In this document: piece after piece, positions 1-64,000 of the stretch
How the letters are laid out: every line of letters begins with the position of its first letter
Position numbering within the stretch: position 1 is the stretch's first letter
NCBI RefSeq assembly: GCF_041429775.1
Contig: NZ_CP163421.1
Coordinates: 1,426,001 to 1,490,000 of the forward strand
Source of the DNA: Glycocaulis abyssi
Lineage (GTDB): Bacteria > Pseudomonadota > Alphaproteobacteria > Caulobacterales > Maricaulaceae
Reading direction: 5' to 3'
Length of the DNA stretch: 64,000 bases
Notes under the pieces: generated by a model
Databases searched by the model: none
The model's input: the letters and a program-made list of their open reading frames with translations, nothing else
What the model was told of the DNA's origin: nothing
Made by a program: the position numbers and the translations under genes

Positions 1-352
1 CATAGCGTTTGAGAAGCGGGAAACGGGTTCGCGTGCCGTCGCCCAGCCCCAATAGCTGATCCACGGCACTCACCTGCGCAGACGGCAGGCAGGAGGCATG
101 GTCGGCCGGATCGCGAAAGCGAAAGGCATGCAGCCGCCCGCGCCGCGCCTCGAAAAACGCCGTCAGCAACGCCAGATCATCCGCCGAGCGAACCCCCGGC
201 CCCGCATCCCAGCGGCGGCGCGAATGCGCCCAGGGGCTGTTGCGTTCCTCATGGCCGCTGGCGAGCTCGACAATCTCGGTGAAGCGCTCCGGCCCGCCGC
301 GCGCGCCCAGCCCGACGCTCAAAGGGAAGAGGATATCGTGGAACGCGCTCAT
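1..352 (-). CDS. GTA protein gp12-like, DUF2460 (TIGR02217 family), partial
   Basis: The gene starts at an ATG at 352 and runs off the left edge, so only about the first 117 residues are visible (MSAFHDILFPLSVGLGARGG at the N-terminus, then a segment ending in AFRFRDPADH). This matches DUF2460, the GTA distal-tail or baseplate protein encoded after the tape-measure gene. The start overlaps the stop of the upstream tape-measure gene as ATGA, so the two are probably translationally coupled. The C-terminal half lies outside the window. Confidence 0.85.
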   Translation of the reverse strand, partial: MSAFHDILFPLSVGLGARGGPERFTEIVELASGHEERNSPWAHSRRRWDAGPGVRSADDLALLTAFFEARRGRLHAFRFRDPADHASCLPSAQVSAVDQLLGLGDGTRTRFPLLKRY

Positions 353-849
353 AGCCGCTCACTCCCGGCGCGGACCGCGCGCGCAAGGCTCGCGGCAATC
401 TGGCCTTCGCTGCGGCGCACGGCGACAAGCGTATCGCCGCTCGCCTGAATGGAGATGTTGATGACAGGCGCCGCCCCGGTCTGCGTGACTGCGCCATTGG
501 CCATGGGCGTGAATACTTCCGGCCCGCGCTCGCCCACCAGATAGCTCTGGCCCGCCAGCACCGGACCGCCTTCGGCGCGCTGGCCGGCAATCCCTGCGAT
601 CTGCTGACCCAGCATCTGGCCCAGCGGATTGATGATGAACCGGTCCAGCGCCAGGCGCGCCAGCGATTGCAGCGCCTCCTCCACCATGGTGTGGATGGAC
701 AGCGAGCCGGAGCGCGCCGCGCGCTCCATGGCGCGGGCAATATCATCGCCGGTGCGTTCAAACGCGCGCGAGACCGACAGGGCAGCCTCCTCGGCCTCGC
801 GCGCGGCGCTGGTAAGAGCGCCCGCATCAAAGCGGTCAGTATCGGGCAT
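349..849 (-). CDS. GTA tail tape-measure-like protein (gp11)
   Basis: This 166-aa protein sits between the tail-chaperone gene and the DUF2460 gene, the gp11 position of Rhodobacter-type GTAs. The first 60 residues are Ala/Arg/Glu-rich and helical. The C-terminal half has the glycine-rich signature GGPVLAGQSYLVGERGPEVF (about residues 94-113) seen in phage and GTA tape-measure proteins. It would set tail length and be threaded inside the tail tube. It is much shorter than phage tape measures, as expected for the stubby GTA tail. Confidence 0.85.
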   Translation of the reverse strand: MPDTDRFDAGALTSAAREAEEAALSVSRAFERTGDDIARAMERAARSGSLSIHTMVEEALQSLARLALDRFIINPLGQMLGQQIAGIAGQRAEGGPVLAGQSYLVGERGPEVFTPMANGAVTQTGAAPVINISIQASGDTLVAVRRSEGQIAASLARAVRAGSERL

Positions 850-875
850 GGCACATGCCTTTCATGGGTTGAAAT

Positions 876-1055
876 TCAGTCTGGAAAGCGCGCGGCCAGC
901 GCCCGCAAGGCCGCCGGATCGGGCAGGTCCGAAACGCCCGTGACGGGCCGGGTCAACGCCCGCCATTCGGCAAGCGACAGCGCCCAGAAGGCACGGGGCG
1001 TCAGGCCAAGGCGCAGAACCGCAAAGCTCAAACACGCCGCCCAGTGCGCGTTCAT
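876..1055 (-). CDS. GTA tail assembly chaperone (rcc01693-like, small)
   Basis: This 59-aa reading frame runs from an ATG at 1055 to a TGA at 876. The product has the form MNAHWAACLSFAVLRLGLTP followed by FWALSLAEWRAL, matching the small GTA tail assembly chaperone family (DUF2376-like) found between the gp10-like protein and the tape measure. Its ATG overlaps the upstream stop as ATGA. Position and the Trp-rich FWALSLAEW segment are the main support. Confidence 0.75.
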   Translation of the reverse strand: MNAHWAACLSFAVLRLGLTPRAFWALSLAEWRALTRPVTGVSDLPDPAALRALAARFPD

Positions 1056-1342
1056 TGCGCCGCCGCCTCGAAGGTTCGGGCGATGGCCCTTGCCGCTTCA
1101 GCGGGCGTGATAGCAAGCGCGCGGGCATCTGCCGCGCTGCCGCCCGCCCGCAGGAGGATGGAGAGCAGGTCCAGCATGCCGCTGGCGCTCAAAGAGGTGA
1201 GCTTGGGTCCGATTTCGCTCATATCGCCTGCGCCGGTCAGCGCCTCGATCTCGGCGAGCGCCCCCAGCGTCAGGCAGAGCACATGGCGCTCCCCGCCCGC
1301 CTCCAGCACGACTTCACCGCGCTGCGGATTGGCCATGGTCAC
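1052..1342 (-). CDS. GTA gp10-like tail protein (gene transfer agent family protein)
   Basis: This protein of about 96 aa begins at GTG 1342 (GTGA overlap with the upstream tail gene) or at ATG 1336. After MANPQRGEVVLEAGG comes a stretch typical of the GTA-gp10 family (LCLTLGALAEIEALTGAG), then a helical C-terminus (ITPAEAARAIARTFEAAAQ). Pfam names this family tail tube/GTA-gp10, while phage analogues act as tail assembly chaperones. Overlaps on both sides place it in a coupled tail operon. Confidence 0.8.
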   Translation of the reverse strand: MTMANPQRGEVVLEAGGERHVLCLTLGALAEIEALTGAGDMSEIGPKLTSLSASGMLDLLSILLRAGGSAADARALAITPAEAARAIARTFEAAAQ

Positions 1343-1755
1343 AGCGCCTCGAAGCTGAGCGCGCCGGCAGAGCCAAGCGAGATGGAGAAGGTCGCCTCGC
1401 CATCATGGCGACCGGCATATTCCAGCGCGCTGATGGCAAACGGGCCTTCAATGATCCCGAAGCCCGGCATCACCAGCTGGAAGTTCGGCGTCGCGCCCGC
1501 GAAGAAGGCCTGCCTGATGGCATTATCGCCCTCGCCGGAGAGGAAGATGCCGGTGCCGGTGACGGCAGCCGTTTTCACACCCGCCCCGGCGATCAGCTCG
1601 CGCCACTGGCCGGGGCTGTCTGCATGGGTGGCGTCGATTGTGCGGGCATTGAGCGAAAGCGCTTTCGCGCGCAGGCCCGCCACGCTGGCAAAGCTCTCCG
1701 GGCTCGCGCCATTGCCGAGCTTGATGAGCATGTCCCGTCCTGCCTGGGCAGTCAT
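1339..1755 (-). CDS. GTA major tail protein, TP901-1 family (gp9)
   Basis: The ATG at 1755 is chosen because AGGAG lies 6 bases upstream; an earlier in-frame start at 1788 would run into the terminator hairpin. The 138-aa product (MTAQAGRDMLIKLGNG...) resembles TP901-1-type major tail proteins, which polymerise into the tail tube. It is the first tail gene after the inserted toxin-antitoxin pair, so it lies downstream of that pair's terminator and must be transcribed by readthrough or from a promoter I cannot identify. Confidence 0.85.
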   Translation of the reverse strand: MTAQAGRDMLIKLGNGASPESFASVAGLRAKALSLNARTIDATHADSPGQWRELIAGAGVKTAAVTGTGIFLSGEGDNAIRQAFFAGATPNFQLVMPGFGIIEGPFAISALEYAGRHDGEATFSISLGSAGALSFEAL

Positions 1756-1785
1756 GGGCGTCTCCTTTTTTGGTTGAAAATCAGG

Positions 1786-1814
1786 CAAGAAAAAAGCCGC
1801 CCGGAGGCGGCTTT
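1786..1814 (-). terminator. Intrinsic terminator after the DUF4258/Xre pair
   Basis: A perfect 9-bp stem (1793-1801 with 1806-1814, AAAGCCGCC/GGCGGCTTT) around a 4-base loop is followed, reading the minus strand, by a T-rich run (TTTTTTCTT). It lies 22 bases after the antitoxin stop and just before the major tail gene, so it would end the toxin-antitoxin transcript inside the GTA cluster. Confidence 0.8.
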
Positions 1815-1835
1815 GATCAGGTGGTGGAGGGCGCT

Positions 1836-2291
1836 TTACGCGGCTATGGGCCGGTAATTATTCGGGTCGTGCGCGTCGATGAGGATGGCGGGCTGAACCG
1901 TGCTGTCCTTGGTCCACTCAGCCACCTGATCAACAGACGGAGTGTCCCCGTTCACATATTCGAGTGCCTTCATGCGGATGATCATTTCCAGCGCCTGCTC
2001 CGGCTCGGACTCGCCGCGCTCCCAGCGGCCAACCGACTGCGCATCGCGGCCCACCAGCTCGGCCAGCTGGCCTTGAGACATGCCCAGCTCGGCACGCAGG
2101 AAGCGGATTTCCTTCGCGTTCAGCCGTCCATGTTTGGCCGCCACCTCGTTGACCAGCAGGTGATGGAGAAGGTTGATCTTCGGGATCGTGATGACCTTCT
2201 CGCCACCGTCATCCTGCACCACCGGAAGATCTTTCAGGATCACATTATCAAGGCCGCAGGCCGTGTAGTGATAATCTGTGCTCCTCACCAT
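1836..2291 (-). CDS. Xre-family antitoxin with C-terminal helix-turn-helix
   Basis: This 151-aa protein has an N-terminal part for partner binding (about 1-55) and an Xre/Cro-type helix-turn-helix at about 65-110 (IRFLRAELGMSQGQLAELVG then DAQSVGRWERGE). The layout resembles MqsA/HigA-like antitoxins, but the N-terminal Cys pairs of MqsA zinc sites are not present. The start overlaps the toxin stop by one base (TAATG), so translation is coupled. It should neutralise the DUF4258 partner and repress the operon, probably through the palindrome at 2655-2667. Confidence 0.75.
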   Translation of the reverse strand: MVRSTDYHYTACGLDNVILKDLPVVQDDGGEKVITIPKINLLHHLLVNEVAAKHGRLNAKEIRFLRAELGMSQGQLAELVGRDAQSVGRWERGESEPEQALEMIIRMKALEYVNGDTPSVDQVAEWTKDSTVQPAILIDAHDPNNYRPIAA

Positions 2292-2617
2292 TACTCATCT
2301 CTCCACATGATTGTCAGCACCTTCAACTCGGTGCGCCCGTCAGGGACAACGACTGCACGAAGCAGCCGGTTGCCGCTATTGGGGCTTTTGCCTTCGATGC
2401 AGTACTTGAAATAGCCATCTTGCGTCGAAGGTTCAGGCTTCTCGTAAACGAACCCGGTCTTGAGAACGTGCAGCAGATCGGCTGTGAGAAGATCGCGTTC
2501 TGTCAGCCTTTGCTCCGCATGCACCGTCAAGCTCAGATCCAGCAGCCGGTCTTTCGCGCACGCATTGATACGCTTGGTCGCATCTGCCGGACTCCACTCT
2601 CCAGGTGCGGCTGCCAT
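2291..2617 (-). CDS. DUF4258-family toxin
   Basis: The ATG at 2617 is preferred because GAAGGG lies about 8 bases upstream; in-frame GTG codons at 2653 and 2650 are alternatives. The 108-aa product has the DUF4258 core: LTVHAEQRLTERDLLTADLL, a middle FKYCIEGKSP segment, and a C-terminal strand RTELKVLTIMW. This fold is related to the RelE/MqsR-type small toxins, so an RNase activity is likely but inferred. It precedes its Xre antitoxin, the toxin-first order also used by higBA and mqsRA. Confidence 0.65.
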   Translation of the reverse strand: MAAAPGEWSPADATKRINACAKDRLLDLSLTVHAEQRLTERDLLTADLLHVLKTGFVYEKPEPSTQDGYFKYCIEGKSPNSGNRLLRAVVVPDGRTELKVLTIMWRDE

Positions 2618-2654
2618 CCAGTTCCCTTCAGGGCCAACTTTCCTGCACACCACC

Positions 2655-2667
2655 TATCACCGTGATA
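2655..2667. promoter_or_regulatory. Palindromic operator candidate for the DUF4258/Xre operon
   Basis: TATCACCGTGATA is a 13-bp perfect palindrome (6-bp arms, one central base) just upstream of the toxin reading frame. The AT-rich stretch before it contains TATAT-like -10 candidates. The position suits autorepression by the Xre antitoxin; binding is inferred. Confidence 0.5.
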
Positions 2668-2738
2668 TATGTGTGCCAATCAAATATGTCTAACTGGTGA
2701 CTCAGTTGACGCGAAGCTGTGGCTATCGCGCCGCAGCG

Positions 2739-3149
2739 CTAGTCCTGCCCCACCAGCGCCCTGATCCGCACCAGACCGTGGACGGCGCGTTCGTCTGCGC
2801 CTTCGAAATGGTCGGTGTAGACGCATTGGCAGAGGACAAGGCGGTAGCCATCCGGCAGGGTGAACTGCGCATTGTGCAGCGCCGCTGCTACCGCCCCGGT
2901 GATGGATTTCACCTCCGCAAAGTCATGGCGGCGGGTCCAGACATGAAGGGTCAGGCGATGCTCGCTCAGGGCCGCGCTATCACCATCCAGCGGACGGCTC
3001 TCGCCCCGGCCCAGCGCCACATAAGGCCAGGCCGTGCCCGCCGGTGCACGGTCATGGATACGCGGCGGATTACCCAGCTGTTCCTGCACGCCCGCATCGG
3101 CGGTGAGATGCGCCAGCAGCCCCGCCTGCAGGGCTTTATCCGCGCTCAT
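2739..3149 (-). CDS. GTA DUF3168 protein, tail terminator (gp8)
   Basis: This 136-aa protein matches DUF3168: an N-terminal helix (ALQAGLLAHLTADAGVQEQL), then PPRIHDRAPAGTAWPYVALG and HRLTLHVWTR. In GTAs and siphophages this protein caps the tail tube at the head-tail junction. The ATG at 3149 overlaps the stop of the gp6-like gene directly, so no reading frame is left for a gp7-like head-closure protein between them. Downstream come 70 non-coding bases and then the inserted toxin-antitoxin pair. Confidence 0.85.
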   Translation of the reverse strand: MSADKALQAGLLAHLTADAGVQEQLGNPPRIHDRAPAGTAWPYVALGRGESRPLDGDSAALSEHRLTLHVWTRRHDFAEVKSITGAVAAALHNAQFTLPDGYRLVLCQCVYTDHFEGADERAVHGLVRIRALVGQD

Positions 3150-3745
3150 AACCGCACCTGCCGGAAGGGCCTGAGGAGGCTTTCCACCGTCTCTGGCAGG
3201 CGCGCCGGACCACGTGCCGTGGCGAGCGTCGGTTCGCTTGCCGCATAGCCTTCGGCCACCAGACGCAATACCGACTCAATGAGGGCGGGCGGCACATCGC
3301 TGGCGGTCTCACCATAGCCTGCGGTGAAATCGATCTCGATCCCCGCCGCCAGCGGCCCCGGCCTTGGAAAGGCAAAGGGCGCGCGCGCGATCAGGCGTCC
3401 GGGATCGGCGCTCGTATCGACGCGGTATTCTTCGGCGTCCCAGAGTGTTTCCTCGCCTGCGCGGTCGAATGTGCGCACGGCCTCCACGCTGACGGCAGGG
3501 GCGACCGCCAGCGCGAAGGCCGAGCCACAGCCCGACAGCCGGCGGATCGGCCAGCCATCGAGTGTCTCGCGGAAATTACGGACAAGAAGCGCCCGGCCCG
3601 TTTCGGCCTCCACCCGCGAGACCGCCGTATTGATGAGCGCGGTGATGCTTGCGTCCTCGCCTGCATGGCCGACACGCAGCCACGCCTTGGCATCAGACAG
3701 GCTGACCGGCGCTGCGGGGGCCGCCCCGAGCGTTTGAAGTCCCAT
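3146..3745 (-). CDS. GTA head-tail connector (gp6), phiE125 gp8-like
   Basis: This 199-aa protein has the phiE125-gp8/YqbG-type connector layout: LSDAKAWLRVGHAGEDASI near residues 16-34, then ALINTAVSRVEAETGRALL, and a basic-hydrophobic C-terminus ending in SLLRPFRQVRL. Such proteins sit under the portal and form the adaptor ring. GAGGAG lies 8 bases before the ATG at 3745. The gene follows the capsid gene, as in other GTAs, across a 153-bp gap filled by a repeat element. Confidence 0.85.
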   Translation of the reverse strand: MGLQTLGAAPAAPVSLSDAKAWLRVGHAGEDASITALINTAVSRVEAETGRALLVRNFRETLDGWPIRRLSGCGSAFALAVAPAVSVEAVRTFDRAGEETLWDAEEYRVDTSADPGRLIARAPFAFPRPGPLAAGIEIDFTAGYGETASDVPPALIESVLRLVAEGYAASEPTLATARGPARLPETVESLLRPFRQVRL

Positions 3746-3796
3746 GGGAGAAGCTCCTCAGAAGTTGGGGAAGCAAAGTGAAGACGTCCTTCCCCT

Positions 3797-3882
3797 CGTC
3801 ATTCCAGAAGCGGCGTGAGCCGCTATCTGGAACCCAGTCCTCTTTCAAAGAAGTCTGGGTTCCGGCTTTCGCCGGAATGACG
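3797..3882. repeat. Interspersed hairpin repeat, family 1, copy 1
   Basis: This 86-bp element has outer ends CGTCATTCC and GGAATGACG as inverted repeats. Inside are two hairpins (AGAAGCGGCGTGAGCCGCT and TCCGGCTTTCGCCGGA) and a central AACCCAG/CTGGGTT pair. Related copies lie at 5686-5772, 7411-7496, 9444-9538 and, truncated, 9678-9731 and 14857-14886. It fills the gap between the GTA capsid and connector genes. Confidence 0.85.
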
Positions 3883-3898
3883 AAGGAAGGGAAACTTT

Positions 3899-5107
3899 TT
3901 AGCTCTCCGCGAACTTCAACAGCTTGATGGCGTTGAAGTCCTGCACCCCGCCGCCAACGCGCTTGGTGGTGTAGAACAGCACGTAGGGCTTGGCCGAATA
4001 GGGATCGCGCAGGATCTCGATGCCCTGGCGGTCGACCACCAGATAGCCGCGCTCGAAATCGCCAAAGGCAATGGCATAGGCATTCGCGCCGATGTCGGGC
4101 ATGTCCTCGGCCTCGGTCAGCGAATAGCCCATCAGGCTCGCGTCCTGACCGGCGTTTACCGCCGGCTGCCAGACATAATTGCCGTCCTGGTCCTTCAGCT
4201 TGCGGATGCGCGACACGCTCTGGCGGTTCATCACAAAGCGCGCATTCGAGCGGTAGCCGGTAGCGGGCGCATAGATCAGATCGATCAGCGCATCGACCGG
4301 ATCGGCCGCGAAATCACCCGCCGCGCCGGTGGCGACATAGCCGATCTCGCCCCAACCTTGCGGGCCTTCGGGCTCCTTGTCATAGGACAGGAAGCCGCGC
4401 GGCTGGTTGGTGCCATTACCCGAAACGAACGCCTTGCCCTCTTCGGCGGCGAACACATCGCGCACCTCTTCGGCCAGCCACTGGTCGATATCGACCAGCG
4501 CATCATCGAGGATCACCGGGGTCGCGGCCGGCATGGCGTAGAGCTCGGCGGTCGGGAACTCGACCAGCGTGATCTCGGGCGTAGCCGTCTGGTTGCGCAC
4601 GCCGGTCTCGGCAGACCAGCCCGCCACCGCGCCGCCAAGGCTGACCGGCTTGCGGAAGGTGTGGCTGGTGGTCTGGCGCACACTCGAAATCGCCCGGATC
4701 GGCGAGACGCTGGCCAGCAGGCGATTAATCATCGCCTCGGTTTCCGGCGGGGCGACATAGCCGCCATCGCCGGGCGAGCCGGCAGAGAGGGCTTTCGCTT
4801 CGATCAGGGCCGAAGCATCGCCCCGGCGCACATAGGCATTCCAGCCGGGATGGGCGGCGGATTTGCGCCCGATGGAGGGCCGCGTGGCATCAACGCTCAT
4901 GCGGTCCAGCGCCGCCTTCTGGCGGGTCAGGGCCGCATCAATGCGCGCCACTTTCTCCTCCAGCAGCACGTCAGCGCTCTTGCGCTTCTCGATCTCGGAA
5001 AGGCGCTGGTCATTGGCGCTCTTGAAGCGCTCGAAAGCGGAGAGAAAATCGTGCAGCGCGGCGCGGGTCTGCGCGTTGGGCGCACTCATCTTGGTTTCAC
5101 GGGACAT
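3899..5107 (-). CDS. GTA major capsid protein, HK97 family (gp5)
   Basis: This 402-aa protein starts at an ATG preceded by AAGGAAA. Residues of about 10-75 form a charged helical region (DFLSAFERFKSANDQRLSEI) corresponding to the scaffolding delta domain removed by the prohead protease. The HK97-fold capsid domain follows from about residue 100 (AGSPGDGGYVAPPETEAMIN; VDRQGIEILRDPYSAKPYVL near the C-terminus). It assembles the small GTA head that packages host DNA. The prohead protease gene lies just upstream. Confidence 0.95.
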   Translation of the reverse strand: MSRETKMSAPNAQTRAALHDFLSAFERFKSANDQRLSEIEKRKSADVLLEEKVARIDAALTRQKAALDRMSVDATRPSIGRKSAAHPGWNAYVRRGDASALIEAKALSAGSPGDGGYVAPPETEAMINRLLASVSPIRAISSVRQTTSHTFRKPVSLGGAVAGWSAETGVRNQTATPEITLVEFPTAELYAMPAATPVILDDALVDIDQWLAEEVRDVFAAEEGKAFVSGNGTNQPRGFLSYDKEPEGPQGWGEIGYVATGAAGDFAADPVDALIDLIYAPATGYRSNARFVMNRQSVSRIRKLKDQDGNYVWQPAVNAGQDASLMGYSLTEAEDMPDIGANAYAIAFGDFERGYLVVDRQGIEILRDPYSAKPYVLFYTTKRVGGGVQDFNAIKLLKFAES

Positions 5108-5152
5108 GGGGTTTCCTTCGTGTCGGTCAGGGATGTGAAAGGGGTGTGGGGA

Positions 5153-5644
5153 TCAGGCCAGAACCGTGTCGAGAAAGGCTTCGACCGGCTCTGCGGCTGG
5201 CGGGGCGGCGGGTACGATTTCAAGGCGCGCGCCTTCAGCCATCGGGAAGGTGACGATGGAGATTTCCCAGAGGTCCACCTCCGTCAGGATGCGGCCACCG
5301 CCCGAGGGCCGGACGGTTTCCGACACCGCCCTGAAACCGATGGACAGGCCATCGACCGCGCCTTCACGGATCAGGGCGGCGGTGGCTGCGCTGCGCGCGG
5401 TTGTGCCGGTCAGATGGCCGCGCACGAACAGGCCGCGTTCATCCTCATAAATCTCGTCCCACACGCCGACGGGCTCTTCCGCGTCGTGCTGGAAAAGCAT
5501 GCGGATGCCGCCCGCCCCGCGCGTGGCCAGGCTGTCGGCGAACGCGCCGCGGCGGATGATGTCGCCGGAATAGTCCTCGGTATCGAACACGCTGGCATAG
5601 CCGGCGATCTCGAGCCTCTCGCCCGAGCCGTCATCTGCTGTCAT
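5153..5644 (-). CDS. GTA prohead protease, HK97 family (gp4)
   Basis: This 163-aa serine peptidase is of the HK97 prohead type. Visible marks are the N-terminal strand ERLEIAGYASVFDTEDYSGD, the catalytic His region MLFQHDAEEPVG, and the catalytic Ser region VDGLSIGFRA. GGAGG lies 7 bases before the ATG at 5644. It would cleave the scaffold part of the adjacent capsid protein during head maturation. The length fits the GTA version. Confidence 0.92.
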   Translation of the reverse strand: MTADDGSGERLEIAGYASVFDTEDYSGDIIRRGAFADSLATRGAGGIRMLFQHDAEEPVGVWDEIYEDERGLFVRGHLTGTTARSAATAALIREGAVDGLSIGFRAVSETVRPSGGGRILTEVDLWEISIVTFPMAEGARLEIVPAAPPAAEPVEAFLDTVLA

Positions 5645-5685
5645 CTGACAGCCTCCTTCTTGTTGGGGGTGGTGATATTTTTCTG

Positions 5686-5772
5686 CGTCATTCCCGCGCA
5701 GGCGGGGATCCAGAGATCGAAGAGCTCAGCCGTGCCTAGCGGCTCTGGGTTCCCGCCTGCGCGGGAACGACG
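5686..5772. repeat. Interspersed hairpin repeat, family 1, copy 2
   Basis: Starts CGTCATTCCCGCGCAGGCGG and ends GCGGGAACGACG, pairing as a long imperfect hairpin with an internal TCCAGAG/CTCTGGG match. It lies between the gp3.5-like gene and the protease gene. It is more diverged from copies 1 and 3 than they are from each other. Confidence 0.8.
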
Positions 5773-5785
5773 AAGGGGAGTGGGT

Positions 5786-6037
5786 TTACTCCCCCGCCAG
5801 GCGCCTTTCGATGCGTTCCAGGGCGAGGCGGGTATAGGCGGAGTTTTCCTCCAGCCGGGCGATGCGCTCATAGACCGGAGCGGTCGCCTCCACGCGCAAT
5901 TCCAGATGGCGGATGCGTTCAGAGGTCGCGCCCGCCCAGATCAGCCCGCCTGCGGTCTGCAGGGCGAGCGTGACAAGAACACCGAGGGTTATCTGCCGGT
6001 CCACGCGCCAGTGCGCAGGGCGCTCAGTCATCATCAT
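5786..6037 (-). CDS. Small membrane protein of the GTA cluster (orf3.5-like)
   Basis: The 83-aa product has one hydrophobic segment (about residues 16-35, ITLGVLVTLALQTAGGLIWA) followed by a charged coiled-coil-like tail (ERIRHLELRVEATAPVYERI). A short transmembrane protein at this place, between portal and protease, recurs in Rhodobacter-type GTA clusters; its role is not established there. The start overlaps the portal stop by 14 bases. Confidence 0.7.
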   Translation of the reverse strand: MMMTERPAHWRVDRQITLGVLVTLALQTAGGLIWAGATSERIRHLELRVEATAPVYERIARLEENSAYTRLALERIERRLAGE

Positions 6038-7187
6038 CCTCCGTATCGGCCAGCGGTTTCAGGCCCAGCAGCTCGCGCTTTTCGGTGTCACTCAAGAAAC
6101 CCGCCTCGCCAATGCGTTTCCAGCGGGCCAGACGCTCTTCGGAAAGGGCGGGCAGCGCATCCTCATCGGGCCGGATGTCGAACCCTTCACCCAGCCAGGG
6201 GGAGAGCCAGCCATTGAGAGACGCGCACGTCTTCCTCGCCAGCGGCAGAACCGTCTGGCGGTAGAAGGCGAGGTTCGCCTCGCGGTAATTGGCGTAGGTA
6301 TTGTCACCGGGCAGGCCCAGCATCATGGGCGGCACACCAAAGGCCAGCGCGATCTCGCGCGCGGCCTCCCGCCGTGCGGCGATAAAGTCCATCTCCGCTG
6401 GCGAATGCCCCATCGGCTTCCATTCGAGCCCCCCTTCCAGCAGCAAGGGCCGCCCGGCATTGGCGGGGCCGGAATGGAGCGTTTCCAGCTCGTCTTTGAG
6501 GCGCTGATATTGCTGCTCGGTCAGGCGCGCATCAGAGCCATCCTTCGATGTCACCACCAGCGCGCCGGAGGGGCGGGCGGCATTATCCAGCAGGGCCTTG
6601 GCCCACGCCCCGCCCGCATTGTGAACATCCACCGCGCGGGCAGCGGCTTCCAGCGGCGGGGTGCCATAATGATCGTCTGACGGGTTGAAGAGTTTCAGGT
6701 GCAGGACGGGGCTTTTGCCGCTGGCCCGGTCGCGCTCGATAAGGCGCCGGTCCGCGCCATTGCGGTATTCCCAGGCATCGGCCCAGCCCTTCGGCCCCGG
6801 CATGACGCGCACCCGGTCCGGGCGCAGCACGAACAGGGCGGACGGGCCATCATAGCCCTCGGCAATCTCCAGATAGGCATTGCCCGCCACCTGCAGATGA
6901 CCGTGAAACAGCTCCATCAGCTCCACGCCGGTCTGGTCCGGATTGGGCTGGGTCAGCAGAGTTCGCACCGCGTCTGCCGCCCTGCCCTCGCCCCCAATGC
7001 GCAAGGGCACAGCAGCAGCGGCCTCGGCGATCAGGCGCACGCAGCGATGGGCGACGGCATTCCTGCCATAGCCCTCACGCGACAGGGCCGCGTAGTCACA
7101 CGGGCTCCACGCAGGGCGGGGAGACAGCGACAGTGCCACCAGCCTGCCCGCGCTCTTGCGCTGCAGTCCAAACCATTGTCGTAGCAT
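6024..7187 (-). CDS. GTA portal protein, HK97 family (gp3)
   Basis: The ATG at 7187 is chosen because an earlier in-frame start at 7292 lies in a repeat element. The 387-aa product is a phage portal: YGRNAVAHRCVRLIAEAAAA near residue 40, NPDQTGVELMELFHGHLQVA, then GVPPMMLGLPGDNTYANYRE and the helical C-terminal stem FYRQTVLPLARKTCASLNGW. Portals form the dodecameric DNA channel at one capsid vertex. The acidic C-terminus (DTEDDDD) overlaps the next gene. Confidence 0.93.
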   Translation of the reverse strand: MLRQWFGLQRKSAGRLVALSLSPRPAWSPCDYAALSREGYGRNAVAHRCVRLIAEAAAAVPLRIGGEGRAADAVRTLLTQPNPDQTGVELMELFHGHLQVAGNAYLEIAEGYDGPSALFVLRPDRVRVMPGPKGWADAWEYRNGADRRLIERDRASGKSPVLHLKLFNPSDDHYGTPPLEAAARAVDVHNAGGAWAKALLDNAARPSGALVVTSKDGSDARLTEQQYQRLKDELETLHSGPANAGRPLLLEGGLEWKPMGHSPAEMDFIAARREAAREIALAFGVPPMMLGLPGDNTYANYREANLAFYRQTVLPLARKTCASLNGWLSPWLGEGFDIRPDEDALPALSEERLARWKRIGEAGFLSDTEKRELLGLKPLADTEDDDD

Positions 7188-7201
7188 GGGTTTTTCTCTT
7201 T

Positions 7202-7269
7202 TTTCTGCGCAACGCATCCGCGTTGCGATGTTCCGCGAAAGGTCGCGGGCGCGCGTTCGCCCTTGCGGC
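7202..7269. repeat. Interspersed repeat, family 2, copy 1
   Basis: The segment contains GCAACGCATCCGCGTTGC, a perfect hairpin arm pair, then TTCCGCGAAAGGTCGCGGG and a GC-rich tail. A close second copy lies at 14894-14963. The two families lie side by side at both places, so they may form a composite element. Confidence 0.75.
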
Positions 7270-7604
7270 CCCTGACGGGGCCGGACAGTCACTCCAACTG
7301 TTGAAACCCCGGACGCGAAGCGATCCGGGGCCTGGTGCCAGTTCTTCCAGAGGTCCCGGCTCTCGCTATCGCTCGGCCGGGATTTCAGGAATGGGTATCG
7401 GTCAATACCTCGTCATTCCGGCGAAAGCCGGAACCCAGCCTTTTTTGAAAGATCACTGGGTTCCAGATAGCGGCTCACGCCGCTTCTGGAATGACGATAG
7501 TGAGGGATCATCCCCCGCATAAAGCGGGGGATGACAAATTGTGGGCATTTGTGCCCACCGGCCTTTCAACCGGGGTCCCCCGCCCCGACGGGGACCCAGA
7601 AAAC
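7270..7604. repeat. Repeat-filled gap between GTA terminase and portal genes
   Basis: No gene is seen in the 417 bases between 7188 and 7604. Besides family 2 at 7202-7269, it holds a hairpin CCCCGGAC/ATCCGGGG near 7307-7330, a complete family 1 copy at 7411-7496 (CGTCATTCCGG to GGAATGACG), a hairpin CATCCCCCGC/GCGGGGGATG at 7508-7532, and GGTCCCC/GGGGACC at 7575-7598. All would fold in the mRNA upstream of the portal gene. Confidence 0.75.
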
Positions 7605-8924
7605 TCATATCCATCTCAGCCGCGGCTCCGCGCCGCTGCCTTTCAGTGCGGCGATGGCCCACACCAGCGCATCCACGCGGTCGGGGGAGCCGGTAAAGCC
7701 CGGCGCGCCAAAGGCGCACATCTGGTCTTCCAGCCCCGGCATCCGCCCCGCATGGGCCACACGGCCCATCGCATAGAGCGCGGCGACGGGTTCGGCCCGC
7801 GCGCGCTTGGCCCGGCTGGCATGAACGAGGCGGACGGGCAGCCCCGGCAGCGCAGCTGCCAGCACGGCGCGCACCATCTCCCCGCCCTGATTGCTCTCGG
7901 CGACCACGCTGTCGGCCTCGTGCGCGGTGAAGGCTTTGGCGACTTGCTTCGCCCACCCCTCCGGCCGGGCGCGCAGGGAGTAATCCGCGATCACGCTGAA
8001 TATCTGCCTCGCGCCCTGCCCCGCCGCACCAGCGACAATGATCCCGCATTCATCGCCGGTTGACCCGGCGGGCGGATCAACGGCGACGACAATTCTTTCC
8101 GCTTCCACCGCCTCGCGCGCGAGTGCGGCATCGATCATCTCGCGCGTCCACAGCGCGCCTTCGGGGTCGTCGACCAGACGCCCCTCCAGCTCCTGCAGGG
8201 CCAGGCGGGAGGCACCGTAATGTTCACGCAGCGCCCTGATGAAGCCCGGCGCCAGATGGGCGGCATTCTCCTCACTCGTGGCATGGGTCACGACCGTGCC
8301 TTGCGCCGCGATCAGGCGTTTGAGCGCCGGCAGAGGCCGCGGTGTCGTCGTCACCATCAGGCGCGGATCATCTCCCAGCCGCAGACCAAAGCGCAGCATG
8401 TCCAGCACGCCTTGCGGATAGCGCCAGGCGGCAAATTCATCGGCCCAGGCGGTATCAAACTGCGGGCCTCTCAAGGCGTCCGGGTCTTCGCCCGAAAACG
8501 TGTAGGCGACCGCGCCGGACGGCCAGACAAGGCGGCGGCGGGTCGCTTCCCAGACCGGGCGCTGGCCGCGCCCGCCGAGGGAGCGAAGCCCGGACGGCCC
8601 CGCTATCATCACCTCGCGCACATCGCCATGCGTCGGGCCGACCAGGGCGATCCGTCTTGCCCCGCCCGCAATGCGCGCGCGTATCCATTCAGCGCCGGCG
8701 CGGGTCTTGCCTGCGCCGCGCCCGCCGAGGAACAGCCAGGCCTGCCAGTCTCCTTGCGGGGGTAGCTGGGCGGCGTGCGCCCAGCTTTGCCAGTCATCAA
8801 GAATACGTTCGGCCTCGCGCGCATCGATGGAGGCGATCAGCGCATCAATCCCGGCTGGCCTTCGCATCAAGGCGCGAAAGCCGCCGGCGAAGCTCTTCAA
8901 GGAGAGCCTCACGGGTGTGTGCAT
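7605..8924 (-). CDS. GTA large terminase subunit (gp2)
   Basis: This protein of about 439 aa is the DNA-packaging ATPase/nuclease. The Walker A motif is LFLGGRGAGKTRAGAEW, the Walker B region is FDTAWADEFAAW, and the nuclease domain begins near IVVAVDPPAG with SVIADYSLRARPEGWAKQVA downstream. The start is uncertain: ATGs at 8984, 8924 and 8867 are in frame and all overlap the small-terminase gene; 8924 has a GAGG at an acceptable distance. GTA terminases package host DNA without sequence specificity. Confidence 0.93.
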   Translation of the reverse strand: MHTPVRLSLKSFAGGFRALMRRPAGIDALIASIDAREAERILDDWQSWAHAAQLPPQGDWQAWLFLGGRGAGKTRAGAEWIRARIAGGARRIALVGPTHGDVREVMIAGPSGLRSLGGRGQRPVWEATRRRLVWPSGAVAYTFSGEDPDALRGPQFDTAWADEFAAWRYPQGVLDMLRFGLRLGDDPRLMVTTTPRPLPALKRLIAAQGTVVTHATSEENAAHLAPGFIRALREHYGASRLALQELEGRLVDDPEGALWTREMIDAALAREAVEAERIVVAVDPPAGSTGDECGIIVAGAAGQGARQIFSVIADYSLRARPEGWAKQVAKAFTAHEADSVVAESNQGGEMVRAVLAAALPGLPVRLVHASRAKRARAEPVAALYAMGRVAHAGRMPGLEDQMCAFGAPGFTGSPDRVDALVWAIAALKGSGAEPRLRWI

Positions 8925-9291
8925 GGGCCTGCGCCTCGCTTGTCTCGGTTTTGCGGGCGATCTCGGCAAGCCGCGCCCAGTCATCAACGCTCATCGCGGC
9001 CTTGAGCAGCGCGCTGACCGCCCTTGCCCGCTTTTCCGCATCCGCCGTCTCGCCGCGCGCCAGCGCCTCTTCGGCGGCCTCCAGATGCGCTTCCAGGCGC
9101 ACTTTCAGACTGGCCGTCTTGCTGGCGGGCAGAATGCGTTCCACCCACATCAGACCGTCTTTGAGGTAGGGCACGCCAATGCCCTCACGCAAAGCCAGCC
9201 CTTCAAGGCTCATGCCTGCGCGGCGCGCCTCACGGATTGCCAGCCAGTCACGCCGGGGCGGCGGGGCTCGTTTCTCACATGTCTCGACCAT
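8845..9291 (-). CDS. GTA small terminase-like protein (gp1)
   Basis: The ATG at 9291 gives 148 aa. The N-terminus has a helix-turn-helix-like stretch (DWLAIREARRAGMSLEGLAL then REGIGVPYLKDGLMW), followed by a long charged helical region (EAHLEAAEEALARGETADAE) and a basic tail. In the Rhodobacter GTA the first gene encodes a small terminase that works with gp2. It is the first gene of the cluster visible here; the upstream 466 bases hold repeats only. Confidence 0.75.
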   Translation of the reverse strand: MVETCEKRAPPPRRDWLAIREARRAGMSLEGLALREGIGVPYLKDGLMWVERILPASKTASLKVRLEAHLEAAEEALARGETADAEKRARAVSALLKAAMSVDDWARLAEIARKTETSEAQAHAHTREALLEELRRRLSRLDAKASRD

Positions 9292-9757
9292 GCCTGAAGT
9301 ATGCCGCAAGACCGGCCCTGCCGGAGTGATTACGGCAGATTTCGAGCAAGGGTTTGAGGGTGTTGGGGGATTGTTTTTGAGGCGTGGGGATTGGGTGGGA
9401 ACTGTCCGCGTTTTGACGAGGTAGAAGACGCTGCTCTTCACTTCGTCATTCCGGGGGAGCGTAGCGACACCCGGAACCCAGAGTTTTTGTTTCTATGCTG
9501 GGTTCCGGATAACGCCTCACGGCGTTTCCGGAATGACGATAGGAGGGATGGATAGCAAAATGGGTCCCCCGTCGGGGCGGGGGACCCAGACTTTTTTGAG
9601 AACCTAGAAAATTGTCATTACCGGCGCGTGTGGGCCGTGCCATGACAACATGATGGACTTGCCAACTTTTTGCGTTTTCCCGGCGAAAGCCGGGATCCAG
9701 AAAAAGGCTGGGCACCGGCTTGCGCCGGTGAAACGCGAATAGCAGAGCGCCCCCTCC
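9292..9757. repeat. Repeat-rich gap upstream of the GTA cluster
   Basis: No gene is recognised in 9292-9757. It holds a full family 1 repeat at 9444-9538 (CGTCATTCCGG to GGAATGACG), a GC-rich hairpin block near 9560-9592 (GGTCCCCC/GGGGGACC), and a truncated family 1 piece at 9678-9731 (CCGGCGAAAGCCGG and CACCGGCTTGCGCCGGTG). The GTA promoter should lie near 9300-9440, but I see no convincing -35/-10 pair. Confidence 0.7.
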
Positions 9758-10201
9758 CTACCCCCTCACATAATCCTCGAAATCTTCCTCATCGATATCG
9801 CGTTCGGAGACCAGACTGCCTTTGACCGAGACGCCCGCCTCCACCACGCTTTCCGAGCGGCCCGAAATGAGGGGGTGCCAGTCAAAGAGCGGCTTGCCTT
9901 CCGCGATCAGGCGGTAGGCGCAGGTTTGTGGCATCCAGCTTAAATCGCGCACATTGCCGGGGGTGAGTTTCACACAGGACGGCACGCGTTCATGGCGGCT
10001 CGCGTAATCGGTGCAGCGCACGGTCTCAAGATCGAGCAGTTCGCAGCCAATGCAGGTGCGCAGGACCGCGCCTTCGGGATCATCCTCGTCAATGAGTGAG
10101 ACCGTGCAGCACTGGCCGCAGCCATCGCACAGCGATTCCCATTCCGCCGCGCTCATCTGCGCCAGCGTCTTGGTCTTGTAAAAAGGGGCTTGGCGGGTCA
10201 T
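9758..10201 (-). CDS. UPF0260/YcgN-family cysteine cluster protein
   Basis: The ATG at 10201 is chosen (MTRQAPFYKTKTLAQMSAAE). The 147-aa product has the YcgN pattern: WESLCDGCGQCC at about residues 22-33, CIGCELLDLETVRCTDYASR, and PSCVKLTPGNVRDLSWMPQT. The clustered cysteines suggest Fe-S or zinc binding; the function of the family is unknown. It lies alone on the minus strand between the GTA region and the divergent PBP gene. Confidence 0.9.
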   Translation of the reverse strand: MTRQAPFYKTKTLAQMSAAEWESLCDGCGQCCTVSLIDEDDPEGAVLRTCIGCELLDLETVRCTDYASRHERVPSCVKLTPGNVRDLSWMPQTCAYRLIAEGKPLFDWHPLISGRSESVVEAGVSVKGSLVSERDIDEEDFEDYVRG

Positions 10202-10341
10202 CGCCCATAATTTAGCCGTGATCCTCTGGCTTTGAGAACACACCTTCCCCAGCGCCCGCCCGACCTGGAGGCCGACCCATCACCTTCCGCGCCGACCAGC
10301 CGACGAGTTTCAAGGAGCGCCTCGCCGCGTTTGGCGAAGCC

Positions 10342-12264
10342 TTGCGCGCGCGCAAGCTGATGGTGATGGCGGCCATTGCCTCGCTCTTCCTCGCCGCCGG
10401 TGCCATCGTGGCCCATGCCGCGTGGGAATGGGCGTTCCACGATCTACCGCCGGTGCCGGAAAGCGCCGAAGATCTCTGGCGCGTGCGCATGGAGCCGACC
10501 GTCACCTTGCTGGATTCCGAAGGCGCGGTGTTGGCCATTCGCGGGCCGCTCTACGGCATGCCGGCGAGGCTTGAGGATTTGCCGCCCCACGTGGCGCAGG
10601 CATTCCTCTCCATCGAGGATAGACGCTATTTCGAGCATGAGGGCGTGGACTGGCGCGGCACGATGCGCGCCATGCTGGCCAATATCCGCGCCGGGCGCAC
10701 GGTGCAGGGCGGCTCCACCATCACCATGCAGCTGGTGAAGAATCTCATCCTGACGCCGGAGCGGACCATGCGCCGCAAGATACAGGAAATGCGCCTGGCC
10801 ATCGCGCTGGAGCGGGTGCTGACCAAGGAAGAGATACTCGAGCTTTATCTCAACCGCATCTATTTTGGCGAGCAAGCCTATGGCATCGAAGCGGCCGCAA
10901 GGCGCTATTTCAACAAGTCCGCATCTGAACTGACCGTGCAGGAGGCCGCCCTGCTGGCCGCGCTTCCGGCTGCGCCCACGCGCCTTGCCCCGACAGATAA
11001 TCTCGCCGAAGCGCAGGCGCGCGCCACCAATGTGCTCTCCGCCATGCGCGATGCGGGCTTCCTCACCCCGATGGATTACATCGTGGCCAACGCCACACAG
11101 GCCGAGCCGGTGGAAAGCGCCTTCCGCCCCGGCGGCATGCAGCAATATGGTCATCTTTTTGATTATGCCGTCACCGAAGCCCAGCGCCTGCTCGGCCCGG
11201 ATAATGCGGTGCCTGATCTCGTCATCGAGACCACGCTCGACACCGCGCTGCAGAACGCCGCGCAGGAGGTTGTTACCAACCGGCTGGAGCGCGACGGGCC
11301 TGCCGTGCGCGCGGGCGAAGCGGCAGCGGTGATACTGGCCAGCGATGGCGCGGTGCGCGCCATGGTGGGCGGGCGCGATTATGTGTCGAGCCAGTTCAAC
11401 CGGGCGATACAGGCGCGCCGCCAGCCCGGCTCGGCCTTCAAGCTGTTTGTCTATCTGGCCGCGCTGGAAGCCGATTACTCGCCCTCCAGCGTGTTCAACG
11501 ACACGCCCGTTTCCTACGGCAGCTGGTCGCCGGTCAATTTCGGCGGCGGCAATCGCGGCCGGATGACGATGGAAGATGCACTCAAACGCTCGGTCAACAC
11601 GATCGCCGCGCAGGTGGGCATGCTGGTCGGGATTTCCGAAGTTGCCGAGATGGCAAGGCGGCTGGGCATCACCACGCCCTTGAACGAAGTGCCCTCGCTC
11701 TCGCTCGGCTCCAGCGAGGTGCGCGTGATCGACATGGCGGCGAGCTATCTGGTGATCGCCAACGATGGCCGCAGGCTGGATCCGTATTTCGTCACCACCA
11801 TCCGCACCACGCGCGGCGATGTGCTCTATGAGCGCGCCGAGGAAACCCGCACCCAGCAGGTGATCGCACGCGGCCATGCCCGTGCCATGTCGACCATGCT
11901 GCAAGGCGTCGTGCTGGACGGGACCGGGCGGCGCGCCGCCTTGCCGGGCCACCGCGTGGCGGGCAAGACCGGCACCAGCCAGAACAGCCGCGATGCGTGG
12001 TTTGTGGGCTATAGCGCGCAATACGCCGCCGCCGTCTGGACCGGCAATGATGATGACAGCGCGATGGCAAACGTCACCGGGGGCGGCCTGCCGGCTGACA
12101 TATGGCGCGAGATCATGGTGGCCGCCCATGAGGGCGTTGCCGCGCAGCCCCTCTCCGCCCCGGCCCCGCGCGTGCGCACAGAACGCGAGGAGCGCCTCGT
12201 CGCCTTCTATTCGGGGCTCTCAGCCGATTTTGACCGCGTGCTCTCCGGTGGGCGGCTTAATTGA
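10342..12264 (+). CDS. Bifunctional penicillin-binding protein, class A
   Basis: This peptidoglycan glycosyltransferase/transpeptidase has one N-terminal membrane anchor (about 6-28). The glycosyltransferase domain shows EDRRYFEHEGVDWRG (catalytic Glu 92), GGSTITMQLVKN and ELYLNRIYFGEQAYGIEAAA. The transpeptidase has SAFK (Ser 364), SVNT (Ser 417) and KTGTS (Lys 542). At about 640 aa it is shorter than PBP1a and lacks an obvious OB insert. The start is TTG 10342 or ATG 10360; the frame stays open upstream to 10222 with only a CTG, so a longer cytoplasmic tail is possible. Confidence 0.93.
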   Translation: MRARKLMVMAAIASLFLAAGAIVAHAAWEWAFHDLPPVPESAEDLWRVRMEPTVTLLDSEGAVLAIRGPLYGMPARLEDLPPHVAQAFLSIEDRRYFEHEGVDWRGTMRAMLANIRAGRTVQGGSTITMQLVKNLILTPERTMRRKIQEMRLAIALERVLTKEEILELYLNRIYFGEQAYGIEAAARRYFNKSASELTVQEAALLAALPAAPTRLAPTDNLAEAQARATNVLSAMRDAGFLTPMDYIVANATQAEPVESAFRPGGMQQYGHLFDYAVTEAQRLLGPDNAVPDLVIETTLDTALQNAAQEVVTNRLERDGPAVRAGEAAAVILASDGAVRAMVGGRDYVSSQFNRAIQARRQPGSAFKLFVYLAALEADYSPSSVFNDTPVSYGSWSPVNFGGGNRGRMTMEDALKRSVNTIAAQVGMLVGISEVAEMARRLGITTPLNEVPSLSLGSSEVRVIDMAASYLVIANDGRRLDPYFVTTIRTTRGDVLYERAEETRTQQVIARGHARAMSTMLQGVVLDGTGRRAALPGHRVAGKTGTSQNSRDAWFVGYSAQYAAAVWTGNDDDSAMANVTGGGLPADIWREIMVAAHEGVAAQPLSAPAPRVRTEREERLVAFYSGLSADFDRVLSGGRLN

Positions 12265-13177
12265 CGCTGTCCTGAAACGCGCCGGGCAGCTCATCCATGA
12301 ACAGGCGCACCGCCGGGATCAGCCCTCTTCGCGAGGGAAACACCACATGCGCCAGCCCCCCCGGCAACTCGTAATCAGGCAATAGTGCAACCAGCCGCCC
12401 GGCCTCTATGTCATCGCACACCAGAAGGCGCGGCAGCGCCGCTACGCCTATCCCTGCCAGCGCCGCCTGACGCAGCGCCTCCATATCGTCGGTGACAAGG
12501 CGCGGCGTATGGCGAACGGCGTGGACTTCGCCGTCCGGCGCCGTCAGCGCAATTACGTACTCGCCCGTCCGGCTGGTCTGGCTCAGCGTGTCAAACTGCG
12601 AGATATCGTCCGGCGTTTCGGGAAGACCATAACTCGCGATCAGATCAGGGCTGGCCACCAGCGCGCCGCGATGCGTGGCCAGCTGGCGCAGGATCAGCCC
12701 CGAATCTTCCAGAGGCGGCGGGCGCACCCGGATCGCCATGTCAAAGCCTTCCTCGATCACATCCACCCGGCGATTGGTGGATTCAAGGCGCACCTGCACC
12801 TTGGGATAGCGCGCCATGAAATCTGCGATCAGCGGGGCCAGCACCTTCTCCACGACCAGAACCGGGCAGCTGACCCGGATCGTGCCTTGCGGCTCGGAGC
12901 GCGTGGCGGCGATGGCATCCTCTGCCGCCTGGGCCTGCGCGATCATGGCCGCGCAGTGACGGTAGAAGAGCTGGCCGGCCTCGGTCACCGAGAAATGGCG
13001 CGTGGAGCGATGGATCAGCGTGACGCCGAGGCGCTCCTCCAGCTGCGCCACCTTGCGGCTTAGGCGCGATTTCGGCACGGCGATGGCCCGGCCCGCAGCC
13101 GCAAACCCGCCATGCTCCACCACTTGCGCAAACAGGTAGAGCTCATTGAGATCGGGCAGGTTTATTGTTCCACTCAT
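12257..13177 (-). CDS. LysR-family transcriptional regulator
   Basis: This 306-aa LysR-type regulator has an N-terminal winged HTH (LNELYLFAQVVEHGGFAAAG, then KSRLSRKVAQLEERLGVTLI) and a C-terminal effector domain beginning near GTIRVSCPVLVVEKVLAPLI. It is divergent from an azoreductase/quinone reductase gene 96 bases away, a layout usual for a LysR regulator and its target. An ATG at 13201 would add eight residues. Its stop overlaps the convergent PBP gene by 8 bases. Confidence 0.92.
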   Translation of the reverse strand: MSGTINLPDLNELYLFAQVVEHGGFAAAGRAIAVPKSRLSRKVAQLEERLGVTLIHRSTRHFSVTEAGQLFYRHCAAMIAQAQAAEDAIAATRSEPQGTIRVSCPVLVVEKVLAPLIADFMARYPKVQVRLESTNRRVDVIEEGFDMAIRVRPPPLEDSGLILRQLATHRGALVASPDLIASYGLPETPDDISQFDTLSQTSRTGEYVIALTAPDGEVHAVRHTPRLVTDDMEALRQAALAGIGVAALPRLLVCDDIEAGRLVALLPDYELPGGLAHVVFPSRRGLIPAVRLFMDELPGAFQDSVN

Positions 13178-13224
13178 GGAACGGACAGTGGCATTTCTCA
13201 TGCCTACCGGCAAGACCGTTCCAT
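13176..13224. promoter_or_regulatory. LysR operator candidate between lysR and azoR
   Basis: The arms ATGGAACGG (13176-13184) and CCGTTCCAT (13216-13224) form a perfect 9-bp inverted repeat whose centres are 40 bp apart. The left arm overlaps the LysR start codon. A TTGACA on the minus strand (13237-13242) lies nearby. Use as LysR binding sites with autoregulation is inferred from position. Confidence 0.5.
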
Positions 13225-13273
13225 AAATAGGTTTTCTGTCAACGCCGGATCGTCCGGCTGGACGGAGGCTGAC

Positions 13274-13897
13274 ATGACACTTCTTCACATCGACTCTTCA
13301 ATCCTGGGCGAGGCATCGGCTTCGCGCCAGATTGGTGCTGACCTTGTTGCTGCACTCGCGGGCATGAACCGGGATCTGGACATCGCCTACCGCGATCTGG
13401 CCGCCGCTCCGCCCGCCCATCTGGACGGATCCGTGCTGCAGGCCGTGCGCGGTGACGTCGACGGGCTGAACGACGCCCAGCGCGCCGAGCGCGCCTATAA
13501 CGATACGCTGGTCGACGAGTTTCTCGCCGCTGACATCGTGGTGATGGGCGCGCCCATGTATAATTTCTCGGTCCCGACCCAGCTGAAAGCCTGGCTCGAC
13601 CGGCTGGCCGTTCCCGGCAAGACCTTCCGCTATACCGAGACCGGCCCTGTCGGGCTGGCCGGCGGCAAGACGGTCTATGTCGTCTCCTCGCGCGGCGGCA
13701 AGCTGGCGGGCAGCGCGGCCGAAGCCGCCATGGACCACCAGGAAGCGTATCTGAAAACCATGATGGGCTTTTTCGGCATCACGGATGTTCGCATCGTGCG
13801 GGCCGAGGGTCTGGGCATGGGCGAGGACGCGCGCGCCGAAGGCTTGCATGCCGCAGCCAGCGAGATTGCGAAAATCATCGGCCGCAAGGCGGCCTGA
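13274..13897 (+). CDS. azoR: FMN-dependent NADH-azoreductase / quinone reductase (AzoR family)
   Basis: GGAGG lies just upstream of the ATG at 13274, which gives 207 aa. The flavodoxin-like fold is visible as MTLLHIDSSILGEASASRQI at the N-terminus (phosphate loop), APMYNFSVPTQLKAWLDRLA near residue 95 and YVVSSRGGKL near residue 135. AzoR enzymes reduce quinones and azo compounds with NADH and protect against thiol and quinone stress. The divergent LysR gene probably controls it. Confidence 0.93.
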   Translation: MTLLHIDSSILGEASASRQIGADLVAALAGMNRDLDIAYRDLAAAPPAHLDGSVLQAVRGDVDGLNDAQRAERAYNDTLVDEFLAADIVVMGAPMYNFSVPTQLKAWLDRLAVPGKTFRYTETGPVGLAGGKTVYVVSSRGGKLAGSAAEAAMDHQEAYLKTMMGFFGITDVRIVRAEGLGMGEDARAEGLHAAASEIAKIIGRKAA

Positions 13898-13903
13898 ACA
13901 AGA

Positions 13904-14767
13904 CTACCCGGCGCTCCCCGTATCTTCGCCGGGCGCTTTCCGGGCGGGCTTTGCCTGCCCGGAAAGCATCAGCGTTTTCAGCTCGGCGATCTCGCCGCGC
14001 AGGGCGGTCACTTCCTCGCGCAGCAAGGTGCGCTCGTCGGTCGCCTTGTTCTGGCGTTCGGTCTCCTCGTCGAAGTGCTTGGCCTGAAGCGAGTCCACGA
14101 TGACGGCGATGAACATGTTCAGCACGGCAAAGCTGGTCAGGATGATGAAGGGTACGAAGAAGGCCCAGGCCAGCGGATGCTCGGAAATCACCGGCCGCGC
14201 CACGCCCATCGACCAGCTCTCCAGCGTCATCACCTGAAACAGGGTGAAGGCGGCCGCGCCCAGATCACCGAAGAATTCGGGATGCGTGCCGGAGAAGAGT
14301 TTCGAGCTCATCACCGCGCCGACATAGAAGATCAGGCCCAGCACCATCATTATCGAGCCCATGCCGGGAATGGCCTTGCCCAGCGCCACCACGACCCGGC
14401 GCATTTCCGGCACGACCGAGAACAGGCGGAACAGGCGCAGGACGCGCAGCGCGCGCAGGACCGCAAACGGCCCGGCCGCCGGGATCAGCGAGATCGTCAC
14501 CACGATCAGGTCGAACCAGTTCCAGCCCGAGCGGAAGAAGCTCAGACGGAAGACGAAGAGCTTGAGCAGTATCTCGGCGGCGAAGGTGTAGACGATGATC
14601 TGGTCGGCAATCAGGAACACCGCCGCGACATCACCCGGCAGGGCATAGGTTTCCAGCCCCAGCAGGACCGCATTGAGAAGGATCAGCGCCGTGATCGCAT
14701 TGCGGAACAGGGCGCTCTCCACAAACACTTCCAGCCGTGATCGCAGACCGGCCTTTTCGCCACTCAT
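13904..14767 (-). CDS. Bacterial voltage-gated sodium channel (NavAb/NaChBac type)
   Basis: This single-domain six-helix channel has 287 aa from ATG 14767. S4 is at about 102-125 with regularly spaced arginines (RALRVLRLFRLFSVVPEMRR). The pore filter TLESWSM (181-187) is the NavAb filter sequence, so Na+ selectivity is well supported. The C-terminal tail (about 235-275) is a coiled coil (DERTLLREEVTALRGEIAEL), as in tetrameric BacNav channels. Four subunits assemble in the inner membrane; possible roles are motility or pH homeostasis. Confidence 0.92.
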   Translation of the reverse strand: MSGEKAGLRSRLEVFVESALFRNAITALILLNAVLLGLETYALPGDVAAVFLIADQIIVYTFAAEILLKLFVFRLSFFRSGWNWFDLIVVTISLIPAAGPFAVLRALRVLRLFRLFSVVPEMRRVVVALGKAIPGMGSIMMVLGLIFYVGAVMSSKLFSGTHPEFFGDLGAAAFTLFQVMTLESWSMGVARPVISEHPLAWAFFVPFIILTSFAVLNMFIAVIVDSLQAKHFDEETERQNKATDERTLLREEVTALRGEIAELKTLMLSGQAKPARKAPGEDTGSAG

Positions 14768-14856
14768 CGCGCGCTCTCCCTTCATGCAAGGCAAGGTGTC
14801 TGGTTAGCCTTTAGCGGGGGGCGTGCGCAATGGGGGTGGTGTTCTCTATGATCCCT

Positions 14857-14963
14857 CGTCCTTCCGGCGAAAGCCGGAACCCAGAATTTTTTAGTTCCGC
14901 AACGCATCCGCGTTGCGATATTCCGCGAAAAGTCGCGGGCGCGCAGTCGCGCTTGCGGCGGCC
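14857..14963. repeat. Composite of repeat family 1 (truncated) and family 2
   Basis: CGTCCTTCCGGCGAAAGCCGGAACCCAG (14857-14886 region) is the left half of family 1. It is followed at 14894-14963 by family 2 (GCAACGCATCCGCGTTGC, then CCGCGAAAAGTCGCGGGCGC). The same two families neighbour each other at 7202-7496. The rest of the 14768-15038 gap shows nothing else. Confidence 0.7.
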
Positions 14964-15038
14964 GTTGGCCGCCGGCAGGGTTTCGCGGCGCACACCACAG
15001 AAACGCTTCCTTCATCGCTTACACGCCAAATCAGCGCC

Positions 15039-15452
15039 ATGATCGTGATGCTCCTCATTGCCAGCCTGTCCCTGCCCCATGGCGTGCCTGCGGGCGCGAT
15101 CCTGCATGGCGAGGAAAGGCGCGGCGCGGTGCTGGTGCGCCTTCAAGGCGCGCCCGCCTTGAGCTGGCAGGCCTGCGCGGCGGCTTGTGGCTATCGCGAA
15201 GCCTGTCAGGCGTGGACGCATAATGCGTATCAGAACCGCTGCACGCTGCATGCAGCGCCGCTGCCCCCGCGCCCCTTTCCCGGCGCGGTAACGGGCCTCT
15301 CGCCTTCGCTTGCGGCGCGAATTGAACGCGCGATCGAGCGTGAGCCCAGCGCGCGCGAACGCGAGGCGTTGGAGGGCGGCGTGTCAGCCCCGCCAGTAGT
15401 CATCAGCCCCCTGCCTGAAAGCGCTCAAAGCCAGCTATTTCCAGAACGTTAA
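15039..15452 (+). CDS. Secreted PAN/Apple-domain protein
   Basis: The 137-aa product from ATG 15039 starts with a signal peptide (MIVMLLIASLSLPHGVPAGA). A PAN-like region follows: LSWQACAAACGYREACQAWT then YQNRCTLHAAP, with the Cys spacing expected for disulphides. PAN modules bind carbohydrate or protein; the partner is unknown. Residues after about 90 are low-complexity. An earlier in-frame start at 14913 lies in a repeat and is disfavoured. Confidence 0.75.
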   Translation: MIVMLLIASLSLPHGVPAGAILHGEERRGAVLVRLQGAPALSWQACAAACGYREACQAWTHNAYQNRCTLHAAPLPPRPFPGAVTGLSPSLAARIERAIEREPSAREREALEGGVSAPPVVISPLPESAQSQLFPER

Positions 15453-15564
15453 GCCTGATCCGAGATTAACCCTCCCCGGTGGCGGAAAAAACGGCACACA
15501 AACCGGGTGTTTACCCTCCGGGCCTAACCTGACGGGCAAACATGATCAGGGGTGGTGGGAATTC

Positions 15565-16650
15565 ATGGATATCGAGAGCAAGCTTCACCATCTGACGGGC
15601 CTTGCGCGGGAGAAATCCTCCGAGCGCCGCCGCGCGCTTCTGCGCGAGGTCACCGATCTGTTCTTCGATGAGACGCCGCAGAACGGCACCGGCGCGCACC
15701 AGCAGTTTGACGCCGTGCTGTCCACGCTTGCCGCCCAGACCGCGCAGGATGCACGTGCCGAGCTGTCGCGCCGCTTTGCCGATGCGCCGCTGGCCCCGCG
15801 CGGCCTGGTCATGCAGCTGGCGCGTGATGCCATTGAAGTGGCCGCGCCCATTCTCGCCCAGTCCGGCGTGCTGACCGAGGACGATCTGATCGCCATCGCC
15901 ACCGAGGCGGGCGAGGAGCATCGCCGCGCCATGACGGCGCGCGAGGCCGTGCCGGAGCGCGTGAGTGACGCCATCGTCGCCAATGGCGATGATGAAACAC
16001 TGGCGCGCCTCGTCGCCAATGACGGCGCGCGCCTGTCGCGCGGCGCCTTCGAGACCGTGACCCGGCGCGCGGAGACCAGCCCGGTCCTGCAGGCGCCCAT
16101 CGTCAACCGGGCCGATACGCCCGCCGACCTTCTGGGCGATCTGATGAGCGTGGTGGAAACCTCGCTGCGCGACCGGATTATGAAGCGTTTCGAAACACTG
16201 GACCCGGCAATTGCCGAAGCCGCCCTCGCCGCCTCGCATGCCCGGCTGGAAGCGCGCATCGCCAGTGACAAGGCGATTGCCGAGGCGCGCAAATTCGTCA
16301 CCACAAGGCGTATGCGCAAGGAGCTCGATGGCTCGCTTCTGGTGCGTCTCTTGCGCGAAGGCGAGCGGGTGAAGTGCTGCGTGGCGCTGGCCGAGCTGGC
16401 CGGGGTCGATCACAGCGCCGCCCAGCGCGCGCTGGACCACAAGAGCCCGGACGGGCTGGCGCTGATCTGCAAGGCGGCCGGCTTTGACAAGGCGCTGTTC
16501 GTCACCCTGGCCATATTGCGCGGCCAGTCGCGGGGTAATCTGAGCGAGGACGCGCAGGCACTCGGCGCGCTCTATACCAGCCTGTCAAAGGAAGATGCCG
16601 AACGCGCCATGCGCTTCTGGCGCATGCGCAACGACATGCAGGCGGCCTAG
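15565..16650 (+). CDS. DUF2336 domain protein
   Basis: This 361-aa, all-helical, Ala-rich protein has the DUF2336 layout: an N-terminal RRRALLREVTDLFF segment, DAIEVAAPILAQSGVLTEDD, and a C-terminal repeat KAAGFDKALFVTLAILRGQS. DUF2336 proteins are common in Caulobacterales, Maricaulales and Rhizobiales; their function is unknown, although HEAT-like helical repeats suggest a scaffold. A paralogue lies at 32931-34004. The stop overlaps the convergent hicA stop. Confidence 0.88.
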   Translation: MDIESKLHHLTGLAREKSSERRRALLREVTDLFFDETPQNGTGAHQQFDAVLSTLAAQTAQDARAELSRRFADAPLAPRGLVMQLARDAIEVAAPILAQSGVLTEDDLIAIATEAGEEHRRAMTAREAVPERVSDAIVANGDDETLARLVANDGARLSRGAFETVTRRAETSPVLQAPIVNRADTPADLLGDLMSVVETSLRDRIMKRFETLDPAIAEAALAASHARLEARIASDKAIAEARKFVTTRRMRKELDGSLLVRLLREGERVKCCVALAELAGVDHSAAQRALDHKSPDGLALICKAAGFDKALFVTLAILRGQSRGNLSEDAQALGALYTSLSKEDAERAMRFWRMRNDMQAA

Positions 16651-16841
16651 AACTTCGCAGGAAGACCAGGCGATTTCATTATCGCGTTGGCGGTGTGCCG
16701 GCTTTTGGTGTTTCGCGGGACCAGCACCCATTTGCCTTGCGGCGACTCCCACTTCTCATGGCTGCCCTTGCCGCCCGCTATCTGGCGAAACCCGGCACGT
16801 TTCAGCTCGGTAACGACGTCGCGACAATAGCCTTGAACCAT
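16647..16841 (-). CDS. hicA: HicA-family mRNA interferase toxin
   Basis: This 64-aa protein matches HicA, a small double-stranded-RNA-binding-fold RNase: DVVTELKRAGFRQIAGGKGS, the catalytic His in GSHEKW, and a C-terminal IMKSPGLPAKF. It follows its DUF1902 antitoxin by six bases, so the antitoxin is made first. It is convergent with the DUF2336 gene, with overlapping stops. Confidence 0.88.
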   Translation of the reverse strand: MVQGYCRDVVTELKRAGFRQIAGGKGSHEKWESPQGKWVLVPRNTKSRHTANAIMKSPGLPAKF

Positions 16842-16847
16842 CGCGCT

Positions 16848-17105
16848 TCACGCGCAAAGCGGCTCAGGTGTTGTGGGCCGCTGCCACACAATGCCCGGAA
16901 TGAGATCGGCCAGTGTCAGATTGGCCGCCCCGGTCTGATTGAGAATGTGGTTCTGCAGCGCCAGCTCGCGGGCATGCTCATGGATCAGCCGCTCGAACTC
17001 GTCGAGCGTTTCTGCCTCAATATGCAACCCTTCTATATCGCTTTCGCAGACGAAGACTTTGGCTTCCTCGTCCCATAGCGCCTTGACATAAAAGGTCTTC
17101 TGCAT
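16848..17105 (-). CDS. DUF1902-family (HicB-like) antitoxin
   Basis: The ATG at 17105, with AGGGAAGG upstream, gives 85 aa. MQKTFYVKALWDEEAKVFVC then ESDIEGLHIEAETLDEFERL is the HicB/DUF1902 RNase-H-like fold that blocks HicA. The C-terminus (NLTLADLIPGIVWQRP) shows no clear HTH or RHH, so it may not be the DNA-binding part. Position and partner support the antitoxin role. Confidence 0.85.
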   Translation of the reverse strand: MQKTFYVKALWDEEAKVFVCESDIEGLHIEAETLDEFERLIHEHARELALQNHILNQTGAANLTLADLIPGIVWQRPTTPEPLCA

Positions 17106-17198
17106 CGGCCTTCCCTCTGGAACAGCGCTCTTCGGCTTTGCGCCGTACTTTAGCAGGCTTCGCGGTTTCAACCTACCGCCAATTGGACGGCGTTCCCC

Positions 17199-17348
17199 CT
17201 ACCCCTCACCATCCCTGTGCTTTGGGTGGCGCCTGTAGATCGAGCCCTTGCCCTTCTTTGCGGGCATGGCACCGGCCTTTCGCGAGCGGCGGGCGAGGCC
17301 GCGCGCGACCGGGTTGGGCTTTGGCGTGCGACCCTTTTTCGGACTCAA
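17199..17348 (-). CDS. ArfA-like ribosome-rescue factor candidate, 49 aa
   Basis: A TTG at 17348 overlaps the mscS stop as TTGA and opens a 49-codon, very basic frame ending at TAG 17199. The product is MSPKKGRTPKPNPVARGLAR up front, then MPAKKGKGSIYRRHPKHRDG at the end. The block KKGKGS-(I)Y-R-(x)-KH closely matches the conserved mRNA-channel segment of E. coli ArfA (KKGKGSYMRKGKH). Membership of the prfC operon supports a translation-rescue role. It lacks the hydrophobic C-terminal tail of E. coli ArfA. A small basic protein of other function remains possible. Confidence 0.55.
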   Translation of the reverse strand: MSPKKGRTPKPNPVARGLARRSRKAGAMPAKKGKGSIYRRHPKHRDGEG

Positions 17349-18562
17349 ACGCCCTCCCCGTCCTCTCCGCGCGTGAGCATTTCCGGGGCCGCCTTCGCGT
17401 CCGGGTTGGCATCGGGATCGGCCTTGCGCCCGTGAGCGGCCACCCGCGGCGGCACGAACACCTCCACCCCGTCATCCATGTAGACGCTGGTGGACGGGAA
17501 GGCGAAGGCGGTGCCTGCGCCCTCCACAATGTCTTTCAGGGCCAGCGCCAGCTCTTCCTTGCGTTCCAGCCACTCGCCCCAATTGGTGGTGTGGGTGAAA
17601 CAGTAGAGCAGATAGTCGATGGAAGACGGGCCGAAACTGTCGACCCGCATGAAGGTGGCAACTTCGGGCGGCTTGGCAAAGCCGGGATGATTGTCCAGCC
17701 ATTCCAGCGTCTTGTCACGGATATACTGAAGCTGTTCCTTGGTGGTCTTGTATTCCACCCCGACCATCCAGCGAATGCGCCGATGGGTCATGCGCGAGAA
17801 GTTCGTGACCGCCTCGTCTGACAGATAGGAGTTCGGCACATAGACGGGGCTCTTGTCGAAGCGGCGCACCAAGGTGGAGCGGAAATTGATCTGCTCCACC
17901 GTACCTTCCACCACGCCATCGACATGAATCCACTCGCCCGGCAGGAAGCGCTTTTCGGTCAGCACCAGCAGGCCCGAAATCAGGTTCTTGAACAGATCCT
18001 GCGCGCCAAGGCCCACCGCCACGCCGAACAGGCCCAGACCCGCCACGATAGGGGCCACCGGAATGCCCCAGAGCTGCAGGACGGCGCCCGCGCCGACAAT
18101 GATGAAGAGGATGCGCAGCGTCTTGGCCAGCCAGTCCACCAGCACCGGTCCCAGCGCGCGCTGCAGCGGCTTCAGCAGATGGGAGACCGGCGTCACCACA
18201 TTGTGCAGCGCCCAGAAGATGGCAATCACGATCAGCGTGCGCACCAGATTGAGGCCCGGACCTTCGCCATCGGGCTGGTCGAGGCCGACAATCAGCACGG
18301 CGATATAGACACCGATAATGATCGGGATCATGCGGATCGGCCCGGAGAGCGCCCGCACCACTTTCTCGTCCATCTGGGTTGAGGTTTTCTGGGCATGCGC
18401 CAGCAGGAATTTCGTGATCGCCCAGCCAACCAGCCCGCGTACCGCGAAGGCCAGGGCAACAACGATCAGGCCGACCAGCGCCTGCCCGACATTCAGGCCC
18501 AGAAAGCTGGTATTCCAGACATCGACCACAATGGCCCACAGATCGGTCATGGTTTCCATCAT
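17345..18562 (-). CDS. MscS-family small-conductance mechanosensitive channel
   Basis: This protein of about 405 aa starts at the ATG pair 18562/18559, overlapping the prfC stop as ATGA. Four to five membrane helices precede the MscS core: the pore-lining helix region IPVAPIVAGLGLFGVAVGLG, AQDLFKNLISGLLVLTEKRF, then the beta domain (GEWIHVDGVVEGTVEQINFR). It should gate open under hypo-osmotic membrane tension. The C-terminal 40 residues are charged and variable. The gene is sandwiched between prfC and the ArfA-like gene. Confidence 0.92.
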   Translation of the reverse strand: MMETMTDLWAIVVDVWNTSFLGLNVGQALVGLIVVALAFAVRGLVGWAITKFLLAHAQKTSTQMDEKVVRALSGPIRMIPIIIGVYIAVLIVGLDQPDGEGPGLNLVRTLIVIAIFWALHNVVTPVSHLLKPLQRALGPVLVDWLAKTLRILFIIVGAGAVLQLWGIPVAPIVAGLGLFGVAVGLGAQDLFKNLISGLLVLTEKRFLPGEWIHVDGVVEGTVEQINFRSTLVRRFDKSPVYVPNSYLSDEAVTNFSRMTHRRIRWMVGVEYKTTKEQLQYIRDKTLEWLDNHPGFAKPPEVATFMRVDSFGPSSIDYLLYCFTHTTNWGEWLERKEELALALKDIVEGAGTAFAFPSTSVYMDDGVEVFVPPRVAAHGRKADPDANPDAKAAPEMLTRGEDGEGV

Positions 18563-20163
18563 GCACGGCGCTCCTTTGCCCGGTGGAACTCGATATCGGG
18601 CCATTTCTCCTGAATGTAGGACACTTCCCAGGCATTCTTGGCCATGAAGACCAGCGCGCCATCAATATCTTCGGCTATCGCGGATTTATGCCGGTCGATC
18701 AGGGCTTCCAGCTTGTCACGCGGCCCCGTGATCCAGCGCGCAGTGTCATAAGGGCTCGGCTCGAAGGTGACGTCCAGATTGTATTCGGCCGCCACGCGCT
18801 CGGCCATCACGTCGATCTGCAGCGCACCGACCGCGCCGACCACGAAATCGCCGCCCACCTGCAGGCGGAACAGCTGGGTCACGCCTTCCTCGGCAAGGCT
18901 TTCCAGCGCTTTTTTCAGGTGCTTGGCTTTGAGCGGATCTTTCAGCCGCGCGCGGCGCAGCAGTTCCGGCGCGAAGTTCGGGATGCCCGCGACGCGCCAT
19001 TTGCCGCTTTCCGACAGCGTATCGCCCACGCGCAGCGCGCCATGGTTCGGCACCCCGATCACATCACCGGCATAGGCTTCGTCGGCCAGCTCGCGGTCCT
19101 GGGCAAAGAACATGATCGGGCTGGAGACGGTCAAGAGCTTGCCACTATCGGTTTTCAGCTTCATGCCGCGCTTGAACGTGCCAGAGCACAGGCGCATGAA
19201 GGCCACGCGGTCGCGATGGTTCGGGTCCATATTGGCCTGAACCTTGAAGACGAAGCCGGCCACCTCCTTGCCATCGGGTTTCAGCTCCGGTGCCGGGCCG
19301 CCGGTGGCCGGCTGGGCTTCGGGCCCCGGCGCCACCTGCTTTAAGGCTTCGAGCAATTCGTAGATGCCGAACTGGCGCAGGGCCGAGCCAAAATAGACCG
19401 GCGTCATATGCCCTTCGCGATAGCTTTGCGGATTGAAGGCGGGGCAGACCTCGCGCGCCAGTTCAGCGCCCTCGCGCAGCTCGGCCAGCTCGGCTTCGTT
19501 CAGGATCGAGCCGATCTCATTGCCAGAGAGGGAGACGCGCTGGCTCTTCACCGGATCGGCGTCGTCGGCAGACGGGCGGCGGTAGACGATGAACTCGTCG
19601 CGTTCGAGATCGGCCACGCCCTTGAACCGGTTGCCCGAACCGGACGGCCACTGCATGGGCGATACATCCAGGGCCAGCTTGTCCTGGATGTCGTCCAGCA
19701 GCTCGGACGGGTCCATCGCCTCACGGTCCATCTTGTTGATGAAGGTGAGGATGGGGATATCGCGCAGGCGGCACACCTCGACGAGTTTGAGCGTGCGCGG
19801 CTCCACGCCCTTGGCCGCGTCCAGCACCATGATCGCGCTGTCGGCGGCGGTAAGCGTGCGGTAGGTGTCTTCGGAGAAGTCTTCGTGGCCGGGCGTATCG
19901 AGCAGGTTGAAGATCAGCCCGCCATATTCATACGTCATCACCGAGGCGGAAACCGAAATCCCGCGCTCACGCTCGATCTTCATCCAGTCGGACTGGGTGC
20001 GCCGGTTCTCCCCGCGCGCCTTCACCTGCCCCGCCAGCCGGATTGCCCCCGCGCTAAGCAGGATGTTCTCCGTCAGCGTCGTTTTACCGGCGTCGGGATG
20101 GGAGATAATGGCAAAGGTGCGCCGGCGCGACCATTCAGGCAGCGCGCTTGAGGGGGAGGTCAT
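18559..20163 (-). CDS. prfC: Peptide chain release factor 3 (RF3)
   Basis: This 534-aa translational GTPase recycles RF1/RF2. The G motifs are visible: AIISHPDAGKTTLTENILL (G1), RERGISVSASVM (G2), LLDTPGHEDFSEDTYRTL (G3), FINKMDRE (G4). The segment GQVKARGENRRTQSDWMKIE is RF3-specific and separates it from EF-G. The length matches the family (about 530). The gene heads an overlapping operon with mscS and the ArfA-like gene. Confidence 0.96.
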   Translation of the reverse strand: MTSPSSALPEWSRRRTFAIISHPDAGKTTLTENILLSAGAIRLAGQVKARGENRRTQSDWMKIERERGISVSASVMTYEYGGLIFNLLDTPGHEDFSEDTYRTLTAADSAIMVLDAAKGVEPRTLKLVEVCRLRDIPILTFINKMDREAMDPSELLDDIQDKLALDVSPMQWPSGSGNRFKGVADLERDEFIVYRRPSADDADPVKSQRVSLSGNEIGSILNEAELAELREGAELAREVCPAFNPQSYREGHMTPVYFGSALRQFGIYELLEALKQVAPGPEAQPATGGPAPELKPDGKEVAGFVFKVQANMDPNHRDRVAFMRLCSGTFKRGMKLKTDSGKLLTVSSPIMFFAQDRELADEAYAGDVIGVPNHGALRVGDTLSESGKWRVAGIPNFAPELLRRARLKDPLKAKHLKKALESLAEEGVTQLFRLQVGGDFVVGAVGALQIDVMAERVAAEYNLDVTFEPSPYDTARWITGPRDKLEALIDRHKSAIAEDIDGALVFMAKNAWEVSYIQEKWPDIEFHRAKERRA

Positions 20164-20215
20164 GGCCGGTCCTGGCTAACGAAACAGTTTCGCGCCCGGA
20201 CCTAGCAATCAGGCG

Positions 20216-20623
20216 CTACGCGCGCAAGCGCTGGGGCGCGTGCAGCCACACCGCATCATTGGCAGCGCGGGCGCTGAGCATATCGTGATCCTGCAAGCCC
20301 TTTAGCTGCGTCAGGACGACCAGACCGACCGACGCCACGCGAAGCTGAACGTCCTCCGGCCCGCGGGCGGCATTGGGCCTGATCGCCAGCAGCGCATTGG
20401 CCTCGTCGCTTTTCCAGCCGATCAGGGCAGCCAGAAAGCGCGCCTTCTCCGGATTGTTGCGGGCCAGAAGCGGATCTTCGTGGATCGCCTCACGCACCAG
20501 GCGGACGGCCTTGCCCAGACTCATCGTCTTTAGCGCGTATTCGCCGAGCGGGCTTCCCGCCGACAGCGCGGCCCGCTCAGGATCGCCAAGACTGAAAACA
20601 ACATCGTTGAACAGAAACAGCAC
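20216..20623 (-). CDS. Hypothetical protein, 135 aa
   Basis: A GTG start at 20623 has AAGG a few bases upstream. The product (MLFLFNDVVFSLGDPERAAL...) has a helical middle (GKAVRLVREAIHEDPLLARN) and a region LIGWKSDEANALLAIRPNAA. I do not recognise the family. It has no signal peptide or membrane segment. Codon use looks native. It may be a lineage-specific protein of the Maricaulales group. Confidence 0.6.
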   Translation of the reverse strand: MLFLFNDVVFSLGDPERAALSAGSPLGEYALKTMSLGKAVRLVREAIHEDPLLARNNPEKARFLAALIGWKSDEANALLAIRPNAARGPEDVQLRVASVGLVVLTQLKGLQDHDMLSARAANDAVWLHAPQRLRA

Positions 20624-20879
20624 GCGACCTTACCCCACTCCAATATCCGGTCTGCCAGCTCCACCACGGCTGCGCTGTCTGATGCAGCGCCAACCCTGGC
20701 TGGCAGGCCGGGCAAAAATCCTCGATGGATCCAGTGTGCCGCCCGCGCGTAAAAAATGCGTCACCGGCGCGTTGGGAAATCAGCAGTGTTACCGAGCGGT
20801 TAAAGGCCATTCGTCCCTCCCCTCGTCCTTCGAAACACTTCGCTAGCGCTCGTCCTCACAGATGAGGGGATAACAGGCC

Positions 20880-21215
20880 CTACTCCTCAACCCGCTCCAT
20901 AAGGAAGTGGCGGCCCTGCCGGTCAATGATCTCTACCGCCCAGATATCAGGATCATCATCGCGGCGGCGCGCGATATAGCTGTCGGCGCGCGCCTCCTCG
21001 ACGGGAAGCGCGCCAAGGGGCTGGGACCAGAGACGCTCGCCCTCCATGTCGCGCACCGGCACAAACAGCCGTGCCAGCCGGTCAGCACCGACCAGCTTGA
21101 CCAGAACAACGCCGGCATCCGCATCGCCCTTGTGCAGCACGTAAAAGGACGCGCCCTCGCGCTCCGCACGCCATTTGAGGGCGTCCACCCAGATCCATGT
21201 GCTGAGTTCAGGCAT
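20880..21215 (-). CDS. DUF1491 family protein
   Basis: The 111-aa product from ATG 21215 has the DUF1491 pattern: STWIWVDALKWRAEREGASF then VLHKGDADAGVVLVKLVGAD, with a C-terminal RRDDDPDIWAVEIIDRQGRH. This alphaproteobacterial family is of unknown function. It is divergent from the BcsB-like gene, with about 60 bases between starts that must hold both promoters. The 256-bp gap at 20624-20879 on its other side shows no gene. Confidence 0.82.
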   Translation of the reverse strand: MPELSTWIWVDALKWRAEREGASFYVLHKGDADAGVVLVKLVGADRLARLFVPVRDMEGERLWSQPLGALPVEEARADSYIARRRDDDPDIWAVEIIDRQGRHFLMERVEE

Positions 21216-21274
21216 GATTCGCCCTTGCTGGCCGGACAATTGCTTAATAATGTGTAAACCGAGGGGAGCGTTTC

Positions 21275-22912
21275 ATGACGATACAGGCACGCTGGTGGAG
21301 TGTCATGTGTATGGCCGTAGCGATTGCGGTGGCCGTACCTTGTGTGTTCAGCCCGTCTGCTGGCGCGATTCCCGATGCTGAAGCCAGTGCGGCGTCCAGC
21401 ACCCCGGCTGCGCCCGGCCGTATCGCCCGCTCCGAGGAGCGCACCCTTGCCAGCCTGACACCCGACAATCAGACCGCGCACCCGCTGGATGCCAGCACGC
21501 GCGAACTGCGCATTCCCTTCACCCTGGCGCCGGGCTCCGTCCCTGAAAGCGTGGAACTGGTCCTTTCGGCCCGCCCCGTCTCTGCGCGCTCTGGCGGCCG
21601 TCTTGAAGCCCTGCTGGCCGGATCACGTACGATCGCCCTCACCCCGCGTGCCGACAGCTTTGAAGCGCGCTTCTCGCTCTATTCAGACAGTCTGCGGGCA
21701 GGCGAGAATGTTCTCGTCATCCGTTTTGATGCAGGCAATGCCGATGGCTGGCAGGTCGATCTGCGCGCCAGCCGGCTGCGCGTGACGGCCCTGCCTTCGG
21801 CCGGACACGAAACGCTCGAAGCGCTCGAAACCGCGCTGGCCGCCCATTTTGCCGCGCCGCGCCGTATATTTGTCGATGCCAGCGGGTCGGGCCGCGAGCG
21901 GCTGGCTGTCGAGGCGCTGGTCGCACAGGGCCTCGCCCTGCGCATGGGACAGGCACCGGTCCTGGTGGAGCGCGCCGAAGCGGCAGAACTGGTGGTGCGC
22001 GCCGCCATGGACCCGCTCTCGCCCAACGCCTCCATTGCCCTTGCCGATCCCTACACCGTCCGCCTGGCGGGCGCTGAGACCACCACGGTAGCAGCGGCAG
22101 CGCGCCTGTTTGCCGCGCGCAGCTTCGTGGGAACGGAGACGCGCATGACACCGGCCACGGCCCTGCCTGCGCCGCGCCTGACCCACATCGCCCCCGGCAG
22201 CCCGTCACGGCAGGACAATCTGCAGGCGCTGGCCGAATCCGGCATCCCGTTTGCGCGGGAAAATGGCGGGCGGGCCGCGATCATTCTGGCCGGAGACAGC
22301 ACGGCCGACCGGCTGGGCGCGCTTAGCCTGCTGTCACGCGCCTCGCTGGTTTCCGGATCAGCCTGGCTCTACGCCTGGTATGGCAGTGATGCGGCCCAGG
22401 CCCCTGCCGACCACGACCTGTTCCTGATGGGGCCGATCGCAGCCATTGATCCGCGCCTGGTCAGCGCCGCGCCTGCCGAAGTGCGCGCGGCCACCGAAGC
22501 GGCCAACCGGCGTGTCCCGCGCGAGCGCCGCTCCTACGGGTCCACCGCCTTTGCCGACGAGGGCAGCCCGGTAGCCGGCGCCGTCACCGGGATTGGCGCG
22601 CTCTATCGGGAAGCGGACGGGCGCACCATCGTGCTTCTGACCGCGCCGGAGGGGGCAGACTTCTCGCGCGCTGCGCGCCGGCTCGCCCATTCCGATCTCT
22701 GGCGTGAACTGCAGGGGCGCGCCGTCCTGTGGGATGCCGGCTCGGTCACCGCCTTCGGCCCGACCGCGCAGGCCAGTCATGCGCTCAGCGAACAGCTGAT
22801 CGAGCTATTCCGCCAACATGACAGGCTGTTTGCCCTGATTGCCTTCGCGCTGGCTGTGCTTTTGCTGTTCGCGGGCAATGCCGTAAACCGGAGATCAACC
22901 CGGAGCGCGTAG
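21275..22912 (+). CDS. BcsB-like periplasmic membrane-anchored protein
   Basis: This 545-aa protein has an N-terminal signal or anchor (about 9-30), a large extracytoplasmic part, and one C-terminal membrane helix (about 515-535, LFALIAFALAVLLLFAGNAV) with a short basic tail. That is the topology of BcsB, the cellulose synthase partner. Segments such as TRELRIPFTLAPGSVPESVE (jelly-roll-like strand) and HDLFLMGPIAAIDPRL also suggest it. No BcsA, BcsC or diguanylate cyclase gene is adjacent, so the partner and product are unknown. Confidence 0.45.
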   Translation: MTIQARWWSVMCMAVAIAVAVPCVFSPSAGAIPDAEASAASSTPAAPGRIARSEERTLASLTPDNQTAHPLDASTRELRIPFTLAPGSVPESVELVLSARPVSARSGGRLEALLAGSRTIALTPRADSFEARFSLYSDSLRAGENVLVIRFDAGNADGWQVDLRASRLRVTALPSAGHETLEALETALAAHFAAPRRIFVDASGSGRERLAVEALVAQGLALRMGQAPVLVERAEAAELVVRAAMDPLSPNASIALADPYTVRLAGAETTTVAAAARLFAARSFVGTETRMTPATALPAPRLTHIAPGSPSRQDNLQALAESGIPFARENGGRAAIILAGDSTADRLGALSLLSRASLVSGSAWLYAWYGSDAAQAPADHDLFLMGPIAAIDPRLVSAAPAEVRAATEAANRRVPRERRSYGSTAFADEGSPVAGAVTGIGALYREADGRTIVLLTAPEGADFSRAARRLAHSDLWRELQGRAVLWDAGSVTAFGPTAQASHALSEQLIELFRQHDRLFALIAFALAVLLLFAGNAVNRRSTRSA

Positions 22913-22923
22913 TATCCGCTCCC

Positions 22924-23814
22924 ATGATTGTTCTCGCCCTCGCCTCCAGCCTTGCCATAACTACCCCGGGCGACGATGCGCGCGCCGAAACGGCTGCGCG
23001 TCTGGCCCGGCTGGTTGAGGTTGCCGCCATCGACGAGGCGTGCGCGCTGCTGCCCGATAGCGAGCGGGCCATTCTCGACAGGGAGATCGCGACCGCCCGC
23101 CACCAGGCAGAGGCAGGCGGCATGTCATCGGCTACCTGGTCATCGGGCGCGGAACGCATCCAGCGGCGCTGGGCCAGCCCTGACTGCGCCAGCGCGGACG
23201 CACAGCGCAGCGTTCTGCGATACCAGCAGGCGCTCAATGGCTGGCTGATGGGCGGAGAACGCAGATTTGACGGCCACCAGCGCAGCTGGACAGCGGGCCA
23301 TGCCGGTGACAGCGCCAGCGGCTGGATCCTGTCGCAGAGTGCAGACCATGACGGCATATCCGCGCGCTTTGGGTCGGTTCTGATCGGCGGGGATGCAGTT
23401 GTTCTGCTGTCCTTGCGCTCCGCGCGCCAGCCCGCCAGCGCGCTGCTGGTCATGCGTGATCTGGAACTGGCCCCCCGCCCGGTCGACTTCACATCCGGTG
23501 GCCGCCGCCAGCCGCCCGGCGGAGAGCCTCTGGCCGCGCTCGGCGCCCTGTCATCGGGGCAGCGGCGCGTCTGGACTAGCGGCGTGCTGCGCGATGCAGG
23601 CCAGTTTGCGCCGGACGGAGATGGCCGCACCGCCAGCTTCACCTTTCCCGCCGATACGCTGGAACACATGATGGCGCTGGAAGCGGCAGAGGGCGCGCGC
23701 GTGGACCTTTATGATGCTTCCGGCGCACGCATCGGACGGGTCTGGATTGAGATCGGTGCCTTGCGTCAGGCCCGCGATTACGCGCTGGCCGCCAACGCCG
23801 CCCGGCTGGATTGA
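22924..23814 (+). CDS. Secreted hypothetical protein, 296 aa
   Basis: It starts 11 bases after the BcsB-like gene and is probably cotranscribed. The N-terminus is a signal peptide (MIVLALASSLAITTPGDDAR). The body has scattered Cys pairs (DEACALL, SPDCASADA), a beta-rich middle (GSVLIGGDAVVLLSLRSARQ) and a helical end. I do not recognise the family. Pairing with the envelope gene upstream suggests a shared envelope function. Confidence 0.7.
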   Translation: MIVLALASSLAITTPGDDARAETAARLARLVEVAAIDEACALLPDSERAILDREIATARHQAEAGGMSSATWSSGAERIQRRWASPDCASADAQRSVLRYQQALNGWLMGGERRFDGHQRSWTAGHAGDSASGWILSQSADHDGISARFGSVLIGGDAVVLLSLRSARQPASALLVMRDLELAPRPVDFTSGGRRQPPGGEPLAALGALSSGQRRVWTSGVLRDAGQFAPDGDGRTASFTFPADTLEHMMALEAAEGARVDLYDASGARIGRVWIEIGALRQARDYALAANAARLD

Positions 23815-23821
23815 GTGAGGT

Positions 23822-25531
23822 TCAGCTGGCAGCCGCCTGCTGGACGATGGCCTCACCGGCTGCCTGTGCCCGCCTGATCTGTTCATGGATGGCGGGCGGC
23901 TCCGGCTCGCTGTGCAAAATGCCATCATCCCCGGCCTGCACCACCGGCAGCGTTACCGTCACGGTCGTGCCTTCGCCCAGACGGCTCTGCAGGCTCATCG
24001 AACCGTCATGCAAGCCGGCCAGCGCATGCACCAGCGCCAGCCCCAGGCCCGATCCGCGTTCATCGCTCTGATGGGCATTGGCGGCCTGTGCGTATGCCTG
24101 CCCCAGACGGCTCACATCTTCCTCGCTCATGCCCGGCCCGCTATCGCCGACAGCCAGCACCAGCTCAGCGCCGCTGGCGCGCAGCATGACCACCACGGCG
24201 CCGCCATCGGGAGTGAACTTGATGGCGTTGGACAGAAGATTGAGCACGATCTGGCGCAGTGCCTTGCGGTCGGCATCGACCATCACGGCGCTCTGACGCA
24301 GATCGCAGCTGAGGCGGATATTCTTGTCTTCGGCGCGCAGGCGCATCATGCGCACACAGGTTTCGACCACCTCACCGGCATCGAAGGTTTCGCGGATCAG
24401 CTCGTAGCGATCCGCCTCGATCTTCGACATGTCGAGCACATCGCCGATCAGATCGAGCAGGTGCACGCCGCTTTCATGGATGAGATCGGCATATTCGGCG
24501 TAGCGCGCAGGCATCGGCCCGAACAGGCGCTGCTTCATCAGGTCGGAAAAGCCGATAATGGCGTTCAGCGGGGTACGCAGCTCATGGCTGATCGCGGCCA
24601 GAAATTCCGATTTGGCCTTGCTGGCCGCCACTGCCTCGTCACGCTCGCGGGCCAGCCGGTCAAGAATTTTGTCCTCGCGGCGCGGCACCGACAGCGCCAC
24701 GACAAATCCGCCATCCGCGCGGTGGGCGCGCGCCTCCAGCGATACCGGACGCCCGCCTGCACCGCGCATTTCGGTGACGATAGACCCGCTGGCATGGCGC
24801 AGCTGGCGCTCAAGCAGGTCACGCCCCTCATCTTCATAGGCGAGGTGGGACACAGGCAGGCCGTCAATATCGCGCGGCAGGCCGGGCAGCAGATCACGCG
24901 CAGCGCGCGACATGGCCTGCATATGGCCGTCACCGTCACACACGATCAGTGCCGAGGGCGCATTCACAAATCCCGCCGCCAGCGGCTGCAGCCGCGCATT
25001 ATCCCGCTTCTCATGCGAGAGCCGGGGCAGAAGACCGGCCAGCGCGATCAGCCCGGCAAGCCCCAGATACGCGCCCAGTGCCAGCTCCATCGATACGGGC
25101 AGGCCAAAAGCGGCCAGCTCCACCGCGCCGGCATAGACCATGATGGCCAGAGAGGCCGAATTGGCCAGCAGGCTGACCAGGGCGGCACCATACTGGCGGC
25201 TGGCAGACAGGGCCGCAGCACCGGCGAGAGCAGCCAGAACGGCGAGACCCGCCATCGCGCCCGGCAGCGCGGCCAGCGTCAGCACCGGCACGGCCCAGCT
25301 CACCACGATGAAGGCACGCGCGGTATCGCTCCAGCTGCCCGCCCGCGCAAGACGCAGCCCTACCAGTCCGGGAAGGCCGGTGGCCGCGATCAGCGCGCCC
25401 GCCTCAACGCTGGAGCCCAGCAGGAGGGCGGCCAGACCGGAACCCAGCCAGAGCGTTGCCCAGAGCGCATGAATCCACCGCGCCCGCGTACGGGCGATCC
25501 AGCTGCCAAGCCTTGCTGCCAGGGTCATCAT
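23822..25531 (-). CDS. Membrane sensor histidine kinase, PAS-HisKA-HATPase (DivJ/PleC-like)
   Basis: The 569-aa kinase has about six N-terminal membrane helices (20-165), a PAS-like domain (about 190-290), the HisKA H-box SEFLAAISHELRTPLNAIIG and a HATPase domain with N-box QIVLNLLSNAIKFTPDGG and G-boxes VGDSGPGMSEEDVSRLGQAY and GSGLGLALVHAL. The segment between (HESGVHLLDLIGDVLDMSKI) is typical of the DivJ/PleC group that acts on DivK in Caulobacter-type cell cycles. No response regulator gene is adjacent, as is also usual for those kinases. Assignment to DivJ itself is inference. Confidence 0.88.
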   Translation of the reverse strand: MMTLAARLGSWIARTRARWIHALWATLWLGSGLAALLLGSSVEAGALIAATGLPGLVGLRLARAGSWSDTARAFIVVSWAVPVLTLAALPGAMAGLAVLAALAGAAALSASRQYGAALVSLLANSASLAIMVYAGAVELAAFGLPVSMELALGAYLGLAGLIALAGLLPRLSHEKRDNARLQPLAAGFVNAPSALIVCDGDGHMQAMSRAARDLLPGLPRDIDGLPVSHLAYEDEGRDLLERQLRHASGSIVTEMRGAGGRPVSLEARAHRADGGFVVALSVPRREDKILDRLARERDEAVAASKAKSEFLAAISHELRTPLNAIIGFSDLMKQRLFGPMPARYAEYADLIHESGVHLLDLIGDVLDMSKIEADRYELIRETFDAGEVVETCVRMMRLRAEDKNIRLSCDLRQSAVMVDADRKALRQIVLNLLSNAIKFTPDGGAVVVMLRASGAELVLAVGDSGPGMSEEDVSRLGQAYAQAANAHQSDERGSGLGLALVHALAGLHDGSMSLQSRLGEGTTVTVTLPVVQAGDDGILHSEPEPPAIHEQIRRAQAAGEAIVQQAAAS

Positions 25532-25702
25532 GCCGCCTTAGAGGCTCCGACTCAGTAACATTTCTGATGACTGCAAGCTCGGCTCGCGGCGTTAACAATT
25601 ATTGAATCGCGCTCCGGGCGAATAATCACTGCGTGCCACCTTGGACAAGAGCAAATTTCACGGCAAAGTGGATGCTCCCAAGCCGTATGGAGCGTTCCGG
25701 GC

Positions 25703-26701
25703 ATGATTTCACCTTTGCTGGCGATACTGTCTGTTTCCTTGCTGCATGCGGGCGTGCAGGACGCGCCCGAAACAGCGGAGGAGCACGCAAGCGGCGAACC
25801 CGTGCTGGTGCTGGAAGAGGCGCCGCAACCCTCTGCCCTGCATCTCCATGCCGATACCTATGCCGCCTACCATTCCGATGTCGACGCAGCCGGACGGCGC
25901 GAACTGACCTCGGTTCTGGCCCTCGACGAGACGATGGACTCGCTGGCCGCCTATTACACGGATGGCCGGCTGGTCGACGCCCAGATCGCCTATGCCGCCC
26001 TTGTCGCCTCGCAGCACCCCGAATTCATCGATGCCGTGCGCGCGATTGCCGATTATTACGGTGCGGGCGTGACAGCAGCCAGCCTGATGAACGACCCGGT
26101 TTTCGTGACCGGTTTCATGGGCGCGGACACGGCCTCGCAAAATGTGGTCGGCGCGCTGACCACCGACACCACCACCATGAACACGGTGGCGAGCCGCTAT
26201 CGCGAGGCCGCCTACGATCTGCAGGGGCAGACCTGGGCACGCGCCCGCGCGCATGACCGGCGCACCCGGCTTGAACAGATCGAGAGCGGTTCGGTGCGGC
26301 TGCAGACACCTTTCCGCATGGCAGAGAACGGCAATGGCCGCCGTCTCGGCGCGGCGTCCGATCTCTTTGGCGCCTCTGCCAGCGCACCGCGCCCCGAAGC
26401 GCCCGCGCCCAGCCTGTCCCTGACAGTCGGCCAGTCCCAGCTTCAGCCCGATGAACGCCGGGTTGGCCGCATCCTCGCCGTGGCAGCCCTGCAGTCGATT
26501 GAATCTGGCGATATGCGCGCCATGGATGTGCTGCTGGCAGACCCGGCTGTCGGGCGCTGCATCGTGTCCGCGCGCCTTAACCTTGCCCAGTGCGTGGCCG
26601 CCGGTCACTTCAAGTATGAGGACGCCTTCTGCATCGCGGAACATGCGCTGGAAGAGGTGGCAGAGTGCCTGACCACGACGCGCGCGCCGATTAACGAGTA
26701 G
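25703..26701 (+). CDS. Secreted hypothetical protein, 332 aa
   Basis: A signal peptide (MISPLLAILSVSLLHAGVQD) is followed by a low-complexity acidic stretch and a helical body (SALHLHADTYAAYHSDVDAA; EFIDAVRAIADYYGAGVTAA). The C-terminal 60 residues have four cysteines (GRCIVSARLNLAQCVAAGHF, then EDAFCIAEHALEEVAECL), suggesting periplasmic disulphides. I do not recognise the family. The 171-bp gap before it probably holds divergent promoters for it and the kinase gene. Confidence 0.7.
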   Translation: MISPLLAILSVSLLHAGVQDAPETAEEHASGEPVLVLEEAPQPSALHLHADTYAAYHSDVDAAGRRELTSVLALDETMDSLAAYYTDGRLVDAQIAYAALVASQHPEFIDAVRAIADYYGAGVTAASLMNDPVFVTGFMGADTASQNVVGALTTDTTTMNTVASRYREAAYDLQGQTWARARAHDRRTRLEQIESGSVRLQTPFRMAENGNGRRLGAASDLFGASASAPRPEAPAPSLSLTVGQSQLQPDERRVGRILAVAALQSIESGDMRAMDVLLADPAVGRCIVSARLNLAQCVAAGHFKYEDAFCIAEHALEEVAECLTTTRAPINE

Positions 26702-26707
26702 TTGTCG

Positions 26708-26742
26708 TTAACGCCCTGAAAACCATTACTAACTGGCGTTAA
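26708..26742. promoter_or_regulatory. TTAACGCC/GGCGTTAA inverted repeat
   Basis: Perfect 8-bp arms at 26708-26715 and 26735-26742 are separated by 19 bases, seven bases after the stop of the preceding gene. TTAA-rich half-sites recall CtrA boxes, but the TTAA-N7-TTAA spacing is not met. There is no T-run, so it is not a clear terminator. Confidence 0.3.
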
Positions 26743-26851
26743 TCGGGCATTTACCGCGTGTCCGGCTTTCGATGGAAATAGCCGGAAACCTCGCCTAGCC
26801 TCTAGAATGCGGGTCAGAATTTCCCGTGGAGCAGAGGCCGAGGCGAGCCCC

Positions 26852-27193
26852 ATGATGTTCATATTGCGCGCTGCATTCTGGTTGGCGGTGGTCGCGGCCT
26901 TCGTGCCGCCGGGCTTCACTGCGGCTGGCGGCCTGTTCGCCAGCGACATGGAGCGCCTGCTGGCCGAACCGGCAGCGCGGGCAAGCGAGAGCCTGCAGGC
27001 CCAGACCGCACCTGCCCCGGCCCGCAGCCAGCAGACCGGCATCTGCGCGGATTATGGCGAGCTGTGCGATATCTGGGACCACGTTACCGGATTTGGCGGC
27101 TATGTCGGCTCCGTGGCCCTGTCACAGGCCGACGCCATGATCGAGACCGCACGCGAGGCCGAAGCCACCAAGCCTGCCAGGCAGACCCGCTAG
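26852..27193 (+). CDS. Small membrane/exported protein, DUF5330-like
   Basis: From ATG 26852 the 113-aa product has an N-terminal hydrophobic segment (MMFILRAAFWLAVVAAFVPP), a periplasmic linker, and a conserved-looking CADYGELCDIWDHVTGFGGY with two Cys, then a charged tail. The short FxRxAFW-type start and the Cys pair upstream of a SufE gene fit the alphaproteobacterial DUF5330 family. Function unknown. Confidence 0.6.
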   Translation: MMFILRAAFWLAVVAAFVPPGFTAAGGLFASDMERLLAEPAARASESLQAQTAPAPARSQQTGICADYGELCDIWDHVTGFGGYVGSVALSQADAMIETAREAEATKPARQTR

Positions 27194-27232
27194 AGCCTTG
27201 CCCTTGGCGTCTCTTGCGCCTAGGTCAGGCGC

Positions 27233-27649
27233 ATGCAGACCGGCGACCCCATTATTGAATCCCTCGTCGACGAGTTCGACTTCCTGGGCGACTGGGAAGA
27301 GCGCTACCGCTATCTGATCGACATGGGCCGCGCTCTGGAGCCGCTAGGCCCTGAAGAGCATAGCGATACCAACAAGGTGCAGGGCTGTGTCAGCCAGGTC
27401 TGGCTGGTTCTGGACAAAGATGACGCTGGCAATCTCACCATTCGCGGGGATTCCGATGCGCATATCGTCAAGGGCCTTGTTGCCCTGCTGATCCGGCTCT
27501 ATTCGGGCCGTCCCCCTGCCGAAGCCGCTGCCATTGATGCGCGCGAAGTGCTGGCGCGTATCGGGCTGGGCGAGCACCTGTCTCCCCAGCGCTCCAACGG
27601 GCTTGCCTCCATGGTGGCGCGCATCCGCGCGAGCGCTGGCGCGGTCTAA
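27233..27649 (+). CDS. sufE: SufE family sulfur-transfer protein
   Basis: This 138-aa protein matches SufE, which accepts persulfide from the SufS cysteine desulfurase and stimulates Fe-S cluster assembly. Visible marks are EFDFLGDWEERYRYLIDMGR, the active-site Cys in VQGCVSQVWL (Cys 51) and the C-terminal GLASMVARIRA. It is standalone here; no suf operon genes are in the window. It is convergent with the DUF6456 gene, with overlapping stops. Confidence 0.93.
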   Translation: MQTGDPIIESLVDEFDFLGDWEERYRYLIDMGRALEPLGPEEHSDTNKVQGCVSQVWLVLDKDDAGNLTIRGDSDAHIVKGLVALLIRLYSGRPPAEAAAIDAREVLARIGLGEHLSPQRSNGLASMVARIRASAGAV

Positions 27650-28422
27650 ACCTCAAACGGATCGGCCACACGCGCTGCCCGCTTCAGACCGTAATGCACA
27701 GCCAGTCTTTCCAGTGCGAGGCGCAGGGCGGTTGCGCCTGCCTTGTCGGGCCAGTCGAGATCGCGCAGCGCCCGCTCCATCCCTGTCTCGCGGATGACGA
27801 TATTGATGAGCAGGCGGTCCAGCCCCGGCCCCAACGCGGCCAGCGCGTCCATGACGCGGGTGCGGGCATCAAGCGCACGCGCTGGCGCGCCTGCAGGATC
27901 ATGCCCGCTGCGCGGGCCGGAGCGTGGCACGCCCGACCAGTCGGAGGTTACGCGCGAGCGAAGGGTGGAGGCGTCGTAATCGGCCCGCAGCCTGTCGGCC
28001 GCCGTGACATGCACCGGCTCCAGCAAAGCTGGACGTCCCGGCCGGGCAACGGCATAGCGCGCCACGGGCGAGGCGTCGGCATTGGCCAGCGCCACCGCGA
28101 TCCGCCCGTCCGGATCCATCACGCTGCGGGGACGTAGCGTGCGGTGCTGGGCGGCGAAGCGGCCCTCATCATCCTCATGGCTCTGTTGCAGGCGTTTCAG
28201 CCGGGCAAGGCCCGCCTCGGTGACGCTCCAGCTTGCCCCGCCCTCATCAGCGGCCAGCGTGCCATCGCTCAAGCCCTCCGCCAGCTCGCGTGCGCTTAGC
28301 ACCGCCATCGGACGGCGGCGGCGATCCGGCCCGGCGAACACGCCATAGCCACGACCGCCCGGCAAAGCCGCGATACGCCTTCCGGGGCGCGCCAGCCGGA
28401 TCAGCCAGGAGGGCGCGCTCAC
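27646..28422 (-). CDS. DUF6456 domain protein
   Basis: The 258-aa protein has a winged-helix-like N-terminal half (LSARELAEGLSDGTLAADEG; SWSVTEAGLARLKRL) and the DUF6456 C-terminal domain (MDALAALGPGLDRLLINIVI then ETGMERALRDLDWP), which ends in a helical LERLAVHYGL. The family is alphaproteobacterial and probably DNA-binding. It overlaps the upstream DnaA-like gene as ATGA, forming a two-gene operon commonly found beside sufE. Confidence 0.82.
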   Translation of the reverse strand: MSAPSWLIRLARPGRRIAALPGGRGYGVFAGPDRRRRPMAVLSARELAEGLSDGTLAADEGGASWSVTEAGLARLKRLQQSHEDDEGRFAAQHRTLRPRSVMDPDGRIAVALANADASPVARYAVARPGRPALLEPVHVTAADRLRADYDASTLRSRVTSDWSGVPRSGPRSGHDPAGAPARALDARTRVMDALAALGPGLDRLLINIVIRETGMERALRDLDWPDKAGATALRLALERLAVHYGLKRAARVADPFEV

Positions 28423-28853
28423 CAGCTCATTCCTGCGGCCACTGGAGCGCCCGTGCGCGCAGGCATGCCCACGATCCGGCCCGGAGCCGGCATCGCCCGC
28501 AGCGAGGTCTCCAGATCATCCATGCGCGCGTCAAACGCGGGGTCATCGCGCATATCCTCCACCTTGTGGCAGGCATAGGCAACCGTGCTGCGGTCCCGCC
28601 CGAAGGCCAGCGCAACGCGCGCCAGCGACATCTCGAAGGCGATATGCGCCAGATACATCGCAACCTGGCGCGCCTGCGCCGCCGCCGCCGTGCCGCGGCC
28701 GCTGGCCTGCACCGCCTCGACAGGCACGCCCAGGCTAAACGCAGCGGCCTGCCGGGCCAGCTGTGCCCTCGCGCGGTCTTCACCGGCCCGGTCTTCTCCG
28801 GCTCGGTCTTCACGGGCCCGGCCCTCCCCGCCGCGTGCTTGCAAGATATCCAT
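28419..28853 (-). CDS. DnaA domain IV-like helix-turn-helix protein
   Basis: The 144-aa protein carries a HTH like the DnaA duplex-DNA-binding domain: RQVAMYLAHIAFEMSLARVA then LAFGRDRSTVAYACHKVEDM (about 65-105). It has no AAA+ domain, so it is not DnaA. The N-terminus has a pentapeptide repeat (REDRAGEDRAGEDRARAQ, residues 14-31), encoded by imperfect 15-nt repeats. It forms an operon with the DUF6456 gene. The adjacent IS1595 element inserted about 70 bases upstream of its ATG, possibly separating it from a promoter. Confidence 0.8.
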   Translation of the reverse strand: MDILQARGGEGRAREDRAGEDRAGEDRARAQLARQAAAFSLGVPVEAVQASGRGTAAAAQARQVAMYLAHIAFEMSLARVALAFGRDRSTVAYACHKVEDMRDDPAFDARMDDLETSLRAMPAPGRIVGMPARTGAPVAAGMSW

Positions 28854-28955
28854 GTCTTCAACTCCCTGCTCCAGAACGTGTCAGCCCCTATCGTAGGCAC
28901 ACACGCGAGAAGCGAGGATAATTTTCCTAATTATATACTTGAGAAAGCAAACGAT

Positions 28956-29162
28956 ATGTGCAAATCATCAGATGGACAGGCCGGTACTAAAATTCATGGG
29001 GTCCACATCACTCCTGATATAATGCGCGATGCAGTTGAGTGCATACATGTGTCGCTTCCCCTTGAGGGGAATATCGAGAGTGATTTAGCGAGAGATCAAG
29101 CAGAACAAGTTGTGAAAGATATCGCCGCAATTATCCTTGCAGGGCGATCATGCGGCGCTTAA
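28956..29162 (+). CDS. Hypothetical 68-aa protein inside the IS1595 element
   Basis: An ATG at 28956, just inside the left inverted repeat, opens a 68-codon frame (MCKSSDGQAGTKIHGVHITP..., then LARDQAEQVVKDIAAIILAG) ending 32 bases inside the convergent HEPN gene. It is not recognised. The helical, mildly acidic C-terminus looks protein-like, but there is no clear ribosome binding site, so it could be spurious. Confidence 0.4.
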   Translation: MCKSSDGQAGTKIHGVHITPDIMRDAVECIHVSLPLEGNIESDLARDQAEQVVKDIAAIILAGRSCGA

Positions 29163-29721
29163 ACATTGCATGGGAGAGCGATCCCAAATCAGTGTAGGCA
29201 TCGCATATGGCTTTCGATATTTGTTCGAAGTCCTGCAGTTTGTATATTTGCGGGTGCCCGTATATGCGCGTGAGCAATAGAGCGTCTGGATATGATTTGC
29301 TGACGGCCCATCCATCGTGAGCAATGCTGTTTCGAGATTTGTATGCAGCCCTTATCTGTTTTTTTAATTTTAATGAAAACTGTTCATTTTCTTCAGGAGT
29401 TGCCCGCCATTTGAATAAAGCCTCAACAAGGTCTAGCCGGGCGTTAAAAGATTGAATTTTCTCAAAAACTTGGCTGGCTACAGGATGGTTGGCGGGGGTC
29501 TTCACCCAACCAGGCTCTGGCTCAGGCACGTTAAGATAGTCCCCCATCATTAGGGCGTATAAATCGAGCAGACCCGTTTCCACCAATGTCCAATTCGCAA
29601 TTATGTTGCCAATTTGCGCAGCCAGCTCAGGTCGCTGTAGTATGATGTTTGGGCCATGGGTTATGACTGCACCAGCTTTGCCCGGCTTGGATGATGGACG
29701 CATAGGTTGAGGCATATTCAT
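29131..29721 (-). CDS. HEPN-like passenger protein 1
   Basis: This 196-aa protein starts from ATG 29721, or from ATG 29715 two codons later. Conserved positions shared with the protein at 32207-32773 are Trp 44 and Glu 48 (ANWTLVETGLL), SFNARLDLVEA (91-101) and R-x4-H in KSRNSIAHDGW (Arg 130, His 135). A helical fold with R-x4-6-H is the HEPN RNase signature. The gene is AT-rich. Its ATG overlaps that of the divergent small gene in CATG (29719-29722). Function unknown; a toxin or abortive-infection RNase is one possibility. Confidence 0.65.
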   Translation of the reverse strand: MNMPQPMRPSSKPGKAGAVITHGPNIILQRPELAAQIGNIIANWTLVETGLLDLYALMMGDYLNVPEPEPGWVKTPANHPVASQVFEKIQSFNARLDLVEALFKWRATPEENEQFSLKLKKQIRAAYKSRNSIAHDGWAVSKSYPDALLLTRIYGHPQIYKLQDFEQISKAICDAYTDLGSLSHAMFKRRMIALQG

Positions 29722-29866
29722 GACTGATCCGAAAGATGAACAAGCGAGGTTCGATGACGCCCTCACGCGAATGCTGAACACGCCTCCGACCCCGCAAAAG
29801 CCTAAGCAGAAGCGGGGCAGCAAGCGAGTCCAAAAGGGTCAGGAAAAGCCTAGCGGTGGCGCTTAG
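29720..29866 (+). CDS. MLNTPP small basic protein 1, 48 aa
   Basis: The product is MTDPKDEQARFDDALTRMLN continuing TPPTPQKPKQKRGSKRVQKG and a short tail. A short acidic helix carries the DALxRMLNTPP motif and is followed by a Lys/Arg-rich tail. The same motif, DEALKRMLNTPP, is encoded at the same relative place beside the second HEPN gene (32097-32208). The two start codons overlap on opposite strands. The repeat occurrence supports a real gene. Function unknown; the basic tail suggests nucleic-acid contact. Confidence 0.6.
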   Translation: MTDPKDEQARFDDALTRMLNTPPTPQKPKQKRGSKRVQKGQEKPSGGA

Positions 29867-29895
29867 GCCACTTCACGAACTTCAAGCCGCGTATC

Positions 29896-30855
29896 TCAGG
29901 CGGCTTTGAGTTCACCAATCCGCCGATAGGTGAGGCGCTTGCCTTCAATGGCGCGCAGCGCGGCATTGGCGCGGGCTTCATCGTTGACGCCTAGGCCAGA
30001 GCGGTTGTTGTAGCGAAAATCAAATTCGGCCAAGTAGCGGTGCAGGTGCTTCTCAGCGCAGTGCTGATAGACGCCCTTCATGCCGCGCTTGAAGATTGAG
30101 AAGAAGCCTTCGATTGTGTTGGTATGGACCGCCCCGCGCGCATATTCCTTGGCAGAATGGCGCACGGTTTCATGGGCGGCGTATTGCTCACCAACCATCG
30201 TGTAGAGCTTGCTTTCGTCGGTGTAGATCGTGGCTTCGCGCTTGATGTTCTGGAACATGATTGCGGCAACCGAGGTCTTGTTAGCCGTCTCGACGTGGAA
30301 GGAGCGCACGTTCCCGCCGCGCTCTACCAGCGCCACGACGGCACGCTTGCCAGAGGGGCCGGCACCGCCTTTGAGATACGGACGGCCATAGCGCTGGCGT
30401 GAGGGCTTCGGGTTTTTCTTCTTGCCGAAATAGGTCTCATCAACCTCGACCGGCTGGCCATTGCCACCCACCGGTGGCGGGTTGTCATCGCGCATGGCCT
30501 CACGGATACGGTGCGCCATGAACCATGCGGTCTTATAAGTGACGCCTAGCGTGCGGTGTATCTGGTGGGCGCTCATGCCCTTCTTGCTGGACGTCATCAG
30601 GAATGTGGCGAGGAGCCACTTGTTGAGCGGCACTTTTGAGCGCTCAAACACCGTGCCGACCGTCACAGTGAATTGTTGGCGGCATTCCATGCAGTTGTGA
30701 AGACCGGGGCGGTGCGCCTTGCCCTTCATGGCCGTGATGCGCTCCTGATCCGCATTGCCACAGTGCGGGCAGATAGGGCCATGCGGCCAGCGTTGCGCTT
30801 CAAGGTGCTCGCGGGCTTTGTCAGCGTCATGGAAAATGGGGTTGTCGAGGTGCAT
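29896..30855 (-). CDS. IS1595-family transposase (ISXO2-like DDE)
   Basis: The 319-aa transposase from ATG 30855 (AAGGAG upstream) has an N-terminal zinc ribbon (CPHCGNADQ and CMECRQQF), a helical DNA-binding region (SSKKGMSAHQIHRTLGVTYK), and the ISXO2 catalytic core with VEVDETYFGKK (first Asp), TDESKLY (second Asp) and HTNTIEGFFSIFKRG (Asn/Glu region). It looks complete and uninterrupted. The end RRIGELKAA is also preserved in the remnant at 31124-31200. Confidence 0.93.
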   Translation of the reverse strand: MHLDNPIFHDADKAREHLEAQRWPHGPICPHCGNADQERITAMKGKAHRPGLHNCMECRQQFTVTVGTVFERSKVPLNKWLLATFLMTSSKKGMSAHQIHRTLGVTYKTAWFMAHRIREAMRDDNPPPVGGNGQPVEVDETYFGKKKNPKPSRQRYGRPYLKGGAGPSGKRAVVALVERGGNVRSFHVETANKTSVAAIMFQNIKREATIYTDESKLYTMVGEQYAAHETVRHSAKEYARGAVHTNTIEGFFSIFKRGMKGVYQHCAEKHLHRYLAEFDFRYNNRSGLGVNDEARANAALRAIEGKRLTYRRIGELKAA

Positions 30856-30876
30856 GGCCGTATCTCCTTGATGCAC

Positions 30877-30904
30877 AAGGTATCATCGGCGCATGCTTTG
30901 TCAA
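30877..30904 (-). promoter_or_regulatory. Transposase promoter candidate within the right terminal repeat
   Basis: On the minus strand TTGACA (30904-30899), inside the inverted repeat, is followed after 16 bases by TACCTT (30882-30877). AAGGAG and the transposase ATG come next. The left repeat has TTGAGA at the matching place, so the single mismatch between the two ends falls in this -35 box. Confidence 0.55.
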
Positions 30905-30960
30905 GTATATAATTAGGATAATTTTCCTACATAGATTGTAAAACTCCCTCCGCGCTCACA

Positions 30961-31123
30961 AAATGGCGCGAGGATAAATTATATCAACGCCTTCCCAGAT
31001 CGTTGAAATCAACTATTGATTGAATCTCAAATGCGGGACAACCCACATCACCACAAAGGACGATGATAGGGATAGCGTGGGGGATAAGGGAGGCTGGCCT
31101 ACGCCGCCGGGCGGGTGAGCGAC
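30961..31123. repeat. Long direct repeat, copy A
   Basis: This segment of about 162 bp matches 32792-32955. The first 85 bases and the last 45 are nearly identical, with a diverged block near 31043-31072. It includes AATCAACTATTGATT, a 15-bp palindrome, and ends with the last codons of the DUF2336 gene whose intact copy is at 32931-34004. It therefore looks like host DNA duplicated on the far side of the island. Confidence 0.85.
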
Positions 31124-31200
31124 GGCCACGCAAATGCCGCTCTGCGCGCGTTTTGGAGGCAAGCGCCTGGCCTGCCGGCGGATCGGTGAACTCAAAGCCG
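31124..31200 (+). pseudogene. IS1595-family transposase remnant (3' end only)
   Basis: The segment starting GCAAATGCCGCTCTGCGCGC and ending CGGATCGGTGAACTCAAAGC plus CGCCTGA aligns with the last 25 or so codons of the transposase at 29896-30855, on the opposite strand and with a frameshifting indel. Homology continues past the stop to about 31228. It marks a second, decayed element whose cargo lies to its right. Confidence 0.75.
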
Positions 31201-31338
31201 CCTGAGATACGCGGCTTGAAGTTTGTGAAGTGGCCCAAACGCCGCTAGCGTTGCGATCCCTTTTTCATTCGATGTTCACCACAAAGGAACGAATTTTGTT
31301 GACATCCGTTAACAGAGCGCGCATTTTCTGGTGCAGCA
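31201..31338 (+). promoter_or_regulatory. Leader of the HicA-like/HTH pair with promoter candidate
   Basis: No gene is seen here. TTGACA at 31299-31304 and CATTTT at 31322-31327 (17-base spacer) form a plausible promoter ending 12 bases before the ATG at 31339. TCACCACAAAGGA at 31276-31288 repeats the same 13 bases at 31048-31060. Confidence 0.4.
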
Positions 31339-31593
31339 ATGGCTAAGCGGCCTAGGCACCCAAACAAGGAAATTGAGGCCGCTGTAGCATACTTGGAGTC
31401 CCAAGGATGGATTTGGGAAAGCACAGGGAAAAGCGCCCATAGTTGGGGCAAACTCCTTTGCCCCCAGAACGACCAAACGGGTTGCACAATTTACGTTTGG
31501 TCAACACCAAAAAGCGCCCAAAATCATGCGAAGGGTATTCGCAGAAAAGGCGAAAAATGTGCGCACGCAAAGCAAGGAGGCGAAGATGAATGA
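31339..31593 (+). CDS. HicA-like small protein (toxin candidate)
   Basis: The 84-aa protein reads MAKRPRHPNKEIEAAVAYLE, then SQGWIWESTGKSAHSWGKLL and a C-terminal VWSTPKSAQNHAKGIRRKGE. The order helix, GW, SxHxWGKLLCP, then a strand and a closing helix resembles HicA, with H34 at the place of the catalytic His. It overlaps the downstream HTH gene by eight bases (ATGAATGA). The partner's DNA-binding domain fits a toxin-antitoxin role; the activity is inferred. GC is below the host level. Confidence 0.6.
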   Translation: MAKRPRHPNKEIEAAVAYLESQGWIWESTGKSAHSWGKLLCPQNDQTGCTIYVWSTPKSAQNHAKGIRRKGEKCAHAKQGGEDE

Positions 31594-32065
31594 ATTCGAA
31601 TTTTCCGTTATCGCTTCTGGGTTAGACCCTAGCGATGATGAAACCATTGACCGCTTTTTTAAAGCAGGCTGCGATGACGCAACTGTTGCGTTCGCAAGAG
31701 GTGTGTTCATTTTGTCCTTCATCCGCGAAGCCGCTTCGTTGCAAGAAGCTATCGACTCAGCGGTCGCAAACGTTTGCGAAGCTGGTGCCGAGGTTGAGCG
31801 TGTTGAACCAGATTGCCTAGTGAGCCTTTCGGATATTGCCGAACGGGCAGGACTCACTAGGGCAGCGACGTCACTTTATTCGCAAGGCAAAAGAGGTTCA
31901 GGCTTTCCAAAACCAGTCGCCAGGGTAACGACGAATAGCCCCCTATACGATTGGCCAGAGGTCGCCTCGTGGCTCTCTAAGCACGCTGGTCTCGATGCGG
32001 CAGTGGTAGAAGAGGCAGTTATCATAAAGTCAATCAACGACCGTATTGAGCACGCCGCCGCTTGA
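31586..32065 (+). CDS. HTH DNA-binding protein, antitoxin candidate
   Basis: AAGGAGG precedes the ATG at 31586. The 159-aa product has an N-terminal ferredoxin-like or HicB-like domain (MNEFEFSVIASGLDPSDDET, then ARGVFILSFIREAASLQEAI, about 1-75) and a C-terminal MerR/excisionase-like HTH (LVSLSDIAERAGLTRAATSL, then FPKPVARVTTNSPLYDWPEV). Small HicB-like plus HTH proteins following a HicA-like gene are typical antitoxins. Coupled to the upstream gene by overlap. Confidence 0.65.
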   Translation: MNEFEFSVIASGLDPSDDETIDRFFKAGCDDATVAFARGVFILSFIREAASLQEAIDSAVANVCEAGAEVERVEPDCLVSLSDIAERAGLTRAATSLYSQGKRGSGFPKPVARVTTNSPLYDWPEVASWLSKHAGLDAAVVEEAVIIKSINDRIEHAAA

Positions 32066-32088
32066 AGCCGCAGCGCGAACTTTAAGAG

Positions 32089-32114
32089 AGGCGAGCTTAT
32101 TTGCTCGCCTTTTT
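32089..32114 (+). terminator. Intrinsic terminator after the HicA-like/HTH pair
   Basis: AGGCGAGC (32089-32096), a six-base loop and GCTCGCCT (32103-32110) form a perfect 8-bp stem followed by TTTTTC. The stem also covers the stop codon of the convergent MLNTPP reading frame. Confidence 0.8.
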
Positions 32115-32208
32115 CTTTTTGTCTTCGTGCGTCTTGGGCGGCGTATTCAGCATGCGCTTAAGCGCCTCGTCACGGCGTTGTTCATTGATTTTTTTGAGGC
32201 TTGGGCAT
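32097..32208 (-). pseudogene. MLNTPP small protein 2, frameshifted at an A7 run
   Basis: The ATG at 32208 overlaps the HEPN gene ATG in CATG (32206-32209), as in the intact element. From it the frame reads MPKPQKNQ and stops. Deleting one A from the A7 run (T7 on the plus strand, 32189-32195) would restore MPKPQKINEQRRDEALKRML continuing NTPPKTHEDKKKKASK, 36 aa. Total length 112 = 37 codons plus one base. It is either decayed, or expressed through slippage or a non-ATG start downstream. Confidence 0.6.
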
Positions 32209-32773
32209 GTCAAAAACTCACGAGACTTTGGATGAAGCCGAAAACGAAAGGCAGGCTGCCTATACGCTTGTTGGAGAAGCACTTTCCTTGTGGAACCAAA
32301 TCGAAGGCTCGTTGGCCTTTCTCTTCGCCAGCTATCTCAAAACCGACGCCTCCATAGCCATGGCATCTTATCACGCAGTGATCAGCTTTGAAGCCCGACT
32401 AGCTATGGTAAATGCTGCGGCTGAAAAGAAGCTTCGATTACACCCAGAGCTTTTTGATAGATGGAAGACCCTTTCCGGGCGCATTTCAAAAAAAGCAAAA
32501 AAGCGGGCAGAAATCGCGCATTGCACCATTATGATTATGGAGCATAACGGAAGATACACGGTAGAAGCGCTACCATACTGGCATTTTTCTAAATTACTCG
32601 CTGGGGCCAAATACAGAGGGCCGGGGTTGATGCCGGTTGCTCCAAACGGATTATCTCTTTCCCTGAAACAGCTAGATGACCGCATTGCCTCTTTTAAGGA
32701 TTTAAATGCGCGCATTATTGACCTCAATGGGGACGTTGAACGAGCTTCACAGCCGCCTGAAGAAGCTCCCTAA
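32207..32773 (+). CDS. HEPN-like passenger protein 2
   Basis: This 188-aa protein starts at ATG 32207 with GAGG seven bases upstream. It shares with the protein at 29131-29721 Trp 29 and Glu 33 (LSLWNQIEGSL), SFEARLAMVNA (60-70) and the R-x4-H motif in KKRAEIAHC (Arg 100, His 105). Overall identity is low, so the two cargo copies diverged long ago. Helical throughout, with no membrane segment. AT-rich compared with the chromosome. Confidence 0.65.
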   Translation: MSKTHETLDEAENERQAAYTLVGEALSLWNQIEGSLAFLFASYLKTDASIAMASYHAVISFEARLAMVNAAAEKKLRLHPELFDRWKTLSGRISKKAKKRAEIAHCTIMIMEHNGRYTVEALPYWHFSKLLAGAKYRGPGLMPVAPNGLSLSLKQLDDRIASFKDLNARIIDLNGDVERASQPPEEAP

Positions 32774-32791
32774 CCAGAAGCGGATCATCGC

Positions 32792-32955
32792 AAATGGCGC
32801 AAGGATAAACCTTATCAACGCCTTCCCAGATCGTTGAAATCAACTATTGATTGAATCTCAAATGCGGGACAACCTGCGCCGCCCCAAGGGACGCTGGCCG
32901 GGGATAGCGTGGGGGATAAGGGAGGCTGGCCTACGCCGCCGGGCGGGTGAGCGAC
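32792..32955. repeat. Long direct repeat, copy B
   Basis: Counterpart of 30961-31123, starting AAATGGCGCAAGGATAAA and ending within the last codons of the intact DUF2336 gene. The middle block (about 32872-32905) is GC-rich here and differs from copy A. The two copies bracket the 1.67-kb decayed element. Confidence 0.85.
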
Positions 32956-34004
32956 CAGTTCCAGTAGCGCAGCACTGTCTGAGCCTTGTCGACCGAGAGC
33001 GTGTCGAACACGTAGCGCGCCTGCTCAGGCGCGGGATCGCCGCGCCCGGCCGCCTGCAAAAGCGCCATCAAATGCCCGCGCGACAGACCCGTTGCCTTGG
33101 TCAGAACGGCCAGTGGTTCGCCGCCGAAATCGGCCAGCATCCGGTCCAGAAGAGAGCGCTGGATGTTTGCCAGCCTCGCCATCTCGTCAATGAGTTCGGG
33201 GGCGAGGCCCGTGCGGGCGGCCTCTTCGATAGCCCCGTCGAGTGAACCGTAGGGCGACTGGTCGGCTGCCGCACGATTACGCTGGCGCCGCTCGATATAG
33301 CTCAAGGCGCGCCCGATCAGCTCATCGCGCGGCGTTTCGCTGGCCGCCAGCGGGAACACGTCCTCGGCGGCGTCCTGCAATATCGTCCGGCCAACGGCAA
33401 AGCGCTCCAGCAAGGCCCGGCGCTCTGCATGGCCACACTCCCAGAACAGCGTCATCGCCTGCGCCGGGCGCAATTCGGCGCGCTTGATGAGAAGATGGGC
33501 GAGCGCCAGCTCGCTACCGGCCATCTGCGCCAGCCGGTCAACGGTCTGGCTTGCGAGCCTCGCCCCCGGATTGGCCAGCAGCGTCTGAATCTCAGATGTA
33601 TCGCCCGCCGACACCAGCGCCGCCGAGACGACTTCGCTGACATGCTCGCGCCGGGCGATGGCGAGACGGTGGCGCCCCTCCCCCTTGGCGGCAATCTCCA
33701 TCAGGTCGAAATCGGTCAGGGCGCGGGCCGATTGCAAAATGGGCTCGGCAACCTCGTATGTGTCCAGCGCCAGACGCCGCAACAGGCCCGGCGGGGCCTC
33801 GGCCTGCTCTGCGAGCCGTCTGGCAATGCGCACACGCAGATCCGGCGCGGCATGGCGCATGATCTCTTCGAGCACATCGGCCACCACCCAGCGCTCCTGC
33901 GGGCTGACCTGGCTGGAGGGCAGGCACACAATGTCGGCAAGCCTGCGCGTCAGCCGGGAACGGGCCGTCACGCTCGGCGCAGTTGCAGGATCGGCTCGGT
34001 CCAT
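32931..34004 (-). CDS. DUF2336 domain protein, second paralogue
   Basis: The 357-aa protein shares the DUF2336 plan with the gene at 15565-16650: RRLADIVCLPSSQVSPQERW, LALDTYEVAEPILQSARALT, EGRHRLAIARREHVSEVVSA, and a C-terminal LTKATGLSRGHLMALLQAAG. Identity between the two is moderate, so this is not a recent duplication. Its last codons and 3' flank are duplicated at 30961-31123, where the island lies. Function unknown. Confidence 0.85.
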   Translation of the reverse strand: MDRADPATAPSVTARSRLTRRLADIVCLPSSQVSPQERWVVADVLEEIMRHAAPDLRVRIARRLAEQAEAPPGLLRRLALDTYEVAEPILQSARALTDFDLMEIAAKGEGRHRLAIARREHVSEVVSAALVSAGDTSEIQTLLANPGARLASQTVDRLAQMAGSELALAHLLIKRAELRPAQAMTLFWECGHAERRALLERFAVGRTILQDAAEDVFPLAASETPRDELIGRALSYIERRQRNRAAADQSPYGSLDGAIEEAARTGLAPELIDEMARLANIQRSLLDRMLADFGGEPLAVLTKATGLSRGHLMALLQAAGRGDPAPEQARYVFDTLSVDKAQTVLRYWNWSLTRPAA

Positions 34005-34145
34005 CGCGGCTTGGCTCCCTGACGCGCGAAAGGCTGGTGGCTGCCAAGCTTGCCTTCAGCGCGTTAAGGAAACGTGGCAAAGCGCGCTCAATCGGCTTAA
34101 GAGGTCTCAAACACCGCCCGCTCGAAGGACTTGCCTGTACCCGCC

Positions 34146-35414
34146 ATGCCTGATCATCGCCCTTCACCCGCGCCCGCGCGCCGGCGGCTGTTCAGGCCCG
34201 ACCCGTTCTGGGCCTATATGGCGGTGGTGGCGGCCTGGTTTGCCAGTTTCGGCCTGCAGACCACCCTGTTTCCCGGCGTTATCAATTTTACCCTCGCCGA
34301 GAGCCCAGCCCGGCTTGGCATCGCGCAGGCTGCGCTGACGGCGCCCATGCTGTTCCTGCTGCCGCTGACCGGCGTTCTGGCCGAACGCGCAGACCGGCGC
34401 ACGCTATTGCTGGTCTTTCACTGTGTGGCGGGCGTGTCGGCAGGCATCATGTCCGCCCTGCTATATGCCGGCATGCTCAGCTATGAGGCGCTGGTAGTCT
34501 ATGCGCTGGTCGTCGGCTCGGCGGGTGCCTTCGTCATGCCTGCGCGCGATTCCGCCGTAAACGGCGTCACGCGTGTAACCCAGCGCCTTGGCCGGCCCTT
34601 GAGCCTGCAGCGCGCCATCGTGTTTGCCTCTCTGGTGCAGTTCGGCGCGCAGATCGCCGGCATGGGGGCAGGCTTTCTGGCCAGCTATACCGGCCCGGCT
34701 CCGCTGTTTGGCGTGCAGGCCCTGATCCTCTTCGCAGGCGGGCTGATTGCCCTGTCCATGCCGCGCCTGCCGCGCCCGCGCGAACACACAGAGCCGGTGC
34801 TGACCGCGCTTGTAACGGGGCTGCGCACCGTCATCAGCTCGCCGGTGATCTGGCCGATGACGCTGATAATGATTGCTGTTGGCGCGCTGGTTGTCGGCGG
34901 CGGCTTCTTTGTCATCATCCCGGTTCTGGTGCGCGATATCTATCTGGCCGGTTATGACGTGCTGGCCGGGCTGATGGTGACGTTCTGGGTGGGCGCCTTC
35001 CTGTCCAACATCATTCTGGCGCGCCTGCCGCTTATCGAGCGGCCCGGACGCACGCTGATGGTGGTTCAGGCCGCTGCAGCGCTGGCCCTTGGCTGTATCG
35101 CCCTGCCCTTGCCGCTGCCGGTGCTGTTCGTGACCATTTTCGTCTGGGGTCTGGCGGGTGGCGTTGCCATGTCGCTCTCCCGCGCCCTGGTGCAGGAAAA
35201 CGCGCCCAAGCGCCAGATCGCGCGGGTGATGAGCGTCTATCAGCTCGGCCTGTTTGGCGGCATGCCGGCCGGCGCGGTCATCATGGGCTATGTCGTCGAA
35301 TGGATGGGACCGCGCGATGCAGCCCTGATCCCGGCTGGCGGGATTCTGGCCGTGCTCATTGTCATTGTGCTCACCACACCCATCTTGTCTGTCAGGCGTG
35401 CCGATCCAAGTTGA
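34146..35414 (+). CDS. MFS transporter
   Basis: The 422-aa protein has twelve predicted membrane helices and the MFS loop 2-3 motif as VLAERADRRTLLLV (about 78-91). The N-terminus (DPFWAYMAVVAAWFASFGLQ) and ARDSAVNGVTRVTQRLGRPL resemble the EntS/MFS_3 exporter group. The substrate cannot be inferred; no biosynthetic genes are near. ATG 34146 is used; a TTG at 34131 is also in frame. Confidence 0.88.
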   Translation: MPDHRPSPAPARRRLFRPDPFWAYMAVVAAWFASFGLQTTLFPGVINFTLAESPARLGIAQAALTAPMLFLLPLTGVLAERADRRTLLLVFHCVAGVSAGIMSALLYAGMLSYEALVVYALVVGSAGAFVMPARDSAVNGVTRVTQRLGRPLSLQRAIVFASLVQFGAQIAGMGAGFLASYTGPAPLFGVQALILFAGGLIALSMPRLPRPREHTEPVLTALVTGLRTVISSPVIWPMTLIMIAVGALVVGGGFFVIIPVLVRDIYLAGYDVLAGLMVTFWVGAFLSNIILARLPLIERPGRTLMVVQAAAALALGCIALPLPLPVLFVTIFVWGLAGGVAMSLSRALVQENAPKRQIARVMSVYQLGLFGGMPAGAVIMGYVVEWMGPRDAALIPAGGILAVLIVIVLTTPILSVRRADPS

Positions 35415-35441
35415 CCGGCGCGCCCCAGCCAAGGAGCCATC

Positions 35442-35849
35442 ATGCCACGCCTGTCTGACAACGCGATAAGCGCCCTGCGCGCGAAACTGACGCCCGAGCA
35501 GGAGCGTATCGCCTTCCATGAAGGCACCGAGCCGCCCGGCTGCTCGCTTCTGAACGCGGAGAAACGCGACGGCATCTATCACTGCGTGGTATGCGGCGAG
35601 GCGCTGTTCTCCTCAGCGGCCAAGTACGAGTCCCGTTCCGGCTGGCCGAGCTTTTTCGAGCCTGTCAGCCCGGACGCCGTCGGCACGAAAACCGACTTCA
35701 AGCTGCTGATGCCGCGCACCGAATTTCACTGCGCCAATTGCGGCGCTCATGGCGGCCATGTCTTTAATGACGGCCCGCCGCCGACCGGCCAGCGCTGGTG
35801 TGCAAATGGCGAAGTACTGGACTTCCGCCCGGACCGGAATGAGAGCTAG
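35442..35849 (+). CDS. msrB: Peptide-methionine (R)-S-oxide reductase MsrB
   Basis: This 135-aa MsrB repairs methionine-R-sulfoxide. Zinc ligands are the two CxxC pairs CVVC (48, 51) and CANC (97, 100). The active-site region is GGHVFNDGPPPTGQRWCANG with catalytic Cys 120. The usual second resolving Cys near residue 67 is absent (SRSGWPSF), as in many MsrBs. It follows the MFS gene by 27 bases. Confidence 0.95.
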   Translation: MPRLSDNAISALRAKLTPEQERIAFHEGTEPPGCSLLNAEKRDGIYHCVVCGEALFSSAAKYESRSGWPSFFEPVSPDAVGTKTDFKLLMPRTEFHCANCGAHGGHVFNDGPPPTGQRWCANGEVLDFRPDRNES

Positions 35850-35903
35850 AGTGCACGCCGTACCGCCCCGCGGTGCACCCTTTCATGGTCCGGAGCTTCA
35901 TGC

Positions 35904-38198
35904 ATGTCTGCTTTCCGTTTACGCGCCAGCCTGATGGCTGGTGTTGCCGGTCTCGCCCTTGTCGGTCTGGCCGCCTGCGAACCCGCCACAACACCTGATA
36001 ACTCCAGCGCCGCGAGCCAGTCTGAAATGAACGAGAATGCCCCGCAATCTGCCCTGATCGACCGGGCGCTTGCCTTCACGCCGCCGAGCGTGGAGGCCCG
36101 CCCCGAAACCATCGAGCAGCTCGGCCGCACCCGGACCGATAATTACGCCTGGCTGCGCGATGATAACTGGCAGCAGGTGATGCGTGATCCGTCCGTTCTG
36201 GATGCCGATATCCGCGCCATGCTGGAGGCAGAAAACGCCTACTACAATCAGGTGATGAGCCCGCTGGCCGAGCTGGAAGAGACCATCTTCCAGGAAATGC
36301 GCGGGCGCATAAGGGAAGATGACAGCTCTGTGCCGACCCGCGATGGCGAATGGTTCTACTATTCGCGCTATCGCGAAGGTGGCCAGTATCCCGTCTTTGC
36401 CCGCCGCCCGGCCGACGACAATGGCGAGATTTCCGGCGAGGAGCAGATCATCCTTGATGGCGACGCGGAAGCCGAAGGCGTGGAATACTTCTCTCTGGGC
36501 GCATTCGAGCACAGCCCCGACCAGCGCTATGTCGCCTGGGCGGTCGATACCAATGGCTCGGAATATTACGAAGTGCGCATCCGTGATCTGGAAACGGGTG
36601 AGGATATCGCCACCCTGACCGATGAGGGCTATGGCTCTCTGGAATGGGCCAATGACTCGCGCACCATTTACTGGGTGTGGCGCGATGAGAGCGCGCGGCC
36701 CAAGCGCGTCTACCGCCAGACCATCGACTCCACCGAGCGCGAGCTGGTCTATGAAGAGGCCGATGACGGCTTTTTCATCGGCGTCAGCCGCACCGATGGC
36801 GATAGCTGGATCAGCATCTATACGGGCGATCACACCACCAGCGAGATCCGCCTTTATGACGCCAATGACCCGGCCGCCGAAGCCCTACTGGTGTCGGAGC
36901 GTGAGCAGGGCGTGGAATACTCGCTCACCGAAACCGGCGATGGCATGTTCATCCGCACCAATCAGGACGGCGCGGTCGATTTCCAGATCATGCGCGCGCC
37001 GGTCAGTGATCCGCGCCGCGAGAACTGGCAGCCCTTCATCGAGCACCGCCCCGGCACCTATGTGAACGGGCTGATGGGCTTCGAGAACTGGCTGGTGCGC
37101 TCTGAACGCGAAAGCGCCCTGCCGCGCATCATCGTGCGCAATGTGGAGAGCGGTGACGAGTTTGCCATCGCCTTCGAGGAAGAAGCCTATGCGCTGGGCA
37201 TGAGCGGGGGCTATGAATTTGCCACCGACGAGATGCGCTTCACCTATGAAAGCCCGTCCACGCCGCGCCAGACTTGGGACTTCAACATGGCCACGCGCGA
37301 GCGGACCCTGCGCAAGGAGCAGGAAATCCCCTCCGGCCATAACCCGGACGATTACACCGTGCGCCGCCTGAACATCACCGCGCGCGACGGGGTGGAGGTG
37401 CCGGTAACGATCCTGCACCGGGCCGATACGCCGATTGATGGCTCGGCCCCGCTCCTGCTCTATGGCTACGGCTCTTACGGGATTTCGATCCCGGCCACCT
37501 TCTCCATCTCCAACCTGTCGCTGGTGGACCGGGGCATGGTCTACGCCATCGCCCATATCCGCGGCGGCACGGATAACGGCTATCAATGGTATCTGGACGG
37601 CAAGCTCGACCAGAAAGTGAACACGTTCAACGACTTCGTGGATGCCGGGCGGGCGCTGGCCGCAGAAGGCTATACCAGCGAAGGCCGGATCGTGTCCTTT
37701 GGCGGCTCGGCAGGCGGCCTGCTGGTCGGCGCGGCGATGAACCAGGCGCCGGAGCTATTTGCCGGCGTGATCGGCGCCGTGCCTTTCGTGGATGTGGTCA
37801 ACACGATCTCTGACCCCACCTTGCCGCTGACCCCGCCGGAGTGGAATGAGTGGGGCAATCCGATCACGGATGAAGCCGCCTATGACTACATGCTGTCCTA
37901 CAGCCCGTACGATCAGGTAAGCGCGCAAGACTATCCCCACCTGCTTGCCACGGCAGGTCTGACCGACCCGCGCGTGACCTATTGGGAGCCGGCCAAATGG
38001 GTGGCACGCGTGCGCGAGCTGCGTACCGATAACGGCCTTACCCTCATGCGCACCAATATGGGTGCGGGCCATGGCGGGGCGTCGGGCCGGTTCGACTCCC
38101 TTCGCGAACGCGCGCAGGACTACGCTTTCGCGCTGATGGTGGCCGGTCTGGCTGACAGCGAAGCGGGTGCGACGGACGGCGAAGAGGCTGCCGATTAA
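35904..38198 (+). CDS. Prolyl oligopeptidase family (S9A) lipoprotein
   Basis: The 764-aa protein starts with a lipoprotein signal (LVGLAAC, Cys 25), so it is probably exported and lipid-anchored. After a linker comes the seven-bladed propeller region (about 80-440), then the alpha/beta-hydrolase domain with GGSAGG (Ser 602), an Asp in GLTDPRV and a His in GAGHGG. LLYGYGSYGISIPATFSISN and HIRGGTDNGYQWYLDGK fit the PtrB/oligopeptidase B group. A periplasmic location is unusual for that mostly cytosolic group. Terminator at 38231-38260. Confidence 0.93.
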   Translation: MSAFRLRASLMAGVAGLALVGLAACEPATTPDNSSAASQSEMNENAPQSALIDRALAFTPPSVEARPETIEQLGRTRTDNYAWLRDDNWQQVMRDPSVLDADIRAMLEAENAYYNQVMSPLAELEETIFQEMRGRIREDDSSVPTRDGEWFYYSRYREGGQYPVFARRPADDNGEISGEEQIILDGDAEAEGVEYFSLGAFEHSPDQRYVAWAVDTNGSEYYEVRIRDLETGEDIATLTDEGYGSLEWANDSRTIYWVWRDESARPKRVYRQTIDSTERELVYEEADDGFFIGVSRTDGDSWISIYTGDHTTSEIRLYDANDPAAEALLVSEREQGVEYSLTETGDGMFIRTNQDGAVDFQIMRAPVSDPRRENWQPFIEHRPGTYVNGLMGFENWLVRSERESALPRIIVRNVESGDEFAIAFEEEAYALGMSGGYEFATDEMRFTYESPSTPRQTWDFNMATRERTLRKEQEIPSGHNPDDYTVRRLNITARDGVEVPVTILHRADTPIDGSAPLLLYGYGSYGISIPATFSISNLSLVDRGMVYAIAHIRGGTDNGYQWYLDGKLDQKVNTFNDFVDAGRALAAEGYTSEGRIVSFGGSAGGLLVGAAMNQAPELFAGVIGAVPFVDVVNTISDPTLPLTPPEWNEWGNPITDEAAYDYMLSYSPYDQVSAQDYPHLLATAGLTDPRVTYWEPAKWVARVRELRTDNGLTLMRTNMGAGHGGASGRFDSLRERAQDYAFALMVAGLADSEAGATDGEEAAD

Positions 38199-38230
38199 CC
38201 GGCAGACCGTTCTGCGATCCTGATGCTTCA

Positions 38231-38260
38231 AGCCGGGCGGCTCTGCTGCCCGGCTTTTTT
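38231..38260 (+). terminator. Intrinsic terminator after the S9A peptidase gene
   Basis: AGCCGGGC (38231-38238) and GCCCGGCT (38248-38255) form an 8-bp stem followed by TTTTT, 33 bases after the stop. Confidence 0.85.
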
Positions 38261-38295
38261 CTGGCTGGAGACTTGAAGGCGGCGCGGCCAGCAAT

Positions 38296-38326
38296 AACGA
38301 AAAAGGCCCCGGAAAACCGGGGCCTT
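38296..38326 (-). terminator. Intrinsic terminator of the TonB-cluster operon
   Basis: AAGGCCCCGG (38303-38312) and CCGGGGCCTT (38317-38326) form a perfect 10-bp stem with an AAAA loop. On the minus strand it is followed by TTTTTCG, 31 bases after the TPR gene stop. Confidence 0.85.
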
Positions 38327-38356
38327 GATCTGTCATCTGACGTGGGTTGAGCGGAT

Positions 38357-39889
38357 CTAGCCTGCCGCTGCTTCGCGTGCAGCACGCTCCAGCGCTTCAC
38401 GGCGCTCGGCAGCCTGCTCATCATCCATCCCGACTTCGCGGAACTGTTCGCCATACTGGTTGAAGTAAGCCTGACAGCGTTGCGGGATATCGATCCGGAC
38501 GCGGCCATCCTCATCCGCCTCACCGATAACGGTGGCGATGCGGCGTTCGGCCTCGACCGTCAGGCGGCATTCGTCGATCTGCACCTGCTCGCGCTGACGC
38601 GCGCGGCGGGCCACACCTTCGATCTGGCCGTTGACGAACTGGATCCAGCCATTGGCCTGGTTACGCGAGGAGGCAAAGCGCGCACCTTCACGGAACGCGG
38701 CCAGCGCGCCCTGATTATCATTGAGGTTGAAGCGCGCCGTACCCAGCAGCACCCAGGCTTCGCCCGGCTGGCGCAGGCCACCCCGGTTCAACGCCGTCTG
38801 GAATGCCCGGGCAGCGGGCTCCCACTGGTTGAGCTGATAGTGTGCCTCGGCGAGCACGAGTGCGGTCTGGCCATCCTGACGCATTTCAGACAGCTGACGC
38901 AGCACCGGCAGGGCGCGTTCAAACTCGGCAGCCTGGCGCCACATATTGGCGAGCAGCTCGACATTGCGCACATTGCGCTCAATACGCCCGGCATTCATCT
39001 CACGCTCGAGAATGACCGCGCCGCGATAGGGGTTGTCGTAGTAGCTGTAATACTGAGCCAGGCGCAGCAATTCCTCGCCCTGGGTAAACAGCCCGTTGAG
39101 ATACATCAGTTTGTTGGCTTCGAAAGCCTGAGCTTCCTGATCGGTGCGGGCGAGAAGGCTGACCAGATTCTGCCAGGCCGTGCGTTCCTGCGGGAAGCGG
39201 TTCACCTGCTCACGCACAACGCGAAGCTCATCTACCGGACGGTTCAGCTGCTGGTAATAGACCAGCATGATCGGATACTCGTTCAGCGTCTTGTTGGGCG
39301 TCGCCTGATACCACTGCTCGGCATAGCGCAAGCCGTCATTGTACCGTTCAGCCTGCGCATAGGCGATGGCGAGAAGACGGGCGAGCCCGGTATTGATGGT
39401 CGCCCCGGCGGCAATGGCAGCCTCAAGCTCACGAATACCGTCGCTCACACGATCAATACTGATCAGAATCTGGCCGAGATTGATCCGCAGATCGCGAATC
39501 TCTTGCGCATTGAGGCCACCTGTGTTGATGGCGGACCGGAAATCCGAAATCGTCTGATTCATGTTGTCGACCATGAAGTACAGACGGCCGCGCTGCGAAT
39601 ACATCACGCCGGCTTCATAGGCGCTGGGATCCATGCCGAGAGCACGCGTGTAAGTCTGGATCGCCGCCTGGTAGTTCTCCGCCTGGGTCTGCTCCTGGGC
39701 TTCCAGCACGAGCTGGCCTATGCGTGTCGAGAAGGTCCGGTTCTCGTTATTCTGTTCTTGCTCTTGCTGGCTATTGCGGCGCTGCGCCTCGGCGCCTGCG
39801 CCAATCGCGGTCAGACCGATGCTTCCGGCAACCAGCACGGCCGCAAGGACACGCCCAATTCCGGTCATGCTCTGGCTCTCGCGGTTCAT
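38357..39889 (-). CDS. Exported TPR-repeat protein of the TonB cluster
   Basis: From ATG 39889 the product has 510 aa: a signal peptide (about 10-36), then at least six tetratricopeptide-like repeats (for example AENYQAAIQTYTRALGMDPS, and AWVLLGTARFNLNDNQGALA near the C-terminus). The C-terminal 90 residues carry two Cys and an acidic helical tail. Such TPR proteins close the DUF3450-ExbB-ExbD-TonB clusters of several proteobacteria; a periplasmic scaffold role for TonB energisation is inferred. Confidence 0.88.
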   Translation of the reverse strand: MNRESQSMTGIGRVLAAVLVAGSIGLTAIGAGAEAQRRNSQQEQEQNNENRTFSTRIGQLVLEAQEQTQAENYQAAIQTYTRALGMDPSAYEAGVMYSQRGRLYFMVDNMNQTISDFRSAINTGGLNAQEIRDLRINLGQILISIDRVSDGIRELEAAIAAGATINTGLARLLAIAYAQAERYNDGLRYAEQWYQATPNKTLNEYPIMLVYYQQLNRPVDELRVVREQVNRFPQERTAWQNLVSLLARTDQEAQAFEANKLMYLNGLFTQGEELLRLAQYYSYYDNPYRGAVILEREMNAGRIERNVRNVELLANMWRQAAEFERALPVLRQLSEMRQDGQTALVLAEAHYQLNQWEPAARAFQTALNRGGLRQPGEAWVLLGTARFNLNDNQGALAAFREGARFASSRNQANGWIQFVNGQIEGVARRARQREQVQIDECRLTVEAERRIATVIGEADEDGRVRIDIPQRCQAYFNQYGEQFREVGMDDEQAAERREALERAAREAAAG

Positions 39890-39943
39890 CTTGTCACTCC
39901 TGTAGAACACCTTGCGGATGGCGTGCTGACACGTGCGTCCGTG

Positions 39944-40561
39944 TTACTGGCTCAGATTATAGTCGAACTGCGTCTGCACACCGCGCCGCCATTGCGGCAC
40001 GCCGTCCTGAACGCGCGGCTCGTAGCGCCAGCGCTCAACTGCCCGGATGGTTTCCCGCTCGAAAACCGAGTTCGTGCAGCTCAAAATCCGCACATTGGTC
40101 GGGTTGCCGTCCGGCGTCACATCAAACTCGACCGAGCAGCGCCCCTCAATGCCGCGTTCAGTGGCCCGCGGAGGATAGTTCGGCGGGATGCGTACCAGCG
40201 GCTGAGCGTCACGGTCGGACACGTCAAAGCTGATATCGCCACCTGCCAGCTGCGGCCGGTCAAAGTCCGGGAGACCGCCCACAATAGTGGACATGCTCTC
40301 GGTCGGCTGATCGGCGCGTGCGCGCTCGATTGCCGGCGGCGGCGGCGGAGGCGTTACATCCTCCACCTGGTCGATGTTCGCGTCACGTTGACGGGCCTGG
40401 ATTTCCTCCGGGGCGTCGGCAATCGTGATCCTGACCTCATCACCCGCGTCGTCAGGCGGCGCGCTGTCCTCGAAAATGAGGATCTGCATCAGCGTGAAAA
40501 GGAGGAAGGTGACGATTGCCGCAAGCGGCGCACCTACAAAAAGACGGACAAGACTGGCCAT
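39944..40561 (-). CDS. tonB: Energy transducer TonB
   Basis: The 205-aa TonB has one N-terminal membrane helix (about 9-30), a Pro-rich linker (VEDVTPPPPPPAIERAR) and a C-terminal TonB domain (PPNYPPRATERGIEGRCSVE then RAVERWRYEPRV). It couples the ExbB/ExbD proton channel to outer-membrane receptors. The linker is short, so the reach across the periplasm may depend on the neighbouring DUF3450 or TPR proteins. Confidence 0.93.
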   Translation of the reverse strand: MASLVRLFVGAPLAAIVTFLLFTLMQILIFEDSAPPDDAGDEVRITIADAPEEIQARQRDANIDQVEDVTPPPPPPAIERARADQPTESMSTIVGGLPDFDRPQLAGGDISFDVSDRDAQPLVRIPPNYPPRATERGIEGRCSVEFDVTPDGNPTNVRILSCTNSVFERETIRAVERWRYEPRVQDGVPQWRRGVQTQFDYNLSQ

Positions 40562-40579
40562 CGTAATATTCCTTCCTGC

Positions 40580-40984
40580 CTAGCGCGGACGCGTCGAAAT
40601 GGTGACCGTGACGCCCAGCTGCTGAAGCATTTCCTGGACGTCAAGAACAGTACCCACCGGCGCATCTGCGTCGCCCTGAATCATCGCTTCCGCGCGGGGG
40701 TTCTCCTGCAGAAGCTGCTCCAGCACGTTTCTGAGCTGGTTCATCTGATAGACCTGACGGTTCACCCAGACCTCGTCATCGGAGGTGACGGCAACGAGAA
40801 TCGTCGGACGAACCCGTTCTTCGGTCTGGGTCAGCGGGCGCTGAACATCCACACCCGGTTCTTTAACAAAAACGGCCGTCACGATGAAGAAGATCAGCAG
40901 GATGAACACCACGTCCAGCATCGGCGTCATGTTCAGTTCGGTATCTTCGTCTTCGGTTACGACCCGGCTCTGTCGGCGCGCCAT
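40580..40984 (-). CDS. exbD: ExbD biopolymer transport protein, copy 2
   Basis: The 134-aa protein has the ExbD N-terminus (NMTPMLDVVFILLIFFIVTA) with the functional Asp 24 in the membrane helix, then a periplasmic domain (VWVNRQVYQMNQLRNVLEQL). It forms the proton path with ExbB. It differs clearly from the ExbD encoded 16 bases upstream. Confidence 0.93.
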   Translation of the reverse strand: MARRQSRVVTEDEDTELNMTPMLDVVFILLIFFIVTAVFVKEPGVDVQRPLTQTEERVRPTILVAVTSDDEVWVNRQVYQMNQLRNVLEQLLQENPRAEAMIQGDADAPVGTVLDVQEMLQQLGVTVTISTRPR

Positions 40985-40999
40985 ACTGAATACTCCTCG

Positions 41000-41413
41000 C
41001 TACGACTGACCGCCGGGACGGTCGCGATTGATCGACACAGGAATGCCGTTCGCCATCATCTCATCCCAGATCTGCACCGTGATCCCGTGATGCGCCTCGT
41101 CATGGGGCTGGATCAGCACCGCGGAATTGGGCGCTTCAGCCCGCAGCCGCGACACAGCCGCCATGACCCGGTCAACCGATGTCTGATCCTGGTTCACGAA
41201 CACACGGTTCTGATCGGTTACCTGGACCAGAATAACAGGATTGGCGTCCTGCGGCGGTGTTTCAGACGGGGGAGGCGGGCGCATATCGATGCCCTCTTCC
41301 TGAAGGAAGGTCGCCGTCACGATGAAGAAGATCAGCAGGATGAACACGATATCCAGCATCGGCGTCATGTTGACGTCAGCGGAATCGTTCGGCTTGTTCT
41401 TGCGTCTGCGCAT
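41000..41413 (-). CDS. exbD: ExbD biopolymer transport protein, copy 1
   Basis: From ATG 41413 the 137-aa product begins with a basic cytosolic tail (MRRRKNKPND) and the helix NMTPMLDIVFILLIFFIVTA with Asp 22. The periplasmic domain (VFVNQDQTSVDRVMAAVSRL) follows a proline run. It shares the membrane helix almost exactly with copy 2, but the rest has diverged, suggesting a heteromeric ExbD pair. Confidence 0.93.
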   Translation of the reverse strand: MRRRKNKPNDSADVNMTPMLDIVFILLIFFIVTATFLQEEGIDMRPPPPSETPPQDANPVILVQVTDQNRVFVNQDQTSVDRVMAAVSRLRAEAPNSAVLIQPHDEAHHGITVQIWDEMMANGIPVSINRDRPGGQS

Positions 41414-41417
41414 GGGA

Positions 41418-41939
41418 TTACCCCACTTCCAGTTCGTCGGCCAGCTCGTGCACACGGCGCTTGGCCATGCGTTCGATCTGACTGGAGAAAATAAGTCCCG
41501 AAAGCGCAGAGACCATGCCGGCCATCGTCGGGATGGTCGCGCGGGCAACACCCGCTGACATCCCGCGAGCATCCGACGAGCCTGAAATGGCCATCACGTC
41601 GAACACCGCCACCATACCGGTCACCGTACCCAGCAGACCGAACAGGGGAGCAAGAGCCACAAGGGTCTTGATAAGCTCCACATTCTGATCGGCCTTCAGC
41701 TTGACCTCGGAAATGAGCTGGTCGCGGATGGCATGGGCGTACCAAGAGCTGTGGTCGCTACGCGCGCCCCACTCCCGGACCGCCCGGCCAGCCACTCCCT
41801 TGTGGGCCAGCCCGAAATAGGCCAGCCGCTCAAGGATGAACGCCCACATCACAAAGGTCAGAGCCATGATCCAGGTCAGGATCGGGCCACCGCGCTCCAG
41901 GAATTCCTGCAGGCCGGAAAAGGCACCTTGGAAATCCAT
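41418..41939 (-). CDS. exbB: ExbB/TolQ/MotA-family proton channel, short form
   Basis: The 173-aa protein has three membrane segments: GPILTWIMALTFVMWAFILE near residue 20, then LVALAPLFGLLGTVTGMVAV near residue 92, and IPTMAGMVSALSGLIFSSQI. The second and third carry the conserved TolQ/ExbB Pro/Gly/Thr pattern. It lacks a long periplasmic head. It partners with the ExbD pair. Confidence 0.93.
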   Translation of the reverse strand: MDFQGAFSGLQEFLERGGPILTWIMALTFVMWAFILERLAYFGLAHKGVAGRAVREWGARSDHSSWYAHAIRDQLISEVKLKADQNVELIKTLVALAPLFGLLGTVTGMVAVFDVMAISGSSDARGMSAGVARATIPTMAGMVSALSGLIFSSQIERMAKRRVHELADELEVG

Positions 41940-41953
41940 GATTGCCGGTCCTT

Positions 41954-43348
41954 CTAGCCAGCACGCTCTTCAGCGTGACGTGCAACGATACCAGCGGCCT
42001 GCTCTTCAAGCGTTTGCTGCGCCCCGCGAGCGAAGCTGGCGGCAAACGAGTGGATGAAGAGCAGCGGGATGGCGGCGATAAGACCCATAACCGTGGTCAC
42101 GAGGGCCTCGGAGATACCACCCGCCATGATGCGGGGGTCACCGGTGCCGAACAGGGTGATCTGCGTAAAGGTGCGGATCATACCCGTAACCGTACCCAGA
42201 AGACCCAGCAGCGGCGCAACGGCGGCAGCCAGCTTCAGGAAGTTCAGGCCGAACTCGAGCTTGGGCGTCTCGCGCAGGATGGCTTCATCCAGCTTGAGCT
42301 CGATCGTCTCGATCGGACGGTCCTTCACCTCTTCATAGGCGAGCATGACACGGCCAAGCGGGTTGCCCTTGGACGCCGTGGAACGGCGCTTCTGGCCATT
42401 GATCGCCGAGTTGGTCGTGAACAGGCTAAACAGGCGGAACAGACCGAAGGAGGCCGAGAAGATCAGCAGGCCGAGAATGATCTGCGCAACAATACCACCC
42501 TGGTTGAAGCGTTCGACCGTGTTGGGAACATCCTTGTAGATGTTCAGCAGCTGGCCGCGCGACGGGTCGATCGGGCCGGAGACAATTTCACCCTCGGACG
42601 CACGGGCAAGATTGCTGGCCGCGTCAAGCAGACGGCTTGGCGGCTGGCGCTCAAGCTGCACGAGACGGTAGCCGGCGGCCGGGTTGGTCTCTTCGGTGCG
42701 CCACAGCACGTAGCGCGTGCCACCTTGCGTGATGAAGGCGTTGAACACGCCCACACGGGTCACAGGAACAGGCTGACCATCATTCACGCCCGAAACACGG
42801 GCATTGAAGGTGACGACATCGCCCTGAAGCTCCATCTCGGAGATCATGGCCTGCCAGATCCGGTCCAGCTCGGCACGGTCAGGCAGGGTGCGGCTTTGCG
42901 ACAGTTCGCGCAGCGGCTGGTGACGGCCCGGCGCCTGCGCCGACGCGATTGAGGCTTCGATGATCGAGGCGAACTCGCCAGATTTCTGACGGGCTGCACC
43001 AAACAGCTCACCGAACGCGCCCTGAGCGGCACGAAGCTCGGCATCGAGCTCGCGGATCTGCTCCTGATTGGCCTCGAAGCGTTCCTGATTGGCCCGCCCG
43101 GCAGCCTCAAGCGTGTTCAGCTGGCCACGCGCCTGGGCGACGAGAGCCGCCTGGCGGTCACGGTTGGCACGGAACTCCTGCAGGCGGCGCTGGTTTTCCG
43201 CCGCTGCGTCACGGGCATCGGCCCGGACACGGTCAAGAAGTTGTGAAATGGATGTCACCGGCTGGCGATCATCCTGGGCCATCGCGGGGCCGGCAAGAAG
43301 GCTGGCGCCAAGCGAGACAGCCGCGGCAATTTTAAAAAGCGTTTTCAT
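41954..43348 (-). CDS. exbB: ExbB/TolQ-family protein with N-terminal periplasmic coiled coil
   Basis: This 464-aa long-form ExbB has a signal peptide (about 1-24), a coiled coil (about 35-125, for example EAAGRANQERFEANQEQIRE), a beta-rich periplasmic domain (about 150-250), and the ExbB channel at the C-terminus (AAVAPLLGLLGTVTGMIRTF; MGLIAAIPLLFIHSFAASFA). Long-form ExbB proteins co-occur with DUF3450 in TonB clusters of marine and stalked bacteria. The coiled coil could contact the DUF3450 protein. Confidence 0.92.
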   Translation of the reverse strand: MKTLFKIAAAVSLGASLLAGPAMAQDDRQPVTSISQLLDRVRADARDAAAENQRRLQEFRANRDRQAALVAQARGQLNTLEAAGRANQERFEANQEQIRELDAELRAAQGAFGELFGAARQKSGEFASIIEASIASAQAPGRHQPLRELSQSRTLPDRAELDRIWQAMISEMELQGDVVTFNARVSGVNDGQPVPVTRVGVFNAFITQGGTRYVLWRTEETNPAAGYRLVQLERQPPSRLLDAASNLARASEGEIVSGPIDPSRGQLLNIYKDVPNTVERFNQGGIVAQIILGLLIFSASFGLFRLFSLFTTNSAINGQKRRSTASKGNPLGRVMLAYEEVKDRPIETIELKLDEAILRETPKLEFGLNFLKLAAAVAPLLGLLGTVTGMIRTFTQITLFGTGDPRIMAGGISEALVTTVMGLIAAIPLLFIHSFAASFARGAQQTLEEQAAGIVARHAEERAG

Positions 43349-43374
43349 CGCCTTGTTTCTCCGTCTCTACAGCG

Positions 43375-44145
43375 CTAGCGGGTAGCCGGGCCCGGAAGGG
43401 GCGCGACAAACACGTCAGGCGTGGTCACTTCCTGCGCGATCCGCAGAGCACGCTGGACGTTGTTGGCGTGGGATCCTGACAGCGAACGCCATTCAGGGTT
43501 TGACTGGGTCATGATTTCCATCGAGCCGTTCTGGAAGATGCGCACCAGCGCAACACGGCCGAACTGAAGAACGTTCACCTCGTTGGGAACACCGTCGATG
43601 ACGACTTCCTCGCCATAGGTGCGCAGGCTGCGCCCGTAGGCCGCCTCGATCTCATAGGCGTTCAGGATCACCCGGTATTTCTCTGCCGGCGGCACCGACG
43701 CATCGCCAAGCAGCTGCTCGATATTGTCGAGACGGGCGCGGCGCACATCGCTCTGGAAGGGCAGGTCGTTGGTGACGAACTCTTCGATGGCGACATACAT
43801 TTCCAGCAGCATCGGCGTCAGATCGCGCTCGATCGAGCCAACACGCTCAAGCTGGAACTGAAGGGCCTCAAGCTCGTTGGCCTGCGACCGCAGGAAGACT
43901 TCCTGCTGTTCGACATAAACGCGCTGATCCTCGATCTGCTGGCGCAGAGCCAGATATTCGCGCTCCAGATCGCCGGCGCGGTCCGCGACGTCATTGATCT
44001 GTTGCTGAGCCCGGGCGCCCTCCTGGGTGGACTGACGGGCCACCTGAAGCGCTTGATCGAGCTGGGCATGGGCTGCGCCCGCGACCAGCATGGAACCCAA
44101 TCCGACGGCAAGTGCCGTGCGGAGACGTGATTTCAATTGTGACAT
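43375..44145 (-). CDS. DUF3450 family periplasmic protein
   Basis: From ATG 44145 the 256-aa protein has a signal peptide (about 1-28, cleaved after AGAAHA), a coiled coil (30-105, for example LEREYLALRQQIEDQRVYVE) and the DUF3450 core (LEMYVAIEEFVTNDLPFQSD; RVILNAYEIEAAYGRSLRTY). It heads the seven-gene minus-strand operon. DUF3450 proteins are always tied to ExbB/ExbD/TonB genes; their exact role is unknown. Confidence 0.9.
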   Translation of the reverse strand: MSQLKSRLRTALAVGLGSMLVAGAAHAQLDQALQVARQSTQEGARAQQQINDVADRAGDLEREYLALRQQIEDQRVYVEQQEVFLRSQANELEALQFQLERVGSIERDLTPMLLEMYVAIEEFVTNDLPFQSDVRRARLDNIEQLLGDASVPPAEKYRVILNAYEIEAAYGRSLRTYGEEVVIDGVPNEVNVLQFGRVALVRIFQNGSMEIMTQSNPEWRSLSGSHANNVQRALRIAQEVTTPDVFVAPLPGPATR

Positions 44146-44610
44146 GTCTCGCCTCACAGAAGCCGGCCAGCAAACAGGGAATGTTGCTCGTCCGGAATAC
44201 CCTCTAAAAAAATCCGCCAGATCAAAAAGCTTCAATCTGGCACCCCCGGTACAGTGTCAGCGCAAACATTTGCGCCTAGGCCGCACGGGCCCGCGAATTG
44301 TCCGCAGGGAATAACCGTATAATCAATTATCCCCTCAAACGCGGCGTTTCCCGCCGTCTTTTTGAATGAGCAGATGCTTTGCATTCCACTCCATATTGCA
44401 GACGCTAGCGTCCAATCGGCCTTCGATCAACCGTGCAAGCGCTGCAAAAGCTGCGCCGCTCGCAGTTAACGTTTCCTAGCGCGAAACGGTTTCGAAATTG
44501 CGACAGATTATTTTTGCTGCGCCGCAATGCCGTCCTTGCTTGCCAAGGGGCTGCAGGATGGCTGCAAGCTCAACATACCCGGTGAAAATGGCGTGGCCAT
44601 GACGGAAAAA
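44146..44610. other. 465-bp gap upstream of the TonB operon
   Basis: No gene is seen. It should contain the operon promoter. A small hairpin CGGCG/CGCCG near 44342-44356 is followed by TCTTTTTG and may be a weak terminator on the plus strand. Nothing else stands out. Confidence 0.4.
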
Positions 44611-44685
44611 TGGCTGGGGTGCCAGGATTCGAACCTGGGAATGGCGGTACCAAAAACCGCTGCCTTACCACTTGGCCACACCCCA
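44611..44685 (-). tRNA. tRNA-Gln (anticodon UUG)
   Basis: The 75-nt minus-strand sequence starts TGGGGTGTGGCCAAGTGGTA, has anticodon stem GCGGT/ACCGC around TTTTGGT (anticodon TTG), a T-arm with GGTTCGAATCC and an encoded CCA end (44613-44611). The acceptor arms pair fully. Confidence 0.96.
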
Positions 44686-44842
44686 GCAGAGCACCCGGAG
44701 GTGCTTGCGGACGCGCTAGATAGCCCGCACCGGAACGGGATGCAACGCCCTGCTGCAACTGTCTGACACAATCTTCTGCACAAAAGCCGGTTCAGTGCGA
44801 TTGCCATGCTGGCAGGGACTGGATATACACCCCGCCTCGGTT

Positions 44843-44919
44843 CGGAGTATAGCTCAGCCTGGTAGAGCACCGTCTTCGGGAGGCGGGGGTCGCAAGTTCG
44901 AATCTTGCTACTCCGACCA
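44843..44919 (+). tRNA. tRNA-Pro (anticodon CGG)
   Basis: The 77-nt sequence starts CGGAGTATAGCTCAGCCTGG, has anticodon stem CCGTC/GGCGG around TTCGGGA (anticodon CGG), a T-arm with AGTTCGAATCT and an encoded CCA. Acceptor CGGAGTA pairs with TACTCCG. Confidence 0.96.
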
Positions 44920-45057
44920 TTTCAATCCCGCCCCCTCATCAGACATTGCAGATAATACATCCACGGCGGCCTCGACCCGGCGGTTACGGCTCTATATCGT
45001 CACACTGTGAGGGGCCCTGTATTGCGGCCAGGCCTGCGGACAATCGGGAGGGCGGCG

Positions 45058-46854
45058 ATGCGCCAGTTCTGGATAACTTTTTTCGGGTCGGTTGCCGGCG
45101 TGATCGTCGGCGCAGTGCTGACCATGCTGCTGATCGGCTTCATGCTGGCCGCGCTGATTGCCTCTGCCGCACAGCAAGCCAGTGATGGCCGCAGCGCGCG
45201 CGCATCAGGCGGCGATCTGGTGCTCCAGCTCGATCTGCGCCGCGACCGGCTCGACCAGCCATCGCGTTCGCCTTTCGCCTTCTCCGAGCCGCTGTCTGTC
45301 GTGGAGATCATCACCACGCTTCAGCGCGCCCAGGCCGACGAACGGGTGCGCGGCGTTTTCGTCCGCGCCAATGAATACGGCATGTCCCCGGCCCAGGCCG
45401 AGGAGGTGCGCAGCGCCCTGGCCCGCTTCTCCGGCAGTGGCCGCTTCGTGATCGCCCATGCCCAAGGCTTTGAAGGTACGGGCATCACCAATTATTTCGC
45501 GGTAAGCGGCGCAGACGAAATCTGGATGCAGGACACCTCGTCATTCTCGGCGGTCGGGCTTGCCGGCGAATCACTCTTCCTCGGCGGCCTGTTTGACCAG
45601 TTCGGCATCCAGGCCGAGTTCCTGCAGTTCCACGAGTACAAGAATGCGGCCAACACCTTCACCGAGGACGGCTTCACCGAAGCGCATCTGGAAGCGACCA
45701 GCTCCTATCTGAACGCCATTCTGGATTCGGCCCTTACAGCCGCGGCTCAGGATCGCGGCATGGACGCCGCCAGCTTCCGTCAGCGCATCATATCCGGTCC
45801 GCACAGCGCCGAAGCGGCCCTGCAGGCCGGTCTGATCGATCAGCTCGGTCACCCGTCAACGGCACGTGAAGCAGCGCTGGATCGCGCTGGCGGGAATGCG
45901 TCGATACAGGATATCGAGACCTATGCGCGCAACCAGGCGGCCACGCCAGCGGCCACACGCGGCCCCGTCATCGCACTCGTGAGCGGACAGGGCAATATCG
46001 TGACAGGTTCCGGCGAAACAGGATTTGGCGGCGGCAGCGCGATAGGCGGCGACGCCATGGCCGACGCCATTGATGCGGCCGCAGATGCGGACGATGTGCG
46101 CGCGATCATCGTGCGCGTCGACAGCGGAGGCGGCTCGGCGATTGCTTCCGACCAGATATGGAACGCCGTGGTGCGCGCACGCCAGGCCGGCAAGCCGGTT
46201 ATCGTCTCCATGGCCTCGCTTGCGGCATCGGGCGGATATTATCTGGCGGCGCCTGCCGACGTCATCATCGCCAACGCCACTACGCTGACAGGCTCTATCG
46301 GTGTGGTTTTCGGCAAGCTTGTTGTCGACGAGGCGCTGGACCGGGTCGGCATCAATATCGAACCGGTGTCGGCCGGCGGCGAGTTCGCGACCGCCTATTC
46401 GGCCCAGACCCCGTTCAGCGATAGCCAGCTGGCCGCTATCGAGGCAATGGCCTCCGGCATTTATGATGACTTCACCGGCCGGGTTGCCGAAGGGCGTGAC
46501 CTGCCGATCACCCGGGTGCGCGAGATTGCGCGTGGACGGGTCTGGACAGGCGCCCAGGCGCTGGAGCTGGGCCTGGTTGACCGCATTGGCGGGCTGCACG
46601 AGGCACTGGAAGCCGCACGCGAGCTGGCCGGCATTGATGCCAACGAGACGGTGCGTCTGCGCAGCTATCCGCGCCAGCCGACACCGTTTGAAGCCCTGCA
46701 GCAGCTTTTCGGCCTGTCGGCCGAGGGCGCGCAATCGGTCTCGCGCCTGCAGGCCCTGATGGAGCTGCCAGAAGTGCGCGCGGCGCTGGAGGCGCGTGAA
46801 CGGGCCGGGGTACGCGGCGTGCAGATGCGCTCTGACGAGACCCTGCCGCGCTAG
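45058..46854 (+). CDS. sppA: Signal peptide peptidase SppA, 67K type
   Basis: The ATG at 45058 follows GGGAGG and gives 598 aa. An N-terminal membrane anchor (about 5-35) precedes two tandem ClpP-like domains. The catalytic Lys is in HEYKNAANTF of the first domain and the Ser in MASLAASGGYYLAAPAD of the second, the arrangement of long SppAs. It degrades cleaved signal peptides in the membrane. Length and TLTGSIGVVFGK support it. Terminator at 46882-46911. Confidence 0.95.
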   Translation: MRQFWITFFGSVAGVIVGAVLTMLLIGFMLAALIASAAQQASDGRSARASGGDLVLQLDLRRDRLDQPSRSPFAFSEPLSVVEIITTLQRAQADERVRGVFVRANEYGMSPAQAEEVRSALARFSGSGRFVIAHAQGFEGTGITNYFAVSGADEIWMQDTSSFSAVGLAGESLFLGGLFDQFGIQAEFLQFHEYKNAANTFTEDGFTEAHLEATSSYLNAILDSALTAAAQDRGMDAASFRQRIISGPHSAEAALQAGLIDQLGHPSTAREAALDRAGGNASIQDIETYARNQAATPAATRGPVIALVSGQGNIVTGSGETGFGGGSAIGGDAMADAIDAAADADDVRAIIVRVDSGGGSAIASDQIWNAVVRARQAGKPVIVSMASLAASGGYYLAAPADVIIANATTLTGSIGVVFGKLVVDEALDRVGINIEPVSAGGEFATAYSAQTPFSDSQLAAIEAMASGIYDDFTGRVAEGRDLPITRVREIARGRVWTGAQALELGLVDRIGGLHEALEAARELAGIDANETVRLRSYPRQPTPFEALQQLFGLSAEGAQSVSRLQALMELPEVRAALEARERAGVRGVQMRSDETLPR

Positions 46855-46881
46855 CAGCCCTTCAGCCAAACCGGAGAAGAG

Positions 46882-46911
46882 GCCCGCCGGAAGGCTTCCG
46901 GCGGGCTTTTT
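46882..46911 (+). terminator. Intrinsic terminator after sppA
   Basis: GCCCGCCGGAA (46882-46892) pairs with TTCCGGCGGGC (46896-46906), followed by TTTTTCC. Confidence 0.88.
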
Positions 46912-46927
46912 CCTGATGGGCTGCGCC

Positions 46928-48016
46928 TCAGTTGGACAGCGACATGGCCCCGAAGATGACTGCCATCAGCAGGCCCGTCATCAGGAAGAAGAAGTAGAGC
47001 GCATCCAGGGTCAGGGTGCGCACCACCGAGCCAAACCGGCCCCTGCCATAGACCACCCGGTTGATCCGGTAGAGATAGGCGTTGGCATAGATCAGGAGAC
47101 CCAGCGTCGCCCAGCCCCAGCCGATCACCATCGATGCCAGCACGGTCACGGTCATGGCCAGGAACAGCGCGGCATGGAAATGCAGCGACACGATCAGGTG
47201 GTCGAAATAGAGAAAGCGCCGCCGCCACAGATACACCAGGGCCAGCAGAGCTGCATAAACCGGCAGCAGGACGAACATGATGCGCGGCACCCACCGGCGG
47301 GTCTCGGCCCAGAGGGCGGATGCATTGTCCCGAACGAACCCAAGTCCCGTCGCGTCCACATCGCCGGTCCGGCCCGCCTCGCGCAAGGCTTCTAGCGCCT
47401 CAGGCGGCATGGCCGCTTCCGGCGACGCGCTGGGGCTGCGCTCCGGCGCGTCCTGCGGCGTCGCTTGCGGCGCGCCTCCGCGTAATATGCTCTCTGCCAG
47501 TCCGAGCCCTTCAACGGCCTCCCGGTATTCCTCCTCGCTCATCTCGCCGCTGTCACGGGCCTGCTCAAGCTGTTCACGGGCGGTATCAATGCCGCCCATG
47601 GACGGATCAAAACCGATCCCCTGCCCCAGCGTCAGTGGCAGCAGGACGAAGAAAATCAGGGAAGCGAAGACATAGAGGCGGAAGGGTGGAATGAACCGGG
47701 CGCGGCGGCCATCAAGATAGTCGCGCGACACACGCCCCGGATACACCATCAGCGCCGGCAGGGTTTGCGCCAGCCGCCCGTCCATGACGAACAGGGTCTC
47801 GACGCTTTCCTTTACCAGCGTCCAGAAGGGGCGCCGCAGGCTGCGGGCGCTCTGCCCGCAGCTGTGGCAGAACTCGCCGACCAGCTCGGCGCCGCAATTG
47901 CGGCAGATACCGTCGCTGCCGCCATCATCTCCGCGGCCGGCAGCGAGCCCGCCCAGCGCATCGGCCTGAGCGTGCTCGATTACCGTATCTGCTGCCTCCC
48001 CCAGGTTTTCGTTCAA
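46928..48016 (-). CDS. DUF3667 membrane protein with zinc ribbon
   Basis: The 362-aa protein has an N-terminal zinc ribbon (ICRNCGAELVGEFCHSCGQS, residues 37-56), a linker, and about five membrane helices (one at 118-138, others after residue 240). The segment GRVSRDYLDGRRARFIPPFR is the DUF3667 signature. The acidic loop between helices (about 145-235) is low-complexity. Function unknown. It lies four bases downstream of the oppA stop side and may be cotranscribed with nothing else. Confidence 0.85.
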   Translation of the reverse strand: MNENLGEAADTVIEHAQADALGGLAAGRGDDGGSDGICRNCGAELVGEFCHSCGQSARSLRRPFWTLVKESVETLFVMDGRLAQTLPALMVYPGRVSRDYLDGRRARFIPPFRLYVFASLIFFVLLPLTLGQGIGFDPSMGGIDTAREQLEQARDSGEMSEEEYREAVEGLGLAESILRGGAPQATPQDAPERSPSASPEAAMPPEALEALREAGRTGDVDATGLGFVRDNASALWAETRRWVPRIMFVLLPVYAALLALVYLWRRRFLYFDHLIVSLHFHAALFLAMTVTVLASMVIGWGWATLGLLIYANAYLYRINRVVYGRGRFGSVVRTLTLDALYFFFLMTGLLMAVIFGAMSLSN

Positions 48017-48021
48017 CGTGG

Positions 48022-49653
48022 TCAGCCTTCAGCTTGCCCGTCTGCCAGGTCAGAGAAGCACATCCAGCGCGTGCGGTGAATGTGGACGATATTGTCCTCC
48101 CATCCGGTCACGCGCGGATTCACCAGCGATTTGTTCACGTAATAAACAATCGGGATGTAGGGCATCTCGTTGAGCATGATCTGCTCTGCCTCGACCAGCA
48201 GGCGGCCGCGCTCCTCTGCGTCAACCGTGCGGTTGGCCTGCGCCACCAGCGTGTCGTACTCCTCATTCGACCAGCGGGTGTAGTTCATCGGCACGGACTC
48301 GGTCTCGGCGAGGAACAGGAAATTGTAGGCGTCGTTATAATCGCCGATCCAGCCGCCATCGCCCAGCTCGTAATCGCTGGAGCGCAGGTTGGAGTAGTGA
48401 ATCTGCGTCTCGACCACCTGGATATCGACCTGCACCCAGTCAGCAATCAGCTGCCAGTCCTGCTGCACGACCGGCGCGATACGCGGGTTATCGCCTGTCG
48501 CGCGGAAGGTGTAGGTGAAGCGCAGCGGGTTGTCCGGCCCGTAGCCCGCTTCCTCCAGAAGCTCGCGCGCCAGACGGCGGCGCTCCTCAACCGGCGCATC
48601 GAACCAGCCGATCCGCGCTGTTCCGGGGTAATTGTCAACGCCCGGCGGAATGAAGGAGTGCGCCGGAATCTGGCCCGCACGCAGAATGTTCTCGGCGATG
48701 AACTCACGATCAATAGCCATGCCCAGCGCATTGCGCACGCGCGGATCGGAGAACTTCTCAAGGGTCGTGTTGAACGAGAAATACACAACGCCGAGATAGG
48801 GGTGAACGCGCACATAGTCGGGCACCTGCTGGCGCAGGAAGGGCAGGCTCTGGCCGGCAAAATCGGTAATCAGATCCAGCTCGCCATTGCGCACGCGGCG
48901 CTCTGCCGCCGCATTGTCGACCGTGGGATAGTAATACACCTCGTCAATGCAGACATTCTCGTTGTCCCAGAAGCGTTCATTGCGGGTGAGGTGAATGTAG
49001 TTGTTCGCGCGCCAGGCCGCGAGCCGGTAGGCGCCATTGGTCTGGATATTCTGTGGCTGCACCCATGCATCGCCATAGCGCTCGACGACATGGCGGGGCA
49101 CCGGGAAGGTCGTGTAGTGCGTCAGCAGCCCTCGCAGATAGGGTGCAGGAAACTCCAGCTCGATAATCAATGTCCGGTCATCTACCGCACGCACGCCGAC
49201 CTCGGACGGATCCAGTTCGCCGATATTGACCTCGCGTGCATTGCGGATCGGGTAAAGGAGCGACGCATACTGAGCCAGCGTAGCCGGATCGAGAATGCGC
49301 TGGAAGGCAAACTCGAAATCGTGCGCAGTGACCGGCTCGCCGTCACTCCACACCGCTTCGCGCAAGGTAAAGGTCCAACTCAGACCGTCCTCGGCAATCT
49401 CATAGCTTTCGGTCATCCCGAAAATGGGTTCGCCCGCAGCATCCTCGGTGAACAGGCCGATGAACATGTCACCAATAATGTTGTTCTCCCAGGCGCCGGA
49501 CGACTTATGGGGATCGAGCGACAACGGCTCAGCCATATTGCCCCGATGGAGCACGACCGAGTCGCCATCCACATCGCTACGGCCACACGCACTAAGCGCA
49601 AGAGCGGCGGCACCGGCCAGCGCCAACGCGCCTGCCTGTCTGAAAATCCCCAT
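48022..49653 (-). CDS. oppA: Oligopeptide ABC transporter substrate-binding lipoprotein
   Basis: The 543-aa protein has a lipobox (ALALSAC, Cys 23) and the SBP family 5 fold: LSLDPHKSSGAWENNIIGDM, then TFTLREAVWSDGEPVTAHDF and VRNALGMAIDREFIAENILR. It binds peptides in the periplasm for the OppB/OppC permease encoded upstream at 50635-52472. A small plus-strand gene (49911-50522) interrupts the cluster. No OppD/OppF ATPase gene is in view. Confidence 0.93.
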   Translation of the reverse strand: MGIFRQAGALALAGAAALALSACGRSDVDGDSVVLHRGNMAEPLSLDPHKSSGAWENNIIGDMFIGLFTEDAAGEPIFGMTESYEIAEDGLSWTFTLREAVWSDGEPVTAHDFEFAFQRILDPATLAQYASLLYPIRNAREVNIGELDPSEVGVRAVDDRTLIIELEFPAPYLRGLLTHYTTFPVPRHVVERYGDAWVQPQNIQTNGAYRLAAWRANNYIHLTRNERFWDNENVCIDEVYYYPTVDNAAAERRVRNGELDLITDFAGQSLPFLRQQVPDYVRVHPYLGVVYFSFNTTLEKFSDPRVRNALGMAIDREFIAENILRAGQIPAHSFIPPGVDNYPGTARIGWFDAPVEERRRLARELLEEAGYGPDNPLRFTYTFRATGDNPRIAPVVQQDWQLIADWVQVDIQVVETQIHYSNLRSSDYELGDGGWIGDYNDAYNFLFLAETESVPMNYTRWSNEEYDTLVAQANRTVDAEERGRLLVEAEQIMLNEMPYIPIVYYVNKSLVNPRVTGWEDNIVHIHRTRWMCFSDLADGQAEG

Positions 49654-49910
49654 GAATTATCTCCCTTGTTGCTGATAGCGCGGCGCGTTTCCCCTCGCAG
49701 CCACACGAACATCCGGCTTACCGGTTGAACCAGATCATATCCCTTGCTGATTGGCGAGACTATGGCAACCGCAATCGGTTCGCGGCCTGCCGGCAGCAGA
49801 ACACCCTGATCCAGAGCGCCAATATCCAGCCTTACATGTTACCGTTGCATTGACAGGCGCGGGTGCAAGGCACTCATATCGCGGTTCGCTCTGTCTGGAG
49901 GAAACCCGCC

Positions 49911-50522
49911 ATGTTCGACACCCGTGTGCGCAGCCTGCCACGCCTTGCCCTTGCTGCCAGCGCGCTGGCGCTTGCAGGAGCTGGCGCATCCGCACAGGAG
50001 CAGCAAAGCTCTGCGCTCGTAGACGAGCTTCTGGCCTGCCGCGCCATAGCCTCCGACACTGACCGTCTGGCTTGCATGGATCGCACGTCAGCAGCGCTGG
50101 ACACTGCAATGAGCGCCGGAGAGCTGACCGTTCTTGAGCGCGCCCGCGCGGCAGCGGCCGAACGCAGCACGTTCGGAACCGCCGTGGCCGGTGCCGGCCG
50201 CATGTTCGGCTCATTATTTGCCGGCAGCAGCGCCTTGCCCGCAGAACAGGCATATGACGATGGCGCGGTTGCGGTTCGCACCGAGTCCGGTGACATCCAG
50301 GCGCTGCTTGGCGTTCCGGTACGCGCGATCCGCACCGATCCCCTAGGCAAGCTTGTCGTGACACTCGCTGACGGACAGGTCTGGCGTCAGACCGATGCGC
50401 GCCGGATTCCGGTTCCGCGCAACACCGAAGGGCTGACCGTCGAGATTGAGCGCGGCGCCATGAGTTCGCACTTCATGCGGCTCAGCACGCACCCGGTACG
50501 GTTCCGGGCCGCGCGCGACTAG
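49911..50522 (+). CDS. Secreted protein with RLACMD motif
   Basis: From ATG 49911 the 203-aa product has a signal peptide (cleaved near AGASAQ), a LLACRAIASDTDRLACMDRT segment (two Cys, a motif common in small periplasmic proteins of proteobacteria), and a beta-rich C-terminus (LVVTLADGQVWRQTDARRIP). Function unknown. It lies on the opposite strand inside the opp cluster. Its last bases coincide with the first tandem copy of the oppC 3' end. Confidence 0.75.
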   Translation: MFDTRVRSLPRLALAASALALAGAGASAQEQQSSALVDELLACRAIASDTDRLACMDRTSAALDTAMSAGELTVLERARAAAAERSTFGTAVAGAGRMFGSLFAGSSALPAEQAYDDGAVAVRTESGDIQALLGVPVRAIRTDPLGKLVVTLADGQVWRQTDARRIPVPRNTEGLTVEIERGAMSSHFMRLSTHPVRFRAARD

Positions 50523-50668
50523 CGATCCCCCGGATCAATAGCGTCGCCCCGGATTCCTGTGAGAGTCGCGCGAGCGCTAGCGATCCTTCGGATCGATAGC
50601 GTCGCCCCATCTTTTGTGTGGAGTCGCGCGAGCGCTAGCGATCCTTCGGATCGATAGCGTCGCGCAGG
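50519..50668. repeat. Three 58-bp tandem copies of the oppC 3' end
   Basis: CTAGCGATCCTTCGGATCGATAGCGTCGC starts at 50635 and 50577, and a variant (CCCCCGGATCAATAG) at 50519, with a 58-bp period. The rightmost copy encodes the OppC C-terminus DAIDPKDR and stop; the other two repeat that coding end downstream. Each unit folds as CGATCC/GGATCG. Confidence 0.88.
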
Positions 50669-51540
50669 CCATCCCCGATAAAGTTGAAGCAGAACAGCGT
50701 CAGCATCATCGTCAGTGCGGGCACGATCAGCGTCCACGGTGCGACCTCCATGTCACGCGCCCCGTTGGAGATGAGATTACCCAGCGAGGTCAGCGGCTCC
50801 TGCACGCCCAGCCCCAGGAAGCTCAGAAAGCTTTCGGCCAGGATCACCGCCGGAATGGTCAGCGTCACATAGACGACCACCGGACCCAGCACGTTGGGTA
50901 CGATATGGCGGCGGATGATGGAGAACTGGCTGACGCCGGCCGCCCTGGCCGCCTCAACGAACTCCATGCTCTTCAGGGTTATTGTCTGGCCGCGTACGAT
51001 GCGCGCCATGGTCAGCCATTCCACCGCCCCGATAGCCACGAAGATCAGGATGATATTCCGCCCGAACACCACCATCAGGATGATAACGAAGAAGATGAAG
51101 GGCAGCGAGTAGAGCACGTCGACAATGCGCATCATCAGCTGGTCCACGCGCCCGCCGATAAAGCCGGCCGTCGCGCCCCACAGGACGCCAATCACCAGCG
51201 ATACAGCTGTCGCCACCACGCCGACCATGAGAGACATGCGAAGGCCGACAAGCGTGCGCGCCAGCAGGTCGCGCCCCTGCGCGTCGGTGCCAAACAGGTG
51301 AAAGTTTTCCCAGCCCGGCGGGATCTGCACGCGGTCACGATAGATGAAGCTGGAATCGTGAACCCACAAAAGCGGGCCGATGAACGCCAGAAATGTGAGA
51401 ATCCCCAGCAGCACAAGGCTCGCCACGGCCGCCTTGTTGCGCAATAGCCGCGCGCGCGCATCATCCCACAGGGACCGGCCGCGCACGGCGGCGCGTTCCA
51501 TCATCTCGGTCTTTTCTGACGGTGTCGCGGTGAAACTCAT
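50635..51540 (-). CDS. oppC: Oligopeptide ABC transporter permease OppC
   Basis: The 301-aa permease has an N-terminal OppC_N region and six membrane helices. The EAA loop reads EFVEAARAAGVSQFSIIRRH, the ATPase contact site. AEAFLSFLGLG-type sequence (AESFLSFLGLGVQEPLTSLG) is typical of the OppC/DppC family. The start overlaps the oppB stop by one base. The terminal codons are tandemly repeated downstream. Confidence 0.94.
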   Translation of the reverse strand: MSFTATPSEKTEMMERAAVRGRSLWDDARARLLRNKAAVASLVLLGILTFLAFIGPLLWVHDSSFIYRDRVQIPPGWENFHLFGTDAQGRDLLARTLVGLRMSLMVGVVATAVSLVIGVLWGATAGFIGGRVDQLMMRIVDVLYSLPFIFFVIILMVVFGRNIILIFVAIGAVEWLTMARIVRGQTITLKSMEFVEAARAAGVSQFSIIRRHIVPNVLGPVVVYVTLTIPAVILAESFLSFLGLGVQEPLTSLGNLISNGARDMEVAPWTLIVPALTMMLTLFCFNFIGDGLRDAIDPKDR

Positions 51541-52472
51541 CAGTCGTACTTCACTTTCGGGTTAAGCGCCGCGTAGAGCAGATCCGCGATCAGGTTCAGC
51601 ACGATAATCAGGCTGGCATAGAGAATGACCACACCCATCACGACCGTGTAGTCGCGCTGCAGGGCGGCCTGAACGAACTGACGGCCAATGCCGGGCAGCT
51701 GGAAGACCTGCTCGATGACGATCGAGCCGGTCAGCAGCGCCGCGGCGGCCGGGCCAAGATAGCTGACCAGCGGCAGGACGGCGCTGCGCAGCGCATGGCG
51801 CACGACCACGCTGGCAGCAGGCAGGCCCTTGGCCCTGGCGGTGCGGACATAGTTGGAACGCAGAACCTCGATCATGGAGGCACGCATCAGGCGCGAGATG
51901 ATGGCGATCTGCGGCAGGGCGAGCGTCACCACTGGCAGGATCAGCCGCTCCACCGTCATGCCGTGCCGGGGGTCGAGGCCCCCGGTTGGCAGCAATCCCC
52001 AGTGCAGGCCGATCAGGAGGGCCAGTATCGGCCCCATCACAAAGGGCGGGATAACTATCCCGATCGTCGATATGCCCACTACGGTATAATCGGCCGCGCT
52101 GTTCTGCCTCAGCGCGGCTATGGAGCCCATTATCGTGCCCACGAACACGGCAAGCGATATGGATAGCGCGCCGATGACGGCCGAGACCGGAAAGCCTTCG
52201 GCAATGATGTCGGCGACCGACTTGTCCCGGAATTTCAGGGACGGGCCGAGGTCAAACCGGGCGATCCCGGCCATATAGTCGACATACTGCTTCCAGACAG
52301 GCTGATCCATGCCATAGGCCGCCAGCACGTTCTGGCGGATTTCCTCAGGCATAGGACGCTCAAGGTCGAACGGCCCGCCGGGCGCGGCGCGCATCATAAA
52401 AAACGCAACGGTAATGATCACCAGAATCGTCGGGATGGCGACGAGCAGGCGCCGGGCGAGGTAACTGAGCAT
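51540..52472 (-). CDS. oppB: Oligopeptide ABC transporter permease OppB
   Basis: The 310-aa permease starts with the family's MLSYLARRLLVAIPTILVII helix, followed by the FMMRAAPGGPFDLERP segment. The EAA loop is NYVRTARAKGLPAASVVVRH, and YLGPAAAALLTGSIVIEQVF lies in the last third. It pairs with OppC to import peptides delivered by OppA. Overlaps oppC by one base. Confidence 0.94.
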   Translation of the reverse strand: MLSYLARRLLVAIPTILVIITVAFFMMRAAPGGPFDLERPMPEEIRQNVLAAYGMDQPVWKQYVDYMAGIARFDLGPSLKFRDKSVADIIAEGFPVSAVIGALSISLAVFVGTIMGSIAALRQNSAADYTVVGISTIGIVIPPFVMGPILALLIGLHWGLLPTGGLDPRHGMTVERLILPVVTLALPQIAIISRLMRASMIEVLRSNYVRTARAKGLPAASVVVRHALRSAVLPLVSYLGPAAAALLTGSIVIEQVFQLPGIGRQFVQAALQRDYTVVMGVVILYASLIIVLNLIADLLYAALNPKVKYD

Positions 52473-52531
52473 GAAGCCTTGCGCTGTGACTAATCGGAGC
52501 CGCGAAGTCTTGGCCGGTTAGCGTCTGCCGA

Positions 52532-52741
52532 TCAAGGCGTGCCCGCAGTCATATCTGCGGCCGGCTGCAGGGCCGCCCGGTCCAGCGAAATGCGGGCGCC
52601 ATTGTCCGCGCTGGCGGCTCCGCCATCGCCGGAGGACGCCATATTGTTCCCCAGCTTCATCGCCGCCACCGCCAGCATTGCCATCAAAACAACACGAATG
52701 CGCGCCGACATACCCAGCCAGAGCTTCTTTCCCGGACCCAT
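52532..52741 (-). CDS. Small membrane protein, hypothetical
   Basis: From ATG 52741 (or TTG 52771) a product of about 69 aa has one hydrophobic helix (RIRVVLMAMLAVAAMKLGNN) and a polar tail (GDGGAASADNGARISLDRAA). It is unrecognised. It sits upstream of oppB with about 60 bases between. It may be a lineage-specific exported protein. Confidence 0.45.
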   Translation of the reverse strand: MGPGKKLWLGMSARIRVVLMAMLAVAAMKLGNNMASSGDGGAASADNGARISLDRAALQPAADMTAGTP

Positions 52742-52892
52742 CACCTGTACCAGCCTGTTCCAGTCTGCCAATCGGTTTTACAGAGCAGCAAAAACCGCGC
52801 CGCAGCCTCTACTGTGCAAAGCACACCATTTGCGTTGCCAAGCCCCGCCGACGCGCTAGAGTGCGCCTGAACCTGTCCAGGAGCCCTGCCTG

Positions 52893-53837
52893 ATGGCCTC
52901 TTCTGCCTGGTGGAATGATTTCCGCTACGCCAAAGGCACGATGCACGTGAAGAAAACCGGCGCAGCGGTTCGCGTCGAACCGGCCACAGTGCGCGATTTT
53001 CTCAACTGGTGCGTGTTCCACATCTGGGTGGAGTGTGCCCGCCATACCGTGAGCTGCAATGGCCCGCGCATCTGGTTCACGCCCGACCGGGTGCGGCCCT
53101 GGTATCTGATCTGGCCGGTGATGGCACTAAGCCATGCGCGGTTCGCACAAAGTGCGGATGAAGCCGATATCATCTTTGTCTTCGACGATTCCACCTGGGT
53201 GACAGAGCGGTCATTCCCCGCCCCTATGCCCACCATCAATGCAGGCTGCGCCGATATCTCGAAAACGCATGTGGCACGGGTGTTCGAGCAGGTTACAGGC
53301 CGCGCCCTGCTCTGTGATCCGGCCAACCCGCCCGGCGCCTATGTGGAGAAATCCGAACAGAACGCCGCGCATAGTGGCCGGATACTGCGCGAGCCGCAGA
53401 CCCCGCGTGAAGGCCACACCTATCAGCGCCTCATCAACAATGTGGACGATGACGGCAATGTGCTGGACCTGCGCTGCTCGATCATTGGCGGCGACGTCGT
53501 ACAGGTCTATCTCAAGCGCCGCCCGGTGGAGCGCCGCTTTGCCAATTTCAACACGCGCGCAACGCTGGCCGATCCGGCCACTGTCTTCACCGCTGCCGAA
53601 CGGGCGATGATTTCCCGTTTCTGCGCGGCCATGGCTCTTGACTGGGGCGGCATTGACGTCTTGCGTGACCGCGATACGGGCGAATTGTGGATCGTTGACG
53701 TGAACAAGACCGATATGGGACCGACCGTCGCGCTCGGCCTGAAGGACAAGATTACCGCCGTGCGCAAGCTCGCTGCACAATTTGATATCTATCTGGACGC
53801 GCACCTTCGCCGCGGGCAATCGGCGATAGCCGCATGA
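52893..53837 (+). CDS. ATP-grasp-like protein, hypothetical
   Basis: AGGAG precedes the ATG at 52893. The 314-aa protein lacks signal or membrane segments. The C-terminal half looks like an ATP-grasp domain: RLINNVDDDGNVLDLRCSII, QVYLKRRPVERRFANFNTRA and the Mg-binding-type end DRDTGELWIVDVNKTDMGPT. The N-terminal half (WCVFHIWVECARHTVSCNGP) is unfamiliar. The substrate is unknown. The stop overlaps the next gene as ATGA. Confidence 0.65.
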   Translation: MASSAWWNDFRYAKGTMHVKKTGAAVRVEPATVRDFLNWCVFHIWVECARHTVSCNGPRIWFTPDRVRPWYLIWPVMALSHARFAQSADEADIIFVFDDSTWVTERSFPAPMPTINAGCADISKTHVARVFEQVTGRALLCDPANPPGAYVEKSEQNAAHSGRILREPQTPREGHTYQRLINNVDDDGNVLDLRCSIIGGDVVQVYLKRRPVERRFANFNTRATLADPATVFTAAERAMISRFCAAMALDWGGIDVLRDRDTGELWIVDVNKTDMGPTVALGLKDKITAVRKLAAQFDIYLDAHLRRGQSAIAA

Positions 53838-54760
53838 CCCGGCCGCCGGTAGCGCCTGCGCCCATTCCGTTTGTACGGGATATGCAGTTCGAGCCGGGAC
53901 GGGCCGATCAGGTCTCCCCTGCCATCCGGCGCGTGGTGGCGGGCAATTCCGGGGCCTTCACCTATACCGGCACCGGCACCTATCTGGTCGGGCACGGCAA
54001 GGTGGCCGTTATTGATCCCGGCCCTGCCGAAGACGCGCATTTCGATGCTCTCAACCGCGCCCTTGAAGGCGAGACGGTCAGTCATGTCATCGTGACCCAC
54101 CACCATCTCGACCATTCGGCGCTGGCGCGCCGGTTTGCCGATCATCGCGGCGCGAAAGTCTATGGCCGGCCGGCGGCGGGCGGGCGGCCGATGGATCCGG
54201 ATGCGCCGGTTATGGAAGAAGGCGCTGATTTCAGCTTCGTGCCCGATCACACGCTGGATGATGGCGATGCCATTGCGGGGCCGGGCTGGACGCTGGACGT
54301 GCTGCATACACCCGGCCATACCGCCAATCATATCTGCCTGGCGCTGATGGAAGAAAACGCCCTTTTGTGCGGGGATCACATTATGGGCTGGGCAACCTCG
54401 GTCGTGCTGCCGCCCGACGGTGATATGGGCGATTATCTGCAGCAGCTCGAACGCGTGCGCCAGCGCGGCTTTGCGACGCTCTGGCCGAGCCATGGCCCGC
54501 CGGTGACAGACCCCGAACCCTTCATCGTAGCCTATATCGCCCACCGCCATTACCGCGAGGCACAGATACTCCACGCGCTGGAAGCTGGCCCGTCCACGAT
54601 CACCGCCCTGCTTCCGGCCATGTATGCCGGGCTGGATGAACGGCTCTATCCGGCTGCAGCCATGTCGGTCTGGTCGCACATGGTGGATCTGCACCAGCGC
54701 GGGCGCGTGACGACAGGGGGCGAACCGGCGCTGGACAGCACTTACGCGCTGGTGCGCTAG
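53834..54760 (+). CDS. MBL-fold metallo-hydrolase (LACTB2-like)
   Basis: The 308-aa protein has the metallo-beta-lactamase metal motif THHHLDHS (about residues 77-84), the second His region HTPGHTANHICL, an Asp in LCGDHIMGW and a late His in WPSHGPPV. The C-terminal winged-helix-like part (ALLPAMYAGLDERLYPAAAM) matches the LACTB2/hydroxyacylglutathione hydrolase-like group, which includes endoribonucleases. Coupled by ATGA to the ATP-grasp-like gene. Confidence 0.9.
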   Translation: MTRPPVAPAPIPFVRDMQFEPGRADQVSPAIRRVVAGNSGAFTYTGTGTYLVGHGKVAVIDPGPAEDAHFDALNRALEGETVSHVIVTHHHLDHSALARRFADHRGAKVYGRPAAGGRPMDPDAPVMEEGADFSFVPDHTLDDGDAIAGPGWTLDVLHTPGHTANHICLALMEENALLCGDHIMGWATSVVLPPDGDMGDYLQQLERVRQRGFATLWPSHGPPVTDPEPFIVAYIAHRHYREAQILHALEAGPSTITALLPAMYAGLDERLYPAAAMSVWSHMVDLHQRGRVTTGGEPALDSTYALVR

Positions 54761-55569
54761 TCCTCGTCCAGACGGTCACGCAAGCGCGCCGAGAAGGTAC
54801 GCAGGCGCGCCGCATTGGCACCCAGATCAGACACCCCCACGCGCGATACCGAACGGGCATCGACCACGGCCCCGCCATCGGTGAGGGCCGTGATGCGTAC
54901 CACGATGTCATCGCGGAAGCCGTACCAGAATGTCGTCGCAGTCGCCTCGAACATCAGTTCGCGCTCGGACTCGGTAGAGACCGTCCATCCCAGTTCGCGC
55001 GCCACCCGCAAGGCGGCCTGATAGGCTTCAAGCGGCTCAGCTGTTACCGCAATCGGCGCAATGTCCGGATAAGCCTCAGCCTGCACCTCGGGCAGAGGGC
55101 GGCCCGAACGCGGATCGGTCTTGGATTCATAATCCACCGAATTGGCATCCGCCCCGCGCCGCGTGATGAGCGAGGCGGTAAATTGCGGCGGACTGGCCGT
55201 GTCGGTTGAAATGTCGTGAATGGGCGGAATGTCGGCAGCGCGCGCGGCCACGGACGCCGCGTACCACAGCCCCGCCGCCCCGACGGCAATCGCCGCCACT
55301 GACGCGACCCAGGCACCAACGCCCGCGCGCCGTTCCTTGACCAGGATCGCCGTGGCGATCAGCAGGACGAGCGCCAGAGCGCCCAGCCCCACAGCGGCAA
55401 ACAACAGGTTGGGCCCGATCTCGCGTGTCATGGTGCCAAGACCGAAACGCCAGTCCCAAAGGCCGATGCGTGATCCCAGCCCCGCCGCCGCAAACCACAG
55501 CGGCGCGATGATCGCAGCCAGCGCGGCCAGCCAGACGGCGAACGTCCTGATTGTCAGCAAAATGCCCAT
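54757..55569 (-). CDS. DUF1499 membrane protein
   Basis: The 270-aa protein has three N-terminal membrane segments (about 7-32, 50-75, 84-108) and a C-terminal DUF1499 domain (AYQAALRVARELGWTVSTES then GFRDDIVVRITALTDGGAVV). The final DARSVSRVGVSDLGANAARL is characteristic of the family. Function unknown. Its stop overlaps that of the convergent MBL-fold gene. Confidence 0.87.
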   Translation of the reverse strand: MGILLTIRTFAVWLAALAAIIAPLWFAAAGLGSRIGLWDWRFGLGTMTREIGPNLLFAAVGLGALALVLLIATAILVKERRAGVGAWVASVAAIAVGAAGLWYAASVAARAADIPPIHDISTDTASPPQFTASLITRRGADANSVDYESKTDPRSGRPLPEVQAEAYPDIAPIAVTAEPLEAYQAALRVARELGWTVSTESERELMFEATATTFWYGFRDDIVVRITALTDGGAVVDARSVSRVGVSDLGANAARLRTFSARLRDRLDED

Positions 55570-55593
55570 GATACCCCCGCCCCTGTTTGAACC

Positions 55594-56262
55594 CTATGGA
55601 TAGAGCCTAGTCTGGGTGAACGGAGAGTCCAAATCGGCCCGTTCGAACACCAGACGGTCATGCAGGCGGAAGGGACGGTCGCGCCAGAACTCGATCCGCA
55701 AGGGTTTCACGCGGTATCCGCTCCAGAAATCAGGGCGCGGAATCGCGCCAAGCCCGAACTTGGCGGCGAATTTGGCAACCTTCTTTTCCAGCGCATGACG
55801 GCTTTCCAGCGGGCGCGACTGGGCCGAGGCCCAGGCCCCGATACGGCTGTCGCGCGCACGGCTGGCAAAATAGGCGTCGGCCTCTTCGGCGCTCACCGCC
55901 TCCACCAGCCCCCTCACCCGCACCTGCCGGCGCAGCGACTTCCAGTGAAAGCACAGCGCCGCCTTGCTGTTGGCTGCGAGCTGGTTGCCCTTGGCGCTTT
56001 CCAGATTGGTGTAGAAGACAAAGCCGCGCGGATCGGCGTCTTTGAGAAGCACCATGCGCACATCGGGAAGCCCGCTTTCGTCTACGGTCGCCAGCGCCAT
56101 CGCGTTGGGATCATTGGGTTCTTTTTCCCGCGCCAGGGTGAGCCATTCGGCAAACAGCACGAAGGGATCATTGCCATGGGTCAGCGGCGCATCGCCCGTC
56201 CCGCCCTCGCGCTTGTAATCGGCCTCGCTGGGGCTGGGCGGAATGAAATCGCGTGACGCCAT
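55594..56262 (-). CDS. pdxH: Pyridoxamine 5'-phosphate oxidase
   Basis: The ATG at 56262 follows AAGGAG; the product has 222 aa. PdxH makes pyridoxal 5'-phosphate with FMN. Visible are [40 protein letters not shown], the [17 protein letters not shown] flavin/substrate region, and the C-terminal [20 protein letters not shown]. Divergent from the J-domain gene, a pairing common in Alphaproteobacteria. Confidence 0.95.
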
Positions 56263-56361
56263 CGGCGGCTCCTTAAAGAAAAAGCAGGCATACACCCAGA
56301 AATGCCGCGGTGCGCCAGTTCGTCAACCTTTCGCCAACCTGCGGGCGGCTAGATTGCCGTA

Positions 56362-56931
56362 ATGAGCAGTGCAAGCGAAGCCATAAATGCCGCATACCGC
56401 GTGTTGGGCCTGGAACCCGGCAGCAACTACGCGGCGGTGAAATCCGCCTTCCGGGCGAAGGTGAAGGCGGTCCATCCCGATCATGTGGAACCGACCGCCG
56501 ATACGCTGTCACGCCTGCAAATCCTGCTGAAGGCGCACGAAATTCTGAAAATGTGCGCCCCGCGCCAGGTCGATATTGTGATGACGCCGGAAGAAGCGCG
56601 CGTAGGCGGGCTGCGTACGGTCGATCTTGATGGCCGCAGCGCGATGATGCGCGTCCTGCCTTTCAGCAAGACAGGCGCGATTGTCGTGCCCATCGGCGAG
56701 CCGGCCTGGCAGGTGCGCATTCTGGTGCGTGACCCGATGGCAGACTGCACGGCCGACGAAGGCCCTGCCGAACGCGCCGCGCGCGAGGAAAAGGCCAGAA
56801 AGCTCGCTGAAGCCGAGGCCCGGGCGAAGGCGAACGAGAATGCGGGCCTGCTGACCGCGTTTTACGAACGCTTCGTCAAAGCCTCTCCGGCTGTGCGCTT
56901 TGCCCGCTGGGTGCGCAAGAACGCAGCGTAG
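56362..56931 (+). CDS. J-domain (DnaJ-like) protein
   Basis: The 189-aa protein has an N-terminal J domain with HPD (NYAAVKSAFRAKVKAVHPDH, residues 22-41), a beta-rich middle (SAMMRVLPFSKTGAIVVPIG) and a charged coiled-coil end. It should stimulate a DnaK-type chaperone; the client is unknown. It lies between pdxH and aroC; the fabI gene often found in that place is absent. Confidence 0.88.
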   Translation: MSSASEAINAAYRVLGLEPGSNYAAVKSAFRAKVKAVHPDHVEPTADTLSRLQILLKAHEILKMCAPRQVDIVMTPEEARVGGLRTVDLDGRSAMMRVLPFSKTGAIVVPIGEPAWQVRILVRDPMADCTADEGPAERAAREEKARKLAEAEARAKANENAGLLTAFYERFVKASPAVRFARWVRKNAA

Positions 56932-57007
56932 GCCGCACCACGGATGACGCGGGCGCGAACGCGCTCTAGGATACCGCCAAATCCCTGACCCTGCGGCGGC
57001 TTGTCAT

Positions 57008-58102
57008 ATGTCTCACAACAGTTTCGGCCATCTTTTCCGCTTCACCACATGGGGTGAAAGCCACGGGCCTGCCCTTGGCTGCGTGGTGGATGGCTGCCCG
57101 CCGGGCATCGCCCTGACCGAGGCGGACATCCAGCCCTTCATGGACAGGCGCAAGCCCGGCCAGTCGCGCCACGTCACCCAGCGCCGCGAGGATGATGCCG
57201 TGCGCATCCTGTCGGGCGTGTTTGAGGACGAGCGCACGGGCGGGCCGGTGACAACCGGCGCACCAGTCAGCCTGATGATTGAAAACACCGACCAGCGCTC
57301 CAAGGACTACAGCGATATCCGCGATAGCTGGCGGCCCGGTCATGCCGACTATGCCTATGACGCTAAGTATGGCGTGCGCGATTATCGCGGCGGCGGGCGC
57401 TCCAGCGCGCGGGAAACCGCCGCGCGCGTCGCCGCCGGGGCGATTGCCCGCAAGGTGCTGGGAGACGCCATCACGATACGCGGCGCGCTGGTCCAGATCG
57501 GTCCGCGCGCCATTGACCGCTCCCGCTGGGACTGGGACGAGGTTCACCGCAATGATTTCTTCTGCCCGGACGCCGAGACCGCAAAGCTGTGGGAGGCGGA
57601 CATGGACGCCATCCGCAAGGATGGCTCCTCGCTCGGCGCACTGGTGGAGATCGTCGCTTCCGGTGTACCCGCCGGCTGGGGCGCGCCGGTCTATGGCAAG
57701 CTGGATGCCGATCTTGCCAGCGCGATGATGAGCATCAATGCCGCCAAATCGGTGGAGATCGGGGCGGGCCTCGAAGCGGCCAGCCTTCGCGGCGAAGACG
57801 CCGCCGACGAGATGTATCTCGATGACAACGGTCAGCCCGCCTTTCGCGCCAACCACAACGGAGGCGTGCTGGGCGGCATCTCCACGGGCCAGGACATCGT
57901 TGTGCGCTTTGCCATCAAGCCCACCTCCTCCATCCGCATTCCCCGCCAGAGCCTCACCCGCGATCTGGAGCCGGTGGAAGTCGTCACCAAGGGCCGCCAC
58001 GATCCGTGTGTCGGCATTCGCGCCGTGCCTGTGGGCGAGGCGATGGTGGCGCTGGTGCTGGCCGATCACATGCTGCGCCACCGCGCGCAGACCAGCCGGT
58101 GA
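57008..58102 (+). CDS. aroC: Chorismate synthase
   Basis: The 364-aa AroC converts EPSP to chorismate using reduced FMN. Signatures: [20 protein letters not shown] at the N-terminus, [20 protein letters not shown] near residue 125, and [20 protein letters not shown] plus [20 protein letters not shown] at the C-terminus. Length fits the family (about 360). Its stop overlaps the NUDIX start as GTGA. Confidence 0.97.
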
Positions 58103-58506
58103 AGCCGGTGCAGTCCCCCACCCTGGCCGTCGGCGGCGTGGTCTGGCGCGGCGGCGATGTCCTGCTGATCCGGCGCGGCAGACAGCCGTTCAAGGGCCAC
58201 TGGTCGATCCCCGGCGGCAAGGTGGATTTCGGCGAAACGCTGGAAAGCGCCCTGACGCGCGAAATCCGCGAGGAAACAGGGATAGAGGCCAGCCTGAAAG
58301 GCCTTGTCGGCGCGTTTGAATCCATCACTGCCCATGGGCATTACGTGATGATCGACTATGCCTGCCAATGGCTCGCTGGCGAGCCGCAAGCCGCCGATGA
58401 TGCACTGGACGCCGCCTTCTTCTCCTTTGCCGAGGCAATGGAGAAGGTGGGCTGGGACGAGACGCGCAATGTCATCTCGCTCTCAAAATCGCTAATCACG
58501 CCTTGA
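58099..58506 (+). CDS. NUDIX hydrolase
   Basis: A GTG at 58099 overlaps the aroC stop. The 135-aa product has a complete NUDIX box: [20 protein letters not shown] then ETGIEA (about 36-58). [20 protein letters not shown] before it resembles the ADP-ribose/8-oxo-dGTP type. Substrate unknown. Part of an overlapping aroC-NUDIX-TIGR02301 run. Confidence 0.9.
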
Positions 58507-58508
58507 AC

Positions 58509-58949
58509 ATGCCGCTTTTACAGACGAATAGACGCCCCATGATCGCGCGCCTCGCCCTCCTCGCCCTGCTTGTTCCGGCCCTGACGGCCTTCGCGCCCAA
58601 GCCCGGCACGCTGGCCAGACAGGCCCCGGCCCATGGCGCGGCGCAGTCAGAATCCACCTATCCGCTGGAGCAGCTGGCCGGCGTTCTGGGCGAGCTGCAC
58701 GCGCTCGCCTTCCTGTGTCAGGGCTCAGGGGCGCAGCAATGGCGCCGGCGCATGGAAAACCTGCTGGCGCTGGAAGCGCCCGAGGGCAATCCGCGCCGCC
58801 AGCGCATGATTACCCGCTTCAATGAAGGCTTCCGCCAGCACCAGCAGCGGCGCACGCGCTGCGGCGCGGAAAGCGAGATGGAGGCCCAGCGCCTCGCGCT
58901 GCAGGGTCAGGCGCTGTCGGAGACGCTGCGGCGCAATTACGCGGATTGA
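58509..58949 (+). CDS. TIGR02301 family secreted protein
   Basis: From ATG 58509 (or 58539, directly at the signal peptide MIARLALLALLVPALTAFA) the product has about 146 aa. The mature part (PLEQLAGVLGELHALAFLCQ, then RMITRFNEGFRQHQQRRTRC) matches TIGR02301, an alphaproteobacterial family of unknown role that often sits beside NUDIX genes. Two Cys could form a disulphide. Confidence 0.83.
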   Translation: MPLLQTNRRPMIARLALLALLVPALTAFAPKPGTLARQAPAHGAAQSESTYPLEQLAGVLGELHALAFLCQGSGAQQWRRRMENLLALEAPEGNPRRQRMITRFNEGFRQHQQRRTRCGAESEMEAQRLALQGQALSETLRRNYAD

Positions 58950-58954
58950 TCTTG

Positions 58955-58980
58955 CAAATCTGTACAGAAATCTGTACAAA
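58955..58980. promoter_or_regulatory. YefM-YoeB type operator, two TGTACA boxes
   Basis: AAATCTGTACA occurs twice in a row with TGTACA cores at 58961-58966 and 58973-58978, 12 bp centre to centre, nine bases before the antitoxin ATG. E. coli yefM-yoeB operators have TGTACA cores with the same 12-bp spacing, so autorepression by the complex is very likely. Confidence 0.85.
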
Positions 58981-58986
58981 TTTCGC

Positions 58987-59262
58987 ATGGATACGATCCT
59001 CACCTTCAGCCAAGCGCGCGCCAGCCTGAAAGCGCTGATGGAGCGCGTCACCGGCAACAAGGCTCCGGCCATCATCACCCGTCAGGGCGGTGAGCCGGTG
59101 GTCATGGTGCCGCTGTCTGAATGGGAAGCCATTCAGGAGACGAATTATCTGCTCAAAAGCCCGGCCAATGCCGCGCGCCTTGCCGCCTCCATCGCCGCTG
59201 CGGACAAGGGCGAAGCCGTGCGCCACAGCGCCGACGAGCTTGCCGCGCTGCTGGACCGGTGA
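58987..59262 (+). CDS. yefM: YefM/Phd-family antitoxin
   Basis: The 91-aa protein has a Phd/YefM N-terminal DNA-binding fold (MDTILTFSQARASLKALMER then NKAPAIITRQGGEPVVMVPL) and a helical, acidic C-terminus that would wrap the toxin (DKGEAVRHSADELAALLDR). It is the first gene of the pair and overlaps the toxin start as GTGA. Confidence 0.9.
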   Translation: MDTILTFSQARASLKALMERVTGNKAPAIITRQGGEPVVMVPLSEWEAIQETNYLLKSPANAARLAASIAAADKGEAVRHSADELAALLDR

Positions 59263-59525
59263 ATGTAGAGCTGACGCCTCAGGCCCTTGAGGATATTGGC
59301 TGGCTGGCCGCCCAGCAGCCCAAACTTCTCAAACGCTGCCTGAAACTCATCGAGGATATACGCCGCGCGCCATTTGATGGCCTTGGCAAGCCTGAACCGC
59401 TAAAGGGTTCGCTGTCGGGCTGGTGGTCGCGCCGCATTGATGGCGAACACCGCCTCGTCTACCGCGTCACCGGAGCGGGCGAGGACGCCCGCATCCAGAT
59501 CGTGCAGTGCCGGTATCATTATTGA
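59259..59525 (+). CDS. yoeB: YoeB/Txe-family mRNA interferase toxin
   Basis: A GTG at 59259 gives 88 aa. The RelE-like fold reads LTPQALEDIGWLAAQQPKLL, LIEDIRRAPFDGLGKPEPLK and the catalytic end WWSRRIDGEHRLVYRVTG then QCRYHY (C-terminal His-Tyr as in YoeB, with Glu and Arg upstream). It cleaves mRNA on ribosomes when free of antitoxin. Confidence 0.92.
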   Translation: MNVELTPQALEDIGWLAAQQPKLLKRCLKLIEDIRRAPFDGLGKPEPLKGSLSGWWSRRIDGEHRLVYRVTGAGEDARIQIVQCRYHY

Positions 59526-59657
59526 GTGCCATGCCCACTGGTCACGTTCTCGGCAGATCGGCATAGTAAAAATCCGCGCCTCTTGCACGTCACCTCTCAA
59601 GACAGCGTCGAGCCAAGTAACGCACTTTCTTATTGAAAAATATCGGTAAAATTAAAA

Positions 59658-60434
59658 ATGACAGTAGTCGCTGTTCATAAAAACCCTCAAGGCATACATT
59701 TAATATCGGACTCTCGACTTACAATCGGCAGCTCAAAAATTGACGTAGGCGTAAAGGTATGCGCGATAGATTATCGAATATTTGGAGCGAGAAACCCTGA
59801 CGGCACTCAGCCTGAGCTTGCCACTGGCCGCTTCGGATTTTGCTTTGCTGGAAGTTCACTCACGGCTTATGCAGTCAAAGAGTCCATAGCTGAGATTGTT
59901 TACAATATTCAAACCACGATAGATAAACGCCTGCTTTCTTTTAGACATTTGTCCGAGATCGTTTTCGACGCGTACGTGGCATTATCAACGGAAATTGCCA
60001 GTTATTTAAGCAAGAATAGCTTCGCCACAATAGTTATTTGTGGCAAACTCCCCGCTGACAACGAGCCTAGGGCATTCTGGCTAAAGCTTCGCGACGATGG
60101 AAGTGTAGATTCCAGTGAAGTTGATTTTCAACAAAGCAATTCCACGATCTTTGGCTCCGGTGAAAAATTTATCGATAAGGACAAACGTGAAGGATTGGGG
60201 GCCTTGGCACACGAAATAAATCGCATATGTAATGATGGATCAGTTGACGATGTGGGGCCTCCAATTCAATTTGGTCGCTGCGACTCCCAAGGCAATTTCA
60301 AGTGTTTTGGACAGATTATAATTGATGATAACGGAGTGCAGCACGCAAGGGCGGGGATAGATCTCAATAATCTGAACAGCATCAGATCGGGAACATTCAA
60401 TCCTCTTTTTGAATATATAGAGCTATCGGATTAA
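59658..60434 (+). CDS. HslV-like Ntn-hydrolase, orphan and AT-rich
   Basis: This 258-aa protein carries HslV/proteasome-like marks. If Thr 2 becomes the N-terminal nucleophile after Met removal, Asp 18 (ISDSR) falls at the conserved position 17, Lys 33 (VGVKVCAI) at about 32-33, GFCFAGSSLTA (60-70) matches the HslV GFAG region, and IFGSGEKF (164-171) the AIGSGG segment. It is longer than HslV (about 175 aa), with an extra C-terminal part. No HslU-like ATPase is adjacent. Base composition is far below the host GC, suggesting transfer. A defence or signalling protease role is only inference. Confidence 0.6.
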   Translation: MTVVAVHKNPQGIHLISDSRLTIGSSKIDVGVKVCAIDYRIFGARNPDGTQPELATGRFGFCFAGSSLTAYAVKESIAEIVYNIQTTIDKRLLSFRHLSEIVFDAYVALSTEIASYLSKNSFATIVICGKLPADNEPRAFWLKLRDDGSVDSSEVDFQQSNSTIFGSGEKFIDKDKREGLGALAHEINRICNDGSVDDVGPPIQFGRCDSQGNFKCFGQIIIDDNGVQHARAGIDLNNLNSIRSGTFNPLFEYIELSD

Positions 60435-60440
60435 CAGCCC

Positions 60441-61973
60441 TCACAACGGAATATTGTCGTGCTTTTTCCAAGGATTGGAAAGCTTCTTATCCCGGAGCGT
60501 ACGAAGGGCTTTAATCAAACGCACGCGCGTATTGCGCGGCTGGATCACGTCATCGAGATAGCCGCGTGAGGCGGCGACGAACGGGTTGGCAAAGCGGGTC
60601 TCGTAGTCCTTCACGTGTTCGGCCATTTTTTCCGCGTCATCCATATCCTTGCGGAAGATGATCTCGGCGGCGCCCTTGGGCCCCATCACGGCGATCTCCG
60701 CCGTCGGCCAGGCATAGTTCACATCGCCGCGAAGGTGTTTCGACGCCATCACGTCATACGCGCCGCCATAGGCCTTGCGGGTGATGACGGTGAGTTTGGG
60801 CACGGTGGCTTCGGCGTAGGCGAAGAGCAGTTTCGCGCCGTGCTTGATCAGCCCGCCATATTCCTGGCGCGTGCCCGGCAGGAAGCCTGGCACATCGACA
60901 AAGGTGATGATCGGTATTTCAAACGCATCGCAGAAACGCACAAAGCGCGCGGCCTTCTTCGAGGCATCGATATCGAGCACGCCAGCGAGCGAAAGCGGCT
61001 GGTTGGCGACAAAGCCCACCGTCTGGCCTTCGAGACGGCCAAAGCCGACCACGATATTTTTCGCATAGTCCGGCGCGATCTCGAAGAAATCGCCCTCGTC
61101 TGCTGTCTTCACGATCAGCTCGCGGATATCATAGGGCTTGTTGGGATTGGGCGGTACCAGCGTATCAAGGCTCGGCTCCACACGGGCAGGATCGTCATAC
61201 ACCTCGCGCACTGGCGGCTTGTTGCGGTTATTGAGGGGGAGAAAATCGATCAGGCGGCGCATCTGCGCCAGCGCTTCGATATCGTTGGAGAAGGCCCCGT
61301 CGGCCACCCCGGACTTCTTCGCGTGGACGCTCGCCCCGCCGAGCTCCTCATGGGTGACAATCTCGTTGGTGACGGTTTTGACCACGTCCGGCCCCGTCAC
61401 ATACATATAGCTGGTATCCTTCACCATGAAGATGAAGTCGGTCATGGCGGGCGAATAGACATCCCCGCCCGCGCACGGGCCCATGATGACGCTGATCTGC
61501 GGGATCACGCCGCTGGCGAGCACATTGTTCTGGAAGATTTCCGCATAGCCGCCCAGCGCATCAACCCCTTCCTGGATGCGGGCGCCGCCCGCATCAAACA
61601 GGCCAATGATCGGCGCGCCGTTTTTCAGCGCGGTTTCCTGCAGGCGGGTAATCTTGCGCGCATGGGCCAGCGACAGCGAGCCGCCAAACACGGTGAAATC
61701 CTTGGCGAACACGTAGACAAGGCGGCCATTCACGGTGCCAGAGCCCGTCACCACGCCATCGCCGGGAATTTTCGATTCGCCCATGCCAAAATCGGTGCAC
61801 TGGTGCTCGACAAACATGCCGGTCTCTTCAAACGAGCCGGGGTCGAGCAGGACTTCCAGGCGCTCGCGCGCGGTCAGCTTGCCTTTTTCATGCTGGGCGG
61901 CGATCCGCTTTTTACCACCACCGAGGCGCGCCGCTGCGCGCTTGTCATCAAGCTGTTCGAGAATGGGTTTCAT
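60441..61973 (-). CDS. pccB: Acyl-CoA (propionyl-CoA) carboxylase beta subunit
   Basis: From ATG 61973 the 510-aa protein matches the carboxyltransferase subunit. The N-terminal CoA half has [20 protein letters not shown] and [20 protein letters not shown]; the C-terminal biotin half has [20 protein letters not shown] and [20 protein letters not shown]. It transfers CO2 from biotin to propionyl-CoA (or a related acyl-CoA). The biotin-carrying alpha subunit is not in the window. Confidence 0.93.
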
Positions 61974-62119
61974 CGGTTTGGCCGTCCGCCCTGAACTGGA
62001 GTGATTACATCTGGCGTGCTGGTTAGCACGCAGAGGCCAAAGGGCAAATCCCGGCCAGCTCCGGCCAAGGCGCAAACGCCCCGCGACAAGCGGGCCAAAC
62101 CCTTGCTAGAACGCTGCCC

Positions 62120-63049
62120 ATGACAAACGAAGACACCTCCCGCCCTGCCGACACGTTTGAGGAAATGGACGAGGCCGCAGCCTCCGGCGCGGTAACGGCT
62201 ACCGATCCCGGCGCGGCCCATGGCAAATTCCGTCCCGGCATCGCCTCGCGCGTCGGCATGGCTATCGGGCGCGCTTTGCCGCCCGGCCGTCCGGGCCTGA
62301 AGCTCGCCGGGCTTGCCCAGCCGCTCGCCATGAGCGCGCTGAAAGACGGCGTGGCCGATATCAAGGTGCTGGGCATGAAGCTGCGCCTGCACCCTAATGA
62401 CAATCTGTCGGAGAAACGCGCCTTCCTGACCCCGCAATGCTTTGACGTGGTGGAGCTGGACGCGCTGCGCGCCGCCATGGGGCCGGGCAAGACCTTTATC
62501 GATATCGGGGCCAATGCCGGGCTGTACAGCCTTGTCGCCGCAAAGGCCGGTGGCCGGGCGGCGCGGGTGATTGCGGTAGAGCCACAAGGCGAGATGCGCC
62601 GCCGCCTCGCCTATAATGCGCGCACCAACAATCTGGAGAATATCGAGATTTCCGGCGTGGCGCTGGCCGATTATGAGGGCGAGAGCGTGATGCGCCTGAT
62701 CGGGCATAATCGCGGCGGCACGCAGCTCGCCGTCACCGATGATGGCGCCAGCGGACGCACCACGGCCGTGCGCGTGGCAAAGCTCTCCACCCTGCTGGAG
62801 GAAATGCGCGTCAGCCGGCTGGACGTGATGAAGATCGATGTCGAGGGCGGGGAGCTGGCCATTCTGGCCCCATACTTTGCCAGCGCGCCGCGCGAGATGT
62901 GGCCGGAGACGATCATCATGGAGCGCCCGGCCATCAACAAGGTCGAGGCGGCGCGCGATGCGCTCTCGCTTGCCTGCTCACGCGGCTACCGGGTGGAGAC
63001 CGAGACCCATGCCAACGCCATTTTGAAACTCGCCCGCACCGAGGGCTGA
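62120..63049 (+). CDS. FkbM-family methyltransferase
   Basis: The 309-aa protein has the FkbM SAM-binding core: GPGKTFIDIGANAGLYSLVA (motif I, about 128-147), RVIAVEPQGEMRRRLAYNAR (motif II), and LDVMKIDVEGGELAILAPYF. FkbM enzymes O-methylate sugars or small metabolites. The MBOAT acyltransferase gene next to it suggests envelope polysaccharide modification. Confidence 0.9.
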   Translation: MTNEDTSRPADTFEEMDEAAASGAVTATDPGAAHGKFRPGIASRVGMAIGRALPPGRPGLKLAGLAQPLAMSALKDGVADIKVLGMKLRLHPNDNLSEKRAFLTPQCFDVVELDALRAAMGPGKTFIDIGANAGLYSLVAAKAGGRAARVIAVEPQGEMRRRLAYNARTNNLENIEISGVALADYEGESVMRLIGHNRGGTQLAVTDDGASGRTTAVRVAKLSTLLEEMRVSRLDVMKIDVEGGELAILAPYFASAPREMWPETIIMERPAINKVEAARDALSLACSRGYRVETETHANAILKLARTEG

Positions 63050-63076
63050 CGGGAAGGCGCGGGGGGCAGACAGGGC

Positions 63077-64000
63077 ATGGTCTTCAGCACGCCGATATTC
63101 CTGTTCGTCTTCCTGCCGCTGACGGTTCTGGCGTTCTACGTGGTGAACCGGCGGCTGGGCCATGAGGCGGGGCTGATCTTCCTGCTGCTTGCCTCGCTGG
63201 TCTTCTATGGCTGGTGGGATGTGCGCTTCATGCCGCTCATCCTTGGCTCGATCGTGGTCAATTACGCCCTCGCGCGCGTTATCAGGCCCGGCAATGGCGG
63301 CTGGCTGCTAGCCTTTGGCGTTGCGCTCAATCTCGGCGCACTGGGCGTGTTCAAGTATGCCGACTTCTTCGTGCGCAATGTGAACGCGCTGACCGGGCTG
63401 GAACTGACCGAGCCCGGCCTGCCCTTGCCACTGGCCATATCCTTCTTCACCTTCCAGCAGATCGCCTTTCTGGTCGATTGCTCGCGCCGGATTACCAGCC
63501 CCGATGCGAAGCCGCACCGCTATGGCATGTTCGTCGCCTTTTTCCCCCAGCTCATCGCCGGGCCGATCGTGCATCACCGCCTGATGTCGCCGCAGCTGGG
63601 CGAGAAAGACCGCCAGCGCGATATCAGCGCCAATCTGGGCATCGGGCTGTCCATCTTCGCGGTCGGCCTCGCCAAGAAAGTGCTGCTGGCCGACAATCTC
63701 GCCCCTTACGCCAATGCCGCCTTTGACACGGCTGCCGCCGGAGAGCCGGTCGGGCTGTGGCTCGCCTGGACCGGAGCGCTCGCCTACACGCTGCAGATCT
63801 ATTTCGACTTTTCGGGCTATTCGGACATGGCGATGGGCATTGCGCGCATGTTCGGCTTTCAGCTGCCGGTCAATTTCAATGCGCCCTACAAGGCCCGCAA
63901 TATCACCGATTTCTGGCGGCGCTGGCACATCACCCTGTCGCAGTTCTTGCGCGACTATCTCTACGTGTCGCTCGGCGGCAACCGCAAGGGCTATGCCCGC
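63077..64000 (+). CDS. MBOAT-family O-acyltransferase (AlgI-like), partial
   Basis: The first 308 codons are visible; the gene runs off the right edge. Multiple membrane helices, the AlgI-type N-terminus (MVFSTPIFLFVFLPLTVLAF), FFPQLIAGPIVHH, YTLQIYFDFSGYSDMAMGIA and the active-site His region WRRWHITLSQFLRDYLYVSL identify the alginate O-acetylation-type MBOAT family. It would transfer acetyl groups to exopolysaccharide across the inner membrane. The second conserved His lies beyond the window. Confidence 0.93.
   Translation, partial: MVFSTPIFLFVFLPLTVLAFYVVNRRLGHEAGLIFLLLASLVFYGWWDVRFMPLILGSIVVNYALARVIRPGNGGWLLAFGVALNLGALGVFKYADFFVRNVNALTGLELTEPGLPLPLAISFFTFQQIAFLVDCSRRITSPDAKPHRYGMFVAFFPQLIAGPIVHHRLMSPQLGEKDRQRDISANLGIGLSIFAVGLAKKVLLADNLAPYANAAFDTAAAGEPVGLWLAWTGALAYTLQIYFDFSGYSDMAMGIARMFGFQLPVNFNAPYKARNITDFWRRWHITLSQFLRDYLYVSLGGNRKGYAR

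Follow-up and report, generated by a model that had tools for sequence, protein, structure and literature searches.

The 258-aa open reading frame at positions 59658-60434 (+ strand) of the window, i.e. the whole 64,000-nucleotide stretch of the Glycocaulis abyssi genome analysed here, encodes a predicted proteasome-fold Ntn-hydrolase of the PHROG 16034 family, as judged from the reading frame, the PHROG match, residue conservation and a fold model. The gene is acquired and mobile, and its product is likely to be an unfoldase-independent N-terminal-threonine hydrolase that serves as a single-gene anti-phage effector. The defence function is assigned from position in two unrelated genomic settings: the gene and its relatives occupy sites that elsewhere carry anti-virus genes, and so probably represent a new single-gene phage defence.

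The frame runs from ATG to TAA and was confirmed as a real open reading frame. Its GC content is 43.9% (0.439), against 63.3% (0.633) for the window, and its GC3 is 41% (0.413), against 0.69-0.83 for the neighbouring genes; about 0.16% of the window's 777-nt windows are equally AT-rich, every one of them at this gene. It follows the antitoxin gene yefM (58987-59262, +) and the toxin gene yoeB (59259-59525, +), which overlaps yefM, and it is convergent with a gene on the - strand (60441-61973), which, judging by its sequence, we take to encode an acyl-CoA carboxylase of the beta type. These results agree with the initial annotation, which had described an AT-rich gene in a GC-rich genome, placed right after a YefM/YoeB module (both proteins are recognized by Pfam and NCBIfam) and with no unfoldase nearby: it is flanked by yoeB and the carboxylase gene, and no unfoldase gene, hslU included, adjoins it. 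Searches around the gene found neither attachment-site repeats nor a promoter above chance.

Acquisition is evident from comparison with the same genus, in which five genomes keep the flanks and lack the gene. Homology to the sister species G008 and G009 extends up to 59526 and picks up again at 60440-60443 (at 60440 for G009), delimiting an inserted segment at 59527-60439, in place of which G008 has a 243-bp junction; because homology to the sister genomes breaks around the gene, it must have been acquired. By contrast, YefM-YoeB is syntenic in G008 and G009 (at 92-96% identity) and native in composition, and therefore was not co-acquired; the pair lies outside the acquired unit, in which its inclusion is ruled out. 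The initial annotation had proposed an acquired defence gene on the strength of the adjacent YefM/YoeB module. Both the acquisition and, by position, the defence assignment stand, but YefM-YoeB is an older resident and not the reason for the latter, for which the evidence comes instead from a landing site for defence-type genes found across the bacterial family, and from relatives in satellite cargo slots.

The active-site residues are those of proteasome-like Ntn-hydrolases, for which the reference positions are the triad Thr1, Asp17 and Lys33 and the oxyanion Gly47 (PMC8665760); the equivalents here are T2, D18, K33 and G65. In an alignment of seven family members, T2, D18, R20, K33, F63, G65 and G166-S167-G168 are invariant. 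Addition of the most distant relative, found in the genome G982 of an Enterobacterales-centred set (23% identity by BLASTP, E 2e-9), reduces the invariant set to T2, D18, K33 and G65, with R20, F63 and GSG no longer conserved throughout; the RAGxDLN segment and GSG are missing from this protein. The eight relatives that keep these four residues share 19-28% identity with the query, and Thr2, immediately after Met1, is invariant across relatives. All placements made by the initial annotation (Thr 2, Asp 18, Lys 33, FAG at residues 63-65 and GSG at 166-168) were recovered, and neither Thr2 nor Lys33, on which its reading depended, is lost in any of the eight relatives. The assignment of Thr2 as putative nucleophile (Thr1 after Met removal) and of Asp18 and Lys33 as the rest of the triad is well supported by conservation, as is that of Gly65, at the strand-4/helix-1 junction, as the predicted oxyanion hole, and the invariant residues suggest catalytic competence. 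A codon-based comparison of the more closely related satellite copies gave dN/dS of about 0.11-0.23, indicating that the protein is under purifying selection.

The proteasome fold is likewise well supported, on a predicted structure. An AlphaFold2 model built from seven sequences has modest confidence (mean pLDDT 55, pTM 0.60; residues 19-32 and 218-258 with pLDDT < 50). Foldseek returned 365 matches in the PDB at E <= 1e-3 (E 2e-6 for the match to Anbu and 20S subunits), and the best 50 of these 365 are all proteasome or Anbu subunits, while VIA against the PDB gave Z 13.7 to Anbu 5nyw (179 aligned residues, rmsd 4.2) and Z 13.4 to mycobacterial PrcB. On this modest-pLDDT model, both searches point to the four-layer alpha-beta-beta-alpha sandwich with proteasome topology; the order of strands and helices fits a proteasome subunit, and residue 2 superposes on the Thr1 position (VIA). 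The structure prediction called for by the initial annotation thus yielded a match to proteasome and Anbu subunits with Thr2 on the catalytic Thr1. Among the viral matches is a phage protein that carries the annotation HslV.

Searches of Pfam, NCBIfam, PADLOC and PDB sequences did not recognize the protein, with phmmer and profile searches of the PDB giving chance or helical-design matches only, and PADLOC, which matched neither the protein nor its relatives, offers no known defence-system model that fits. The protein and its satellite relatives do match PHROG 16034 (8e-14 to 2e-195), which itself assigns no function. Relatives occur on an Enterobacter plasmid (25.7% identity, E 2e-13), in IMG/VR contigs and in E. 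coli A37, as well as in G982, the one genome out of 395 in the Enterobacterales-centred set. None was found in the other genomes searched from the family (0/136), class (0/384) and phylum (0/397), in GenBank phages, or in scans of genome contigs; a degenerate DNA scan gave 59 stretches, only three of which encode the family, all on contigs already known.

The first of the two genomic settings is the 3' end of the carboxylase gene, which was surveyed across the bacterial family for AT-rich open reading frames of at least 170 aa. Such a frame abuts it in 7 of the 25 readable genomes, 'same slot' here meaning the same carboxylase 3' end and not full synteny, since the wider neighbourhood varies between genera; in one sister species the position is empty. 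Apart from the Ntn-hydrolase gene (G000), four of the six occupants match defence models: two PD-T7-4 / DUF4145 genes (G011, L028:2869-3696, PADLOC 1e-65; G096, L040:3040-3825, PADLOC 2.8e-60), a RelA/SpoT protein (G093, PDC-S33, 4.9e-94) and a putAbiC protein (G062, PF16872, 4.6e-15). The other two are an AT-rich 176-aa protein lacking any family match, a candidate defence gene (G009, L026:1371-1901), and an AT-rich 260-aa membrane protein with no PADLOC match (G089, L037:3036-3815). PD-T7-4 is a validated defence family, identified by selecting experimentally for phage defence (PMC9519451), whereas the PDC models of PADLOC are predicted systems, not validated ones. As a small control, four conserved genes of the window were scanned, giving one weak match only. 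Its contents across the family thus mark the carboxylase 3' end as a site at which single genes of defence type land.

The second setting is the cargo slot of E. coli-type phage satellites with their own capsid gene, in which relatives lie immediately after int-alpA. In E. coli A37, the relative directly follows int and alpA in an element that is inserted in a prophage capsid gene and carries genes for a primase, SSB and a small terminase along with capsid and decoration genes of its own, a layout that, from its genes alone, we take to be that of capsid-forming phage-inducible islands. At the same satellite position, other E. coli carry a TIR protein (PDC-S35, 7e-67), a DUF2971 protein or a putative abortive-infection protein (putAbiC-like), and strain MLI106K3 carries a 265-aa membrane protein in the cargo slot (L007:8388-9185; PHROG 2611, 6e-7). 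The slots also hold genes with no defence match, as in G009, G089 and E. coli FDAARGOS_1296, and the AbiC-like type and the Ntn-hydrolase family are common to both, although the slots are unrelated. The Ntn-hydrolase family is thus located in defence hotspots of two kinds, the chromosomal slot and the satellite cargo slot.

In some satellites a second gene accompanies the hydrolase gene. It encodes 179-180 aa and overlaps or abuts the hydrolase gene in four loci (L010:6828-7367, L011:4391-4933, L012:4055-4597 and L013:6833-7372), with a shorter version after the hydrolase gene in a fifth (L015:1509-1949); the motif RNKxxH is invariant in all of them (PHROG 5483). The spacing of this motif is compatible with HEPN ribonucleases, making the second gene a possible HEPN ribonuclease partner. 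A model of its product reached pLDDT 43 and gave no usable match, so that the term 'HEPN-like' refers to the short motif only. The partner gene is absent beside the window gene, the E. coli A37 copy and the Enterobacter plasmid copy. In G982, the relative is followed by a 237-aa membrane protein (L120:2453-3166) and then by an apparent transposase fragment.

In the mechanism we propose, the host methionine aminopeptidase would remove Met1, as expected from the small size of Thr2, and so leave Thr1 exposed as the nucleophile, with Asp17, Lys32 and the Gly64 backbone (mature numbering) completing the active site. The hydrolase would need Met removal alone to become active, and no dedicated unfoldase. 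During infection it would cleave one or a few specific host or phage proteins, and this cleavage would halt either phage growth or the cell itself. The open-access literature contained no link of the PHROG 16034 family, or of any Ntn, HslV-like or proteasome-like protein, to phage defence. A broader and rather speculative extension, which we think has a small chance of being right, is that proteasome-fold threonine hydrolases are phage-triggered, unfoldase-free immune effectors, one satellite subgroup of which would gate the RNKxxH (HEPN-like) protein by cleavage, switching it on or off in a protease-gated RNase defence.

Since the gene lies within satellites or prophage regions in six IMG/VR contigs and in E. 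coli A37, it could instead belong to satellite biology, helping satellites in competing with their helper phage or in exploiting it (for example, by cleavage of one of its structural or regulatory proteins); the chromosomal copy would then be a stray passenger. We consider this unlikely, because the copies in the window and in G982 have no visible satellite around them and retain their catalytic residues, and because in both settings the slots hold genes of general defence type, as opposed to satellite core genes. The fold class shared with Anbu would also suit a housekeeping-type proteasome homologue without an unfoldase, of the BPH or Anbu kind, that clears unfolded proteins under stress and is unrelated to phage, in line with the unfoldase-independent clearance that Fuchs et al. 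propose (PMC8665760). Such a role is hard to reconcile with the very sporadic distribution reported above (a single genome in 395 of one set, and none in the three others), the foreign composition, the location in a variable slot, and the presence of the genome's own HslV 594 kb away, and we rate it as improbable.

A further possibility concerns the chemistry. Connectase has an active-site-covering insertion between strands 3 and 4 (PMC8665760), and the spacing from triad lysine to oxyanion glycine, 32 residues here vs 14 in the 20S proteasome (about 18 additional), corresponds to an insertion at the same site, which leaves room for a ligase or for a protease of high specificity. That the protein is a protein ligase like connectase, or a small-molecule amidase, nevertheless has a low probability in our estimate, as the inserted stretch is modelled without confidence and nothing indicates a ligation substrate. 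The anti-phage effector with proteolytic activity is the reading that we prefer.

The window contains a second low-GC stretch (29000-33000, GC 0.51-0.57), likely another acquired island. Its genes encode an apparent IS1595-type transposase (29896-30876, - strand), a match to PADLOC PDC-M06B (31526-32065, 1.5e-25) and, at 29131-29823 and 32201-32773, two small proteins with no PADLOC match.

No role is known for many divergent bacterial proteasome relatives, and the survey reporting them saw no genomic context hinting at one (PMC8665760). The context of the PHROG 16034 family, in defence slots of both chromosome and satellites, makes a proteasome-like role in bacterial immunity directly testable, and further unknown defence genes may be read off at the carboxylase 3' end in this bacterial family.

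Among known systems, PD-T7-4, PDC-S33, PDC-S35 and putAbiC resemble the Ntn-hydrolase as single genes in the same chromosomal or satellite slots, but belong to unrelated protein families with different chemistries. HslV (ClpQ) shares the fold class and the active-site plan, and in the best local alignment D18 and FAG line up with it. However, a canonical HslV of 183 aa is encoded separately in the genome; it is 75 residues shorter than the protein studied here (the initial annotation had put the difference at about 80), and the profile comparison of the two by hhalign is not significant (E 0.11); a PF00227 search of the genome retrieved the true HslV only. Membership of HslV was accordingly rejected, as the protein has no significant match to the HslV or Pfam Proteasome profiles and no adjoining hslU. 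Of the initial label 'HslV-like', the Ntn/proteasome fold is retained, but Anbu and 20S subunits, not HslV, come closest in fold. With Anbu and the 20S beta subunit (PrcB) it shares the predicted fold, the Thr1/Asp17/Lys33 register, the oxyanion glycine between strand 4 and helix 1, and a Met-Thr start with no propeptide, and its chemistry should resemble that of a proteasome or Anbu subunit. It differs from them in having no significant sequence similarity, in the extra residues between strands 3 and 4, and in being a mobile single gene with neither a proteasome operon nor an AAA+ partner. By description, it is also like the 22 proteasome-like homologues (e.g. GPH, DPH, PPH, AAH) reported by Fuchs, Alva and Lupas in 2021 (PMC8665760), which are divergent, rare and bacterial, in some cases phage-carried, and without a known unfoldase. 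For those homologues no informative genomic context was reported (PMC8665760), whereas the PHROG 16034 family has one.
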